From Cognaticolwellia mytili (GTDB lineage: Bacteria; Pseudomonadota; Gammaproteobacteria; Enterobacterales; Alteromonadaceae): 64,000 nucleotides of DNA. Shown piece after piece: positions 1 to 64,000 of the stretch; the stretch's first letter is position 1, and each line of letters opens with the position of its first letter. A model generated the notes under the pieces. The model was not told the origin of the DNA. It did no database searches and saw nothing but the letters and a program-made list of their open reading frames with translations. The stretch lies in the NCBI RefSeq assembly GCF_002104475.1, contig NZ_NBOF01000002.1, positions 806,001 to 870,000 of the forward strand. Reading direction: 5' to 3'. The position numbers and the translations under genes were made by a program.

Positions 1-1
1 T

Positions 2-2347
2 GAAAGTTATGCACAAGCTGAGTTTTTCACAAAACTTCCTGAAGTAGATGCAAAAATTGAAATCGTTACTTATGTTGCTGGTGAAGGTGATATTTCTACT
101 GATTTATTGTCTCCAGGTCATCAAGCTCACTCTCGTGCAGACCGTGAATTACATGGCCACTGCATGAGCACACCTGAAGCTCAAGCAGAAATAAAAGCAT
201 TACAAATTAAACATCCTGATGCAAAAGTGATGTTAATTGCTGAAAAAGGCACTATGGGTGTTGGTTCATCTCGTATGTCTGGTGTTAACAACGTTGCATT
301 GTTAACAGGAAAGCAAGCAAGCCCTTATGTACCTTTCATCAACATCGCTCCGATTGTTGCTGGCACTAATGGTATCGCCCCTATTTTCTTGACTACCGTT
401 GATGTGACTGGCGGTATTGGTCTTGATCTTAAAAACTGGGTTAAGAAAGTAGATGCTAGTGGCAATGCAGTTGTTGACGGTAATGGCGATGCTGTTTTAG
501 AAGAAGCCTACTCAGTTACTACAGGTACGGTATTAACTATCGATACTAAAGCGAAGAAGTTATTCAATGGCGATAAAGAACTAGCAGACATATCTTCAGC
601 ATTTACGCCGCAAAAAGTTGAGTTTATGAAAGCAGGTGGCTCTTACGCTGTTACTTTCGGTAAGAAACTACAAACATTTGCAGCAGAAGCTTTAGGTGTT
701 AAACCTGCAAGCGTATATGCCGCTTCAAAAGAAATTTCACATGAAGGTCAAGGTTTAACGGCTGTAGAAAAAATATTTAACCGTAACGCGGTTGGCGTTG
801 TTTCTGACTCACCTCTACATGCCGGCTCAAACGTTCGTGTTAAAGTAAATATTGTTGGGTCACAAGATACAACTGGCCCTATGACATGTCAGGAATTAGA
901 AGCGATGGCTGCTTCTACTATTTCTCCAATTGTTGATGGCGCATACCAATCAGGTTGCCACACAGCATCAGTCTGGGATAGCAAAGCGCAAGCAAATATT
1001 CCTAAATTAATGGCATTTATGAACAAGTTTGGATTAATCACAGCACGTGATCCAAAAGGTGTTTACCACTCAATGACTGATGTTATTCATAAAGTATTGA
1101 ATGACATCACTATTGACGATCGCGCTATCATTATTGGTGGTGATTCACATACTCGTATGTCTAAAGGCGTAGCTTTCGGCGCCGATTCAGGCACAGTTGC
1201 TATCGCACTTGCAACAGGTGAGTCTGCAATGCCAATTCCTGAATCTGTTAAGGTTACCTTTAAAGGTAACATGAAAGACCATATGGATTTCCGTGATGTT
1301 GTGCATTCAACACAAGCGCAAATGCTTAAGCAATTTGGCGGCGAGAACGTTTTCCAAGGTCGCATTATCGAAGTACATATCGGTACATTAATGGCTGACC
1401 AAGCGTTTACTTTCACTGATTGGTCTGCAGAAATGAAAGCAAAAGCTTCAATCTGTATTTCAAACGATGAAACATTAGTTAAATCTATTGAGCTTGCTAA
1501 GAGCCGTATCCAAATTATGATCAACAAGGGCATGGAAAACGAAGCAGGTACATTAGCAGGTTTAATTGCCTTAGCTGACAAACGTATTGAAGAAGTTAAG
1601 TCAGGCACTCAACCAGCATTAGCACCAGATGATGCAGCTAAGTATTACGCAGAAGTTGTTGTTGACCTTGACACAATCGAAGAGCCAATGATTGCTGATC
1701 CTGATGTAAACAACGACGACGTTTCTAAGCGTTACACGCATGATGTTATTCGTCCAGTATCATACTACGCTGATAAGTCAGTAGACTTAGGCTTTGTTGG
1801 TTCTTGTATGGTTCACAAAGGCGATATGCAAATCGTTGCGCAAATGTTACGTAACCTTGAAAAACAACAAGGTACTGTAGAGTTTAAAGCACCACTAGTT
1901 GTTGCAGCACCAACTTACAACATTGTTGATGAGCTTAAAGCTGAAGGTGACTGGGAAATTCTTCAAAAGTACGCTGGCTTCGAATTTGATGATGCGGTTC
2001 CTAAAAATGCTGCTCGTACTAAATATGAAAACATCTTATACCTAGAACGCCCAGGCTGTAACTTATGTATGGGTAACCAAGAAAAAGCTGAACCTGGCGA
2101 TACAGTAATTGCAACTTCAACACGTTTATTCCAAGGTCGTGTTGTGGCTGATACTGCAGAGAAAAAAGGTGAGTCTTTACTTGGTTCATCAGCTTTAGTA
2201 GTACTTTCAACAGTGTTGGGTCGCTTCCCTACAATGGCAGAGTACAAAAGCGCAGTAGAAGGTATCGACTTAACTAAGTTCACTCCTCCTACAGAAGAAA
2301 TGACAACTAAGTACTCAGCTCAAGCAGTACCAGTTAAAGTGGTATAG
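2..2347 (+). CDS. acnB: Aconitate hydratase B (partial, 5' end outside window)
   Basis: Interconverts citrate and isocitrate through cis-aconitate in the TCA cycle; AcnB enzymes also dehydrate 2-methylisocitrate. The reading frame is open from base 2, so roughly the first hundred or more residues (HEAT-like N-terminal part) lie outside the window and 781 residues are visible. The three [4Fe-4S] cysteines are present: one in GSCM (about 1803-1812) and two in GCNLCMGNQ (about 2055-2080). GSQDTTGPM and GGDSHTRM active-site segments are also visible. The swivel region reads STDLLSPGHQAHSRADRELHG where E. coli AcnB has NTDDLSPAPDAWSRPDIPLHA, and there is extra sequence around LKNWVKKVDASGNAVVDGNG. 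Both features recall the longer Bacteroidetes form. A strong terminator follows. Identity is certain; the lineage statement comes from memory of family sequences. Confidence 0.96.
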   Translation, partial: ESYAQAEFFTKLPEVDAKIEIVTYVAGEGDISTDLLSPGHQAHSRADRELHGHCMSTPEAQAEIKALQIKHPDAKVMLIAEKGTMGVGSSRMSGVNNVALLTGKQASPYVPFINIAPIVAGTNGIAPIFLTTVDVTGGIGLDLKNWVKKVDASGNAVVDGNGDAVLEEAYSVTTGTVLTIDTKAKKLFNGDKELADISSAFTPQKVEFMKAGGSYAVTFGKKLQTFAAEALGVKPASVYAASKEISHEGQGLTAVEKIFNRNAVGVVSDSPLHAGSNVRVKVNIVGSQDTTGPMTCQELEAMAASTISPIVDGAYQSGCHTASVWDSKAQANIPKLMAFMNKFGLITARDPKGVYHSMTDVIHKVLNDITIDDRAIIIGGDSHTRMSKGVAFGADSGTVAIALATGESAMPIPESVKVTFKGNMKDHMDFRDVVHSTQAQMLKQFGGENVFQGRIIEVHIGTLMADQAFTFTDWSAEMKAKASICISNDETLVKSIELAKSRIQIMINKGMENEAGTLAGLIALADKRIEEVKSGTQPALAPDDAAKYYAEVVVDLDTIEEPMIADPDVNNDDVSKRYTHDVIRPVSYYADKSVDLGFVGSCMVHKGDMQIVAQMLRNLEKQQGTVEFKAPLVVAAPTYNIVDELKAEGDWEILQKYAGFEFDDAVPKNAARTKYENILYLERPGCNLCMGNQEKAEPGDTVIATSTRLFQGRVVADTAEKKGESLLGSSALVVLSTVLGRFPTMAEYKSAVEGIDLTKFTPPTEEMTTKYSAQAVPVKVV

Positions 2348-2401
2348 TAACCATTTTATGAAGTAGGAAAACATCTACTTTGTGAGTTAACGTCAGATAA
2401 G

Positions 2402-2437
2402 AAAAGGGCTACTTATTTAAAATAAGTAGCCCTTTTT
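2402..2437 (+). terminator. Rho-independent terminator after acnB
   Basis: A perfect 14-bp stem (2402-2415 with 2423-2436, sequence AAAAGGGCTACTTA and its complement) with a 7-base loop, ending in a T run. It has an A run on the other side, so it may also stop the convergent lipoprotein transcript arriving from the right. Confidence 0.9.
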
Positions 2438-2487
2438 ATTTCAGCTTTGCAACGATTTATCCGAGCTCTAGCTGATAGAAGAATACA

Positions 2488-2832
2488 CTAAGGATCTGGA
2501 CATTCAATATTGGCAGACAATGATGGCATGATCATATTTGGGAATGACAACTTATCATCAAAGCCCTCAACACCTTTTAACACTTCAATTTTGAACCCAT
2601 AGCTTTTACAGATACGTAAAGACTTACGCATTAAAAAAGTGGCTAATTTACTAAACTCAGTATCCTGCTTAGCAATAACTTGTAGGTGGTATTTTCCAAG
2701 CTCAATATCTGTTTGCTTAAACTGCACTTGATGATCAAAATCCCATTGTGATGCGCCACTTGGGGTTTTAACATTACTCGCACAAGCCGTTAATATCAGT
2801 GCTAATACAAGCACACTTGATGCTCTTACCAT
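2488..2832 (-). CDS. Small putative lipoprotein of unknown function
   Basis: A 114-residue protein with a hydrophobic N-terminal segment ending in a lipobox (LTAC, Cys17), so it is probably lipid-anchored after signal peptidase II cleavage. No known domain is recognised. The mature part is polar and has two further cysteines near the C-terminus. An AAGGA ribosome site lies about 6-7 bases before the ATG. It lies between lpdA and acnB, where E. coli carries yacH; no resemblance to YacH is seen. The function is unknown. Confidence 0.75.
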   Translation of the reverse strand: MVRASSVLVLALILTACASNVKTPSGASQWDFDHQVQFKQTDIELGKYHLQVIAKQDTEFSKLATFLMRKSLRICKSYGFKIEVLKGVEGFDDKLSFPNMIMPSLSANIECPDP

Positions 2833-2920
2833 CTAAATTTCCTTGTGAAACAAAATAATAAAATATTATCGAATACAATCTAGTATAGCCTTTTGAAAAA
2901 TATTTCGACAATTGACGTAC

Positions 2921-2950
2921 AAAAAAGCCAGCTAATTAGCTGGCTTTTAA
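2921..2950 (-). terminator. Rho-independent terminator after lpdA
   Basis: Perfect palindrome AGCCAGCTAATTAGCTGGCT centred near 2935, followed on the minus strand by six T residues. It lies 23 bases downstream of the lpdA stop codon and closes the pdhR-aceE-aceF-lpdA block. Confidence 0.88.
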
Positions 2951-2972
2951 AAACAGTTAGATGAATTTATAA

Positions 2973-4403
2973 CTACTTTTTCTTTTTAACTGCTTTAGCA
3001 TTTGGTAAATCAGTAATTGAGCCTTCAAATACTTCAGCAGCTAAGCCAATTGATTCATTCAATGTTGGATGAGCATGGATTGTTAATGCTAAGTCTTCAG
3101 CATCAGCGCCCATTTCAACAGCTAAACAAACTTCACCAAGCATTTCACCAGCATTGATACCAACTATAGCACCACCAAGTACGCGACCTGTTTCTTTTTC
3201 AAAGATCATCTTAGTTTTACCTTCAGTACGTGCAGAAGCAATTGCACGGCCAGAAGCGGCCCAAGGGAAGTTAGCAACTTCAATATTTAAGCCTTGCTCT
3301 TTTGCTTCACGCTCAGTAACACCAACCCATGCCATTTCTGGATCAGTATAAGCAATTGAAGGAATACAGCGCGGGTCAAACTCATGCTTCTTACCAGAGA
3401 TAACTTCAGCAGCGCAATGTGCTTCATGAACCGCTTTATGCGCAAGCATAGGCTGGCCAACAACATCACCAATAGCGAAGATGTGAGGTACGTTAGTACG
3501 CATTTCTTTCGAAACGTTAATAAAGCCACGCTCATCAACATTTACGCCTGCTTTATCAGCAGCAACTAAATGGCCATTTGGCTTACGGCCAACAGCAACT
3601 AAAATTTTATCGTAACGTACGGCCTCTGCAGGTGCTTTTTTACCTTCAAAAGTAACGTATAAACCATCATCTTTAGCTTCAACAGCAACAACTTTTGTTG
3701 ACAGCATAATATTGAATTTCTTCTTGTTATAAGCTGTATAAACTCTAACAATATCTTTATCTGCCGCAGGAACAAGTTGATCAGCAAATTCAACAACTGA
3801 AACATTTGAACCTAATGCTGAGTAAACAGTACCCATTTCTAAACCGATAATGCCACCACCAAGTACTAACATCTCTTCAGGTACATCTTTAAGCTCTAAA
3901 GCACCTGTTGAATCAATAACACGAGGATCTTCAGTTGGAATAAAAGGCAAATCAACAACAGAAGAACCCGCAGCAATAATCGCATTATCAAAAGTAATGG
4001 TTGTCTTGCCGTCTGCACCTTCTACTTCGATCGTTTTATCAGAGGTGAATTTGCCGTAACCAAACACTGTTTTAACTTTACGTGCTTTCGCCATTCCGCC
4101 TAAGCCGCCAGTTAATTGACCTACAACGCTTCCTTTCCAGTCACGAATTTTATCTAAATCAATTTGAGGTGCGCCAAATGTAACACCGTGAGATGCCATT
4201 GCAGCTGCATCATCAATAACCTTAGCCACGTGTAAAAGTGCTTTTGAAGGGATACAACCAACATTCAAACAAACGCCACCAAGCGTTTCACGACTTTCAA
4301 CTAATACTACGTCTAAACCTAAATCTGCTGCGCGAAATGCTGCTGAATAGCCACCAGGACCCGCACCTAAAACTACTACTTGAGTTTTAATATCGTTACT
4401 CAT
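2973..4403 (-). CDS. lpdA: Dihydrolipoamide dehydrogenase (E3)
   Basis: FAD-dependent E3 component that reoxidises dihydrolipoyl groups of the pyruvate (and usually 2-oxoglutarate) dehydrogenase complexes with NAD+. The 476-residue length equals the family norm (E. coli 474). Visible elements are the FAD-binding GAGPGG at residues 13-18, the redox disulfide Cys45/Cys50 in GGVCLNVGCIPSK, a second dinucleotide-binding GGGIIG, and the active-site HAHPT near the C-terminus. It is last in the pdh block, 260 bases after aceF. That gap holds a long hairpin, so lpdA may have its own promoter or mRNA level, as in E. coli. Confidence 0.98.
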   Translation of the reverse strand: MSNDIKTQVVVLGAGPGGYSAAFRAADLGLDVVLVESRETLGGVCLNVGCIPSKALLHVAKVIDDAAAMASHGVTFGAPQIDLDKIRDWKGSVVGQLTGGLGGMAKARKVKTVFGYGKFTSDKTIEVEGADGKTTITFDNAIIAAGSSVVDLPFIPTEDPRVIDSTGALELKDVPEEMLVLGGGIIGLEMGTVYSALGSNVSVVEFADQLVPAADKDIVRVYTAYNKKKFNIMLSTKVVAVEAKDDGLYVTFEGKKAPAEAVRYDKILVAVGRKPNGHLVAADKAGVNVDERGFINVSKEMRTNVPHIFAIGDVVGQPMLAHKAVHEAHCAAEVISGKKHEFDPRCIPSIAYTDPEMAWVGVTEREAKEQGLNIEVANFPWAASGRAIASARTEGKTKMIFEKETGRVLGGAIVGINAGEMLGEVCLAVEMGADAEDLALTIHAHPTLNESIGLAAEVFEGSITDLPNAKAVKKKK

Positions 4404-4567
4404 GCTAACCTCAAAATTGATGTATTTATTGCTGGTTATGCCAGCCTATATTTGCTGAATGATGATTCGCGGTGTTAGCCGCTAGCATTTCCAACACTTT
4501 TTTGTATATTTCTTGCCGGCAATTTTACTTAAACCGCACAAGAATCGCTATCTTTTAATCTGCAATT

Positions 4568-4633
4568 GCTGGCGAAAAGTTGGTATAAATGAAAATTAAC
4601 CAAGCAACTTTCATTTTACCAACTTATTCCAGC
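4568..4633 (-). repeat. Long imperfect hairpin between aceF and lpdA
   Basis: Inverted repeat with outer arms GCTGG/CCAGC (4568-4572, 4629-4633) and inner arms AAGTTGGTATAAATGAAA and TTTCATTTTACCAACTT, which pair except for one extra base, around a loop of about 14 bases. It lies 31 bases after the aceF stop. There is no T run, so it looks more like an mRNA-stability or processing element than a simple terminator. Smaller hairpins follow (GCTGG/CCAGC at 4431-4445). Confidence 0.6.
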
Positions 4634-4663
4634 AAAACGCTGATAGATATCAAATGTTAGTAA

Positions 4664-6328
4664 CTATAATATTAGTGTTCTAATATCACTCATCACATTT
4701 GATAGATGCACAGTAAAACGTGCTGCCAACGCACCATCAATTACACGATGGTCATACGACATTGATAATGGCAACATAAGCTTAGGCTCAAAATCTTTAC
4801 CATTCCACTTAGGCTTCATTTCGGATTTTGAAACACCTAAAATAGCCACTTCAGGTGCATTCACAATCGGCGTAAATGCCGTGCCGCCAATGCCACCTAA
4901 ACTTGAAATAGTAAAACAACCACCTTGCATATCAGCCGCTTTTAGTTTGCCATCACGTGCTTTTATGCTAATTTCTAAAAGCTCGCGAGATAATTGATGT
5001 ATACCCTTTTTATCAACATCACGTACTACCGGTACAACCAAACCGTTTGGCGTATCAACAGCAACACCAATGTGGATGTATTTTTTCAAAATTAGGCTTT
5101 CACCATCTTCACTCAAACTTGAGTTAAAGGTTGGGAATTCACGTAAAGCATCAGCAGCGGCTTTTAATATAAACACTAGCGGTGTAATTTTAAAGCCTAG
5201 CTTTTTCTTCTCACAAACAACGTTCTGCTCTTTACGGAAAGCTTCAACATTGGTGATGTCAGCTTCGTCAAATTGAGTAACATGTGGAATCGTTACCCAG
5301 TTGCGATGCAAGAATGGCCCAGAAATTTTCTGAATACGGGTCAGTGCTTTGGTTTCAACTTCACCGAACTTAGAGAAATCAATAGCTTTAGCGCTAACAA
5401 CTTGTAAACCACCTTCACCAGCAGCAACTGAACTGCCTGCATTCGCTTTCGGACGAGAAAGCTCATACTTCACGTATGATTGTACATCTTCTTTTAAAAT
5501 ACGAGCTTTATTGCCAGTACCTTTCACTAACGTTAAATCAACACCAAATTCACGTGCTAAGCGACGAATTGACGGTGAAGTATAAATACTACCTGATGAC
5601 TTCACAGTACCCGCTTGTGGGTGATGTGGTACTGGAGCAGCTTTTTTAGCAGCAGGCGCTGGCGCAGCTTTTGGTGCTTCGACAATTTTTTCAGCTACTG
5701 GCGCTGCAGCTTCAACCGGTGCGCCACTTGAAGTTTCAAGCTTGATCACCAATGAGCCTTGTTTAACTTTGTCACCAACCTTGATAAGCACTTCTTTAAC
5801 CGTACCTGCATGTGAAGAAGGTACATCCATGGTTGCTTTATCAGTTTCTAAGGTGATTAAGCCATCTTCTGCTTCAATAACATCACCAACGGCAATAAGC
5901 ACGTCGATAACATCAACTTCTCCATCTTCACCAATATCTGGAACCGCAACGTCAATAATTGCAGTTGCTACTGCAGCAACTGATGCTGGTTCAGCAGCTA
6001 CTGGTTCTTCATCAACCACTGGTGCAGGAGCTTCAACAGCAACTTCTACTGGTGCGGTTTCTGCACTTGCTGCTTCACCAGCTGGCGTCACTTCGGCGCT
6101 CATTTCAGCAATGACGTCACCTTCTTTAATTTTGTCACCAACGTTAACTAATAAAGCACTCAACGTACCAGCAAAAGGTGCTGGAATATCCATTGATGCT
6201 TTATCAGTTTCAACCGTTAATATACCTTCATCTGCTTCAAGTGAGTCACCCACTGCAAAACAAATTTCAATAATTTCAACTTCTTCGCCACCAACATCAG
6301 GGACTAGAATTTTTTGACTAGTAGACAT
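4664..6328 (-). CDS. aceF: Pyruvate dehydrogenase E2, dihydrolipoyl acetyltransferase
   Basis: Core acetyltransferase of the pyruvate dehydrogenase complex, passing acetyl from lipoyl-lysine to CoA. The start is placed at the ATG at 6328 ([13 protein letters not shown]), preceded by AGGAT. A longer open frame to 6448 would run into aceE and has no family likeness. The 554-residue protein has two lipoyl domains with modifiable Lys43 and Lys164 in ETDKA motifs, Ala/Pro linkers (about 80-125 and 205-240), a peripheral subunit-binding domain around [13 protein letters not shown], and the catalytic domain with His527 and Asp531 in [10 protein letters not shown]. coli AceF has three lipoyl domains (630 residues), so this is the two-lipoyl form. 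It starts 34 bases after aceE. Confidence 0.97.
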
Positions 6329-6362
6329 ATTAATTATCCTATCTCTTTCTAATACTAATGGA

Positions 6363-9038
6363 TTATGCGTAAAGTGGGTTAAGTTTTTCAGTGTCAATAT
6401 TGAAGCGTTTAATGGCTTCAGTAACCACTGAACGTTCAACGTCACCACGGTTTGCTAATTCAAATAGCGCCGCTACCACAACATAAGCAGCATTCACTTC
6501 AAAATGAGTGCGTAAATTAGCGCGGCTATCACTACGACCAAAACCATCAGTACCTAAACAACGATATTCTGTGTCAATGTAGGCACGAACTTGGTCTGAA
6601 TAGTTTTTAATGTAATCAGTTGCCGCAATCGCAGGACCATTTTCTTTGGTAATTACCGTAGAAATATAAGCTTGTTTTTGCTTACTTTCAGGGTGAAGCA
6701 TATTCCAACGCGTTACATCTTGTCCGTCGCGTGCTAATTCATTAAATGAAGTGACGGAATAAACGTCACTTGAAATACCATAATCAGCGCTTAGAATTTG
6801 TGCTGCTTCACGTACTTTTTCTAAAATAGTACCTGAGCCCATCAATTGCACATTAGCTTTCGCTTTTTTAGCCGCAACTGTTTCAAGCTTGTAAATACCT
6901 TTAATGATTTCATCAGCAACGTCTTTATTATCAGGTATTGCAGGGTGCTGGTAGCTTTCGTTCATTAGTGTTAAGTAGTAGAAAATATTTTCATTATTTT
7001 CATACATGCGACGTAAACCATCACGCACGATAACAGCAACTTCATAACCGTAAGTTGGATCATAAGTAACACAATTAGGAATTAAGCCTGCTTGCACATG
7101 TGAATGACCATCTTGATGTTGTAAACCTTCACCATTTAGCGTTGTACGACCTGCCGTAGCACCTAATAAGAAGCCACGTGCTTGGCTGTCACCCGCCGCC
7201 CATGCTAAGTCACCAACACGTTGGAAACCAAACATTGAGTAGTAAATGTAGAATGGGATAGTCGTTGCGTTACAGGTCGAGTAAGAAGTACCCGAAGCAA
7301 CCCAAGACGCCATAGCACCTAATTCGTTAATACCTTCTTGTAGCACTTGACCTTTTTTGTCTTCACGGTAGTAAGCCACTTGGTCAGCATCTTGAGGAAC
7401 GTATTTTTGTCCTTCGTTAGCGTAAATGCCCACTTGACGGAATAAACCTTCCATACCAAACGTACGTGCTTCATCAGGAATAATTGGCACAATACGTTTA
7501 CCAATTTTCTTATCTTTTAATAAGGCATTTAATACACGAACAAACGTCATGGTGCTTGATACTTCACGCTCGCCAGAGCCTTTCAAAATAGCATCAAAAG
7601 CTTTTAATGGTGGAATTTCTAAACTTTCTTCTGCTTGTTCACGACGTGCAGGTAATGAACCACCTAATGCTTCACGACGGGCTTTTAAGTATTTAAACTC
7701 TTCACTGTCTTCAGGGAATTTGTAGAATGGCAAATCAGCAATTTCATCATCGCTAATTGGCATGTTAAAACGATCACGGTAATGCTTAATCGATTCAACA
7801 TCCATTTTCTTAACATTGTGTGCAATGTTAAGTGCTTCACCTGAGGCACCTAAACCGAAACCTTTCACCGTTTTAGCTAAAATAACCGTTGGGCGACCTT
7901 TAGTTTCTTGCGCTTTTTTATATGCTGCATAAACTTTAACAGGATCATGACCACCACGGTTTAAGCGGTAAATGTCTTCGTCTGACATATTCGCCACAAG
8001 TGCTGCAGTTTCAGGATACTTGTTGAAGAAGTTTTCGCGGGTATACTTACCACCTTTCGCTTTACAGTTCTGGTATTCACCATCAACCGTTTCTTCCATC
8101 AATTGTAAAAGCTTACCTGAAGTGTCGCGGGCGATAAGTGCATCCCAGTATGAACCCCAAATGACTTTAACAACTTCCCAGCCAGCGCCACGGAATGTGC
8201 CTTCAAGTTCTTGAATGATTTTACCATTACCACGAACAGGGCCGTCTAAACGTTGCAAGTTACAGTTGATCACGAATGTTAAGTTATCTAAACCTTCGCG
8301 AGACGCTAGACCAATTGCACCTAATGATTCTGGCTCATCTGTTTCACCGTCACCTAAGTAACAGTAAACACGTTGACCTGAACAATCTTTAATACCGCGG
8401 TCAGTTAAATACTTAAGGAAACGTGCAGTATAGATAGCCTGTAATGGACCTAGACCCATAGAAACCGTTGGGAACTGCCAAAAATCTTTCATCAAATGTG
8501 GATGTGGATAAGACGATAAACCTTCACCATCACACTCTTGACGGAAATTATCCATTTGTGATTCAGTTAAACGGCCTTCCATAAACGCACGTGCATAAAT
8601 ACCCGGTGCAATATGACCTTGTGAGAAAATAAAGTCGCCGCCATCTTTTTCAGATGCCGCTTTAAAGAAATGGTTAAAACCCACATCATATAGCATCGCA
8701 GATGATGCAAAACTACCAATATGGCCACCTAATTCTAAATCTTTTTTCGACGCGCGAAGCACTAAAACAAGGGCATTCCAACGAATTGCCGCACGAATAC
8801 GTGCTTCAATAGTTTGGTCAGCAGGCATATGAGGCTCTTGCCCTGGAGGAATAGTATTTACATAAGCCGTTTTTGCATCGAACGGTAAATGGGTGCCGCT
8901 ACGACGAGCGCGATCAATCAATTTTTCTAAAATAAAATGTGCGCGATCTGGACCTTCGTTTTCCAGAATAGAATCCATTGATTCTAACCACTCTTGGGTT
9001 TCCAATGAATCCAAATCAATCTTTGGGAGCTCAGACAT
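6363..9038 (-). CDS. aceE: Pyruvate dehydrogenase E1 (homodimeric type)
   Basis: Thiamine-diphosphate-dependent decarboxylase that makes acetyl groups from pyruvate and loads them on AceF lipoyl domains. The 891 residues match the single-chain E1 of gammaproteobacteria (E. coli 887). The ThDP/Mg motif begins with [10 protein letters not shown] near residue 228 and ends at [11 protein letters not shown] about 30 residues later. Other family stretches include [12 protein letters not shown] and DGFGRSDSR near the C-terminus. A GGAGA ribosome site precedes the ATG. It lies 106 bases downstream of pdhR on the same strand and probably shares its PdhR-controlled promoter; I saw no second PdhR operator in that gap. 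Confidence 0.98.
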
Positions 9039-9144
9039 AATTACATAGTCTCCAATAATTAGTAGTATAAAGTTAAATTTATGTGTTTAAAGATAGCCGC
9101 TTTTTTGCAGATATCCTTAACTCGTTTAAAATGTTAAAAATAAT

Positions 9145-9921
9145 CTAAAATTTTGCTTGTTTCATTCGTCGCATCGAGCGTTCCATACGACTATTTTCTT
9201 GTGTCATCTTTAATAACACCTCTTCAATAAAGGCTAAGTGTCGATGACTGGCTCCCCAAGCTATTTGAGGTTTACCACTAATAATCGCACTCATTAACCG
9301 AGTACGATAATCGGATATTTGGCTAAACACATCAGGACGTTTCGCTAATATTGTTAAATTCTGTTCAATATTGTCAATTAATAGTGGCGCCATACTATTC
9401 GCTAATTGCAGAATGACACCATTATGACTAGCAGCGCAAATGGCTAGATAAAAGCCAAAAACTGCTTCTGCTTCAATTCGGTAGTTTTCTTCAAGTTGAG
9501 CACTACCAATATTGTCGTGTTTGCGTTGAATTTCATCAAAGTCGGCTTGTGTGCCGCGCATCGCAGCATAATATGCAGACATGCCTTCTATACCGTGGCG
9601 AAATTCCAATAAATCAAATTGTGACTCGCTGCTACTTGCCATTAAGGCAAACAATGGATCTGACAAGCCTCCTAAAATATTTTCATTGACGTAAGTGCCA
9701 CCACCTTGACGTCGGGTGACTAAATTCTTTGCTTCCAACTTTTGAATAGCTTCACGCAAAGACGGGCGAGAAACATCGAATTGTTTAGCTAATTCGCGTT
9801 CAGCTGGCAATTTTTGTCCCGGCTTTAAACTACCTTCTAGGATCATTGTCTCAAGCTGCGACTGAATAACATCAGACAACTTTGCTTGCTTCACCGGTTT
9901 TTTAATACTCGGAATCGACAT
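9145..9921 (-). CDS. pdhR: Pyruvate-responsive GntR/FadR-type repressor PdhR
   Basis: Transcription repressor released by pyruvate that controls the pdh operon. The 258 residues (E. coli 254) have an N-terminal winged helix-turn-helix with ERELAKQFDVSRPSLREAIQ and the wing RRQGGGTYV (about residues 20-85), then an all-helical FadR-type C-terminal domain. A perfect 17-base PdhR operator lies 70 bases upstream of the start, which supports autoregulation and the assignment. It leads the block pdhR-aceE-aceF-lpdA, as in E. coli. Confidence 0.95.
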   Translation of the reverse strand: MSIPSIKKPVKQAKLSDVIQSQLETMILEGSLKPGQKLPAERELAKQFDVSRPSLREAIQKLEAKNLVTRRQGGGTYVNENILGGLSDPLFALMASSSESQFDLLEFRHGIEGMSAYYAAMRGTQADFDEIQRKHDNIGSAQLEENYRIEAEAVFGFYLAICAASHNGVILQLANSMAPLLIDNIEQNLTILAKRPDVFSQISDYRTRLMSAIISGKPQIAWGASHRHLAFIEEVLLKMTQENSRMERSMRRMKQAKF

Positions 9922-10360
9922 TTAAAACCCTTTAATATTCAAATATTTTGTATCTAAATTCAGAAAACTTTACCGAACATAAAACTGGTAAATTGGTAAG
10001 ACCAATTGAATTTTCGAGTCATAATGTACCAAATAGCACGGCAGTTGTAAACTACAGCTTAATTTATGAGCAAAAATATGGAGGGTAAATCCATTAATCT
10101 GGCTTAAGTTTTACTGAATGAATATAGTGTATTAAACAAAAAGTAAGGTGAATTGAATGGAGATAACTAAGGGTAAGCCTAAGTGATATAAACTTGAGCC
10201 CTAGATTTTAAATGTGCAATAGTTACAGATGTGCCAATGGTATTTCAATATGAACTCGCAGCCTTTTTGTTCTGATGTATAGAATAAAAGGCAACAAGTA
10301 GATTTACTTAGTAAGTAAAGCAAAAGAATATCAGCACTCTCTTGCTCTTCCAAAATTTTA
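9922..10360. other. Intergenic region pdhR-ampE
   Basis: The 439 bases hold the PdhR operator near pdhR and no convincing gene. An imperfect hairpin with arms GCCTTTT/AAAAGGC spans 10261-10292, and a 17-base near-perfect palindrome TTTACTTAGTAAGTAAA lies at 10303-10319. Either could mark the end of the ampD-ampE transcript, although neither is followed by a clear T run. E. coli has aroP in this place; no trace of it is seen. Confidence 0.5.
9991..10007. promoter_or_regulatory. PdhR operator
   Basis: AATTGGTAAGACCAATT is a 17-base inverted repeat equal to the known E. coli PdhR consensus (ATTGGTnnnACCAAT). It stands 70 bases before the pdhR start, in a position to control the whole pdh block. 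Confidence 0.92.
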
Positions 10361-11242
10361 CTAGGTGATAATGCCCGTTAGAATTAATACTGATATAACA
10401 GCTAAAAATAGCAGTAAGGTGCGCTTAGCAAGCTTAACCAGTAAACACGGCTCTAAAGTACAATCATCGGTATCTACCATCAAATCCTCCGACTTTTCTG
10501 CGACAGATATTAGAACCTTGCTAGGAGCCTTTTCAAACTCAAACAAGTTTTCTAGCCAAACGGGCATAGCTTTAGAGAAGTGTCCAACAAACATATAACC
10601 AAACGCAACAAACCTGACCGGTAACCAGTCAACCCAAAACAATAGTTGCTGTGTCGCCTCGCGGCCATCACTGGTGGCTTTAATATGTTCTTCACCATTA
10701 TCAGCTTCTTCATCAATGGTATTAGTATCTTTACTATTAGCGCACTCATTTACAGTGGTAAGTAAACGGTAAAACAAGGCTCCTGCTGCACCAAATAGCA
10801 CAAAAAACAGCATAACCGCAATAAAATATCGGTAGTTTAACCACACTAAAGTTTGACCAAACCCCATATCAGCAATATTTTTATCTTGCTGAAGTTGCAT
10901 ATGGTGTAATTCACAGCTAGTCAATTCACCTTTAAACGCAGAAACTAAATAATTTTTATACGCATCTCGCGTTTTCATACAGCCGAAACAAACTATTAAA
11001 ATCAAGGTCGATGCTATTAGGTGCAATAAAGCGTTATCTACTTGAGACAATAAAAAATAACAGCCAAACACTGGCATAAAAATAACCGCATAGCTTAGCG
11101 CAGCAGATTGACGAAAATTAGCTAAAAATTTAGTTTGCTTAATCGCAGAAATGTAACGTCGATGAAAGGTATTGAACTGCCAAGTACTTGACGACAAGTA
11201 ACGTTCTGCAATTAATGCAATCAATAAACTAATTAAGCTCAT
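10361..11242 (-). CDS. ampE: AmpE-like inner-membrane protein
   Basis: Integral membrane protein of the AmpE family, named for its link with ampD in beta-lactamase regulation; its exact biochemical role is unclear. The 293 residues (E. coli 284) start with the typical LISLLIALIAERYL and show several hydrophobic segments: around residues 50-90, a central one near 140-165, and a C-terminal LLLFLAVISVLILTGII. A polar Asp/Glu-rich loop near residues 170-190 may be partly family-specific. It lies 42 bases after ampD on the same strand and is probably cotranscribed with it. Confidence 0.88.
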   Translation of the reverse strand: MSLISLLIALIAERYLSSSTWQFNTFHRRYISAIKQTKFLANFRQSAALSYAVIFMPVFGCYFLLSQVDNALLHLIASTLILIVCFGCMKTRDAYKNYLVSAFKGELTSCELHHMQLQQDKNIADMGFGQTLVWLNYRYFIAVMLFFVLFGAAGALFYRLLTTVNECANSKDTNTIDEEADNGEEHIKATSDGREATQQLLFWVDWLPVRFVAFGYMFVGHFSKAMPVWLENLFEFEKAPSKVLISVAEKSEDLMVDTDDCTLEPCLLVKLAKRTLLLFLAVISVLILTGIIT

Positions 11243-11284
11243 ATTTAATTATCCACTTTAATAAAATAAAACCTTGTTGCTAGG

Positions 11285-11878
11285 CTATTCAGCAAGAAGT
11301 TCGCGATAAAAATCCCAATCAAATGCAGCACCTGGATCCGTTTTACGCACAGGTGCAATATCACAGTGCCCGACAATGTTATCTTCTAATTCGGGGTAAA
11401 CGCCAATTAAGGTATGGCTCAAGCGACTAAGCTGCTGATATTGTTCTATAGTATATGGAATATCATCGGTTCCTTCCAGTTCTATACCGATAGAGAAATC
11501 ATTACATTTTTCTCGTCCTTGATAATTTGATACTCCGGCATGCCAAGCTTTGTCATTAAAAGACACATATTGCACAATATTGCCATTACGCTGAATAAGG
11601 CAATGAGCAGAAACTCTTACCTCATATATACTTTCAAAATAGGGGTCGACTGTCGGGTCTAAATTACCAAGAAAAAAATCAGTAATATAGCCACCACCAA
11701 ATTTCCCTGGCGGTAACGAAATATTATGCACAACCAACAAGCTAACCGCTTCATTTTCATCTCGAGGCTCAAAGTGGCTAGACTTTTTAATTTCAGCATT
11801 GTTTAACCAGCCATTAATTATGGCAGATTTTGGCTTGTTTTTTAGTTCGCTTGGCGTAATTGACATACAATAATTCAT
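11285..11878 (-). CDS. ampD: 1,6-anhydro-N-acetylmuramyl-L-alanine amidase AmpD
   Basis: Cytosolic zinc amidase that strips peptides from anhydromuropeptides during cell-wall recycling. The 197 residues (E. coli 183) form one Amidase_2 domain. The zinc ligands are His51 (VVHNISLP), His171 (GHCDIAP) and Asp181 (KTDPG), with the catalytic Lys179 nearby, matching the E. coli pattern. An AAGGA sequence precedes the first ATG; the internal ATG at 11866 is the alternative start. It is divergent from the aspartic protease gene, with only 75 bases between the two starts. Confidence 0.96.
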   Translation of the reverse strand: MNYCMSITPSELKNKPKSAIINGWLNNAEIKKSSHFEPRDENEAVSLLVVHNISLPPGKFGGGYITDFFLGNLDPTVDPYFESIYEVRVSAHCLIQRNGNIVQYVSFNDKAWHAGVSNYQGREKCNDFSIGIELEGTDDIPYTIEQYQQLSRLSHTLIGVYPELEDNIVGHCDIAPVRKTDPGAAFDWDFYRELLAE

Positions 11879-11953
11879 ACTTTGTTTATCCTTGCACTAT
11901 TACATAGTAAAGTTATCAACAGAACAAGAGAGTAACCTAAGATCTGGAGTCCT

Positions 11954-12475
11954 ATGAGTGAGAATGATGTTACAACAAGTTTTGGCAAAGGCTTTGTATG
12001 GATAGCTTGGGTTATCGGTCTGGCATTGTTAGTTTTTGTTTTTCAAGATTTATTAGACGATCAATACAACCCAAATCAAGACCCGAAACTTTCATTGCAA
12101 AGCAATGGTCAAGCACAAGTTACTTTGCAACAAAATCGCCAAGGGCATTATTTAACCAATGGCGCAATTAATGGTGAAAAGGTGACGTTTTTACTGGATA
12201 CAGGCGCAACACAAGTGTCCATTCCTGCGCATATTGCAGAAAAATTATCACTGCAAGCTGGCGGCAAAAGCCGTGTACAAACAGCAAACGGCAGCATCGC
12301 AGTTTATCAAACACAAATAAATGAATTACGCATTGGCAATATCTACCTGTATAATGTCGCGGCACATATCAATCCGAGTATGAACGCAAATGAAATTCTA
12401 TTGGGCATGAGCGCCTTAAAAAGAGTAGAATTTCGCCAAACAGGCAAACAACTTATTTTACGAGAGCAACTTTAG
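11954..12475 (+). CDS. Membrane-anchored retropepsin-like aspartic protease
   Basis: A 173-residue protein of the bacterial clan-AA type (TIGR02281-like). One N-terminal transmembrane segment lies at about residues 14-31 (WIAWVIGLALLVFVF). A retropepsin-fold domain follows, with the catalytic motif LLDTGAT (Asp82) and the closing hydrophobic-Gly segment ILLGMSAL. The domain is probably periplasmic and works as a dimer, as in retroviral proteases. Physiological substrates of this family are not established. The TAG stop is directly followed by the nadC ATG with no gap, so the two are translationally linked. Confidence 0.85.
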   Translation: MSENDVTTSFGKGFVWIAWVIGLALLVFVFQDLLDDQYNPNQDPKLSLQSNGQAQVTLQQNRQGHYLTNGAINGEKVTFLLDTGATQVSIPAHIAEKLSLQAGGKSRVQTANGSIAVYQTQINELRIGNIYLYNVAAHINPSMNANEILLGMSALKRVEFRQTGKQLILREQL

Positions 12476-13363
<888 letters not shown>

Positions 13364-13717
13364 CTACGTCATTAAACCTATACCCTAACTACTTGATTAT
13401 AGAGTCGTTCCACTTGAAGCCGCCGGTTTCAGCAAGTCGAAAAAAGGGTTAGAACCAAGGCCTTGATTGAAGAGGAGCTTTATTCTCGGTTCTGGCCTCC
13501 TGCATGGCCCTATCTCCTACATCCTTGCAGTTGTATTGTCGAAATCAATAACACTGGAGATGACCTTTTATCGACTTGCCTTTAGGGCTAAGCTAGAAAA
13601 TCAGTTTTGCGTTGCGGTATTTGACAAGGCTTTCGCATGGATGTGGGATATTAGAATAAAGCAGGGGCAACTATCGAGATTATCTATTATCTACATGCCG
13701 CATCTTGATCTGATGTC

Positions 13718-13912
13718 CTAGCTTAACTCTAAAATTGCATCTTCAAATGGGACAGTTATAGATGCAGGTTCTAGCCTTTGTAATATTTTTAACACCTGAG
13801 CCATTACAAGTTTTGATATCGCTGCTCCTATTCCACTCCCCAAGTATTCATAGCTTTCTTTAACCCCCTCGCCTGTAGCTCTATAAAAATTGAATAAATA
13901 AAAACCTATTTA
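13718..13912 (-). pseudogene. Possible gene remnant (about 60 residues, no start codon)
   Basis: An open minus-strand frame of about 60 codons with protein-like composition (for example NFYRATGEGVKESYEYLGSG and VMAQVLKILQRLEPASI). It runs from an in-frame stop near 13913 to TAG at 13718-13720. There is no ATG near its beginning; the first is in the middle. It may be the C-terminal leftover of a gene lost between nadC and pilA. No family is recognised, and chance cannot be excluded. Confidence 0.35.
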
Positions 13913-14007
13913 GCTATTAAAACCAAACTCGAATAAACAGCTATAATGCCACACTACTCTTCTTCGATTCGCTATTTTTAGGCCTTAGTAGTTTAAAGTT
14001 GAAACAG

Positions 14008-14046
14008 TGACTATACCCTCGTGAATCTCGGTATAATGCCCCACTA
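14008..14046 (+). promoter_or_regulatory. Candidate sigma-70 promoter for pilA
   Basis: A perfect -10 TATAAT lies at 14032-14037, with a weak -35 TGACTA at 14008-14013 (18-base spacer). It stands about 155 bases before pilA. An almost identical -10 region (TATAATGCC-A-CACTA) lies 90 bases further upstream at 13942. No convincing sigma-54 element (GG-N10-GC) was seen here, although pilA genes often use one. Confidence 0.5.
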
Positions 14047-14195
14047 TAAGTAAGCTGTTGATTACAATATAACATCAGGTAATTACGCTTTCCGTTTCTT
14101 ATGATTAAGTAAATAAGGTTGCTTAATAATTGTACATTTCATGAATTCTGAACCAGTATAAATTGAGCCCCCCGTAATAACGCATGGAATGACTG

Positions 14196-14627
14196 ATGAT
14201 GAACAAGACATTACAAAACTTAAATACGATAAAGAAATATCAAGGCTTTACACTCATTGAATTGATGATTGTCGTCGCGATTATTGGAATCTTAGCAGCA
14301 GTGGCTTTACCTCAATATCAGCAATATACACAAAAAGCTCGATACTCTGATGTAAATGTTTCTGTTGCTGCGGTAAAGACAGCAATGGCCGTATGCCTTA
14401 ACCTTGAAGGTGTATTAGCATCATGTGATACATATACTGAAATAGGTATATCTCAACCAGCGGCTACAGATAATGTAGCCTCAGTAGCTATTGCGACAAC
14501 GACTGGTGTTATAACCGGTACTGGAACTACTGCAGCAGGCGCTTACACGACAATATGGACACCAAGTGTTACTGGATCATTCGTTCACACAACCACCAGT
14601 ACTTGCATTGACGCTAACGTTTGCTAA
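14196..14627 (+). CDS. pilA: Major type IV pilin
   Basis: Structural subunit of type IVa pili. The 143-residue precursor has a 17-residue class III leader ending at Gly17. Phe18 begins the mature protein ([20 protein letters not shown]), and Glu22 is the conserved Glu5 needed for assembly; PilD would cleave and methylate here. The long hydrophobic helix is followed by a Thr/Ala-rich globular part and a C-terminal Cys-X5-Cys loop, with another Cys pair near residues 69 and 78. Two tandem ATGs (14196, 14199) are possible starts. It heads pilA-pilB-pilC-pilD, with a hairpin between pilA and pilB likely to set pilin excess. Confidence 0.95.
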
Positions 14628-14633
14628 ACGTGA

Positions 14634-14671
14634 AAGCAATAAGAATCCCTTAATGAGGCTTCTTATTGCTT
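14634..14671 (+). terminator. Hairpin between pilA and pilB (likely attenuator)
   Basis: A 12-bp perfect stem (AAGCAATAAGAA at 14634-14645 with its complement at 14660-14671) starts seven bases after the pilA stop. No T run follows, so it could act as partial terminator or 3' protection that gives more pilA than pilB mRNA. Confidence 0.65.
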
Positions 14672-14744
14672 GTAAATTCATACTTTTAGATCTGCTATGG
14701 CCTTAATCTTTAACCGTAGGTAATTTATGAGTTTTATTTAGAAT

Positions 14745-16451
14745 ATGAAAGGACTTCATCAACAATCGAGTGTTTTGTCTGCCCTATCAAAACACAATTT
14801 AGTTTCAGCTGAACTGGTCGAAAAAATCGGTGCTAATTTTATTCGACAAAAAAAAACTTTTATCCAATATCTTGTTGAAGATAACGAAATAGATCCAGAG
14901 CGCATAGCAACGATTCTATCTCGTAGCTTTGGTTATCCACTCATAGACTTAGCCAATTTTGATACCGCCACCATACCCGACGGTGTACATAATGAAAAGC
15001 TCATGCGCAAACATAATGCCTTACCGTTATTTTTACGTGGTAAAGTGCTATTTGTTGCCATGTCAGACCCAACTAATTTAGATGCTCTTGAAGAAATTCA
15101 ATTTAACACTGGCTTTTCTACCGAGTTAATCCTTGCCAATGAATTATCTTTAGCTACCTGTATTGATAAAGTGCTAGAAGAAGATAGTGATGTTCTCGGC
15201 ATCTCTAATATTGACGAGGAAGAATTAGCCAATATAGATATACAAAAAGAACCACAAGAAGAGAGCATCAACTATGGCGATCGAGAAGATGCCCCGATTG
15301 TCGTCTATATCAATAAAATACTCTTAGATGCCATTCGTAAAGGCGCATCGGATTTACATTTTGAACCTTATGAAAAGTCATATCGTATTCGCTTTCGTAT
15401 TGACGGTATTTTAAGCGAAGTCGCTAAGCCACCCGTCTCACTCTCTTCAAGAATTGCTGCTCGCTTAAAAGTAATGTCAAAGCTAGACATTGCTGAGCGA
15501 CGAGTACCACAAGATGGTCGAATAAAATTAGCTTTATCTCAGAAAAAATCATTTGATTTTCGTGTTAGTACTTTACCCACGATGTGGGGTGAAAAAGTCG
15601 TAATGCGTATTCTTGACTCATCAAGTGCCATGTTAGGTATAGACACGTTAGGTTATGCTCCTGAACAAAAAAACACATACATGCAAGCATTGGCACAGCC
15701 CCAGGGTATGATTTTGGTCACAGGCCCTACAGGTTCAGGTAAAACGGTATCACTGTATACAGGATTAAATATTTTGAATACAGACGCACGTAATATCTCA
15801 ACCGCCGAAGATCCTGTTGAAATTAATCTTGAAGGTATTAACCAAGTACAAATTAACACCAGAGCAGGGCTCACCTTTCCAGCTGCATTACGATCATTTT
15901 TACGACAAGACCCAGATATTGTTATGGTCGGTGAAATTCGTGATTTAGAAACCGCTGAAATAGCAATTAAGGCCGCTCAAACCGGCCATCTTGTACTATC
16001 AACATTACATACAAATTCAGCTGCTGAGACACTAACTCGCTTACTCAACATGGGCGTACCATCATACAATGTCGCAAGCTCTATCAGCATTATTATCGCT
16101 CAACGACTGGCACGACGGCTGTGTATTCAATGTAAAACTAAAGAACAGATACCAAAAAATGAACTATTACAACAAGGTTTTTTGCCTGAACAACTCGACA
16201 ATATATCCTTATATAAGCCCGTTGGTTGTCATTTATGCACTGGTGGCTATAAAGGTCGTATTGGTATATATGAAGTAATAAAAATTAGTGAAACTACTGC
16301 GAACTTAATTATGACTGGTGCTAACTCTTTAGATATTGCCGCACAATGCCAACGCGAAGGCTATAATAACTTGCGTCAATCAGGGTTAGAGAAGGCTGCT
16401 TTAGGTATCACATGCTTAAAGGAAGTTAACCGCGTAACAAGTAGCCAATAA
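14745..16451 (+). CDS. pilB: Type IV pilus assembly ATPase PilB
   Basis: Cytoplasmic hexameric ATPase that powers pilus extension. The 568 residues begin with an MshEN-type N-terminal domain (about residues 10-150). The catalytic domain carries Walker A GPTGSGKT at residues 327-334, an Asp box, and Walker B/His box with [12 protein letters not shown] and [13 protein letters not shown] four-cysteine zinc motif (CIQC and CHLC near residues 463-500) is typical of GspE/PilB. No strong ribosome site precedes the ATG. It is followed by pilC after 138 bases. Confidence 0.97.
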
Positions 16452-16589
16452 CTTCATTAAAAAAGCTCAGCCAAATATTTAAAGCACCATTACTAAGCGA
16501 AAAATAAAGTACAAATATAAACTAATAATATCAAATAGCGGCTCTTTATTAACGATAAAATTCGATAATAAACAATTGAGGTTAAGCGA

Positions 16590-17840
16590 ATGGCTGTGAT
16601 ATCTAAAAGCAAAGGAAAAAACAGCGAAATTAAGGCACTCAGTATCTATAAATGGCAAGGCTTAAATCGAAAAGGTAAAAAGGTTAATGGCGAGCTAAAT
16701 GCGAACAATATGATTGAATTGAAGACGCAATTACGCAAGCAAGGTATTACGCCAGGAAAAGTCAGCAAAAAAGCAAAGCCTCTATTTGGCGTGGGCGGAG
16801 ATAAGGAAGTTACCCCTGCTGATATTGCTATTATTACCCGTCAAATTGCCACTATGTTAAGTGCCGGCGTACCTTTAGTGCAAACCATTGAAATGATTGC
16901 GTCCGGCCACAACAATACCAATATGCAAGAATTGCTAGTTTCTATTGGCAATAAATTACAATCAGGTATGCCACTTTCTGATTGCTTACGCGCACACCCG
17001 ATATACTTTGATAACTTATATTGTGATTTAGTACACTCAGGTGAGCAATCTGGCGCCTTAGAAATTATTTATGATCGTATCGCAACCTACAAAGAAAAAG
17101 CTGAAGCATTAAAGGCTAAAATAAAGAAAGCTATGACTTATCCTATTTCGGTACTCCTTATTGCCCTAATTGTCACCGCAATACTGTTAATATTCGTTGT
17201 ACCAGTGTTTCAAGACATATTTGCCAGCTTTGGTGCAGAACTGCCCGCTTTTACTAAATTGGTCATTGCTATTTCTGAATTCATGCAAGTCTATTGGAGT
17301 TTTGGTTTAGCGATGATATTTCTTGCAAGTTACTTATTTCGAAAAGCGCATTTAAAAAATCAACACTTTCGTGATAATGTCGATAAAAAAATACTAAAGA
17401 TCCCTATCATTGGTGACATACTAAAAAAGGCTGCTGTAGCACGATATGCTAGAACCTTATCAACAACCTTTGCTGCTGGTGTACCACTACCTGATGCACT
17501 AGCTTCAGCTGCAGGTGCATCAGGTAATGCCGTATTTCGCGAAGCAATATTCGATATTAAAGCAGAAGTAACCTCAGGCATGCAGATGAATTTAGCCATG
17601 CGAAACTGTGCAATTTTTCCGGATATGGTGATCCAAATGGTTGCTATAGGTGAAGAATCAGGTGCTGTTGATGATATGCTTGCAAAAGTCGCCACTGTTT
17701 ACGAACAAGACGTCGACAATGCCGTTGATAACTTAACCACATTACTCGAGCCTATGATTATGGCTGTACTTGGTGTTGTTATTGGCGGCTTAATTATTGC
17801 TATGTATTTACCCATATTTCAAATTGGTATGGTGGTATAA
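16590..17840 (+). CDS. pilC: Type IV pilus inner-membrane platform protein PilC
   Basis: Polytopic platform protein that couples PilB to pilin insertion. The 416 residues show the duplicated GspF/T2SSF architecture. The first cytoplasmic domain (about 85-185) has ITRQIATMLSAGVPLVQTIE, followed by two transmembrane helices (about 190-215 and 235-255). The second domain repeats the pattern with YARTLSTTFAAGVPLPDAL, and a final transmembrane helix follows (LGVVIGGLIIAMYLPIF). Length and order match PilC of Pseudomonas and Vibrio. Confidence 0.96.
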   Translation: MAVISKSKGKNSEIKALSIYKWQGLNRKGKKVNGELNANNMIELKTQLRKQGITPGKVSKKAKPLFGVGGDKEVTPADIAIITRQIATMLSAGVPLVQTIEMIASGHNNTNMQELLVSIGNKLQSGMPLSDCLRAHPIYFDNLYCDLVHSGEQSGALEIIYDRIATYKEKAEALKAKIKKAMTYPISVLLIALIVTAILLIFVVPVFQDIFASFGAELPAFTKLVIAISEFMQVYWSFGLAMIFLASYLFRKAHLKNQHFRDNVDKKILKIPIIGDILKKAAVARYARTLSTTFAAGVPLPDALASAAGASGNAVFREAIFDIKAEVTSGMQMNLAMRNCAIFPDMVIQMVAIGEESGAVDDMLAKVATVYEQDVDNAVDNLTTLLEPMIMAVLGVVIGGLIIAMYLPIFQIGMVV

Positions 17841-17972
17841 AGGTGACCGTCGTGTAACTCTCTACTATTGAAATAAAACGATACTAGCCAAGATGTTTTA
17901 TTGCGGTAAAATAACAAAAATAACTAAAAATTCATTTTAGATTAACGCATAGAAAATAGGAATACAGCACAC

Positions 17973-18857
17973 TTGACAGATTTCATTTCACTTATGAGTA
18001 ATAACCCAACTTTTTTCTTTGGTGTAACCTTTGTTTTTTCGTTAATGATCGGCAGTTTTTTAAATGTAGTCATTCTTCGTTTACCAAAAATGCTTGAGCA
18101 AGGCTGGAAGAAAGAGTGCCGAGAGTTTTTGGCTGATGAAATTACCACGCCAAGTGCTTCTAAAAATGAAGAAGCGTTCACACTTTCAACACCTAGGTCA
18201 AGCTGTCCTTCTTGCCAACATAGAATAACTTTTTATGAGAACATTCCAATTATTAGCTGGCTATTTTTACGTGGTAAATGCAGCCGGTGTCATACAAAAA
18301 TATCCTTACGCTACCCCATAGTCGAACTAACAACAGCACTATTAAGCGTAGTGATATCAGCACATTTTGGCGTTACTTTTACAACATTGATGCTATTAAT
18401 ATTAACTTGGGGACTAGTGTGTTTAACCCTGATTGATCTTGATCACATGCTATTGCCAGATCAAATTACCCTTCCGTTACTTTGGCTTGGTTTACTGGTC
18501 AATCTAAATGACGCTATCGTACCACTAAGCGATGCGGTTATTGGCGCCATAGCCGGCTACACAAGTTTATTTAGCATTGTTTGGCTATTTAAGCTCTGTA
18601 CAGGTAAGGAAGGTATGGGACATGGCGACTTCAAATTACTCGCGGTTTTCGGTGCATGGATTGGCTGGCAATTATTACCTTTACTGATATTAATGGCTTC
18701 TGCCGTTGGCGCTATTATTGGTATTAGTATGATGACATTTAAAAATCACCAACGCGAGCAGCCCATTCCTTTTGGCCCATATTTAGCAGTAGCCGGTTGG
18801 ATCACTTTATTATGGGGTAATGGTATTTGGGCATGGTATTTAAGCTACTTGTACTAA
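17973..18857 (+). CDS. pilD: Type IV prepilin peptidase/N-methyltransferase PilD
   Basis: Membrane aspartyl protease that cleaves prepilin leaders and N-methylates the new N-terminus. The start is taken at TTG 17973 with AGG 12 bases upstream; the ATG at 17994 is a shorter alternative without a visible ribosome site. An N-terminal helix is followed by a cytoplasmic loop with zinc-binding pairs C78/C81 and C103/C106. Six or so further transmembrane helices carry the catalytic aspartates in LIDLDHMLLPD and GMGHGDFKL. At 294 residues it is of normal length and closes the pil block ahead of coaE. Confidence 0.95.
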   Translation: MTDFISLMSNNPTFFFGVTFVFSLMIGSFLNVVILRLPKMLEQGWKKECREFLADEITTPSASKNEEAFTLSTPRSSCPSCQHRITFYENIPIISWLFLRGKCSRCHTKISLRYPIVELTTALLSVVISAHFGVTFTTLMLLILTWGLVCLTLIDLDHMLLPDQITLPLLWLGLLVNLNDAIVPLSDAVIGAIAGYTSLFSIVWLFKLCTGKEGMGHGDFKLLAVFGAWIGWQLLPLLILMASAVGAIIGISMMTFKNHQREQPIPFGPYLAVAGWITLLWGNGIWAWYLSYLY

Positions 18858-18890
18858 ATAGAAGTGAAATAGTCTTTACAGAGAAGAAAG

Positions 18891-19496
18891 ATGTCTAAAT
18901 TTATTATTGGTTTAACTGGCGGTATTGGCAGTGGAAAAACAACTGTTAGCAACATGTTTGCTGAACTAGGTGTTGATATTATCGATGCAGATGTTGTGGC
19001 CAGAGAAGCTGTTGCGCCTAATAGCGTTGCATTGACTGCAATAGAAAGTTACTTTGGCGCTGAGTATATCAATGCTAAGAAGCAACTCGACAGAGCAAAA
19101 CTACGCACCCGCATCTTTAGTAACCCAAAAGATAAAGAATGGTTAAACAGTTTATTACATCCATTGATACGCCAAGAAATACTTAACCAACTCGCCCATG
19201 CACAAAGTGATTATTGTATTTTAGTGGCCCCCCTATTACTGGAAAATAGCTTAAATAAACTGGTCAGCAGAGTTTTAGTGGTTGATATTGATGAAGCGAG
19301 CCAAGTAACAAGAACACTTGCCCGAGATACAAGTTCTCAGGACGAAATTAAACGTATTATCGCCAGCCAAATATCACGGAATGAGCGACTTCGTTTTGCT
19401 GATGATATTATCGACAACCAAACCTTGACCATAGAGCAAATTCGCCAGCGGGTACAAGTTTTGCATCACCAATATTATAACGACAGTCATCAATAG
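18891..19496 (+). CDS. coaE: Dephospho-CoA kinase
   Basis: Last step of coenzyme A synthesis, phosphorylating the 3'-hydroxyl of dephospho-CoA. The 201 residues carry the P-loop GGIGSGKT at residues 10-17, the DADVVARE substrate segment, the LHPLIR motif and a lid region rich in Arg. It starts 33 bases after pilD and may be cotranscribed; the pilD-coaE-zapD-yacG order is conserved across gammaproteobacteria. Confidence 0.97.
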   Translation: MSKFIIGLTGGIGSGKTTVSNMFAELGVDIIDADVVAREAVAPNSVALTAIESYFGAEYINAKKQLDRAKLRTRIFSNPKDKEWLNSLLHPLIRQEILNQLAHAQSDYCILVAPLLLENSLNKLVSRVLVVDIDEASQVTRTLARDTSSQDEIKRIIASQISRNERLRFADDIIDNQTLTIEQIRQRVQVLHHQYYNDSHQ

Positions 19497-19593
19497 CTTG
19501 AAATCACCGGTAAACCTGTGTTTTTGATAAATAATTCGCCATTTTAGCCTGCTATGGTTACTATAAAGAGATAATGACTAAATATACTCACTA

Positions 19594-20340
19594 ATGACCT
19601 CAATACTCTATGAACACCCGCTCAACGAGCGTATACGTAACTATCTGAAACTTGAACAGTTATTTACTCAAGTTTCGGACTGTCTACGGCATAGTCTTGT
19701 AATCAGTCATAATACCTTCTTTTCTTCGCTTTTTGCGATTATCGACACTTTAGAGCGCAATGATATTCGTGGCGATCTGATAAAAGATTTGGAAAAACTT
19801 GAACAGAACTTAGTTATTTGGTCACAAATCCCTGATGTCGATAGTGCTATTCTTGAGGTTAACTTAAGAAAAACTATCGCCTTGTCAAGTCAGTTAAAAA
19901 AAGCACCTCCACATTGGCTTAGGTTAAAAGATGATAAGTTTTTAACTGGATTAAAACAACGATTTGCCATACAAGGGGGTAACTGCCACTTTGATTTACC
20001 GCAATTACAATTTTGGCTTAAACAACCAGTAGGTGAAGTGGAAGCACAGTGCCAACAATGGCTTGCCTACTTGCAACAAATAGAAGACGCATTGTTACTG
20101 ATATTACGATTTATACGTCAACGAGCAACATTTGATAACATTGTCACTCAGAGTGGATTTTACCAAGACAATGGCGACGGCTTAATATTATTAAGGATTA
20201 AAGTCGCATGCGGGCTTGCTTGTTATCCAACTATTAGCGGTAACCGTTTACGTTATTCCATTCGCTTTATGTCGCCATGTGAAGAACTAGGCAGAAAATA
20301 CATTAAACAAGCAATAACCTTCCAGCTAGCGCGCTGTTAA
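19594..20340 (+). CDS. zapD: Cell division protein ZapD
   Basis: FtsZ-associated protein that bundles FtsZ protofilaments (formerly YacF). The 248 residues match E. coli ZapD (247) and show the typical opening YEHPLNERIRNYLKLEQLF, a helical N-terminal half and a beta-rich C-terminal half ending in RYSIRFMSPCEELGRK. Located 97 bases after coaE and 65 bases before yacG. Confidence 0.94.
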   Translation: MTSILYEHPLNERIRNYLKLEQLFTQVSDCLRHSLVISHNTFFSSLFAIIDTLERNDIRGDLIKDLEKLEQNLVIWSQIPDVDSAILEVNLRKTIALSSQLKKAPPHWLRLKDDKFLTGLKQRFAIQGGNCHFDLPQLQFWLKQPVGEVEAQCQQWLAYLQQIEDALLLILRFIRQRATFDNIVTQSGFYQDNGDGLILLRIKVACGLACYPTISGNRLRYSIRFMSPCEELGRKYIKQAITFQLARC

Positions 20341-20405
20341 TTTATTAGCCGCTCGTCCATATTTTTCTTATAATAGCGACAACAGTCCCCATAACAATTA
20401 TTAAT

Positions 20406-20642
20406 ATGACACTAAAAGTAGCTTGTCCAACCTGTAAAAAAGAAGTTATCTGGCAGGAAAAAAGCCAACACCGCCCGTTTTGTAGCAAACGTTGCCAATT
20501 AATTGATATCGGTGATTGGGCAGATGAAAATCACAAAATCAGTCAACCTGTACAAGGCGCCGTTGAGTTAAATGAAGAAATGTTAGACGCACTTGAAGAA
20601 CAATTTTTACAGCACAATAAATTTTTTGTTGAACCAGAATAA
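20406..20642 (+). CDS. yacG: DNA gyrase inhibitor YacG
   Basis: Small zinc protein that binds GyrB and inhibits gyrase. The 78 residues have the four zinc cysteines in CPTC (residues 7-10) and FCSKRC (about 25-30), followed by the conserved [11 protein letters not shown]. The acidic C-terminal tail is slightly longer than in E. coli (65 residues). Convergent with mutT. Confidence 0.95.
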
Positions 20643-20653
20643 CATGCTCGATA

Positions 20654-20685
20654 GGCGTTTATCTGACTATGCAAAGATAAACGCC
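20654..20685. terminator. Hairpin between convergent yacG and mutT
   Basis: An 11-bp perfect stem (GGCGTTTATCT at 20654-20664, complement at 20675-20685) with a 10-base loop between two convergent genes. It lacks a T run on either side, so it may be a weak bidirectional terminator. Confidence 0.5.
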
Positions 20686-20717
20686 AAAGTCATTTATCTT
20701 TCAAATTATCTTTTAAG

Positions 20718-21119
20718 CTAACTTGGGTAGCACTGCTGTAACTTATCTATAATGGCTTGGTTCGCTGCCGGGAAATTTAAGGTAGAAAACTCCACCAAAG
20801 TAAACCAACCTTCTTGTTGACCTTCTAGCGCTTTTGCTTGCCCAGTAAAATTATCAACAACAAACACCTCCAATAGTACTTTCTTATCACCATAATCATG
20901 ATTAATTTGCATTAAAGGCGTACAAGTAAGTATATCTATGGCAACTTCTTCCTTTAGCTCACGATGAAGTGCCTGATGGACAGTTTCATTCAATTCAACT
21001 TTGCCACCCGGAAACTCCCACTTCCCACCTTGATGAGCATCAGCAAGCCTTTTAGTGAGAAAGAATTTATTTTCTTGCGTAATTACGCCAACGGCAACGT
21101 GAACAATTTTTGTCATCAT
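20718..21119 (-). CDS. mutT: 8-oxo-dGTP diphosphatase MutT
   Basis: Sanitises the nucleotide pool by hydrolysing 8-oxo-dGTP. The 133 residues (E. coli 129) carry the Nudix box from Gly39 to Ile61 (GGKVELNETVHQALHRELKE with the catalytic Glu residues of EE). The usual Gly of the final EEVGI is Ala here (EEVAI). It sits beside secA and yacG as in E. coli, but is convergent with yacG. Confidence 0.92.
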   Translation of the reverse strand: MMTKIVHVAVGVITQENKFFLTKRLADAHQGGKWEFPGGKVELNETVHQALHRELKEEVAIDILTCTPLMQINHDYGDKKVLLEVFVVDNFTGQAKALEGQQEGWFTLVEFSTLNFPAANQAIIDKLQQCYPS

Positions 21120-21186
21120 AAAACCTTTTTCATTTTCATTTCAGTAAACCATCATTCTTAATTTGGTATGGCATATCATTCATCGA

Positions 21187-21292
21187 CGTACATGGATGCA
21201 CTAATGCCGTGAAACCATGGGTGGCTAAGAGCGGCCCGAACATGGACGCTCCTTCACATCCTTGTGATCGCGTCATACCGTTCATCCATGAA
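21187..21292. repeat. Possible dispersed repeat element (CATGGATG ends)
   Basis: About 105 bases bounded by inverted CATGGATG (21191-21198) and CATCCATG (21283-21290), with internal GC-rich segments (AGCGGCCCGAACATGGACGC). It is non-coding and richer in G+C than the flanks. It resembles the small intergenic repeats of Alteromonadales chromosomes; copies elsewhere in the genome cannot be checked here, and a degraded relative may lie near 13480-13540. Confidence 0.45.
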
Positions 21293-21293
21293 C

Positions 21294-21323
21294 ATAAAAA
21301 TGCCAGTCAATTGACTGGCATTT
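21294..21323 (-). terminator. Rho-independent terminator after secA
   Basis: Perfect palindrome of 22 bases, 21300-21321 (ATGCCAGTCAA and its complement), followed on the minus strand by a short T run, 27 bases after the secA stop. Confidence 0.85.
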
Positions 21324-21348
21324 ATAAGTGATTTACTCGCTTAATGTT

Positions 21349-24027
21349 CTAGCTTAATTTGCCATGACATTGCTTGTATTTCTTACCTGAACCACACGGA
21401 CAAGCTTCATTTCGTCCCACACGTGGAGTGGCGGCTTGTTCAGGCTCTGAAGCTGACTCATGCTTAAACTCTTTTGGTGCTTCATCTGCTTTTCTGTGTT
21501 GCTCTTCTACTGCTTCAACATCAGACTCAGCACGAATTTGTACCTTACTTAGAATACCAACAACATCATATTTTAAGTTTTCAAGTAATTCAGAGAAAAG
21601 CTCAAACGATTCACGCTTAAACTCTTGTTTAGGGTTCTTCTGCGCGTAACCACGTAAATGAATACCTTGGCGTAAATGATCCATCGCCGCTAAATGTTCT
21701 TTCCAATGTGAATCTAAGCTTTGTAGCATTACGGCTTTTTCAAATTGACGTAAAACTTCAGCGCCGACCATTTCTTCTTTCGCACTGTAGCTTACTTCAA
21801 CTTCAGCAAGAATTTTTTCACGTAATGTTTCTTCGTGCAGCTTAGTGTCTTCTTCTAACCATTTTGCTAATGGTAGTTCAATAGTAAGCTCACCTTTCAG
21901 GCGTTCTTCTAACCCTGGAACATCCCACATTTCTTCTAGAGACTGTGGCGGAATATGTTGTGCAATTAAACCATTAACCACATCGCCACGTATCGCTTTA
22001 ATGACTTCGGCAATATCAGCTTCATCCATCAATTCATTACGTTGTTCGTAAATAACTTTACGTTGATCGTTTGAAACATCATCAAATTCTAGTAATTGCT
22101 TACGAATATCAAAGTTACGCCCTTCAACTTTACGCTGTGCGTTTTCAATACTTTTTGTCACCCAAGGATGTTCAATAGCTTCGCCACGTTCCATACCCAG
22201 TTTACGCATCATATTAGAAATACGTTCAGAAGCAAAAATACGCATTAAACCATCTTCCATTGAAAGATAGAAGCGTGTTGAACCAGCATCACCTTGACGA
22301 CCCGAGCGACCACGTAATTGGTTATCAATCCGACGAGACTCGTGACGCTCTGTTGCAACTATGTGTAAACCACCAAGCTCTAGTACTTTATCATGCTCTT
22401 CTTTCCAAGAAGCTTTTAACTTTTCAACTTGCTCATCACTTGGGTTATTAAGCTTAGCAAGCATCGCACCTAAGTTACCACCAAGTACAATATCAGTACC
22501 ACGACCAGCCATATTCGTAGCAATAGTTACTGCCCCAACCTTACCTGCATCTGCAACGATTTCAGCTTCTTGTTGGTGAAATTTAGCATTAAGCACTTTA
22601 TGTTTAATTTTTGATTTTTTCAAAAATGATGACAAAAATTCAGACGTTTCAATACTAATAGTACCAACTAATACAGGCTGACCACGCTCAACACAGTCTT
22701 TAATGTCTTCTAGAATAGCTTCAAATTTCTCTTCACCTGTTAAATAAATCAGATCAGGTAAATCTTTACGCACCATTGGCTGGTTAGTCGGGATAACAAC
22801 CGTTTCTAAGCCATAAATATGATTAAATTCAAATGCTTCAGTATCAGCTGTACCTGTCATGCCTGATAGCTTTTGGTAAATTCGGAAGAAATTTTGGAAA
22901 GTAATAGAAGCAAGTGTTTGGTTTTCGTTTTGAATATCAACACCTTCTTTGGCTTCTACTGCTTGATGCAAGCCTTCTGACCAGCGACGACCTTCCATTG
23001 TACGACCAGTATGCTCATCAACAATAACAATTTCGCCATCTTTAACAATATAGTCAACATCTTTCTGAAATAACTTATGCGCGCGCAATGCCGCCATCAC
23101 ATGATGAAGTAAAGTGATATTCGCCGCAGAAAACAGTGAATCACCCTGCTGCATCAACCCCTTTTCCAACATTATTTCTTCAATGTGAATTTGGCCAAGC
23201 TCTGTTAAATAAATTTGCTTAGACTTCTCATCAATGGTGTAGTCACCAGTACTATCTTCACCTTCTTTGTCTTCTTCATCTTGTTGTACTAATGTGGGCA
23301 CAACTAAATTAATATTACGATAGAGCTCAGAGCTATCTTCGGCTTGGCCTGAGATAATTAACGGCGTACGTGCCTCATCAATTAATATCGAATCAACTTC
23401 ATCAATAACCGCAAAATTTAACGGTTTTTGTGCTCTTTCTTCAGGTGAAAAAGCCATATTGTCACGCAGGTAGTCAAAACCGAATTCGTTGTTGGTTCCA
23501 TAGGTTATATCTGAATTATAAGCTGCTTGTTTATCACTCGGATCCATACCTGCGATATTACAGCCTACGGTCATACCTAAAAATTCAAATAATGGTCGAC
23601 TCCAATCAGCATCACGTGTTGCCAAATAATCATTTACGGTGATTACATGTACACCTTTACCTGTTAAGCCATTTAAGTATGATGGCAGTGTTGCCGTTAA
23701 AGTTTTACCTTCACCAGTACGCATCTCAGCGATTTTACCGGAATTAAGTACCATACCACCAATCATCTGTACATCGAAGTGACGCATACCGAAAACTCGT
23801 TTACTTGCTTCACGTACCACTGCAAACGCTTCTGGCAAAATAGCATCAAGTGTTTCACCTTGTTCTATGCGTTCTTTGAATTCGATAGTTTTAGCTTTTA
23901 ACTCTTCGTCATTTAATGCTTCAAAAACGGGCTCTAGAGCATTAATTTTTATTACTTCTTTGCGCATTTGTTTCAGTAATCGATCATTTCGACTACCAAA
24001 CATTTTTGTCATTAAATTTACAAACAT
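21349..24027 (-). CDS. secA: Preprotein translocase ATPase SecA
   Basis: Motor ATPase driving proteins through SecYEG. The 892 residues (E. coli 901) include the opening [19 protein letters not shown], which supports this start by alignment with MLIKLLTKVFGSRND of E. coli. Walker A is MRTGEGKT, the [19 protein letters not shown] segment follows, then the [14 protein letters not shown] and AGRGTDI motifs. A C-terminal zinc-binding SecB/lipid-binding tail has [14 protein letters not shown]. The upstream gene is an M23 peptidase, and no SecM-like arrest peptide is seen, so the E. coli secM control is not evident. Confidence 0.98.
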
Positions 24028-24064
24028 CGTGTTAAACCATATTGAGAAGATAATCTTCCGCTGA

Positions 24065-24092
24065 AAATAAAGTGCTCGGTGGGACCGAACAC
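24065..24092 (-). terminator. Hairpin between the M23 peptidase gene and secA
   Basis: Stem GTGCTCGGT/ACCGAACAC with one mismatch around GGG (24072-24092), followed on the minus strand by TTTATTTT. It may end or attenuate the M23 transcript ahead of secA. Confidence 0.5.
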
Positions 24093-24153
24093 ATAAAGTT
24101 GCCTAGCATTGTAATCGCAGTTGTATTTTAAACAACTGAAATTGACAATTATT

Positions 24154-25053
24154 CTATTTTTTTGCTTTTCGATATACGTATTTTATCGGATCTATCTGGC
24201 GATTATTACGTAAAATCTCATAATGTACATGTGGGCCTGTTGAACGCCCCGTACTACCCATCTTTGCAATCACTTGACCTTTAGTGACAACATCACCGAC
24301 AGAAACTACAAGTTTTTTATTATGACCATAGCGGGTTTTTAAACCATCACCATGATTAATTTCGATTAAATTTCCATAACCATAGCGACTACTTGCCCAG
24401 CTCACTACACCCGATGCAGTGGCAATAATGTCAGCATCTTCACTGCCCGCAAAATCAACACCTTTGTGTAATGCTGGCTTGCCACTAAAGGGATCTTTCC
24501 GCGTGCCATAGTATGAGGACAACCAACCTTTTGTTATTGGTCGACCAGACAAATAGCTTGTATTCTCTATATGGTGACCCAAAGTGATAGATTCAAGCAT
24601 CTTTAGCTGTTTTTCTTCATGGGCAAGAGAATCTTCAAGTTTTGAAATGCTAATGAGTAGCTCAGTTAAGTCCTGCTTCGGCTGTACAGTACTTTGCACA
24701 ATGGGGCCGCCACTAGGCGGAAGTTGTTCAAAGTTAAACTCTTTATCAGGAATACTAGCGTCTTCCGCTAAACGATCGCCCAAAGCATTCAAGCGTAAAA
24801 CCTGACTTTGTAGTTCAGCTAATTTCATTGTGACTGCAGTCACTTGCTCGTTATTTGAAATAGGTCTATCTAAATTAGGTAAGCTGGTCAATTGGTAGAC
24901 AGGACTTTTGGGCGCTTCATCAGTCGAAGCAATCAGATGCACAATAAAGCCAGAAATCATTGCAAACACGGTTAATGCTGATAGCCAATGAACTTTATTT
25001 AGTTTCATTGAAAATCTAACATTCTTTCCGCGGTATAGTAGTGTTAAACTCAT
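24154..25053 (-). CDS. M23 (LytM-type) peptidase family protein
   Basis: Probable periplasmic peptidoglycan endopeptidase or related factor. The 299 residues have one N-terminal transmembrane segment (about 23-42), a short helical stretch likely coiled-coil (about 70-165), and a C-terminal M23 domain. The zinc-site residues are kept: HKGVDFAG (His and Asp), TRYGH and GPHVHYE. All ligands being present suggests an active enzyme rather than an EnvC/NlpD-like inactive activator. It lies upstream of secA and is divergent from dciA, with 33 bases between starts. The ATG at 25008 is an alternative start. Confidence 0.88.
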   Translation of the reverse strand: MSLTLLYRGKNVRFSMKLNKVHWLSALTVFAMISGFIVHLIASTDEAPKSPVYQLTSLPNLDRPISNNEQVTAVTMKLAELQSQVLRLNALGDRLAEDASIPDKEFNFEQLPPSGGPIVQSTVQPKQDLTELLISISKLEDSLAHEEKQLKMLESITLGHHIENTSYLSGRPITKGWLSSYYGTRKDPFSGKPALHKGVDFAGSEDADIIATASGVVSWASSRYGYGNLIEINHGDGLKTRYGHNKKLVVSVGDVVTKGQVIAKMGSTGRSTGPHVHYEILRNNRQIDPIKYVYRKAKK

Positions 25054-25086
25054 AGTTAATTTATCGTTTTCTTCAAGAGCTGACTT

Positions 25087-25548
25087 ATGGCACGTAAATC
25101 AAAAATACCTACAGACATGTCAGCCCTGTTTAATTCAACGTCAGGCACTTTGGCACAAATAACAGCAAAAACCAACTCTTTAACCATATTGTCAGACATT
25201 GTACGACAAATATGCCCTGACCTACCAGAAGATGCCTGGAAAATAGCCAATTTCAAAGGGAAATCTTTAGTTATTGAAGTCAATTCTGCGGTATGGAGCC
25301 AAAGGTTACAGTTTGAACGTATGAACATTTGCCATGAGCTCACCCAAGTAACTGAAAATCAATTTAATCAAATTGAGATCAAAATCACGCCTTATCGCAC
25401 TAAAGTTCCTGAAAAAACAGTCCTGCCAGATGCAATTAGCTCTACCATTTCAAAAGCGACGGCTACACAACTATTGGCAGTAGCAAAAAATGCACCCGAA
25501 GGCTTGCGTAAAAAAATTGAAAAGTTGGCAGCTCACGCTAATAAATAA
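25087..25548 (+). CDS. dciA: DciA-type replicative helicase loader (DUF721)
   Basis: DUF721/DciA family protein that loads DnaB at the origin in bacteria lacking DnaC. The 153 residues have the conserved N-terminal domain (about 20-105) with LVIEVNSAVWSQRLQFER and a less conserved, basic C-terminal tail. It is divergent from the M23 gene and convergent with the chemoreceptor gene. The family function is experimentally known; the assignment rests on the domain and genome position next to secA. Confidence 0.85.
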   Translation: MARKSKIPTDMSALFNSTSGTLAQITAKTNSLTILSDIVRQICPDLPEDAWKIANFKGKSLVIEVNSAVWSQRLQFERMNICHELTQVTENQFNQIEIKITPYRTKVPEKTVLPDAISSTISKATATQLLAVAKNAPEGLRKKIEKLAAHANK

Positions 25549-25591
25549 ATTTACTAGCGACGCTGCTTCCTCATAAAAACTAAAAATCAAA

Positions 25592-25622
25592 TAACTTGCA
25601 GGTAATAATTACCTTCAAGTTA
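25592..25622. terminator. Bidirectional hairpin between dciA and chemoreceptor gene
   Basis: Stem TAACTTG-C-AGGTAAT paired with ATTACCT-T-CAAGTTA (25592-25622), with one internal mismatch, between two convergent genes. No strong T run. Confidence 0.5.
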
Positions 25623-25646
25623 GCGCTGCAAAAAGTCATAAATACA

Positions 25647-27344
25647 CTATTTATCGGTCTCAATCAGGTTGCCTAGTCCCTTTGAAATAGCACCTAAATT
25701 TTGCGTTTCGAGGACTGTTTTCTCTGCGCCTTCTAAAACGTCGCTACTCACATTAGCAATATCACCGATGTTGTCATCTAATGACGTTATCGTTGCTAAC
25801 TGCAGGGCTGCAGCTTCATTAATATCCGAATTTAATTGGTTGATTTTCATAATTTGATCTATAACTTGCTGTAAGTTCTCACTAGCTTGTAAGGCACTTT
25901 CAACCGTGTTGTTGGCTTTATCTGTACTGGTTTTCATTACTGTACTTGCCTGCTGACTTCCTGATTGAAGCTCACCAACCAGCTGATTGATTTCACTAGT
26001 AGCTGATTGCGTTCTCTGAGCTAATGTCCTTACCTCGTCCGCAACTACGGCAAAGCCTCGCCCTTGCTCTCCTGCTCTAGCGGCTTCTATAGCAGCATTT
26101 AGCGCTAACAGGTTGGTTTGCTCTGCGATGCTGTCAATTGTACTAATTATGCTACCAATACTTTCACTTTGCTGAGATAAATCAACCACAACCTTATTAG
26201 CTTCTTGAACATTATCAGACAAAGATTCAAGTGAATGTAAGGTGTGCTGCATTTTACCACTACTTTGAGTAATGTTTTGCGTCATTTCTTGTGTGGTTAT
26301 CGTCGTATGACTCACTCTTTCAGTGACATTTTCACTGACCGCTTTTAATTCCTCTATCGAACTAGAAATGCTAGCTAAGTTTTTTTGCTGTGTAAAAATA
26401 CTACTTTGAGTTTCTTCAGCGATCACTAATGTTGTTTTCGCATGTTCATCAACATCATCCGCTTGCTTTTTAATTTTGTTAAGTACATTGTGAAGTTCAC
26501 TGTGCAGTGTCTTTATCCCTGACGATAATAAGCCAATTTCATATTTTGCATCATTAACGTGCCACTTACTTAACTTCCCAAGCTTTAAATTCTCGGCCAT
26601 GTGTTGTGTGTTTTTAGTTAAATTTGCAATTGGGCTAGAAACATTACGATATAAAAAGTAATAGACAATTATGATTACAATAGTAAAAGTGATGAAAACC
26701 AGGGCGCTCATTTTTAGTGCCCATTGTTTTGCTTGATCTAATTTAATTTTAATATTTGTTACAACAGACAAACCTCCAAGCACGTTAACCGCAGTGGTAG
26801 GTATACTATGACAATTTGCACAACCATCATGCATATTACTCATTAACGGGACAGATATTTTATAATATTCATCATCTAAATAGGTTCTTGCAGTCAAGTC
26901 ACCTTCTGAAAAGCGTTTAATAGAATCGACTTCAAACTGACCTGACATGGCTGTAACGGATTTTCCAAACGAGGTCAAATTCAATAGTTTCTCATCTGTG
27001 AACAAACGAACTCGAGGTATATCATCACCAAAGTCATGCGTCACAGCGGTATCAACCGCTTCAATGGTTTTAATCCAATTACGATGAATAATTTCTTTTT
27101 TAGCTGCATCTGCCTCGGAAGTGAATTCATCATTAAACTTTATGGTTGATACCATAAACATTTGTGCTGTCCGCTGAATTTGCTCATTACTTTGTTGCTC
27201 AATTTCTTGTAACGTATCGGTTTTAAAACCTTCAAATAAAATCATAGCGAGAACAAAACAGGCAATTACCCCCACAATAGTCAGCCTAAATAGAATATTA
27301 AAGTTTAAGGTCGAGAAACCTAGCTTCCTTTGCTGCATATACAT
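25647..27344 (-). CDS. Methyl-accepting chemotaxis protein with CxxCH (haem c) sensor domain
   Basis: Transmembrane chemoreceptor of 565 residues. TM1 lies at about 20-38 and TM2 at about 205-228. The periplasmic domain between them contains C175-A-N-C-H179, the covalent haem c attachment motif, in a DUF3365/Tll0287-like setting ([15 protein letters not shown]), so it probably senses redox state, oxygen or a small ligand through haem. A HAMP segment follows, then the signalling domain with the hairpin tip [20 protein letters not shown]. No C-terminal CheR-tethering pentapeptide is seen. It sits between lpxC and dciA and breaks an otherwise conserved gene order. Haem binding is inferred from the motif only. 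Confidence 0.9.
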
Positions 27345-27691
27345 ATCCTTTCTACTAAATTTTTAGAGTCATTTTGATATAACTTCATCTTAATAAATAA
27401 CGCATACAAGTTAATGTTAACAATCATGCAATTGACGAGTTATTTTTACAGTATAGAAAATTAAGATGGGTTCAATTAGGCGGTTATTATTAGCGAGTAT
27501 TGACGAATTTTGCAATTATTTTTAACAAAAAGTTAACATAAAGAATAGTTAACCCTCATTTGTCTTCTTCCATTTTAGTTGTATTTTGCAACATCAATCA
27601 CGGTATATTGGGAATGTACTATATGGAGAGCTCAACATCAGGCTATCTAAACATTTAACTACACCTATATTTTTTTATGTAACTCATATAT
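27345..27691. other. Intergenic region upstream of the haem chemoreceptor gene
   Basis: Nearly 350 AT-rich bases without a convincing gene. It must hold the promoter of the chemoreceptor gene; no box could be chosen with confidence. Its left part abuts the receptor start and its right part the lpxC terminator. Confidence 0.4.
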
Positions 27692-27715
27692 AAAAAAGCC
27701 AGCAAAACTGCTGGC
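27692..27715 (-). terminator. Rho-independent terminator after lpxC
   Basis: GCCAGCA (27698-27704) and TGCTGGC (27709-27715) form a stem with a four-base loop, followed on the minus strand by six T residues. It marks the end of the dcw-lpxC block. Confidence 0.85.
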
Positions 27716-27746
27716 TCTATAGATGAACTTTAATTGATACTAACCA

Positions 27747-28664
27747 TTAGAAAGCCGTAGCACTTACTTCTTGGAACTGAATCGGTGATTCAACGGTATC
27801 TTCATACGTCACCCATTCCCAAGAATCAACTTGCTTAAACACCTCACGTAGTAACATGTTATTTAGACCATGCCCCGATTTAAAAGCATTAAGCTCACCT
27901 AGAATACTAACGCCACCCATGTATAAATCACCGATCGCATCAAGAATTTTATGCTTAACAAACTCATCATCATAACGTAAGTCATCTTTATTAAGCATGC
28001 GATATTCATCTAAAACAATGGCGTTTTCTAAGCTGCCACCTAATGCTAGATTGTGAGAGCGTAAAAACTCAATATCTTTCATAAAGCCAAAAGTACGAGC
28101 ACGGCTGATTTCTTTAATAAAAGAACAGCTCGATAAGTCCATACTCATAGTTTGACAAGTATTCGCAATCACCGGATGCTCAAATTCAATAGCAAAATTA
28201 ACCCGGAAGCCTTCAAAAGGCTTTAACTCAGCCCATTTATCACCTTCTTCTATACGAATAGTTTTAGTGATACGTAAGAAGCGCTTGGCAACATTTGAAG
28301 TTTCAATGCCAACCGATTGAATTAAATAAACAAACGGTAAGGCGCTGCCATCCATAATTGGAATCTCAGGTGAATCAACTTCAACGATGAGGTTATCAAT
28401 ACCTAAACCTGCAACAGCAGACAGCAAGTGTTCGACGGTGGAAATCTGAACACCTTGCTCATTCACTAAACATGTACATAAAGTGGTTTCGCCAACAGCT
28501 TCTGGTGTCGCTGGAATATCGACAACAGGATCTAAATCTACTCGGCGAAAAATAATACCGGTGTTAGCAGGCGCAGGACGGAGAGTGATCTGCACCTTTT
28601 CACCTTTATGTAACCCCACACCAATGGCAGAGACACTTTCTTTAATAGTACGTTGTTTAATCAT
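27747..28664 (-). CDS. lpxC: UDP-3-O-acyl-N-acetylglucosamine deacetylase
   Basis: Zinc deacetylase of the committed step of lipid A synthesis. The start is set at 28664 (MIKQRTIKE), which has AAGAAGG upstream and gives 305 residues, exactly the E. coli length; the frame is open 13 codons further upstream. Zinc-site segments [17 protein letters not shown] and HKILDAIGD and the catalytic KSGHGLNN are present. It ends the dcw gene series after ftsZ, separated by about 140 bases. Confidence 0.98.
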
Positions 28665-28802
28665 AAATAGCCTTCTTAAGCCTATATTGAGCTTTATTAG
28701 CACCCACCGGAATTAAGTGGAGGCGTAATATATCAAAAAAGCCTAACAAAATCAAAATATCAACATTTATTATCTAACACTTCTAGCTTAACTAATTAAG
28801 TC

Positions 28803-29966
28803 TTAGTCTGCTTGCTTACGTAAAAATGCCGGAATATCTAGATAATCATCAAGCTCTGTTGCCGTAACTTTTTGTGCTTGAGCATTTGCTTCTGGCATAG
28901 TCACTGGATTCACTTTAATTTCTGGTTGCGCACTTGGCACATAGTCACCACCAACTACTTGTGGCTCAGCCACAGGTGCAGGGTTAACTAAAGTAATATC
29001 TGGCTTACGCTCAGCGCCGATACCGGTAGCAACAACAGTAACACGTAAGTCTTCAGTCATTTCAGGGTCAATTACTGCACCAACAACAACGGTGGCATTT
29101 TCAGAAGAAAAAGCTTTAACGGCATTACCAACTGTTTCAAACTCGTCAATGCTGATATCCATACCGGCAGTAATATTAACTAAAATACCACGTGCACCTG
29201 CAAGATCAACATCTTCAAGTAGCGGACTTGAAATTGCCGCTTCTGCAGCTTCTTCTGCACGATCCGGTCCTGATGCTATACCAGAGCCCATCATTGCCGT
29301 GCCCATTTCAGACATTACCGTTCTAACATCGGCAAAATCTACATTTATGAGCCCTGGGCGAGTAATAAGTTCCGCAATACCTTGTACAGCACCTAATAAA
29401 ACATCATTTGCCGCTTTAAATGCGTCAAGTAAACTTGTACCTGGTCCTAAAACTTTTAAAAGTTTTTCGTTTGGAATGGTAATGAGTGAGTCAACACTTT
29501 TCGCTAAGAATTCAATGCCTTGGTCAGCATAGTTCATGCGCTTCTTACCTTCAAATGGGAAAGGCTTTGTTACCACAGCAACCGTCAAAATACCCATTTC
29601 TTTCGCTATTTCGGCAACAACCGGCGCAGCACCCGTACCAGTACCCCCGCCCATACCTGCGGCGATAAAGATCATATCAGCACCTTGCAGCGTTTCTTTA
29701 ATCGTTTCTCTGTCTTCTTCTGCACTACGACGACCAATTTCTGGATTAGCACCAGCACCTAAACCTTTAGTCACGTCATGCCCTAGCTGCAAAGTTACAT
29801 TGGCTGCTGAGTTGCGCAGTGCCTGGGAGTCAGTATTTGCAGTAATAAATTCAACACCTTCAATGGTTTGTGAAACCATATGTTCTACAGCATTACCGCC
29901 GCCGCCACCAACGCCAATAACTTTGATGACTGCTTCTTCGTTATGATCTTCCATTAATTCAAACAT
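28803..29966 (-). CDS. ftsZ: Cell division protein FtsZ
   Basis: Tubulin-like GTPase that forms the Z ring. The start at 29966 ([20 protein letters not shown]) has GGAG nine bases upstream and gives 387 residues (E. coli 383); an open extension of 25 codons runs almost to the ftsA stop codon. The GTP-binding GGGTGTG motif, T7-loop region and conserved C-terminal tail [12 protein letters not shown], which contacts FtsA, ZipA and MinC, are all visible. Confidence 0.98.
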
Positions 29967-30045
29967 TTTTATATTCTCCGATTTTATTACGTTTTGTTCC
30001 ACCAAAACACTTTCAATACTTCCAACAGCCTGCCTTAGCAAGTCA

Positions 30046-31281
30046 TTAAAATTCGCCTTTAAACCAAGCTAAAACACGAGAGCTAATACTGCCCACTGAT
30101 TCACTTTTCTTTTGTTCATGACTTTGTTGTAAGTTTGCTTGCATACCATAATGCAGCAAACCAACCACAGTAGAATATGTTGGGTCATTAACATATTCTT
30201 TTAATCCACATACATCAGCTGGTTGTGCAACCCGAACCGGCATTTGGAATACTTCTTCGGCAAACTCAACCACACCTTCCATTTTCGCTGTACCACCGGT
30301 TAGCACATAACCGGCAGCAATTTGATCTTCTAAACCACATTCGCGCAGTTCCTCTTGAATCAGTTCGAATAGTTCATGGTACCTAGGCTCTACCACTTCT
30401 GCCAAAGTGTGTCGAGACATAGAGCGCGCGGGGCGTCCGCCAACACTAGGAACTTCGATATTCTCTTCCATACTGACTAATTGACGTAATGCACAAGCGT
30501 ATTGTACTTTAATGTCTTCCGCATGACTCAATGGCGTACGAAATATTTTCGCAATATCGCTAGTAACCTGATTACCTGCAACTGGTATAACAGCGGTATG
30601 ACGCAAAGCACCACCAGTAAACACCGAGATATCCATGGTACCTGCACCCATATCAACAACACAAATACCCAACTCTTTTTCATCATCGGTTAAAACAGCA
30701 TAACTAGAGGCTAACGCTGAGAAAATAAGTTGATCCGCTTTTAAGTCGCAACGTTCAACACATTTAACAATATTTTTCGCCATATCATTTGCACAGGTAA
30801 CGATATGCACTTTCGCTTCCATACGTACACCTGACATGCCAATAGGACTTTTAATACCGTCTTGACAGTCAATGCTATATTCTTGCGGCAGTACATGTAA
30901 CATTCGACGTTCTGCAGAAATAGGCACAGAGCGCGCTGTGTGAATGACATTATCAACATCATCTTGCAGCACTTCTTTGTCATTAATCGGCACCATGCCA
31001 TTCTCATTTTGACAACTAATATGTTTGCCAGAAATACCTAAATAAACAGAGGTAATATGACAATCTGCCATTAATTCAGCTTCATTTATTGCTCGTTGTA
31101 TTGACTGAATAACAAGGTTTAAGTCATTAACGCCACCTTTATCCATGCCACGCGCAGGCTGATTACCAACACCAACAATACTGAGTTGGTTGTCTGGTGT
31201 GATCTCACCTACGGCTACTGAAATTTTTGAAGTTCCAATATCTAAACCAACCACTAAGTTTCTTTCAGTTATTTTTGACAT
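30046..31281 (-). CDS. ftsA: Cell division protein FtsA
   Basis: Actin-like protein that anchors FtsZ to the membrane. The start is placed at 31281 ([19 protein letters not shown]), giving 411 residues (E. coli 420) and a 5-base gap after ftsQ; a longer frame to 31320 overlaps ftsQ. ATP-binding segments GLDIGTSK and [10 protein letters not shown], and the C-terminal amphipathic helix ([12 protein letters not shown]), are visible. Confidence 0.97.
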
Positions 31282-31286
31282 TAACG

Positions 31287-32066
31287 CTAAACTCTTTCTT
31301 TGTTGTTTTCGGTTTTCCAACCAACGGCTAAGCCGGTATCGTACCTCAAGTCAATATAATCAACTTGTTGCCCGGCTTTTTTATTTGATCTTATTTGTGG
31401 ATAAACATCCATAAAACGCTGTATACGCTCAACACGATTATCGCGACCTAAATTAATAGTGACACCGTCATCTAATGTAAGTTGCCATGCAAATCGCTCG
31501 GTCAGTACCAATTCATCAATGGCTAATTCGCTAAAGTCGAGCAATTTATTTAAATTTTCAAAATTTTCTAAGGCTATTTTTTCACTACCTTCTGGGCCAA
31601 AAAATGCGGGTAAATTTTTATTTAAACGCGTTACGTCTGCCTGAAAAGCGTTACCATTTTCATTAATCAAGAAATTACCATTCCAATGCGCAATAGGTTT
31701 TTGATCAACAACATATATTTTCAGCTCATCAGGCCATTTTTTTCGTACTGATACCGAATATACCCACGGCAGCTTCGCCACCTTTTTTTGTACATCATTA
31801 ACATCAACGTTGAAAAAGTTACCTAAATTTACCCTCTCAATAGCATTTTCTATATCCAAGCGAGTGGTATAAGGCATTTCGCCAGCGATAGCAATTGTCG
31901 TAACAGGCGCACTTTCTTCGGCGCTCAAGCGTTTATTTAAAAAAATGCTAAACGACAATATCGCGACAATAACAGCAACAAAAAATGCCACGCCAAACCA
32001 GAAGGTCCAGTGTAATTTTTCTGTTTCTTCCACTAATGGAAGTTGCTTTTTCATCGTCGCTGCCAT
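31287..32066 (-). CDS. ftsQ: Cell division protein FtsQ
   Basis: Bitopic divisome protein linking FtsBL to other division proteins. The 259 residues show a cytoplasmic N-terminus, one transmembrane helix (about 23-45), a POTRA domain (TTRLDIENAIERVNLGNFF) and the beta domain with SVRKKWPDELKIYVV and the closing LRYDTGLAVGW. It lies 3 bases after ddlB and 5 bases before ftsA. Confidence 0.96.
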   Translation of the reverse strand: MAATMKKQLPLVEETEKLHWTFWFGVAFFVAVIVAILSFSIFLNKRLSAEESAPVTTIAIAGEMPYTTRLDIENAIERVNLGNFFNVDVNDVQKKVAKLPWVYSVSVRKKWPDELKIYVVDQKPIAHWNGNFLINENGNAFQADVTRLNKNLPAFFGPEGSEKIALENFENLNKLLDFSELAIDELVLTERFAWQLTLDDGVTINLGRDNRVERIQRFMDVYPQIRSNKKAGQQVDYIDLRYDTGLAVGWKTENNKERV

Positions 32067-32069
32067 TTC

Positions 32070-33005
32070 TTACGCGTTACCTTGCATACTAATTTCTACA
32101 ATTTTTGTAACTAGCTCACTAAAATTTAAGCCATGAACTTTCGCGGCTTTTGGTACCAATGATGTTTCTGTCATACCTGGTACGGTATTAACTTCTAATA
32201 ATTGCCATTGCCCTTGCTCATCACGCATAACATCAACTCGCCCCCAGCCCTTAGCACCGGTAGCATTAAAAGCTTTTAATGCTATCGCCTGTAATTCAGT
32301 TTCATCATCTGCTGATAAATGACACGGGCAATGATATTGCGTACTAGTAGATTTATATTTAGCGTCATAATCATAAAAGTCATGTGGCGTTTCCATATGA
32401 ATAGTCGGCATAGGCGTTTGCCCTAAAATCGCAATAGTATATTCAGGTCCTTGGATCCACGCTTCAACCAATATTTGTTGGTCGTAATTAAAGGCCTCTA
32501 TCAAAGCAGCATGCAAGGCATCCGCATTATCAGCTTTAGACATACCAATGCTTGAACCTTCATTAGCTGGTTTTACCATCACTACATCACCTAGTTGCTG
32601 CAAAATTTTCGCAGCATCTTGGCGTTGATATTCCAACTTACTTACAATGGCAAAAGGCGCTGTTGGCAAGTTCATCGCTTGAAAAACTTGTTTACTGCGA
32701 ATTTTATCCATCGACAATGCCGAACCCAAAACATCAGATCCGGTGTAAGGTATGTTCATATACTGCAACGCACCTTGTACACAACCGTCTTCACCGCCGC
32801 GGCCATGTAAGGCAATAAATACACGGTCGATGTCTAATGATGCTAAGTCACTTAAACAATAATCTTGCGTGTCGATAAGCTGGACATTAAAACCTGCTTG
32901 CTCTAAACCATTAGCAATAGCTTTACCTGAGTTAAGCGAAACTTCTCGCTCAGCGGATGTTCCACCGTATAAAACCGCTAATTTTTGCGCTGTTAACGAA
33001 TTCAT
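32070..33005 (-). CDS. ddlB: D-alanine--D-alanine ligase
   Basis: ATP-grasp enzyme making the D-Ala-D-Ala dipeptide for peptidoglycan. The 311 residues (E. coli DdlB 306) show the N-terminal [17 protein letters not shown], the ATP-grasp [13 protein letters not shown], and the C-terminal [19 protein letters not shown]. It overlaps murC by ATGA (33002-33005). Confidence 0.97.
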
Positions 33006-34474
33006 TGCTTAGCTCCCGATAACTTTTCATCATTTGCTAAGCTGCGCGCTATCGCACCAATATTACCAGCGCCTTGAGTAATAACCATGTCGCCATCGCG
33101 CAATTGTGCTGCCATTAGTTCCGCTAATTTCGTACTGTCACTAATGTAAATAGGTTCAATCTGGCCACGCTGACGAATACTGCGCGCTAAACTTTTACTG
33201 TCTGCATTGGCTATTGGCGCTTCGCCTGCTGCGTAAACATCAAGTAAAAATAAGCAATCAACCTCTGAAAGCACTTCAACAAAGTCTTCAAAAAGATCAC
33301 GAGTTCTGGAGTAGCGATGAGGTTGAAAAACCATGGCTAACCTTTTTTCTGGCCAACCGTTACGCATAGCACTAATTGTCGCTTTCACCTCAGTCGGATG
33401 ATGGCCATAATCATCAATCAGTAACATTTCACCTTGCTCAGTCGTTAGGGTTGCTAGTTTTTCAAAACGACGACCAATGCCAGCAAACTCTTGTAGTGCT
33501 TTTTGAATGGCACCATCTTCAACACCCTCATCTATCGCAACAGCAACACCTGCGAGGGCATTTAATACGTTATGCTCACCAGGTAAGTTAACGCTTAGCT
33601 TTAACGGCGCAGCGTTTTTACGCTCAACAACAAATGAACTCATGCCTGCACATTGCTGATATTGGCTTGCTCTTACGTCTGCATCTTCACAAAATCCATA
33701 TGTGATCACTTGCCGGCTAATACGTGGCAATATTTCACGAACCACTGGGTTATCTAAACAAACCACCGCTAAACCATAAAATGGTAAGTTGTGTAAAAAT
33801 TCAATGTAAGTATCTTTGAGTTTTTCAAAGTCACCTTGATAGGTCTCCATATGGTCTTCGTCAATATTAGTGATCACTGAAACCATAGGCTGTAAATGCA
33901 AGAATGAAGCATCACTTTCATCTGCTTCAGCAATTAAATACCGACTGCTACCTAGACGAGCATTAGTACCAGCACTATTTAACAAACCGCCAATAACAAA
34001 GGTTGGGTCTAAATTAGCTTGTGCAAAAATGCTCGCAATTAAGCTTGTTGTTGTTGTTTTTCCGTGTGTACCCGCAATCGCAATACCATGGCGAAAGCGC
34101 ATTAGTTCAGCTAGCATTTCTGCACGTCGCACTACTGGAATACGCTTTTCATTAGCAGTAATTAATTCAGGGTTTTCATTATCAATTGCCGTTGAAACAA
34201 CAATAACACTAGCACCATCAACATTATTTTCATGATGCCCAATAGTAATGTTCGCACCTAAAGTGGTTAGTCTTTTAACCACTTCATTCTCGCCAATATC
34301 TGAGCCTGTAATTTGATAACCTTCATTGAGCAGTACTTCCGCGATACCTCCCATACCAGCACCACCAATACCGACAAAATGTATTGTTTTAACCCTGCGC
34401 ATTTCAGGTATTCGATTAGCGCCGTTAGAACTTGTTCTCATAGTACTTTCTTCTGCTGTCATACTTTTACTCAT
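33002..34474 (-). CDS. murC: UDP-N-acetylmuramate--L-alanine ligase
   Basis: Adds L-Ala to UDP-MurNAc, the first peptide-stem step. The 490 residues match E. coli MurC (491). The UDP-binding [17 protein letters not shown], the ATP-binding [13 protein letters not shown], and the C-terminal [14 protein letters not shown] are visible. It overlaps both murG (34471-34474) and ddlB by four bases, indicating translational coupling. Confidence 0.98.
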
Positions 34475-35601
34475 AATTGTGCAACCTCAATACAGGCTTG
34501 AGCAACATGATTCGTTGCTTCAGCGTGTGCTGCATTGTGCGCCGCCTTCGACATTTGCTGAACGACTTTGTCTGATATAAACAAACTGTTAAGCATTTGT
34601 CCTAAGGTTGTACCGTTAAATTCTTTCTGGGCAATCAATTTTGCTGCACCACACTCAACTAGATACATGGCATTTTTAGTTTGATGATCATCCACTGCAT
34701 GTGGTAAAGGCACAAATATCGCAGGCTTTGCAGCCATCGCTAATTCTGAAACTGTTAAGGCTCCAGAACGACAAACCACAACATCAGCCCATTGGTAGGC
34801 ACTCGCCATATCATCAATAAACTCAGTCACTTTTACTTTATTTTCAGGTAAACCAAAACTGTCATAACTGGCTAATACAGTTTGTTCATTGCCACCACCC
34901 GTTTGGTGCCAGACATCAATGCTTTGCAAGTGAATCTGTTTCATTGCCTGCGGCACAACATCGTTTAAAATTTTTGCCCCTAAACTACCACCAACAACTA
35001 AGACTTTCTTACTGGTCGAAGGCTGTTCAGGTACAACATTTTCAATCGAAATAATATCACTGCGCAGCGGATTACCAACGACAAAAGGAGTAACTCTGTC
35101 GCTAAAAGCTCCAGGAAATGCACTCAAGGTTTTTGTCGCAATATGAGACAAAAAACGATTACTCATGCCGGCAACGGCATTTTGCTCGTGCAACACTAGA
35201 GGAATACCTAACAGCCTTGCAGCTACGCCACCGGGAGCACTGGCATAGCCTCCCATACCTAGTACAACGTCGGGTTTAACTTCTTTTAGTACCTGTATAG
35301 ATTGCCATAGCGATTGCAGAATTTTTAATGGGGTTTTCAACCATGTTCGCCAACCTTTATTTCGAATGCCGGCAATATTAATAAAGGAAATAGGATAACC
35401 ATTTTTTGGCACTATTTCTGCTTCCATACGCTCAGCAGTACCTAACCAATGAACTTTCCAACCTTGTTTCACTAGTGCGTCAGCTACCGCGATACCTGGA
35501 AATATATGCCCACCGGTACCACCTGCCATCACCAAAATAGTAGGACGTTTTGCTTCATGACTTACGTCATTATTTGCTTTATCAGCAACTCGTTCAGCCA
35601 T
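34471..35601 (-). CDS. murG: UDP-GlcNAc:lipid I N-acetylglucosaminyltransferase
   Basis: Peripheral membrane glycosyltransferase that turns lipid I into lipid II. The start is chosen at 35601 (MAERVADK) because AAGGAGG lies seven bases upstream; this gives 376 residues, a little longer than E. coli (355) at the N-terminus. Signatures are [43 protein letters not shown] and the [11 protein letters not shown] donor-site region. It overlaps ftsW by eight bases. Confidence 0.97.
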
Positions 35602-36844
35602 TTTCGTCCTCCTTAGAGTCAATTTCTTTCACTATTTTTACTTTCTTTTTCCCACCAGCAGCTCTGCTAGTTGCTTGAATACTCTGTAATCGAATTTCAT
35701 GATCAATACGAATTAAAATGGCAACCGCTATGGTCATAATAATCATCGAACTACCGCCATAGCTAATCAACGGCATAGTTAAACCTTTAGTCGGCACAAT
35801 ACCTGCGCTAGCACCTATATTTACCGCAGCTTGGAAACAAAACCAAATGCCGATAGCATAGGCAAAAAAACCTTCAAAATATTTCTCCTGATTAACCGCT
35901 TTTCGGCCCAACAATAAAGCCTTAAATACTAAAGTAAGGCTCAATAACAAAATCACACTAATACCAATAAAGCCAAACTCTTCTGCCAATACTGCCATCA
36001 CGAAGTCAGTATGTGCTTCTGGTAGATACTCTAGCTTTTGAATACTATTACCTAAACCTTGACCAAAAGATTCACCGCGGCCATAGGCCATTAGCGATTG
36101 TGTTAATTGATAACCACTACCAAATGGATCTTCCCATGGGTCTAAAAAACCAGTAACGCGCGCCCAACGATAGGGCGAAAAATACGCTAACATTGATAAT
36201 AAACTAATGCCTACGCCAGCAATGGCGATAAACTGCCATAATTTTGCGCCAGCTAAGAATAACAAGCCAAAGGTCGTGACAAACATTACGATAATGGTAC
36301 CTAAATCAGGTTGCATTAGTAACAAACCACCTAAGATACCGAAAACAAACAAAGGCTTGGCAAAACCTTTTATGTTCTCCATTACTTCTTCACGGCGACG
36401 CACTAAATAGGCCGATAGATAACAAAAGAAAAACAATTTGGCAGGCTCCGCAGCCTGTATGGTAATTGGGCCCACAACAATCCAGCGTGTCGAACCGTTA
36501 ACATTACGCCCAATAAGCAACACCACAATAAGTAGAGCTACGCCTAAAATTAATAAATTCCCACTGTATTGATGCCATCGACTCATCGGAATTTGCAATG
36601 CTATCCCTGCAACTCCTAGGCTTAAGCAGATGTAAATCATATGACGTACAACGAAATGAAAAGGGTTGGCAAATAAACGCTCTGCTACAGGCATTGAAGA
36701 GCTCGCCACCATCACTAAACCAATCATGTACATGCTTAACGCAAGGATCAGGTAACTACGGTCGAAGGTTGAAACCGCTGACGATTCCATTTTCAACCAC
36801 TGTGGTATTGACCATTGTGATAAGCTCGTAAAGGAGGCAGACAT
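35594..36844 (-). CDS. ftsW: Septal peptidoglycan polymerase FtsW
   Basis: SEDS-family glycosyltransferase of the divisome, partner of FtsI. The 416 residues (E. coli 414) contain about ten transmembrane helices and the conserved segments [47 protein letters not shown] and [10 protein letters not shown]. The ATG shares one base with the murD stop (TAATG). Confidence 0.97.
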
Positions 36845-38235
36845 TACTTAGCCTCCGTATGCAATAGTACAGACTTGATAAATACCACACCACGTTCAAC
36901 ATAATTAGCAAACATATCTAAACTTGCACAAGCAGGAGATAACAACACCATATCGCCATTATTAGCTAGTTTTCGTGCTAGTTTAACCGCTTCAGGCAAA
37001 CTGTTAACATGGGTAGTTTTTGTTTGCTGCTTAGCTGACCGTAAACTCGCAATTTCTCTACCATCTTTTCCCAAAGTAATTAAGTACTCTACTTGCTCCG
37101 TTAGTGCTTTTGTTAGCGGTGTAAAGTCAGCACCTTTACCGTCGCCGCCTGCAATAAGAATAAGTTTATTATCAGCTAAAGTTGGCGCTAAACCTTCAAT
37201 TGCCGCTAGTGTTGCACCAACATTTGTCGCTTTTGAATCGTTAACCCAACAAATATCATCTTGGCTTTCAATGACTTCGCAGCGGTGCGCAAGACCTTTA
37301 AAAGTTAACAAAGCTGAAAGCATTGCATTTAAATTCCAACCTGCACCAGTGCCTAACGCCAATACAGCCAAGTAGTTAAGTGCATTGTGAATACCTTGCA
37401 GTGGCATTACTTTCATTGCAATTAGTGCATGGCTGCCGAACATTAATTGGCTTTCGCCATTAATGTTAGCAATACCAAATTGCCCGTCAATTGCATGATC
37501 ACTACCAAAACTTAAATTGGAGTTATTGTCATAGGCAGCACTAGGCGTTGTCGCACTATCATCTCGGTTATAAATTGCCGTTTGCACATTTCGATAGATG
37601 CTTTGTTTAATCGCACCATAATTTTCTATGGTTTTATGGCGGTCCAAATGATCATCACTAATGTTTAATACAGTGGCTGACAACGCCGCCATACTTTTCA
37701 CTGTTTCTAGTTGAAAACTCGACAGCTCTAGAACAATAAAATCTGCCGTTTCATCAACTTGATCAAGTACTGGTAAACCAATATTACCGCCAAGTTGAAC
37801 CTTATAACCTAAAGCATTTCCGACATGGTTTAACATGGAAACCACGGTTGATTTACCATTAGAGCCAGTCACTGCAAGCATCGGTGTATTGCTCATTCGG
37901 CAAAATAATTCAATATCACCAATCACATCACAATTTTTAGCCACAGCATTAGCAATCTCAGGATCAGTCATATTAATACCGGGACTAACAATTAACACGT
38001 CAGCCTGAGCAATTAAGTTTTTATCCCACTGACCTAACACTAAAGCGTTATCAGCGAATTGGCTCTTAAAGTCACCCGGAGAAATTGGCATTGCTCGGCT
38101 ATCATTAACCGAAAATGTTACTTGATGACGATGTAAAAAACGTGCACACGACAAGCCCGTAATCCCAATACCTAAGATCACAACTTTTTTATCTTTAAAT
38201 TGCGTCGTTACCGACTGTTGCAATTGATTTTTCAC
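36844..38235 (-). CDS. murD: UDP-N-acetylmuramoyl-L-alanine--D-glutamate ligase
   Basis: Adds D-Glu to the peptide stem. The 463 residues (E. coli 438) show [13 protein letters not shown] at the UDP site, the ATP-binding [23 protein letters not shown] and the C-terminal [11 protein letters not shown]. It follows mraY after 74 bases, the largest gap within the mur genes. Confidence 0.97.
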
Positions 38236-38309
38236 GCGTCGCTTTTTACCTTTCTAAGTCTAATATTAAATATTTTTTAATTGTCGATATCGCCAACATT
38301 TATATTTTT

Positions 38310-39392
38310 CTAGCGTAGTTTCAAAGTTGCTAAACCTATAAGTACTAGCACTAATGAGATAATCCAAAAACGTACAATGACTCTTGGCTCTGGCCAACCC
38401 TTTAATTCATAATGATGATGAATTGGCGCCATACGAAAAATTCGTTGTCCGCGTAATTTGTACGAGCCTACCTGTAAAATAACCGATAACGTTTCCATCA
38501 CAAAAACACCACCCATAATGAATAGCACTAATTCTTGACGCACTAGCACAGCAATAACGCCTAATGCCGCACCTAAAGCAAGTGAGCCGACATCGCCCAT
38601 AAATACTTGTGCTGGATAAGTGTTAAACCATAAGAAACCAAGGCCAGCACCAACAATTGCTGTACACACCACCACTAATTCACTGGCTAAAGCAATATGA
38701 GGAATATTTAAATATTCTGAGAAAACAGCATTACCTGTCATATAGGCAAAAATGGCAAAAGCGCCCGCCACCATAATAGTAGGAACGATTGCTAAACCAT
38801 CTAGGCCATCGGTTAAGTTAACCGCATTGCTGGTTCCAACTATGACGAAGTAGACCAAAGCGATATAAAGAAGGCCTAGTTGCGGTAATACATTTTTAAT
38901 AAATGGAATCAATAATGTTGTTTCTTCAGGGCTTTGTGCAAACTGATATAAAAAGATAGCAGTTGCCAAGCCTGCAATGGTTTGCCAAAAGTATTTCCAA
39001 CGAGCGATTAGACCATTTGAATCTTTACGGATAACTTTTCGGTAATCATCAACAAAACCTATTAAGCCAAAACTAACTAAAACAAATAACACTACCCAAA
39101 CATAAGTGTTACTTAAGTCAGCCCACAACAACACACTGGTGACAATTGAGGCCAGAATCAAAATTCCCCCCATGGTCGGTGTACCCGATTTAGATAAATG
39201 ACTTTCAGGGCCGTCATCACGAACCGTTTGGCCTATTTGCATTCTTTGCAAAGCGCGGATCAGCTTAGGACCAAAATATAATGACAAGGCTAATGCTGTT
39301 AACGTCGAAACTATTGCGCGAAACGTTAAGTATGAAAAAACATTAAAAAATGAAAAGTACTGAGTAAGAAATTCACCTAACCAAAGTAACAT
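38310..39392 (-). CDS. mraY: Phospho-N-acetylmuramoyl-pentapeptide transferase
   Basis: Integral membrane enzyme making lipid I from UDP-MurNAc-pentapeptide and undecaprenyl phosphate. The start at 39392 (MLLWLGEF) aligns with MLVWLAEH of E. coli, gives the identical length of 360 residues, and forms a TAATG overlap with murF. Signatures: [23 protein letters not shown], the magnesium site [12 protein letters not shown] and [15 protein letters not shown]. Confidence 0.98.
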
Positions 39393-40792
39393 TATGCCTG
39401 CCCCTGCGTAGTTTGGCAGTTTTGCCATTTAATAATATCAGCCACTACGTATTCCATATGAGCACTACGTGAACCTTTAACTAAAATTGTAATTTGTTTT
39501 GCTTCATCTTGAAGCAACTCTATTAACCGCGACAATAACTTTCCTTTACTATTAAAATGTTGTGTTAATGATTCTTTGTCTTGATAAAACGCATCTGATG
39601 TACTTTGACTAAGTACGCCTAAAGTTAAAAGGTCATCCACTCCTTTATCTCTCGCATGTTCACCAACTTCTTGATGGTAACGACGTGCGTCACTACCCAA
39701 TTCGCCCATATCACCTAAAATAAGTACTCGTCTACCAGGGTAACTAGCCAATAAATCTGATGCGGCATTAATTGATTCAACATTAGCGTTGTACGTATCA
39801 TCAATTAACTTAATATTGTTATCGAGTTGATGTAAGTTCAAACGGCCTTTTACCGGCGCCATTTCAGCTAAGCCTAAACGAATGTCATCTAAACTCGCAC
39901 CAAACTCTAGCGCAATTGTGGCTGCCGCAACGGCATTACAAACGTTATGATGACCCGGTACAGTTAGCTCAATATAAGTGCTACCTTTGTTTGTCGTTAA
40001 CTTAAAACTCGCGCAACCGTTATCATCAAGTATTTCTTCATGACTGTAACAATCGGCAGTGCTTTGCGATGAAAAGCGGCGAACTTTTTTATCATTTAAA
40101 CGCCATTGCCACTTGTGTACCCACTGACTGTCTTGGTTATAAACCGCAACACCGCCAGAAATCAAACCTTGAAAAATTTCACCTTTAGCTCGTGCTACGC
40201 CACATAAATCGCCAAAACCTTCCAAATGCGCTGCCGCAATATTATTTATCAAAGCGACATCAGGTTTAACTAAAGCAGAGGTATAAGCTATCTCACCGAT
40301 ATGATTAGCGCCTAACTCCACGACGGCAAAGTCATGTTGTTGTTCTAAGCGTAATAACGTCAGCGGAACGCCTATATCGTTATTAAAGTTACCGTTAGTC
40401 GCTAGTACATTACCTAAGCGTCCTAATATCGCGGCAACCATTTCTTTTACTGTGGTTTTACCACTACTACCAGTAATGGCGACAGTTTTTGGTGCAACTT
40501 TACTTTTTACATAAGCACCAATTTGACCTAAGGCTTTATGGCTGTCTTCAACAACAATTTGGGCAATATCAAGACCAGCAGTTTTTTGCTGCACGATAAC
40601 CGCGCTACAACCAAGTTCGCTAGCTGATACGACAAATTTATGGCCATCAAAGTTCGGGCCTTTTAACGCTAAAAAGACATCACCAGCATTTAATGCTCGA
40701 CTATCTGTAGTGATGGCATTAATTGTTAAATCTCTGCCGACTAATTGGCCATCAGTCGCTTGCGCTATTTCAGATAAACTTAATGGGATCAT
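39392..40792 (-). CDS. murF: UDP-MurNAc-tripeptide--D-Ala-D-Ala ligase
   Basis: Adds D-Ala-D-Ala to complete the pentapeptide. The 466 residues (E. coli 452) show the ATP-binding [40 protein letters not shown] and [11 protein letters not shown]. It overlaps murE by ATGA (40789-40792) and mraY by one base. Confidence 0.98.
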
Positions 40793-42390
40793 AATTCCAC
40801 CTCGTTTTTAGCTGATTGAGAAGAAGCGTAAAATGAGCGAACAACTTCACGTTCATCATAATGCTGCTTTTCATTGCCAAAAATAATGTAATCTTCATGG
40901 CCTTTGCCTGCGCAAAGTATCACATCATTAGCATCAGCTTCGCTTAGTGCAGTCAATACCGCTTGTTCTCTATCAAGTATTTTTATCGCGTTATCGGTGG
41001 TTGATAAACCTGCAATAATGGCTTGTGCAATAGTGTCGGGATTTTCAGTACGCGGATTATCATTAGTAATAATAATGCGGTCAGCTTTGCTTTCTGCGAC
41101 TTGCGCCATTAATACACGCTTGCCAGTATCACGATCACCGCCACAACCAAAAACTACCCAAAGTTTGCCATGACAATGTAAACGACAAGCATCTAATGCA
41201 CTCGAAAGAGCATCTGGCGTATGGGCATAATCAACAACCGCGGTTGGCTTATTTTCAGCAGAAAAAGCTTCCATACGACCGATAATGGGCACTAAATGAC
41301 TTACTGCTTGCGATATTGTATTAAGTGCAATGTTTTCAACCATTAACACTGCAATCGCCGCTAATAAATTTTCGACGTTAAAGTCACCAAGCAATTGGCT
41401 ATGAATTTGACATTGCCCTTGCTCAGTATGTAATTCAAAACTAACACCGGTCGCATGATGGCGAATATTACTGGCTTGAACAAAACGCGAATAATGACGA
41501 ATATTCTCATCACGACCATAAACAACGACAGGCTGAGCATTAGGCCAATTTTTTAGCCATGCTTGAGCTTGCAAGTCATCACCATTTAACACCGCAACTT
41601 GCTCGGCAGAGCCTGAGAATATTTCATGCTTGGCTGCGGCGTATGCCGCCATAGTTTTGTGATAATCAAGATGGTCACGCGTTAAATTTGTAAAAACTGT
41701 GGTATTAAATAACTCAGTTGTTACGCGTTTTTGTGACAAGGCATGTGAAGAAACTTCCATTGCGACATCAGAAATACTTTCTTCGGCAAATAACGCTAGC
41801 AGCTGCTGCAGTTGCGTTGCACCAGGCGTAGTATTTTCAATCGCTTGTAACTGTGCCAATTTTCCTGCACCCGTTGTACCAATAACTGCACAATTTCTTT
41901 GGCAATCATCAAGTAAATTGGCAATGATTTGACTGGTGCTAGTTTTACCATTGGTGCCTGTGATACCGATGATATTTAATTTATCTTCAGGCATACCGTA
42001 AAATGCTTTTGCAACGGCAAATAGCTTTTCGTTAAGCTGATAATAAGATAACACTGGTACTGACACATGGTTAGCGTTAACTATCCAAGTAAGTTGCCCA
42101 TGCTCAGCTGGCTTAAGTGTTTCAACTAATACCATGGCGCAATCAGCAGACAGAGCTTGTTGAACAAATTCTCTACCATCACGCACGGTGCCAATAACTG
42201 CACAAAAAACATCTCCGCACTCAATTGCACGTGTGTCATTCACTAAATTAGCACGGCCATTAAGCTTGAAATATTGCCTGAGTTTGTCATTTTCTTGCGC
42301 AGATAATGCTATTTCACCAAACGACAAAACTGCCTCTACAGCAGTTAATATTGTTGGTCGTTTATAAACGCGTAAAGCGTGATCAGACAT
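40789..42390 (-). CDS. murE: UDP-MurNAc-L-Ala-D-Glu--meso-diaminopimelate ligase
   Basis: Adds the third stem residue. The DNPR motif (TNDNPRTENP) marks the meso-diaminopimelate-specific form. The start is set at 42390, preceded by AAGGAG seven bases upstream and overlapping ftsI by eight bases; the frame is open nine codons further. The 533 residues exceed E. coli MurE (495), mostly in the N-terminal region. GITGTNGKTSTSQI is the ATP loop. Confidence 0.97.
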   Translation of the reverse strand: MSDHALRVYKRPTILTAVEAVLSFGEIALSAQENDKLRQYFKLNGRANLVNDTRAIECGDVFCAVIGTVRDGREFVQQALSADCAMVLVETLKPAEHGQLTWIVNANHVSVPVLSYYQLNEKLFAVAKAFYGMPEDKLNIIGITGTNGKTSTSQIIANLLDDCQRNCAVIGTTGAGKLAQLQAIENTTPGATQLQQLLALFAEESISDVAMEVSSHALSQKRVTTELFNTTVFTNLTRDHLDYHKTMAAYAAAKHEIFSGSAEQVAVLNGDDLQAQAWLKNWPNAQPVVVYGRDENIRHYSRFVQASNIRHHATGVSFELHTEQGQCQIHSQLLGDFNVENLLAAIAVLMVENIALNTISQAVSHLVPIIGRMEAFSAENKPTAVVDYAHTPDALSSALDACRLHCHGKLWVVFGCGGDRDTGKRVLMAQVAESKADRIIITNDNPRTENPDTIAQAIIAGLSTTDNAIKILDREQAVLTALSEADANDVILCAGKGHEDYIIFGNEKQHYDEREVVRSFYASSQSAKNEVEL

Positions 42391-44152
42391 GGTCACGCTC
42401 CTTAGGGATATTTTCAATTTTTGGCTCTGGTTGCAGCAAGGTTATTTTAGTGTTTGCATCCGGCGGAACATTCAGTAATCGCAGCGCCCCTTTCATTATT
42501 CGGGAAAATACTGGAGCGGCGACTTCGCCACCATGATACAGGTCTCCTCCGGGATCATCGATAACCACTACCACGGCAATTTCGGGGTTCGAAATAGGGG
42601 CGACGCCGGCAAATAGTCCGACATAGTCATTACCATAACCACCAGCAAAAGCTTTAATTGCGGTGCCACTTTTACCGCCAACGCGGTAACCATCAACTTT
42701 TGCGACTGTGTATTGTTCATTAACCACGTGCTCAAGCATTTCTACAACATTTTGACTATGCTCTGCAGAAAAAATGCGCTCGTCATCACCAGTAATTTGT
42801 GCGGACTGTTCTTGCTTTAAAATGGTTAACGGCTTTTTAATGCCTCCATTGCCCAGTGTGGAATAAAAGCGTGCCAATTGAATCGGCGTAATAGCAACAC
42901 CATGTCCCCATGACAATGTCGCCAATTCAAACTTTGACCAACGAGATCTGTCATGCATCATGCCCGAGCTTTCACCGACTAAGCCAGTGCCAGTATCTTC
43001 CGAAAAGCCAGCATCAAAAAACTTATCAATTAAGTAATCTTTTGGAACAGATAAAGCTAATTTTGTTGTGCCCATATTAGATGAATGCACCAATAACTCA
43101 GGCAAGGTAATTTTACCTAGGTATCGAGGGTCGGCAACACGGCTACCACCTAAACGCATCCAACCAGGATACGTATCAACAATACTGTCTTTTTCAACAC
43201 TACCAAACTCTAACGCCGTTAATACCGTTAGTGGCTTCATTGTTGAACCAGGTTCGTAGATATCGGTAATTGCACGATTTCGAAAACGGTGTATCGCAAC
43301 ACCTGAACGATTATTTGGGTTATACGAAGGGCTATTAACTAGCGCTAACACTTCACCTGTATGAACATTGGTTACAACCGCAGAGCCTGATGTAGCTTTG
43401 AAAGCTTTCACCGCGCCTTTTAATTCACGATAAGCCAATGCTTGAATACGTTGATCAATACTTAAAGTAATATCTTTTGGCGGAGTCGCTTCTTTAACTG
43501 AAAGTATTTCAATTTTTCTGCCCTTGGCATCTTTACGATATCTTTTTTCGCCATTTTCACCGGTTAATAGTTGGTCGTAAACACGTTCAACGCCTTCAAT
43601 GCCTTTATCGTCAACATTAGTAAAGCCAACAACATGAGCACTAATTTCACCTGTAGGATAAAAGCGTTTCGACTCTTTACGTAAATGTATACCTGGAATT
43701 TTTAGTTCTCGAATATAGTTAGCCATTGCAGGGGCAACTTTGCGCTCAATATAAACAAAGCGCTTACGCGGGTGTTTTGTTACTCTAACTTTTAATTTGT
43801 TTACATTTTGACCGAGAACATCAGCCAAAGCTTGCCAATGTTTATCCATTGAAAGTGCATTGCTGTCAAAAATAATTTTTGGATCAGCCCAAACTGTTTC
43901 CACGGGTACGCTAATCGCTAATTCATGACCATTTCGATCAACGATTGAGCCTCGTTGTACGGTTTTAGTATTTGTGCGTAGTGAACGGTTATCGCCCTGC
44001 TTTTTCAACATATCAGGTTCAATAACTTGAATGTAAGCAGTGCGAGCCATCAAGCCAGCGTAAATCAGCACAACCGCAGCTAACACAACGTAAAAACGCC
44101 ATGCCACTGTATTCGGATTGTTTTGTGTTGATTTTTTCACTGCTCTACTCAC
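42383..44152 (-). CDS. ftsI: Septal transpeptidase FtsI (PBP3)
   Basis: Class B penicillin-binding protein that crosslinks septal peptidoglycan. The 589 residues (E. coli 588) have one N-terminal membrane helix (about 18-40), the pedestal domain with RGSIVDRNG, and the transpeptidase domain with the catalytic SxxK in EPGSTMKPL, SSN in VHSSNMGTT and KSGTA in VGGKSGTAIK. It overlaps ftsL by four bases. Confidence 0.98.
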   Translation of the reverse strand: MSRAVKKSTQNNPNTVAWRFYVVLAAVVLIYAGLMARTAYIQVIEPDMLKKQGDNRSLRTNTKTVQRGSIVDRNGHELAISVPVETVWADPKIIFDSNALSMDKHWQALADVLGQNVNKLKVRVTKHPRKRFVYIERKVAPAMANYIRELKIPGIHLRKESKRFYPTGEISAHVVGFTNVDDKGIEGVERVYDQLLTGENGEKRYRKDAKGRKIEILSVKEATPPKDITLSIDQRIQALAYRELKGAVKAFKATSGSAVVTNVHTGEVLALVNSPSYNPNNRSGVAIHRFRNRAITDIYEPGSTMKPLTVLTALEFGSVEKDSIVDTYPGWMRLGGSRVADPRYLGKITLPELLVHSSNMGTTKLALSVPKDYLIDKFFDAGFSEDTGTGLVGESSGMMHDRSRWSKFELATLSWGHGVAITPIQLARFYSTLGNGGIKKPLTILKQEQSAQITGDDERIFSAEHSQNVVEMLEHVVNEQYTVAKVDGYRVGGKSGTAIKAFAGGYGNDYVGLFAGVAPISNPEIAVVVVIDDPGGDLYHGGEVAAPVFSRIMKGALRLLNVPPDANTKITLLQPEPKIENIPKERDHV

Positions 44153-44463
44153 GGCAATTTAATAATGATTTCCGAGCTTGCGCCCGGTCTTGCCATATTA
44201 AGTTGCTTCTCGGCTCTACTTTCTATGGCGCTATGCTCAGCTAAACTATTCTGTTCTAACAGTAAATTACGCCATTCATTTTCTAGCGCATCTCGTTCTG
44301 TTAACAACACTTCAATTGCACTGGTGGTTTGTCGATTCAGATGGGTGAAATAAATCACCGCAAATGCTGAGCCAACAACCAATACTAAAATTCCGTAAAT
44401 CAATAAATGGCGTCGAATGTCGTGCCATATGTCGGAAACTAACACAACATTCTTGGTTGCCAT
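44149..44463 (-). CDS. ftsL: Cell division protein FtsL
   Basis: Small bitopic divisome protein that works with FtsB and FtsQ. The 104 residues (E. coli 121) contain one transmembrane helix (about 19-36, LIYGILVLVVGSAFAVIYF) followed by a periplasmic leucine-zipper-like coiled coil (about 45-85). Position between rsmH and ftsI is invariant in related genomes. Confidence 0.94.
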   Translation of the reverse strand: MATKNVVLVSDIWHDIRRHLLIYGILVLVVGSAFAVIYFTHLNRQTTSAIEVLLTERDALENEWRNLLLEQNSLAEHSAIESRAEKQLNMARPGASSEIIIKLP

Positions 44464-44478
44464 TCTAAAGCACCATTG

Positions 44479-45420
44479 CTAGCGCGCTAATCTCTCTGCA
44501 ACTCGCAAAACCGAGCTGCGTGAACGCACATTTTCTGAGACTTCATTTTTTGTTGGCTTAAGCTTTTTGCCGATTAAGGCTAAGCTCTTGCCTTTATTTA
44601 ATTCTTCTTCACTGATTGGCAATCCACGTGGCACTTTTTTCGCTTGTGAATGCTTTTTCATAAATTGTTTTACTAAACGATCTTCCAATGAATGAAAACT
44701 GATAACCGTTAATCGACCACCCGTTTTAAGCACAGATAATGAAGCTGCTAGCACTTTTTCAATTTGTTCTAGCTCACTATTAATGTACATGCGGATAGCT
44801 TGAAAGCTACGAGTCGCTGGGTGCTTTTTAATTTCTCGTTGCGGTGCTGTTTTCTTAATTAATTGCGCTAGTTGCCCTGTTCTTGTTAATGGCGTTTCTT
44901 CACGTTCGTCAACAATGGCATTAGCAATTCGCCATGCGTGCTTTTCTTCACCAAAGGTACGTAGTACCCAAGTAATATCTTCCACGTCAGCCACTGCCAA
45001 CCATTCTGCGGCAGTTTGTCCACGCGTGGTGTCCATACGCATATCTAGTGGACCATCTTTCATAAAACTAAAGCCACGTTCCGCTTCATCTAATTGCGGT
45101 GAAGACACACCAAGATCAAGCAATATGCCATCAATTTTTTCTAGCAGCTCGTGCTTTTCAACAATGTTTTGTAAATCAGCAAAACCAAAATGTTCAATCA
45201 TAAACCTATCATCGTCTGCATATTTTTCTGCAGCTGCAATGGCTGTAGGATCTCTATCAATTGCAATTAAACGTCCGTTAGGCCCAAGGTTATCTAAGAT
45301 CAAACCTGAGTGTCCGCCACGCCCAAAAGTACAATCGATATAAACACCGTCAGGCTTTATCGCCAAGCCGGTGATCGATTCATCAAGCAATACTGAAATA
45401 TGTGATTTATCTTGTTGCAT
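44479..45420 (-). CDS. rsmH: 16S rRNA (cytosine1402-N4)-methyltransferase
   Basis: SAM-dependent methyltransferase acting on C1402 of 16S rRNA (formerly MraW). The 313 residues equal E. coli RsmH. Signatures: [46 protein letters not shown], and [14 protein letters not shown] near the C-terminus. It follows mraZ after 49 bases. Confidence 0.98.
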
Positions 45421-45469
45421 TAGATTTTGTTAACGCCAGTTGTTTTCATTAATGTCATTTACTGATTTA

Positions 45470-45928
45470 TTACAAAGATAAATCCAGTAAGCGATCAGTC
45501 AGTTCAATTTCACCCGACTGAATTTTTGCAATACCTTGCTGCATTTGAGCTTGCCATGCGCTTTCGGTCCAAATTTCAAACTTTCTTAATTGCCCGACCA
45601 ACATTAAACTTTTTTCAAGTCCCGCATGCTGGCGTAAAGGCCCGTTAATTAATAAACGGCCACTTTTATCGATTTCACAATCTGAAGCGTTACCCAAAAG
45701 TACTTGCTGTAATAGTCGTTCTTGTGAGTTCATACTCGAAAGGTTACAAAGTTTTAACTCTATTTCTTCCCATTCGGGTAGTGGATATAACAATAAACAT
45801 GGATGCTGAATATCAACTGTACAGACCATTTTTCCTTGGCAATCGGCAAATAGCTCCTCGCGATACCGCGTAGGTATCGTAATTCGATTTTTACTATCTA
45901 GCGTTATTGCGCTTGCGCCTCTATACAT
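45470..45928 (-). CDS. mraZ: MraZ, transcriptional regulator of the dcw cluster
   Basis: SpoVT/AbrB-fold protein that binds the dcw promoter and represses its own cluster. The 152 residues equal E. coli MraZ and include two DxxxR-type repeats (LDSKNRITIPTRYRE near 10-24 and IDKSGRLLINGPLRQ near 86-100). It is first in the dcw cluster, with its operator directly upstream. Confidence 0.97.
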   Translation of the reverse strand: MYRGASAITLDSKNRITIPTRYREELFADCQGKMVCTVDIQHPCLLLYPLPEWEEIELKLCNLSSMNSQERLLQQVLLGNASDCEIDKSGRLLINGPLRQHAGLEKSLMLVGQLRKFEIWTESAWQAQMQQGIAKIQSGEIELTDRLLDLSL

Positions 45929-45948
45929 AATTCGCTTTAGTGTTTTGA

Positions 45949-46023
45949 GATCACTCGTGATCCACTATTTCCCACATTTCACCACAATGATACAGTTTAG
46001 TGAGTAAAGTCAACTTATGTCAA
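45949..46023 (-). promoter_or_regulatory. dcw promoter with MraZ operator
   Basis: On the minus strand three repeats GTGGT, GTGGG and GTGGA begin exactly 10 bases apart (45985 to 45961), the arrangement known for MraZ binding. Directly upstream are -10 TATCAT (45992-45987) and -35 TTGACT (46013-46008, short 15-base spacer), with a TTGACA at 46023-46018. A 14-base palindrome GATCACTCGTGATC (45949-45962) overlaps the last repeat. The operator covers the probable start point. Confidence 0.82.
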
Positions 46024-46081
46024 GCAAAGTTTTTGTAATTTGATCGCGCGGAACGCCTATAAAATAAAGGCTTGGAGGGAA

Positions 46082-46108
46082 GTGGATGAAATAGTGGGCT
46101 TTTGTGGA
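46082..46108 (+). repeat. Second GTGG repeat cluster upstream of mraZ
   Basis: Three GTGG(A/G) units on the opposite strand (46082, 46094, 46104; steps of 12 and 10 bases), about 100 bases upstream of the MraZ operator. It may be a second, weaker MraZ contact or chance. Confidence 0.35.
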
Positions 46109-46212
46109 TCAGATGCCCAAGTTTGACAAAAAAATTAGTTTTTTTCGCCAAATTTGCCTCTTACCTGTCACAAATTAGCGACAGTAAGGTCAAATTTTGC
46201 ATATTTGTGGAG

Positions 46213-47319
46213 CTAATCAGTTGGATACAAAAGAAACAGTTCGCCTTTCAACTCAATTGACAACTCTGAGCCAACACTAAACAACTGTTGGCTATAAAAA
46301 CTCAGTTGTACAAATGATAATGCTGAAGATTGCTCAATACTATTGAGCAAGTAATGATAGCCCTGCTCGGTAACGCCAATATGTTCAATAATGACATTTG
46401 CGCTTTGCTCTGGGCATAAAGCAATATCATTCGGTTTTACTAACAATTGATAGTACTTATCATTTTCCGTCGTTTGATTAGTTACCAATTCACTGACATT
46501 ACTAATAACATCTGCCGTTAATAAGCCAATATTGGACTTGAATTTTTGCTCATTTTCAATAGTAACCGTTTGCACCGGTAACCAACTTCCCAACTGCAAA
46601 AAGTCAGCCACTTGCCAACTATTTGGTTGTTGGCATACTAAAGCTGGAGGGCCAACCTGTAACACATGGCCTTGGTGCATTACGGCAATTTTATCAGCAA
46701 AGGTAAACACTTCATCTTTATTATGAGTAACAAAGATAGCGGTCATGTTTAAACGTTTTAACAGCTGCCTGATCTCAATCATCAACTCATTGCGCAATCT
46801 AGCATCAATATTTGAAAATGGCTCATCAAGTAATAATAAACTTGGCTGTGGTGCTAACGCACGCGCAATAGCAACACGTTGTTGTTGTCCGCCTGATAAT
46901 TGATGCGGATAGCGATCAGTAAACTCACCAAGTTCAAGTAGCGCTAATAGTTCCTTGCAGCGTTGCTGCTGCTCAGATTTTTCTAATTTCTTAATACCAA
47001 AGCAAATATTTTCTGTCACTGATAAATGCGGAAACAAGGCGTAATCTTGGAAAATCATGCCTATATTGCGCTGTTCCGCTGGTAACATATTCTCTTGAGA
47101 AATAAGCAATGGCGAATTGTCTTCTCGCTGAATACATATTTCACCGTCTGATTGCTCAATAAAACCAGCCAAAGTATTAAGTAACGTAGTTTTACCACAG
47201 CCACTTGGGCCAACAAGCCCTAATATTTCGCCTTTATTCAATGACAGTTCAACGTCAGATAAAATTGATTTGTTTTGCAACTTAACCATTAAATTGTCAA
47301 TTTTGATCAGTTCGTTCAC
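46213..47319 (-). CDS. fbpC: Ferric-iron ABC transporter ATP-binding protein
   Basis: ATPase of an iron(III) importer. The 368 residues start with an ABC domain: Walker A GPSGCGKTTLLNTL (about 36-49), Q-loop FQDYALFPHLSV, signature LSGGQQQRVAIARAL and Walker B LLLLDEPFSNID. A C-terminal regulatory region (about 240-368) of the TOBE/Fbp type follows. It overlaps the permease gene by ATGA and is last in a three-gene operon behind a Fur-like box. Specificity is inferred from the binding protein and the box. Confidence 0.9.
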   Translation of the reverse strand: MNELIKIDNLMVKLQNKSILSDVELSLNKGEILGLVGPSGCGKTTLLNTLAGFIEQSDGEICIQREDNSPLLISQENMLPAEQRNIGMIFQDYALFPHLSVTENICFGIKKLEKSEQQQRCKELLALLELGEFTDRYPHQLSGGQQQRVAIARALAPQPSLLLLDEPFSNIDARLRNELMIEIRQLLKRLNMTAIFVTHNKDEVFTFADKIAVMHQGHVLQVGPPALVCQQPNSWQVADFLQLGSWLPVQTVTIENEQKFKSNIGLLTADVISNVSELVTNQTTENDKYYQLLVKPNDIALCPEQSANVIIEHIGVTEQGYHYLLNSIEQSSALSFVQLSFYSQQLFSVGSELSIELKGELFLLYPTD

Positions 47320-48944
47320 TTGCTGTCCTTTTGGCGATTTAGAAAAATAATCGGTAATAAGCCAAACAGTACGATTAAAATTGCGCCTAACGCGCCTTGT
47401 TCTAAACGCTCATCTGAAATCAGTTGGTATATTTGCGTACTCAGGGTTTCAAAATTAAAAGGTCTTAGTAACAGTACTGCTGGTAATTCCTTCATCGCTT
47501 CAACAAAAACTAATAACCACGCTACCAATATTGACGATTTTAACAGAGGTAAATGCACCCGTAGTACGGTTGGCACTAATTTAACCCCTAAACTCCCTGG
47601 TGCTAAATCAAGTGATTTAGGGATTTGGCCAATTCCTGCTGAAATTGTACCATTTGCAATAGCAGAAAACCTGACGACATAAGCAAATATAATCGCAAAA
47701 ACAGTACCGGATAAAATTAAGCCAGGCGCTTTAAATTCAAAAAATTTAGCTATGGCGTTAATCGCATGATCTAACGGTCCAAAAGTCGCTAACATTGCCA
47801 TCGCTAATACGGTGCCTGGTATTGCATAGCCAAAACCCGATATTTGCAAAGGTAACATACGCCATTTACTATGGTGTAACCGATGGAATAACGCTAAAAG
47901 CAACGCTACTAAGGTAGCAATAGTAGCGCTATAAGTAGCTACTTTAATACTGTTGCCGCCCGTGTCGATTAAACTTAATAGTTGCTGATAGTCAGCATAA
48001 TCAATTGCCATGACAAGCAATAAAAATACCGGTAATAAGAAACCTGCAATGACTAAGGTCCAACAAAAAATACTCGCCAGTACTTGCTGTCCCATTGAGA
48101 GTACCTTTAATTCTTGTTGTGTATTAGGTCGACTTGATTGATGACGTTGCCCTGCCCGTGCTTTTTGTTCTGCGACCACCACAAACAATACCAACAACAT
48201 TAGCATGCTGGCTAAAGCGTTAGCTGCTGCAAAATCACCATAGCCCAACCAAGTATCATAAATAGCTGTAGTGAGTGTATTCACCGCAAAGTATTGCACA
48301 GTTGCAAAATCAGCCAGCGTTTCCATGATCACTAAGGTTAAAGATACAGCAATGGCAGGACGTGCTAGCGGCAGCGCTATTTGGTAAAAACTTTGCTTTT
48401 CTGTGCAGCCTAATAAACGACTAGCACGTAATAGGTTTCTATCTTGATTTTCAAACGCTGTACGAGTGAGCATATAAACATAAGGGAATAACACCAAGGC
48501 AATAACAACCGCTGCACCGCCTAAGGTTCTAATATCGAAAAAGTAATAATCACTAGGTGATTGCCAGCCAAACCACTCACGAAAAAAGCGTTGCACAGGA
48601 CCAGCATAGTCAAATAAGTCAGTATAAAGATAGGCAACCAAATAAGCGGGCATTGCTAGCGGTAGCATCAATAACCATCGCAATTGTTTAGCCATAAAGA
48701 TATTGGTTTGACTTATCAAAGCTGCAGCGGGAACACCGAAGCACAATGACAGCGCAGCAACAGATAGCCCAAGCCATAAGGTATTACTTAGGTATTGCGG
48801 TAATACCGTTGACCATAAATGGAGAAATAGATCGGTAGAGGCGTTTATACCAGCGAACACCATCACCAATACAGGCACCATAAGTGCTAATGCAAAAAAC
48901 CAGCTGAAGAATCTCCAGCTGGTGCTTTTATTACCTGTTATCAC
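47316..48944 (-). CDS. fbpB: Ferric-iron ABC transporter permease (fused dimer)
   Basis: The 542-residue permease has about twelve transmembrane helices arranged as two fused BPD_transp_1 halves, each with an EAA-type loop (SRLLGCTEKQSFYQIALPLA around 180-200 and DLAPGSLGVKLVPTVLRVHL around 460-480). This fused layout is characteristic of FbpB/SfuB/HitB iron permeases. It lies 35 bases after the binding-protein gene. Confidence 0.9.
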   Translation of the reverse strand: MITGNKSTSWRFFSWFFALALMVPVLVMVFAGINASTDLFLHLWSTVLPQYLSNTLWLGLSVAALSLCFGVPAAALISQTNIFMAKQLRWLLMLPLAMPAYLVAYLYTDLFDYAGPVQRFFREWFGWQSPSDYYFFDIRTLGGAAVVIALVLFPYVYMLTRTAFENQDRNLLRASRLLGCTEKQSFYQIALPLARPAIAVSLTLVIMETLADFATVQYFAVNTLTTAIYDTWLGYGDFAAANALASMLMLLVLFVVVAEQKARAGQRHQSSRPNTQQELKVLSMGQQVLASIFCWTLVIAGFLLPVFLLLVMAIDYADYQQLLSLIDTGGNSIKVATYSATIATLVALLLALFHRLHHSKWRMLPLQISGFGYAIPGTVLAMAMLATFGPLDHAINAIAKFFEFKAPGLILSGTVFAIIFAYVVRFSAIANGTISAGIGQIPKSLDLAPGSLGVKLVPTVLRVHLPLLKSSILVAWLLVFVEAMKELPAVLLLRPFNFETLSTQIYQLISDERLEQGALGAILIVLFGLLPIIFLNRQKDSK

Positions 48945-48979
48945 AACAAATTAACTTCAAAAATACGCCAATTAATAAA

Positions 48980-49993
48980 TTATAAATCAAATTTCGCTTT
49001 ATCTAGCAATTCTAATGCGGCTTTACGCTGTTTAGCAATAGTTTCTAGCGACAAGTTATCTGCTTTAAACTTACCCCATGACGCCACTAAATCAGACGCT
49101 TTTACGCCCGGACGTACTGGATATTCCATATTAGTTTCAGCATACATTTTTTGTGCAGGCTCTGATACTAAGAAATTCATCAATGCTAAAGCATTAGCTT
49201 TATTCGGTGCATATTTTGCCATGCCCATTCCGGAGATATTAACATGGGCGCCACGATTACTTTGATTCGGGAAATTGATATGAACAGCATCAGCCCAAAC
49301 TTTTTGTTTTTTGTCTTTTAACATATTGCCGAAGTAGTAGCTGTTACCCAACGAAACATCACACAGTTTTTGGTGAATAGCTTGTACCTGTGCGCGGTCG
49401 CTACCTTGTGGCTTACGAGCTAAATTGGCTTTTACTTGTTTTAACCAAGTTAAGGTATCCGCTTCGCCGTGTTCAGCAATCATAGACGCAACTAAAGCAA
49501 CATTGTAAGGATGTTTACCACTGCGGGTACAAATTTTACCTTGCCATTTTTTGTCGGCTAAATCTTCATAGTTAAAATCAATTTTGCCCAAGCGTTTTGC
49601 TGAATAAATATTACGCACGCGTGTTGTTAATGCGTACCAAGTATCATCAGATGCTTTAAACTGTGCTGGAATTGCCGACGCCAATTCAGTTGATGTAGTT
49701 GCTTGCAGAAGGCCTTTATCATGCAACTCAATTAAACGACTAATATCGGTCGTTAATAAAATATCTGCAGGGCTGTATTCACCTTCGCGAGTTAATCGCT
49801 CAGCCATACCTTTTTTAGCAAATACAACATTCACTTTAATACCACTTTCTTTAGTAAACTCATCAAAAAGAGGTTTAACTAAGAATGGTTGACGATAAGA
49901 GTAAACATTAACTTCTTCACTTGCCGCCACACTTTGGCTTGTAACGAATAACGTTACCAAAACAAGGAACGAATACCAGATTTTATTTAACAT
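48980..49993 (-). CDS. fbpA: Ferric-iron periplasmic binding protein
   Basis: Periplasmic iron(III)-binding protein of the FbpA/FutA/IdiA group, 337 residues. A signal peptide (about 1-23, cleaved after SQSVAA) is followed by VNVYSYRQPFLVKPLFDEF and the GDxxLGNSYY-like segment DVSLGNSYYFGN, whose paired tyrosines are the usual iron ligands. The perfect Fur-like palindrome about 95 bases upstream supports iron as substrate. Confidence 0.92.
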   Translation of the reverse strand: MLNKIWYSFLVLVTLFVTSQSVAASEEVNVYSYRQPFLVKPLFDEFTKESGIKVNVVFAKKGMAERLTREGEYSPADILLTTDISRLIELHDKGLLQATTSTELASAIPAQFKASDDTWYALTTRVRNIYSAKRLGKIDFNYEDLADKKWQGKICTRSGKHPYNVALVASMIAEHGEADTLTWLKQVKANLARKPQGSDRAQVQAIHQKLCDVSLGNSYYFGNMLKDKKQKVWADAVHINFPNQSNRGAHVNISGMGMAKYAPNKANALALMNFLVSEPAQKMYAETNMEYPVRPGVKASDLVASWGKFKADNLSLETIAKQRKAALELLDKAKFDL

Positions 49994-50085
49994 GAAGTCC
50001 GCCTAAATAATTCAGAAAATGGAATGAATTTAACCAATATATTTGGCGCCAGACTAATGAAGATAGAACTTACTGTCAAGGTTTT

Positions 50086-50100
50086 TGAGAATTATTCTCA
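50086..50100. promoter_or_regulatory. Fur box upstream of fbpA
   Basis: TGAGAATTATTCTCA is a perfect 7-1-7 inverted repeat of the Fur-binding type, inside a T-rich promoter region 93 bases before the fbpA start. It implies iron repression of fbpABC. Confidence 0.85.
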
Positions 50101-50159
50101 TTTAACCTCGATTCAGAGCTATTTGAAGAAGAGCTGACATCAAATAATACCTGATGTGA

Positions 50160-50642
50160 TCAAGCTTTATTCTTCAAGAATAACTGTACTTGCTCAGTCA
50201 AACAACGATTAGCGATGTAATGTCGCACTGATTTATGGCCAATTAGCCAACCCTTATCAGTAGCGGCAATGCTGTCAATATCGTCGTAGAGCATTTTATT
50301 GTCGCTGTAAAAAGAATAAGTGCGAATATACTCATCAGTTACTTCTAAGGTCACTTCCGCTTTAGCAACTTTGCTTAGCATTTGGCGCATAACCCACCAA
50401 GGCTTACGATAATAGGTACTCACCACTTCTAGTACGCCAAGCAAAAATATAAACCAAGCAGCGTAAGGATTAACTTCTGAAAACAGCACTAACCCTGCTC
50501 CAATGAGCAACATCACTATTGCTTTAAGATAAAGCGCAAAAAATGGCTGCGGTGTTACTGATTCTTCATAACACTCACTAAAGTGTGACTTATCTAGAAC
50601 GAAGGTTGATTGGTAGTTGAACGGTTCTGAAATATTTTGCAT
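50160..50642 (-). CDS. YcxB-like two-helix membrane protein
   Basis: A 160-residue protein with two adjacent transmembrane helices (about 36-53 and 58-76) between short soluble parts. The C-terminal half (VTDEYIRTYSFYSDNKMLYDDIDSI) resembles YcxB-like domains, which have no proven function. It lies upstream of the Fur box on the same strand as fbpA, but is separated from that operon by its promoter. Confidence 0.65.
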   Translation of the reverse strand: MQNISEPFNYQSTFVLDKSHFSECYEESVTPQPFFALYLKAIVMLLIGAGLVLFSEVNPYAAWFIFLLGVLEVVSTYYRKPWWVMRQMLSKVAKAEVTLEVTDEYIRTYSFYSDNKMLYDDIDSIAATDKGWLIGHKSVRHYIANRCLTEQVQLFLKNKA

Positions 50643-50712
50643 AAGAATTAGTACGAAAAAATATTAAATCAATTAAGGTTATGAGTATTTTACCCATAAC
50701 CTTTAATAAATA

Positions 50713-51669
50713 CTATTGACTCTTCGCAGCCTTATTTAACGTGGCTAACCAGAGGCTAAATTCAGTATCTAAACTCGTATTCCAGCTTTTTAACAACGCT
50801 TGATAAGCTTGCCAATTACCATCTCGAACATGAACAAGCATTTCATCAATCAGATCTCGATGTTGCTCCATCATAAAGCGCACTGCTAAATACCCCCAGC
50901 GATAAACACGATCAGAGCCAGCATTGTCATTGCTACTCGTATTAAACAGCTCACTTAGCACAAAACTTTTTTCTTTTATCAACGCTATTGCCTTAGGATT
51001 ATTCTCTCCCCAAGCTAAATATTCCCCTAAGCCTTCAGCCCACCATACAATATGTGGGTACGCCAAATTAGGGCTAGGACAAAACTCAGGCCCCGCATGA
51101 TCATCATGCAAACCATTACAATAATCACCGTATTTATTGAAACGACCATCGAGATAGTGAATATGTTCGTGCTTTAAATTCCAAATTTTCCCTGCACGCT
51201 CATAGGCAACAAACTCAGCCTGGTTATTGATTTTATCGGGATAGCCTTCTAGGTACATGCCGCCATTATTTGTCGGCATATTAAAATGTGCTGTTGCGTA
51301 TTTCACAAATTCATCACGGTTAGAATAAATATTTGCTCTCATTTTTTCGTTATTATCATCGGCAACCGGTTTTCCTCTGGTATTAAATACTTGATGAAAC
51401 TTATTTTCTTGAACAATAAGCAATTTACACACAGCAGTTAATTGTTCTTTATTAAGTGATTGCGAACGAATAATAATTGTTTCATTACAATCAGTAGTTT
51501 GCGAAAGTACTTTATTAACAGAAAGCCGTTCGTTAGTTACTTCTTCAGCATTTACATGAGTAGCGCATAACATCGAAGCTGTTACTAATAAACATAGCTG
51601 ATTTTCTTTTGTTATATTCAATTTATTGTTCTCAAGAGTTAATTGCATACAATATATTATACAAATCAT
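50713..51669 (-). CDS. Short M9 (microbial collagenase-like) metallopeptidase
   Basis: Exported zinc peptidase of the M9 type. A signal-peptide-like stretch (LCLLVTASMLCATHVNA) precedes the catalytic domain with HEHIH (residues 167-171 from this start) followed by YLDGRFN, and the third-ligand glutamate in WWAEGLGEYLAWG, matching Vibrio and clostridial collagenase cores. At 318 residues it lacks the large activator domain and the C-terminal PKD/collagen-binding domains of true collagenases, so collagen may not be its substrate. The ATG at 51648 is an alternative start. A TATAAT-like sequence sits just upstream of that ATG. Confidence 0.8.
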   Translation of the reverse strand: MICIIYCMQLTLENNKLNITKENQLCLLVTASMLCATHVNAEEVTNERLSVNKVLSQTTDCNETIIIRSQSLNKEQLTAVCKLLIVQENKFHQVFNTRGKPVADDNNEKMRANIYSNRDEFVKYATAHFNMPTNNGGMYLEGYPDKINNQAEFVAYERAGKIWNLKHEHIHYLDGRFNKYGDYCNGLHDDHAGPEFCPSPNLAYPHIVWWAEGLGEYLAWGENNPKAIALIKEKSFVLSELFNTSSNDNAGSDRVYRWGYLAVRFMMEQHRDLIDEMLVHVRDGNWQAYQALLKSWNTSLDTEFSLWLATLNKAAKSQ

Positions 51670-51802
51670 AAAATGAAAAGTAACATTGAAATGGATAGGA
51701 CAAAAGAAGATGCCTGCTGAATTTCGGTAAATAAATCGTTTATGGGTAAGGAATCAGTACAGAAGAAGGTATAAGTTTCTAGTGCATTAATGCGCTAATT
51801 TA

Positions 51803-52387
51803 CTACTGTGGTTTGTTTTCGTTTTCATAACTATCCTCACGCTTATTTTGAGTATCAGGCGCGAATGAACTTTGAGAGTCGGGTGTTAATGATACTTCAC
51901 TCTCTACATGAACCACTTTAGAGTTAGCTTGGCTACTAGATATGATACCCTCAAGGTAATGGTCAATTTTCTGCTTGGCTGTCGAAGTAAGATCGCCTTT
52001 TTGATGTTGGTCGTTTAATAATTCTTCTACTTTAAAAAATAAATGATCAATTTTGCTATCAACGCCACGACGGATTTTATCGTTAGTTTCAGCACCTAGA
52101 TCATCAGCTTTTCCGATAGACTCCGCACTTGCATCATCATGCTTTTGTTTAGTTTTTGTTGGATCGTGACCAAATAAACTCAACCATTCATCTGTCTGAT
52201 GCCCCATTTGCATCAAGCGTTGAAAATACCCTTCACCTGACCGATTACCTTTAATTAAATCAAGAATGGTACAGGTGATAGCTACAGGGCTAAGCAATAA
52301 ATCTCTTACCGCATCCAAAGTTAGCTTAATTTGAAACACTAAGTTTTCACGAATCAGCGGCCATTTTCGTTTAGTTGAATTTGTCAT
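51803..52387 (-). CDS. Hypothetical protein with hydrophobic N-terminal half
   Basis: 194 residues, not recognised. A moderately hydrophobic stretch (about 25-45, DAVRDLLLSPVAITCTILDLI) could touch the membrane. The rest is polar, rich in Asp, Lys, Ser and Gln, with a probable helix around 105-150 and a disordered tail. It lies downstream of the mdh terminator on the same strand and probably has its own promoter. Confidence 0.7.
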   Translation of the reverse strand: MTNSTKRKWPLIRENLVFQIKLTLDAVRDLLLSPVAITCTILDLIKGNRSGEGYFQRLMQMGHQTDEWLSLFGHDPTKTKQKHDDASAESIGKADDLGAETNDKIRRGVDSKIDHLFFKVEELLNDQHQKGDLTSTAKQKIDHYLEGIISSSQANSKVVHVESEVSLTPDSQSSFAPDTQNKREDSYENENKPQ

Positions 52388-52467
52388 TTACCTTCCTTTT
52401 CAATGTAAATTGAGCGCTAATTTAACCCCCTGACAACATATTAACCACTTCAACAAAATTTAGGCAA

Positions 52468-52497
52468 TAAAAAACCGCGTCATACGCGGTTTTTTGT
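52468..52497 (-). terminator. Rho-independent terminator after mdh
   Basis: Stem AACCGCG/CGCGGTT with a five-base loop, flanked by A and T runs (52469-52496), 17 bases downstream of the mdh stop. Confidence 0.9.
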
Positions 52498-52513
52498 ACT
52501 GTACTGAGACAAA

Positions 52514-53449
52514 TTAGCCGTTGATAAAATCAACACCTTCTTTGATGTCAGCCTTGAGTGTTTCAAGCATGTCATTTTTAGCTTTTTCTTCAAATGCGCT
52601 TAAAGCACCATAAGATAAGATTTCTTCAACGCCATTTTTACCTAAACGTATTGGGTGGGCAAAAAAGTCTGCATCACCATTCTCAACATCAACGTATGCA
52701 TAATCAACAACATCTTCGCCTTGTAAACCTTTTACTAAAGATAAGCAAAAGCGAGCTGCAGCTGCACCCATTGATAAAGTGGCACTACCGCCCCCTGCTT
52801 TAGCATTCACAACTTCAGTACCAGCATTTTGAATGCGTGGAGTTAATGCAGCAACTTCTTCATCGGAGAAAGTAACACCTTCAACTTGAGAAAGAAGTGG
52901 TAAAATCGTCGTACCTGAATGGCCACCGATTACTGGAATTTTAACTTCAGAAACATTCAAGCCTTTTAATTCAGCAATGAATGCTTCACTACGAATAACA
53001 TCTAATGTTGTTACACCGAATACGCGATTTTTGTCGTAAGTACCCGCTTTTTTGAATACTTCAGCCACAATTGGCACAGTGCCGTTTACTGGGTTAGTAA
53101 TAATGCCTACTAATGCTTTAGGACAGTTGGCAACAATGCCTTCTGCTAGAGTTTTAATAATTCCAGCATTAACAGCGAATAAATCCGCACGATCCATGCC
53201 CGGCTTACGTGGCATACCAGCAGGGATAATTACAATATCTGCACCTGAAAGAGCCGCAGCTAAATCATCAGCACCAAAACCAGCAACTTTTACTGCTGTA
53301 GGGATGTGTGACAAATCAACGGCAACACCTGGAACAACTGGCGCAACGTCATATAAAGATAACTCAGACCCTGCAGGTAATTGAGTTTTTAATAGTAAAG
53401 ATAACGCTTGGCCGATACCACCAGCAGCGCCTAGCACAGCAACTTTCAT
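52514..53449 (-). CDS. mdh: Malate dehydrogenase
   Basis: NAD-dependent malate dehydrogenase of the TCA cycle. The 311 residues (E. coli 312) show the NAD-binding GAAGGIG at 7-13, the mobile-loop arginines in [27 protein letters not shown], and the catalytic histidine in [13 protein letters not shown]. It is divergent from argR, an arrangement seen in E. coli and Vibrio. Confidence 0.98.
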
Positions 53450-53671
53450 TTGATGTCTCCGAAATTTGAGTAATTACGTAATATTTTGTTGGCCAAAAGA
53501 TATAGCATAAGTGGCCAAAAAACAATGATTATTCATCTGTATTGGCTTATAAGGATAACGTATAATAAAAATTGTGAAATAATACTTAGGTATGATACTA
53601 CTCAGTATCACCACAAATAGTTTTATAATGAGCAATCATAACAGCACAAATAATTGATCAATAACTAACGG
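53450..53671. promoter_or_regulatory. mdh-argR divergent promoter region
   Basis: 222 bases serving both genes. It contains TATAAT at 53561-53566 on the argR strand, a 7-bp inverted repeat TGATACT-ACTC-AGTATCA at 53593-53610, and two TGGCCAAAA direct repeats nearer mdh. None matches the ARG box convincingly, though argR autoregulation would be expected. Confidence 0.5.
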
Positions 53672-54151
53672 ATGATTATGAGCGGACAACAAAAGCAAGA
53701 AGCCTTAGTACAAGCCTTTAAAGACCTATTAAAGCAAGAACAATTCAGCTCGCAAGGCGATATTGCCGAAGCGTTAAAAACACAGGGTTTTGAAAACATT
53801 AGTCAGTCAAAAGTTTCTCGTATGCTGAGTAAGTTTGGCGCCGTGCGCACCCGTAACGCTCGCCAAGAAATGGTTTATTGTTTACCTGCAGAATTAGGCA
53901 TGCCAACCGCTAAAAGTCCGCTTAAACAGCTGGTGTTAGATATTGAGCACAATGATGTCATGATCATTATTCGTACTAGTCCTGGTGCAGCTCAGTTAAT
54001 TGCTCGTTTACTAGATAGCTTAAGCAAAAGTGATGGTGTACTAGGTACTATTGCTGGCGATGACACTATTTTCATTGCCCCGACAGATGTTACGCAAATA
54101 AAGTTAACAATAGCTAAGCTTGAAGACCTTTTTCTTAAAAATCTGAGTTGA
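53672..54151 (+). CDS. argR: Arginine repressor ArgR
   Basis: Hexameric arginine-dependent repressor. The 159 residues (E. coli 156) have an N-terminal winged helix ([19 protein letters not shown], then [19 protein letters not shown]) and a C-terminal arginine-binding/hexamer domain with [15 protein letters not shown] and [13 protein letters not shown]. The ATG at 53678 (MSGQQK) is an alternative start. Confidence 0.97.
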
Positions 54152-54163
54152 GATATCTAAATT

Positions 54164-54193
54164 AAAAAACCTGAGCAAGCCCCAGGTTTTTTT
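54164..54193. terminator. Bidirectional terminator argR/DyP peroxidase
   Basis: A run of As, CCTG, a nine-base loop, CAGG and a run of Ts (stem extended by A-T pairs, 54164-54193) stands between two convergent genes and suits both directions. Confidence 0.85.
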
Positions 54194-54221
54194 ATTATGA
54201 ATGACTATTTAATTTGTTGAG

Positions 54222-55145
54222 CTATTTGCCAAGCTCTGCCAAGACATTCAAGCTAGGAACAAAAAAAGCGGCACCAGTTTCAGCCTGGGTATATTTAAGC
54301 ATATGGTCACTATGGCCGTTTTCATCGCCAACAATCATACTCGCTAACATTAATTCAAATGGCTCTGGCGAATGGCAATAAGAAACAAAGAATAACCCCT
54401 GTAGCTTCATATCACCATACGGCATGCTTTGACGTAATATTTCAATACTTTTACCGTCACTATCTTTCAGATTGACACGCTTGATATGTGAAGTTGGCGC
54501 TTTATTTTCTTCTGAATATTCTTCATTGTTTACTTTAGTACGAGCAAATACATCTTCTTGGTCTTTGACCTCTAGAGAATTCCACAAGTTTAAATTATGG
54601 CGATAACGCTGAATATGAAGATAGCTGCCTGCGGAAAACTCTGCGTCTTGTTCTTCGTTTATTAACGCAATTTCACGACGGTGATACCCTTGTGGATTTT
54701 CCGTCCCATCAACAAAACCCGTTAAATCTCTACCATCTAAAAAGCGAAATGCACGGACTTGCTCAACTAATTCAACGCTATCTGCCAACAACTCACAGAC
54801 TTTCGTCGCAACAATATGGTTTACATCTCCACGATCACTACGAATTTCAATGTAAATATCGTAATTACATATTGGCGCAATGCGATCATCTGAGGCCATC
54901 TCAGGAAACGGTCTTAGATGTTTAGGGCGACCTTTTGGATAGATTTCGTCCCAATAATTAGTCCCTATAGCAATAACACCAGCAAGATTAGCTTCAGAAA
55001 AACGATCAGCATATTTATCAAATAATGCAGGTAAGTGTGATAGCGCCTGACGAATAAATGAATTATTGTCATCTAAAGCGTTAAATAATAAATAGTACCC
55101 GTGAAGGCTTGGCTCTGCACAAACACCAAACTGCTCTCTAGCCAT
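54222..55145 (-). CDS. DyP-type haem peroxidase
   Basis: Dye-decolourising-type peroxidase, class B/YfeX-like, probably cytosolic because no signal peptide is present. The start is taken at ATG 55145 (MAREQFGVC); an upstream GTG at 55157 is in frame. The 307 residues carry the GxxDG-type distal motif in GFVDGTENPQG with the catalytic Asp, and the proximal haem histidine in SHIKRVN. E. coli YfeX has 299 residues. No encapsulin gene is adjacent. Confidence 0.93.
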   Translation of the reverse strand: MAREQFGVCAEPSLHGYYLLFNALDDNNSFIRQALSHLPALFDKYADRFSEANLAGVIAIGTNYWDEIYPKGRPKHLRPFPEMASDDRIAPICNYDIYIEIRSDRGDVNHIVATKVCELLADSVELVEQVRAFRFLDGRDLTGFVDGTENPQGYHRREIALINEEQDAEFSAGSYLHIQRYRHNLNLWNSLEVKDQEDVFARTKVNNEEYSEENKAPTSHIKRVNLKDSDGKSIEILRQSMPYGDMKLQGLFFVSYCHSPEPFELMLASMIVGDENGHSDHMLKYTQAETGAAFFVPSLNVLAELGK

Positions 55146-55157
55146 AAAGTTATCCAC

Positions 55158-55757
55158 TTATAAACATTTTAATTAATGAGGTAATTTTACACAGTTTATT
55201 GACGATGACAGCATTTCTTTCTCTTTAGTTACTAATCAATGTTATTTCATATCAATTGGCAACTTTAAAAGCTTATTAATGAACCACCTAAATTCAAAGA
55301 GAAAAGTATCATACGCAGGTCAGGAGCATATATCGTATATCGCGGTATTTATTCTGAACATAATTTCTGGTTATTGATTTATCGCTATATTTACTTACAA
55401 TATAAGTGGGAAGCCCATTCAACCAAATTTAGTGCCTCACAAAGTGCTTAACTTCATGACATTCTTTCAGAATATGCCAAGTAGTTGAGCTTTCGATCAT
55501 GATAGCAAGTTCAGTAACATAATAAGTCAGACCTGATTACCCTAAAAATAAACATGTTTGCAATCAGCATCCATCCCACTAGACTTAGTTTCATAGTTTT
55601 TCAATTTCTAAAAATATTTTTCATCTACTTTAAAAACAAATATTGTCTTTCTATATTTGATTAGAAAAACTAAGTAATGCATCAACACCATTATATTGTA
55701 CCAATTGTATGTCTGTTAGCGCGCCCCAAAACAGCAAGGAATTGAACCCGAAAAAAA
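55158..55757. other. Gene-free region between DyP peroxidase and chemoreceptor genes
   Basis: About 600 AT-rich bases with no open frame of gene-like character on either strand and no strong hairpin. It must hold the peroxidase promoter at its left end. It could contain a degraded gene or small RNA, but I see no specific sign. Confidence 0.4.
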
Positions 55758-56813
55758 TTAAACGAATGGTTTTGCTAACGTGTTAAGTCGCTCACTTAAC
55801 TCATTACCCACTTTAATGTTATTCGATGAGCCTTGAACAGCAGATTGTGCGCCGTCAATAATAATTCCCATGCTTTCTTTCATCGCTGATAACATCAATA
55901 GTTGCTCTTTAGTACATGCACTCACTTTAGAGCCTAAATCATTAAACTCCAATATTTTTATTGAAGCTAACTTTGCCAAATTGATTGCGCCTTCTTCGCC
56001 TTTGCTATTACTTTCTAATGTCGATGACATATCTTCCGCAAATTGTACCGAGCGTGTCGATAACTCAGACTCCGTAATAGAGAGCACTTTAATCAAGCTA
56101 TTAATTTCACTAGCACTTTCACCTGCCTTTTGAGCTAACACTTTGACCTCGTCCGCTACAACAGCAAAACCACGCCCAGCTTCACCAGCTCTTGCAGCTT
56201 CTATTGCTGCATTTAAAGCGAGTAAGTTAGTTTGATCTGAAATAGCAGTAATGGTGGTAGCGATAGTATTTATTGAATTAAATTGCTGCTTAAATTCTCT
56301 GATCTTCTCTGATAGCTCAGTGGCCCAGCTAGAGGCTTGCGTCGCTTGCTCAACCAAATCATTGACTTGCGTTGTTAACTGCGAAAAATCACCATCAAAA
56401 CTAGCCAGCCCTATCATAAGTTTATCGGTATAAACTTCAATGTTACCCGCAGCCAATGAAACCTCATTGGCATTTTCTTGAGTTTTTTCAGCAAATTCAA
56501 CCCTGGCTTTAGAAGCCTTGTTAACTTTACTTGCGGTTGTCGATACTTGTGTGCCTAATTGTTGTAATTGCTTAAATTCCGTGAAATCAAAAACCTGATT
56601 AACTTGTTCAACAGCCAATTCTTTAGGTTGGCTGTTGCTAAGCCTACCAACTGAGTAGACAACAAATGGAACAACATAAGATAAACACAAAGGAATAAGC
56701 TTTAGTATTTGATCACCAAAAATAGCACTAAATTGATTGATTAGATTCAAAACACTACCGACAATCAATGCAACTAGTAGTGCTTTTGGTAAAATACTCA
56801 AAAGTTTAGACAT
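55758..56813 (-). CDS. Chemoreceptor with NrtS-like membrane domain
   Basis: A 351-residue methyl-accepting protein without a periplasmic sensor. Two closely spaced transmembrane helices (about 9-30 and 38-58: [20 protein letters not shown], then [19 protein letters not shown]) resemble NrtS, a small two-helix nitrate/nitrite transporter. A cytoplasmic helical region and the signalling hairpin ([20 protein letters not shown]) follow. No HAMP is evident. Next to amtB-glnK it probably links a nitrogen-related signal to chemotaxis. The leader carries six TTAAC repeats. The NrtS likeness is recalled, not searched. Confidence 0.85.
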
Positions 56814-56826
56814 ATAACAACCTAAA

Positions 56827-56856
56827 TTAACTTAACTTAACTTAACTTAACTTAAC
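56827..56856. repeat. Pentanucleotide microsatellite (TTAAC)6
   Basis: Six uninterrupted TTAAC units (GTTAA on the coding strand) from 56827 to 56856. They sit between a probable promoter (-35 TTGATA 56887-56882, -10 TTTATA 56864-56859, 17-base spacer) and the chemoreceptor ATG at 56813, that is, in the 5' leader. Confidence 0.9.
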
Positions 56857-56858
56857 TT

Positions 56859-56887
56859 TATAAAAGTATACATCAACTTATTATCAA
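56859..56887 (-). promoter_or_regulatory. Candidate promoter of the NrtS-like chemoreceptor gene
   Basis: -35 TTGATA and -10 TTTATA with exactly 17 bases between them on the minus strand, directly upstream of the TTAAC repeat. Confidence 0.55.
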
Positions 56888-56952
56888 AAATCGTAATTTA
56901 ATTTTCAGTAAATAATGATTTTAAGAGCACTATTTCTATATCAATCCCTTAA

Positions 56953-58218
56953 CTATCCACGGGTAAACTCAGGATAAGCTTCCATACCACAATCTGATTT
57001 ATCAACCCCTTCATACTCTTCTTCGGCGCTAACTCTAATGCCCATCACTTGCTTGAGAATAAACCAAACGACTAAGCTCGTTGAGAATACCCAGATGAAA
57101 ATAGTTACCGCACCAATCAATTGCCCGGTAAAGGTTGATGCACTGTTAGTCACTGGGACCAATAACAGACCTAATAATCCGACTACACCATGCACAGAAA
57201 GAGCACCGACTGGATCATCAATTTTTAATTTATCTAAACTGATAATTGAAAACACAACAACAATACCTGCAATAGCACCAAACAAGGTTGCTTGCATAGG
57301 CGTAGGTGTTGATGGCTCTGCAGTAATTGCTACTAATCCAGCTAAAGCGCCGTTTAACGCCATGGTTAAATCCGCTTTTTTAAAGAGTAATTTAGCTAAC
57401 ACTAATGCGGCTACAGCGCCTGCTGCAGCTGCTGCATTAGTGTTGAGAAACACCATAGCGACTGAATGGGAACTGGCAATATCACCAAGCTTTAATACTG
57501 AGCCACCATTAAAGCCAAACCAACCCATCCATAAAATGAATGTACCTAACGTTGCCATTGGTAAGTTTGAACCTGGAATAGCATTAACTCGACCATCAGC
57601 GCCGTATTTTCCTCTACGAGCACCTAGTAGCAAAACCCCTGCTAGTGCAGCCGCAGCGCCAGCCATATGGACAATCCCTGAGCCAGCAAAGTCAGAAAAA
57701 CCTAAATCAGCTAATATATAAAGACCAAACACCGAATTACCACCCCATGTCCAACTACCTTCCATCGGATAGATAACACCGGTCAGCACTACTGCGAAAG
57801 CTAAAAATGCCCATAACTTCATACGTTCAGCAACTGCGCCAGAAACAATCGACATTGCCGTGGCAACAAATACTACCTGGAAGAAAAAGTCAGACGCCGC
57901 TGAGTATATTGCCGCACCGGTAAAGCCATCTTCTCGCGCAGAAAAATCAGCTAATACTTTCGCTGGATCGACCGTTTCGATACCAGATAAAAACATGCCG
58001 CCACCATACATAATGTCGTAACCGACAAATAAGTACATCATGCAAGAAATGGCATAAAGCGCGACATTCTTAGTTAAAATTTCAGTGGTATTTTTAGCGC
58101 GTACCAAACCCGCTTCTAACATGGAAAATCCCGCTGCCATCCACATCACTAGAGCACCACAAATCAGGAAGTAAAAAGTATCCATGGCATACTGAAGTTG
58201 AAAAATATTTTGTTCCAT
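56953..58218 (-). CDS. amtB: Ammonium transporter AmtB
   Basis: Trimeric inner-membrane ammonium channel. The 421 residues contain eleven predicted helices and family motifs: AAGFSMLEAGLVRAKNTTEI near the start, GSWTWGGNSVFG, the DFAGSGIVHMAGAAAALAG segment with a conserved pore residue, and HGVVGLLG. There is no clear signal peptide, and the opening is close to YfdC-free Amt proteins of marine Alteromonadales. It starts 10 bases after glnK and is under its promoter; GlnK blocks AmtB when nitrogen is plentiful. Confidence 0.96.
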   Translation of the reverse strand: MEQNIFQLQYAMDTFYFLICGALVMWMAAGFSMLEAGLVRAKNTTEILTKNVALYAISCMMYLFVGYDIMYGGGMFLSGIETVDPAKVLADFSAREDGFTGAAIYSAASDFFFQVVFVATAMSIVSGAVAERMKLWAFLAFAVVLTGVIYPMEGSWTWGGNSVFGLYILADLGFSDFAGSGIVHMAGAAAALAGVLLLGARRGKYGADGRVNAIPGSNLPMATLGTFILWMGWFGFNGGSVLKLGDIASSHSVAMVFLNTNAAAAAGAVAALVLAKLLFKKADLTMALNGALAGLVAITAEPSTPTPMQATLFGAIAGIVVVFSIISLDKLKIDDPVGALSVHGVVGLLGLLLVPVTNSASTFTGQLIGAVTIFIWVFSTSLVVWFILKQVMGIRVSAEEEYEGVDKSDCGMEAYPEFTRG

Positions 58219-58228
58219 TATCTTGCTC

Positions 58229-58567
58229 CTATATCGCTTCTACGTCTTGTTCGCCAGTACGAATACGTACTGCTTGCTCAAGGTCATAAACAAATATTTT
58301 GCCGTCACCAATCTTTCCGGTGTGGGCTGCTTGACTAATAGCGTCAACAAGTCGCTGAACAATGTCATCATTGACCGCTATTTCAAGCTTCACTTTTGGT
58401 AGAAAATCAACTTGATATTCCGCACCACGATATAGCTCGGTATGACCTTTTTGACGACCAAAGCCTTTCACTTCACTGACGGTTAATCCTTCGACACCAA
58501 TTTCAGAAATGGCTTCTCTGACATCGTCTAGTTTAAAGGGCTTTATAATTGCACTAACTAATTTCAT
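58229..58567 (-). CDS. glnK: PII nitrogen regulatory protein GlnK
   Basis: Trimeric PII signal protein, 112 residues. The T-loop ([20 protein letters not shown]) contains Tyr51, the site uridylylated by GlnD, and the B- and C-loops KIGDGKIFV and RIRTGE are present. Pairing with amtB marks it as GlnK rather than GlnB. A sigma-54-like promoter 34 bases upstream and NtrC-like sites suggest induction under nitrogen limitation. Confidence 0.96.
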
Positions 58568-58600
58568 TTTATTATCCTTATTTTATCTTGAATATTAGTT

Positions 58601-58618
58601 ATCAATCCTCGTGCCAAA
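58601..58618 (-). promoter_or_regulatory. Sigma-54-like promoter of glnK-amtB
   Basis: Minus strand TTGGCACGAGGATTGAT: a perfect -24 box (TTGGCACG) and a -12 box TTGAT in place of TTGCA, with the correct 10-base GG-to-GA step. The -12 C-to-A change would weaken it. Confidence 0.65.
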
Positions 58619-58670
58619 TAAAATTAGGCTTAAAAAACAATTAGATAATATAAATTAGAAATATAATGCC

Positions 58671-58685
58671 GCACTATTACAGTGC
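58671..58685. promoter_or_regulatory. NtrC-like binding site
   Basis: GCACTATTACAGTGC is a perfect 5-5-5 inverted repeat of the NtrC type (GCAC-N7-GTGC) about 75 bases upstream of the -12 element. A further half site TGGTGCA lies at 58711-58717. Confidence 0.55.
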
Positions 58686-58739
58686 GTAAAAATCAGACTT
58701 TGTTAACTGTTGGTGCAGGTAAAAAAAAACCATTGATTT

Positions 58740-58780
58740 TAACACGCTTACCAAGAGAGTTTATCTTGGTAAGCGTGTTA
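58740..58780. repeat. 17-bp perfect hairpin between glnK and HDOD gene
   Basis: TAACACGCTTACCAAGA (58740-58756) pairs perfectly with 58764-58780 around a 7-base loop. Outer arms AACCATTGAT (58729-58738) and ATCAATGGTT (58853-58862) are also complementary. There is no adjacent T run in the plus direction; on the minus strand a run of nine Ts lies about ten bases past the hairpin. Confidence 0.75.
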
Positions 58781-58864
58781 TCAGTATTTAGAAAATATAT
58801 ACAGGTACGAATAACGTTAAGTTACTCTGCATCTAGAAGAGGTATTTGAATCATCAATGGTTAG

Positions 58865-59713
58865 CTAATAAACCATTGACGCATTTGGATTTAGGATAGA
58901 TAAAATAGTTAAACGCTCAAGTTCACAAAAATGACTTGCCCCTTGTAACATACTTTGATCAATAGGCAACTGCTGTAAGGCCTCTTCAGTTAATAGTAAT
59001 TCAATGGGGTGATCACAACAGCTATAATTACACAGCATGATGCGTTTAGCGATATATAGCAGTTTACTTTCGTCATTGCTTTGTTGGAAATCATCATTGT
59101 CTTGATTACGAATAGGCTCAATAATAGTAAACGGCAATTGCCATTTTTTTAATAGTTCAGCTGAACATTCACCAAAAGTAAAACCCAATACTTCACCCTG
59201 TTTTAGCCACGGTAATTCATCTTTAGCAAATGAGTTGGCTGCAATAACTTTTTCCGTTGCTAACTGCTGAACAACTAACTCTCCCAAATTGTGTAATAAA
59301 CCTAAAATAAATAGCCGCTCAGCATTTGGAATGCCCAGCTTTCCTCCGATATATTTAATGATCAGTGCACAATCAACACTTTTACACCAAAAGTCATCTA
59401 AATAGTCTGGCTCAGCGCAAATATTTTTAAAGGCTTTATTAGTGAAAAAAGCAATAACTAAATTATAAACTTCAGTGATACCTAAAACGAGAACTGCTTT
59501 GGAAACAGTGTCTATTTTACCTGGGTAGTTAAAAAATGAACTATTGGCCAATTTTAAGATAGTGCCAGCAAGCGCAGGATCCAACAAGATGACATCAGCA
59601 ATATCATCAATGGTTGAGTTTTCATCATCGATTAATTCTTTGATGCGAATAAAAGAATCAGAAAGCACGAAACATTCACTGGCCTGTTCGCTATAATCAT
59701 TTACATTCATCAC
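58865..59713 (-). CDS. HDOD domain protein
   Basis: 282 residues, mostly a single HDOD domain (about 20-215), an HD-like fold without the catalytic HD pair that is common in bacterial signalling and chemotaxis-associated proteins. Segments LLDPALAGTILKLANSSFFNY, KAVLVLGITEVYNL and LLHNLGELVV are typical. No output domain is fused. Its role is unknown; the position next to glnK and two genes from a chemoreceptor may be coincidental. Confidence 0.88.
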   Translation of the reverse strand: MMNVNDYSEQASECFVLSDSFIRIKELIDDENSTIDDIADVILLDPALAGTILKLANSSFFNYPGKIDTVSKAVLVLGITEVYNLVIAFFTNKAFKNICAEPDYLDDFWCKSVDCALIIKYIGGKLGIPNAERLFILGLLHNLGELVVQQLATEKVIAANSFAKDELPWLKQGEVLGFTFGECSAELLKKWQLPFTIIEPIRNQDNDDFQQSNDESKLLYIAKRIMLCNYSCCDHPIELLLTEEALQQLPIDQSMLQGASHFCELERLTILSILNPNASMVY

Positions 59714-59981
59714 TATATTCCCACCATAAGCTGATTTTTCGCTTCCTTATATGACATATCGTCGAGTCCTAACCTACTAATTATTATCTACGTACGATAC
59801 CTTGAGCTTATTTCCTATCTTAGTGCTGAACCTGCACTTATAAGTAGCTTGGATATGTATAGTTATAATAACTAAACTTTCAGCACGAAGTTCAAAATAC
59901 TACCTACTTACTTAACTCAGATGTTTTGTTTAACTATTCAATTAAAGTTTAGTCTATCGAACCTAATTATAAACGGAATAA

Positions 59982-60815
59982 TTAAATTATCTGCAAACTA
60001 ACATGATAAGAAGTAAACTTTCGAATATTAATCACACCTGTATCGAAAATTAAGTATTGTCCTTTAATGCCCATTAGCTGGCCAGACACTTCAGGAGTTT
60101 TGTCAAAATTGAATGACGAAATCTTTGTTAAATATTGCTCAACCGGAAAGTGTAAATTAACAACATCTTCATTTAATTCGATAATGGCATCTTCGCCGTA
60201 TTTCAATGCTAAATCCGCTAGTTTCTCTGCAATTTTAGGTTTTAACTCTTGGGCTATCGCTTTTAGATCGACAGCGTCAGCACTCCCTTTTAGCATCGCA
60301 CGCCAATTAGTTTTATCACCAATAAATTCAGCAAGCGCTATTTCAACCAGACCTGACTGTAAACGAGTGCTTACTTTAAATATGGGAAGTGCTTGGGTTG
60401 CACCTTGATCGATCCAACGTGTTGGTATCTGACTATGGCGAGTAATACCAACCTTTAACCCTGAGGTATTCGCTAGGTAGACATAATGCGGTATAAAACA
60501 ATTGCTTTCCCCCCATTCTGGCTCACGGCAAGTTCCTTGCTCAAAATGACAGGTTTCAGGTTTCATAATACACATATCGCATTGTGCAAGTTTCTGCATA
60601 CAAGGAAAGCAATACCCTTGAGAATAGCTTTTTTTGGTTTTCTTACCACAATGTTGACAATCGATGTGGCCACTATGATGTAAGGATATATGCTTGCCAA
60701 TAAGTGAATTTAGTTCTACTTCTTGTTCACCTATCACCATACGATATTGCACACTGCCGTCAGCAGATAATTGTGCACGCATTTTTCGTAGCGCACCTAT
60801 TTCTATTTGTTGCAT
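59982..60815 (-). CDS. DUF2797 zinc-cysteine protein with GIY-YIG-like core
   Basis: 277 residues from the ATG at 60815 (MQQIEIGALRKM), which has GGTGAG seven bases upstream; an ATG at 60830 is also in frame. An N-terminal cysteine-rich region (CQHCGKK, CFPC, CDMC and further Cys) probably binds zinc. A segment YVYLANTSGLKVGITR follows that resembles the GIY-YIG nuclease core. The molecular function of DUF2797 is not known. It is divergent from a second GIY-YIG gene. Confidence 0.82.
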   Translation of the reverse strand: MQQIEIGALRKMRAQLSADGSVQYRMVIGEQEVELNSLIGKHISLHHSGHIDCQHCGKKTKKSYSQGYCFPCMQKLAQCDMCIMKPETCHFEQGTCREPEWGESNCFIPHYVYLANTSGLKVGITRHSQIPTRWIDQGATQALPIFKVSTRLQSGLVEIALAEFIGDKTNWRAMLKGSADAVDLKAIAQELKPKIAEKLADLALKYGEDAIIELNEDVVNLHFPVEQYLTKISSFNFDKTPEVSGQLMGIKGQYLIFDTGVINIRKFTSYHVSLQII

Positions 60816-60951
60816 AATTCGACTCACCATTACTTATGGCGCTCATAATATAAAAATCAAATACCATCAGCTAGTACTAATTCATTTTTATCTCGAATAG
60901 CAGCTGAAAAATTGCGATGATAGCAATGAAATTTTTTAAACTAAATAGACT

Positions 60952-61224
60952 ATGTGGTACGTATACTTACTCAGATGTGCAGATAGTAGCCTATATGCAG
61001 GTATCACTACTTCACTTGAACGACGTTTAATTGAGCATAATAAGTGCAACAAAAAAGGTGCGAAATATACACGTGTTCGCCGTCCCGTTCATTTAGCTTA
61101 CTCTGAGCGTCAGCCCAACAGACAAGAAGCAAGTCGCCGTGAATACCAACTGAAGAAGTTTACAAAAGCCAAGAAAGAGCAACTAGTAAATGCATATATT
61201 GAAAACAGTAAAAATAAAAAGTAA
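60952..61224 (+). CDS. GIY-YIG nuclease superfamily protein (YhbQ-like)
   Basis: A 90-residue stand-alone GIY-YIG domain of the UPF0213/YhbQ type: [17 protein letters not shown], then [10 protein letters not shown] with the conserved Arg, and a Glu in the [10 protein letters not shown] helix. The C-terminus is strongly basic. Members are suspected DNA-damage or structure-specific nucleases; the cellular role is unproven. It is divergent from the DUF2797 gene, with 136 bases between the starts. Confidence 0.92.
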
Positions 61225-61355
61225 CAGCTGTTCGCTTAAACCCCTTGATTTTACTGGTCTGCTTTGTTTATTTAATGATAATAAATTTCGATTTTGATAT
61301 AGCATACTGATAGAATGGCGCCGATTTTAACCGCTATTAGTGAAGACGAACATCT

Positions 61356-62066
61356 ATGTTTTTAGAGAATTATTGCAGTATTTCTGATGATAAAATTAGT
61401 TTCACACGCCAGCAGGCGAGTGATTTTGCTAAGCAAATTGCCGACGACTTTAACCCGCTACACGATATCAACGCAAAGCGCTTTTGTGTGCCAGGTGATC
61501 TACTGTTTTCATTGGTACTAGAACGTGCCGGTTTGCATCAGGAAATGAGCTTCACTTTTTCAGGAATGGTTACTGACGGTATTGCTTTGAACTTCCCAAG
61601 TGAAATTTCTTCATCAGCAAACATTGTCGATGATAAGCAAAAAGAATACTTGAATATGACGGTCTCAGGAGCTTGCACCAAAGACAGTAAAGCTATTGAA
61701 GCGCTAACTCGTGCTTATGTTGAGTTTTCAGGTCATACTTTTCCGCATATCCTTGTGGAGTTAATGAAAGAAAATAAGGTCATGATCAACCCAACACGCC
61801 CAATGATCATGTACGAAAGCATGTCTATTCATTTAGACAATCTCGAGTTCCAAGATATTGCCTTGCAGTTGTCTTCGACAACATTAGATATTGATGGCAA
61901 GCGCGGTAATGCCTGCTTATCCTTTGACCTAGTATCGCAAGGAAGTATTATTGGCCATGGTAAGAAGTTTATGTTGCTTAGTGGTTTACGTGATTACTGC
62001 CAAGATACAATAGACAATATTGTGGCTCAATATAACGATACGAAAGCTTTGTATTTTAAAAAGTAA
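61356..62066 (+). CDS. DUF3581 family protein, possible hot-dog fold
   Basis: 236 residues of the DUF3581 type found in marine gammaproteobacteria. The stretch DDFNPLHDINAKRFCVPGDL resembles the catalytic DxNPxH hydratase motif of MaoC/R-specific enoyl-CoA hydratases, including the following Gly and leucines. A hot-dog fold and acyl-chain binding are inferred from this motif only. It is convergent with the PGPGW gene, with a hairpin between. Confidence 0.8.
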   Translation: MFLENYCSISDDKISFTRQQASDFAKQIADDFNPLHDINAKRFCVPGDLLFSLVLERAGLHQEMSFTFSGMVTDGIALNFPSEISSSANIVDDKQKEYLNMTVSGACTKDSKAIEALTRAYVEFSGHTFPHILVELMKENKVMINPTRPMIMYESMSIHLDNLEFQDIALQLSSTTLDIDGKRGNACLSFDLVSQGSIIGHGKKFMLLSGLRDYCQDTIDNIVAQYNDTKALYFKK

Positions 62067-62093
62067 ATTCAATTAAGTTCACACTTATCAGCC

Positions 62094-62123
62094 TGGCATA
62101 ACGAGTAATTATCCGTTATGCCA
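62094..62123. terminator. Hairpin between DUF3581 and PGPGW genes
   Basis: TGGCATAACG (62094-62103) and CGTTATGCCA (62114-62123) form a perfect 10-bp stem between convergent genes; no T run. Confidence 0.6.
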
Positions 62124-62171
62124 ACCCTTTCGACGACTATTTATTATCGACTAAGTAGTAGCAACTAAGTA

Positions 62172-62414
62172 CTATGAACGTAGTTTTCTACTTAACCAAC
62201 GTAAACTTTCATCAGCTTTAACTGCTGCTTGCCGAAAATAGCGCTGACTTATTTTCAGCCAACGTTTAGCCCAATCATATTCCATACTTAATAATGCTAA
62301 CCCTAGAGGAATAAAGATAACCGCAGGGCCAGGCAGTAAAATAAATACCGTACCAATTAACAAGCATAAAGCCCCTAGTATGGTTCGCGCAGTTCGTTTT
62401 ATATTATCTTGCAT
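62172..62414 (-). CDS. PGPGW-type small membrane protein
   Basis: 80 residues with one or two transmembrane segments around the LLPGPAVIFIPLGLALLSME motif, which matches the PGPGW family of small membrane proteins (PF09656) of unknown function. A basic amphipathic C-terminus follows (WAKRWLKISQRYFRQ). Confidence 0.85.
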   Translation of the reverse strand: MQDNIKRTARTILGALCLLIGTVFILLPGPAVIFIPLGLALLSMEYDWAKRWLKISQRYFRQAAVKADESLRWLSRKLRS

Positions 62415-62558
62415 GATCTACTCTTTTATTGCTGTTTTAATATTTATATTAATAGCAATTGTTATTCCAACTAAAATCTCCTTTATTTACAATGCAATAA
62501 GCTGTAAATGATTTAGTTATTTTGACGGTAATGGTCAATTTCACTATTATTAAGTGCT

Positions 62559-62805
62559 TTATCTTAAGTACTTTTTCAAATTCGCCTTGTTGTCGACGCT
62601 TGTCTTCAACGCAAGCAGCAAAAGTTTGTGTCGACTTCGGGCGCGCGAATTTTTTCTCGGGTTGATAATAGCTTAGCCAAGCTTGCAACTGATCTCCTTG
62701 GTATTTGGCTCGTACAACAATCGACCTATTACTAACAAAAAGAGCTACTTTCTTATTAGTTTCAATTTTTTTCTTACTAATATTAATTTTACTCAAATAT
62801 TTTTT
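62559..62805 (-). pseudogene. Displaced C-terminal part of the small exported protein
   Basis: In the +1 frame relative to the 87-residue protein below, the minus strand encodes VVRAKYQGDQLQAWLSYYQP and FARPKSTQTFAACVEDKRRQ, which look like genuine protein. The two parts would join if one A were absent from the A7 run at 62800-62806. A second extra A near 62575 would give a natural end EFEKYLR at 62559. Sequence error, pseudogene decay or programmed frameshifting are all possible. Confidence 0.5.
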
Positions 62806-63052
62806 TAGCTTTTTTCTTTTTCTTGGATTTTTTCTTGAGCTTGCCATTTTCACAACGCCACCAGGTATCCCTAGCCTTATCTTCTCGTACGGATAAGCTG
62901 TTACTACGTTTAAGCGAGTTTGATTGCCGTTGTTGAGCTTGAATATTATCGAGTTTTTCACGATAAGTCTGACATTGTTTTTTACCAGCGAACGCCGAAA
63001 AAGAAAACATCACTAGTAAAGTAAGAGTGCTAAAGCCTATTATCCATTTCAT
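62789..63052 (-). CDS. Small exported basic protein (probably frameshifted)
   Basis: 87 residues: signal peptide (about 1-22, ending FSAFAG), then a polar Gln/Ser/Arg-rich part with DTWWRCENGKL, and a poly-lysine end (KKKSKKKKKAKKIFE) that stops abruptly in an A-rich tract. The following frame continues with protein-like sequence, suggesting the true product is about 160 residues. Function unknown. Confidence 0.65.
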   Translation of the reverse strand: MKWIIGFSTLTLLVMFSFSAFAGKKQCQTYREKLDNIQAQQRQSNSLKRSNSLSVREDKARDTWWRCENGKLKKKSKKKKKAKKIFE

Positions 63053-63190
63053 CTGAGATCATCCATTGAATTCAGTGTGAATGAAAAAGTGTAGCCAATA
63101 TTGAATAAATTTCGAATTTTATTCCATCATTAGAATTAAGTGAGAAACATTCTATACTTGAATTTTTGCTTAGCCTTATCGGGAACACGG

Positions 63191-64000
63191 ATGTTTCAAT
63201 TAACAGTAACTCAAAACATACTGCTAATAATTTTACTTTTATTAGCGCTGCCGAGCCCGTGTGGGCAGCAAACCTCAAATAGTTCTTTAACGATACTCAA
63301 AACAACAGCCAAAGCAGAGCATAAAACCAATACAATTGGCGATAAAAATCCTGTTCAAACAAAACCAAAACTACAGCTTGCTCGCAATTACCGAAAAGAT
63401 ATCAAAATAGCGCATTATTGGGTAAGCGAAAAATTAGATGGTGTTAGAGGCTATTGGAATGGTCAAAACCTATTTACCCGCAGCGGTAACACCTTATCAC
63501 CTCCCCACTGGTTTACTAAAGATTGGCCTGATACCGTGATGGATGGTGAACTATGGAGTGCTAGAGGGGAGTTTGAGCAAATTAGCGCCTGCGTTAGAAC
63601 GGCTACCTCGGATGGGAAATGCTGGAAAAAACTCAAATTAATGATCTTTGATTTACCACAGAAAACCGTAAATTTTACCGAGCGAATAACGTTGATGAAA
63701 AAACTTGTCATGATTACACACTCGCCATACTTGAAAATGATAGAGCAACAAAAACTAGACAATAATATAAGTTTATATAAATTCCTAAACAAGGTTGTAG
63801 ACGGCAATGGCGAAGGCTTGATGTTGCACCTTGAATCAGCTCATTATCAAAGTGGTCGAAGCAAAAATATCTTAAAGCTGAAAATACACCAAGATGCTGA
63901 AGCGAAGGTGATTGCTCACATGCCAGGAAAAGGTAAATACAAAGGTTTGCTCGGTGCGATAAAAGTACGAACACCTGAAGGTATAGTTTTTAAAATAGGT
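63191..64000 (+). CDS. ATP-dependent DNA ligase with signal peptide, LigE type (partial, 3' end outside window)
   Basis: Translation from ATG 63191 gives 270 residues with no stop before the window end. A hydrophobic leader (about 8-23) suggests export to the periplasm, as known for LigE. The nucleotidyltransferase domain carries motif I with the adenylated Lys81 in SEKLDGVRGYW, motif III VMDGELW, motif IV GEGLMLH and motif V ILKLKIH. The OB-fold domain is just beginning at the edge. LigE proteins are minimal ligases of gammaproteobacteria, linked to uptake or joining of external DNA. Confidence 0.9.
   Translation, partial: MFQLTVTQNILLIILLLLALPSPCGQQTSNSSLTILKTTAKAEHKTNTIGDKNPVQTKPKLQLARNYRKDIKIAHYWVSEKLDGVRGYWNGQNLFTRSGNTLSPPHWFTKDWPDTVMDGELWSARGEFEQISACVRTATSDGKCWKKLKLMIFDLPQKTVNFTERITLMKKLVMITHSPYLKMIEQQKLDNNISLYKFLNKVVDGNGEGLMLHLESAHYQSGRSKNILKLKIHQDAEAKVIAHMPGKGKYKGLLGAIKVRTPEGIVFKIG

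Follow-up and report, generated by a model that had tools for sequence, protein, structure and literature searches.

The window, by which we mean the whole 64,000-nucleotide stretch of the Cognaticolwellia mytili contig that was analysed, carries on its minus strand three genes in the order glnK, amtB, chemoreceptor. The first-pass annotation had placed the receptor gene directly downstream of glnK-amtB on the same strand, and this is where it lies, with a gap of 139 nucleotides after amtB. The features of the locus, from the highest coordinates to the lowest, are as follows.

58671..58685, minus strand: NtrC-like palindrome, beginning 118 nucleotides before glnK
58603..58616, minus strand: sigma54-like element, beginning 49 nucleotides before glnK; its -12 part reads TTGA, against the usual TTGC
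58229..58567, minus strand: glnK, P-II signal protein, 112 amino acids
56953..58218, minus strand: amtB, ammonium transporter of the marine subtype, 421 amino acids (TIGR03644, 681 bits)
56819..56858, minus strand: array of the pentanucleotide AACTT, about 8 copies with 91% match, 6-45 nucleotides before the receptor start codon
55758..56813, minus strand: NrtS-MCP fusion gene, 351 amino acids (open reading frame list, domain and NrtS profile matches)
56640..56789, minus strand: NrtS-like two-helix membrane unit, residues 9-58 (profile, alignment and hydropathy)
56496..56543, minus strand: conserved motif of NAxxVNxAS type, residues 91-106, where the signalling coil begins next to the membrane
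56109..56303, minus strand: signalling hairpin tip region, residues 171-235
55806..55853, minus strand: conserved motif of AxxGSxxN type, residues 321-336, close to where the signalling coil ends
54222..55157, minus strand: Dyp peroxidase gene

The AACTT array stands directly before the receptor start codon, and slippage within it could tune expression.

The receptor belongs to the methyl-accepting chemotaxis proteins (MCPs) by virtue of its signalling domain (PF00015, E 1.3e-28 in a Pfam scan), the tip of which is conserved in the alignment. A sequence search of solved structures with the full receptor gives 13 sequences, chains of MCPs and aerotaxis receptors that match in the signalling part. 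Two matches to CheA (PF02895) score over the cut-off in the window genome, so that a signalling partner is at hand. The Pfam scan of the 351-residue protein finds no HAMP domain and no ligand-binding or sensor family up to E 1, nor, at the same limit, the PilJ domain that would mark it as a receptor of McpN type. Hydropathy peaks (19-residue window) are confined to the first 58 or so residues, with a best value of 2.3, and do not exceed 0.9 past residue 70; the loop between the two membrane helices is about ten residues long, which leaves almost no extracellular loop. Two earlier claims, namely that the receptor lacks a periplasmic sensor and that a two-helix unit (residues about 9-58) is its entire membrane part, are both borne out by these results.

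NrtS is a small stand-alone protein. It was reportedly described by Maeda et al. in 2019 as a nitrate/nitrite transporter. The resemblance of the membrane unit to NrtS, also pointed out in the first-pass annotation, holds up in a profile search: residues 1-70 match the NrtS family (NCBIfam NF038050) with 28.2 bits and E 1.3e-6, over the curated cut-off of 25 bits, and the whole receptor scores slightly below that cut-off (24.3 bits, E 2.1e-5). At E up to 1, the 4.5-Mb window genome contains no NrtS match besides the receptor (27.3 bits); other membrane helices of this genome, therefore, give no comparable match. NF038050 is matched by all 11 fusion hairpins scanned, and profile-profile comparison of 11 fusion hairpins with 15 stand-alone NrtS proteins gives a probability of 99.8% and E 8e-28. 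Pfam offers no convincing model for the hairpin (three families among 11 members, each in one or two of them, best E 0.00087), and the N-terminal profile yields weak matches among solved structures searched by sequence (best E 0.13). The receptor, with its 351 residues, is a fusion and not a small stand-alone protein, and its relatives have split and stand-alone forms.

The transporter-receptor hybrid proposed earlier is real as an architecture, and it is represented by a recurrent clade of fusions instead of a single case. NrtS matches (E up to 0.01) occur in 28 of the 247 genomes of the order sample, and fusions in four (G000, G217, G197 and G165, the last cut by a contig end before the tip). 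The family sample of 196 genomes contains 47 with an NrtS match and nine with a fusion (G000, G374, G389, G280, G282, G325, G363, G400, G407); for the class sample of 369 genomes the corresponding numbers are 26 and five (G000, G006, G536, G556, G673). A named collection, in which 196 of 241 candidates were confirmed, was analysed in its best 80 of the 196, and 17 of these are fusions, including L094, whose sequence breaks off ahead of the tip. They come from Cellvibrionaceae, Agaribacter, Vibrio (four records), Endozoicomonas sp. G2_1, Psychromonas (two), Aliiglaciecola, Saccharophagus, two other Alteromonadaceae, Glaciecola, MedPE-C88, and Roseibium (two). The named set overlaps with the genome samples (for example, L094/G165, L101/G325, L098/G006). 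The fusion proteins are short, about 345-385 amino acids. Several candidates were dropped along the way: L024, where a 655-residue frame resembles an EIIC-EAL protein, L026-L029, which are spurious or too weak, and the match in G401 (L071), which has an internal stop. A 183-residue NrtS protein (L097, 7962-8513) shows likenesses of both MCP-coil base motifs and no tip, and is perhaps a tipless relative.

A tree of the signalling domain, which has a small outgroup sample and several long branches, the window's included, unites 26 fusions in one clade (97/94), with the two soluble MCPs of split pairs (see below) as the sister group, as against nine other MCPs; L206, for which the frame chosen had a wrong start, and L207, which had no frame that passed the filter, were excluded from this tree and from the conservation count. 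The clade spans Alteromonadaceae, Psychromonas, Vibrio, Cellvibrionaceae and Roseibium, and the window receptor falls together with the fusions of Cellvibrionaceae and Agaribacter (98/92), apart from Roseibium. The tree of the NrtS unit of about 50 residues (51 columns; L004, L005, L038 and L052 removed by the length filter) is unresolved, with 7 of 59 branches starred, and the fusion label needs seven changes on it, so that this tree is neutral on a single origin of the fusions.

The receptor gene sets the window apart from the congeners. In all 16 other genomes of the genus that were examined, the Dyp peroxidase gene comes directly after a marine-type amtB, and no MCP gene intervenes. A terminator-like hairpin (by our own criteria) follows amtB in 13 of the 16, and by the same criteria the window has no such hairpin in its amtB-receptor gap. 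We scanned the region before glnK with loose versions of the sigma54 and NtrC consensus motifs. In 17 of 17 genomes, the window included, the sigma54-like element lies 49-52 nucleotides and the NtrC-like palindrome 117-121 nucleotides before glnK. Since each motif alone would be expected 0.3 to 0.9 times per scanned window by chance, the weight lies on the conserved position of the sites. The receptor gene, placed after amtB where most congeners have a terminator, is likely to be read through from a putatively nitrogen-controlled glnK promoter.

The reading that we favour, with a probability of about one half, is that the gene encodes an NrtS-module chemoreceptor that is made under nitrogen limitation and senses, probably, nitrate or nitrite. 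The two-helix module of NrtS type would replace the usual periplasmic sensor in a distinct clade of chemoreceptors. Read-through from the glnK promoter of NtrC/sigma54 type would cause the receptor to be made when nitrogen is limiting. The module would most likely bind nitrate or nitrite, and it may also let these ions through; altered packing of the oligomerised hairpins would then be relayed through the short linker and the MCP coil to CheA, and the output would be taxis for a nitrogen source. The computations themselves establish the homology, the architecture, the clade, the repeated pairing of NrtS with MCPs, the gene's presence here as opposed to the congeners, and the promoter-like sites; from these, co-transcription, ligand and signalling step are inferred.

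The neighbourhood of glnK-amtB might also be an accident, a mobile receptor gene without any nitrogen function having landed there. The absence of the gene after amtB in the congeners fits such an event, and so does the NrtS family search, in which none of 7 congeners has an NrtS match. The receptor's relatives, moreover, occupy many unrelated contexts. By our count the fusions stand in 17 contexts: the window, Roseibium, Psychromonas, MedPE-C88, Agaribacter, Cellvibrionaceae, Vibrio Of7-15, Vibrio S9_S30/penaeicida, Endozoicomonas G2_1, G363/G400, Aliiglaciecola, Saccharophagus, M269, G374, Glaciecola G407, G389 and G280. The MedPE-C88 and Saccharophagus contexts were seen mainly on one side, and the fusions of G536, G556 and G673, read within 1.5 kb only, stand outside the 17. 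The contexts were searched by BLAST with six queries (AmtB, GlnK, NirB, NirD, NasA, CobA). Two of the 17, the window and Roseibium, are beside amtB-glnK. The G389 fusion is divergent from nirB-nirD-nasA-cobA (genes named by eye, nirB also found by search), and in the M269 context a P-II gene is about 1.7 kb away. The first-pass annotation had also called for a survey of such fusions and their neighbours, and the answer is mixed, in that the fusions form a recurrent family with its Roseibium members beside amtB, and 14 of the 17 contexts contain no relative of AmtB or of nitrate reduction detectable with the six queries (13 have no match to any query), which counts against the favoured reading. 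Against an accident speaks the fact that a distant member of the clade repeats the neighbourhood in Roseibium; by a hand estimate, the chance of at least one amt neighbour among the 16 other contexts is about 2%. We consider an accidental neighbourhood rather unlikely. Two further observations on gene surroundings, with genes named by eye, are that a Psychromonas fusion (L068, L069) is divergent from a response-regulator-like gene followed by a PAS-like gene, and that NrtS or NrtS-MCP genes in L090, L092 and L093 lie near DUF692-, DUF2063- and DoxX-like genes.

The two named Roseibium fusions adjoin an amtB whose product is 54-55% identical to that of the window, with glnK beyond it, in tail-to-tail arrangement. 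Among 45 genomes of the genus there are 11 matches, and all 10 clear fusions adjoin amtB, six of them lying between two amt genes; the eleventh, L202 of Roseibium G472, matches weakly, has an internal stop and is counted apart. Because the receptor gene faces amtB in Roseibium, the two share no transcript there. The amtB link of the fusions is, in part, replicated. It could be taken to mean that the receptor reports ammonium or nitrogen status through contact with AmtB or GlnK, the NrtS hairpin serving as an interaction surface with no nitrate site. The recurrence of the neighbour in two distant settings, and the frequent position between two amt genes in Roseibium, would be expected of such a receptor. 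An MCP tip near amtB is otherwise absent from 45 marine-type amtB loci (within 1.5 kb, 0 of 29 order-sample loci and 0 of the 16 congeners; 69 genomes of the order sample have an amtB match, loci were available for 30 of them, and leaving out the window gives the 29). Most fusion contexts, however, have no AmtB relative nearby, the split pairs L075 and L081 lack one throughout their 16-kb loci, and most fusions keep the NrtS signature residues, and we regard contact with AmtB or GlnK as the basis of signalling as unlikely.

The association of NrtS with MCPs extends to separate genes. In genome G016 (L075), a frame for an 85-residue NrtS overlaps a frame for a 297-residue soluble MCP by 8 nucleotides, and in G296 (L081) the NrtS and soluble MCP frames are 29 nucleotides apart. 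In the order and family samples together, 49 NrtS loci were counted, 15 of them with an MCP tip within 1.5 kb. In 14 of the 15 it is downstream on the same strand, seven MCPs being at a spacing of soluble type and seven at that of ordinary MCPs of about 550 residues (as read in L085, L087 and L088); the remaining one, G280, has a fusion as its neighbour, located upstream. Chance would give about 0.2 for 49 loci, given 2 tips per 372 kb off-centre in 32 long loci; the 14 loci are drawn from six genera and for this reason are not independent. The 49 are L002-L059 minus four fusions (L021, L022, L054, L056) and five dropped loci; they include L012, a fusion cut by a contig end, and omit 21 family-sample matches, of which 12 were read separately. 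The matches left out of locus reading were those of G278, G307, G294, G321, G300, G299 and G344 and two of G261. Outside the 49, a 547-residue MCP is directly downstream of NrtS in G408:C13 (L083). The tip pattern, IEAARAG, does not pick up variants, for instance the IESARAG of L095, and hence all MCP counts are lower bounds, in test and controls alike. With the same limit of 1.5 kb, no MCP tip accompanies NrtS in any of 22 class-sample loci or of 63 loci from the named collection that are not fusions; this absence of the NrtS-then-MCP order counts against the reading that we favour and suggests that the association is limited to this part of Gammaproteobacteria. Among other NrtS proteins, those of L013, L014 and L016-L019 (about 108-205 residues) have additional C-terminal tails, and such NrtS genes of one genus (L076, L078) are just upstream of a sugar-transporter-like gene.

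NrtS signature residues of both helices are common to most of 20 fusions and 56 stand-alone rows (the latter include L094, actually a cut fusion). G19, L22, I25, N26, Q27, P49 and V52 are invariant across the 17 fusions of alignment A3; the search pattern for the named collection favours positions 17-26, and does not favour positions 27 and 45-52. In the wider set of 20 fusions, the hairpin of L062 alone departs, at I25, N26 and Q27. A lysine at position 41 is present in 44 of 56 stand-alone rows as against 5 of 20 fusions. Both facts count against the favoured reading. At L062 (3986-5626), a stand-alone NrtS gene directly follows the fusion with the unusual hairpin, and a mixed oligomer is conceivable. 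Among 8 Roseibium orthologues the identity is 0.84 in the membrane unit, 0.72-0.73 in the coils, 0.88 in the tip and 0.39 in the linker; four ordinary MCPs, taken as control, have 0.74-0.80 in their transmembrane helices, 0.74-0.76 in the coils and 0.95 in the tip, so that the argument from conservation of the membrane unit is a modest one.

These data bear on the notion that the NrtS-derived hairpin does no more than anchor the protein in the membrane, or senses membrane state or energy in a general way, and that the signal comes in through the cytoplasmic coil. It would suit a hairpin with so little outside the membrane, and helix conservation of this order is seen in ordinary MCPs too, but N26, Q27 and P49, invariant in the 17 A3 fusions, are also common in stand-alone NrtS, separate NrtS genes repeatedly precede MCPs, including MCPs of about 550 residues with membrane helices of their own, and the Pfam scan up to E 1 reveals no cytoplasmic sensor domain. 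We give this notion a low probability.

Of the 20 fusion-bearing genomes searched for NirB, 18 have a match; the exceptions, G280 and G407, count against the favoured reading. In the family sample, NirB occurs in 38 of the 47 genomes that have an NrtS match as compared to 79 of the 149 that have none (Fisher p 6e-4, relatedness ignored), and enrichment for fusions alone is unclear, at 7 of 9 versus 117 of 196 in the whole family sample, which likewise weighs against that reading. The window genome has nirB and, both named by eye, a nasA-like gene with a NarK-like open reading frame of 489 amino acids beside it, so that its nitrate uptake need not rely on the receptor. A nitrogen theme for the fusion family is supported by the Roseibium amtB neighbours, the single nirB-nasA neighbour, and the NtrC- and sigma54-like sites before glnK. 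That the NrtS module works as a nitrate/nitrite permease and controls CheA activity directly through its occupancy or transport cycle, which would make the protein a chemotactic transceptor, we hold to be quite improbable. NrtS is said to be a hexamer, and if it is, its six hairpins would correspond in number to the six chains of the MCP trimer of dimers.

NrtS-MCP receptors, as we favour seeing them, may be an undescribed way of steering toward a nitrogen source. If so, they would constitute a class of chemoreceptors with a minimal transporter unit of about 50 residues as the sensor, offer a clean test system for the question of whether binding, permeation or transport state drives the chemotaxis kinase, and connect motility in marine bacteria with the response to nitrogen limitation. 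Open-licence PubMed Central papers, a scope that leaves absence unproven, yielded none on NrtS together with methyl-accepting chemotaxis; co-mentions of NrtS and chemotaxis there concern grazing or root exudates, T cells, and smoking.

With NrtS, the window hairpin shares the two-helix unit, the signature GxxLxxINQ followed by TYxVPYxV, and an N-terminal profile match over the cut-off; it differs in being fused to a chemoreceptor output, with transport putative, and in belonging to a set of fusions from which the lysine of the stand-alone proteins is mostly absent. The signalling hairpin tip and coil are those of ordinary MCPs, but the window receptor lacks a HAMP match and a ligand-binding domain and is short. 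McpN, a chemoreceptor of PilJ type, is reported to mediate nitrate taxis under nitrate starvation by binding nitrate in its periplasmic domain (PMC6381276). The window receptor would similarly serve nitrate taxis under starvation; unlike McpN, it has no periplasmic domain. In KsAmt5, an ammonium transporter is fused to a histidine kinase, and the Amt domain binds ammonium without efficient transport (PMC8534201). The transporter family is a different one, and there is a kinase where the window protein has an MCP, but both appear to be cases of a transporter fold turned into a sensor, with ligand binding putative for the window receptor.
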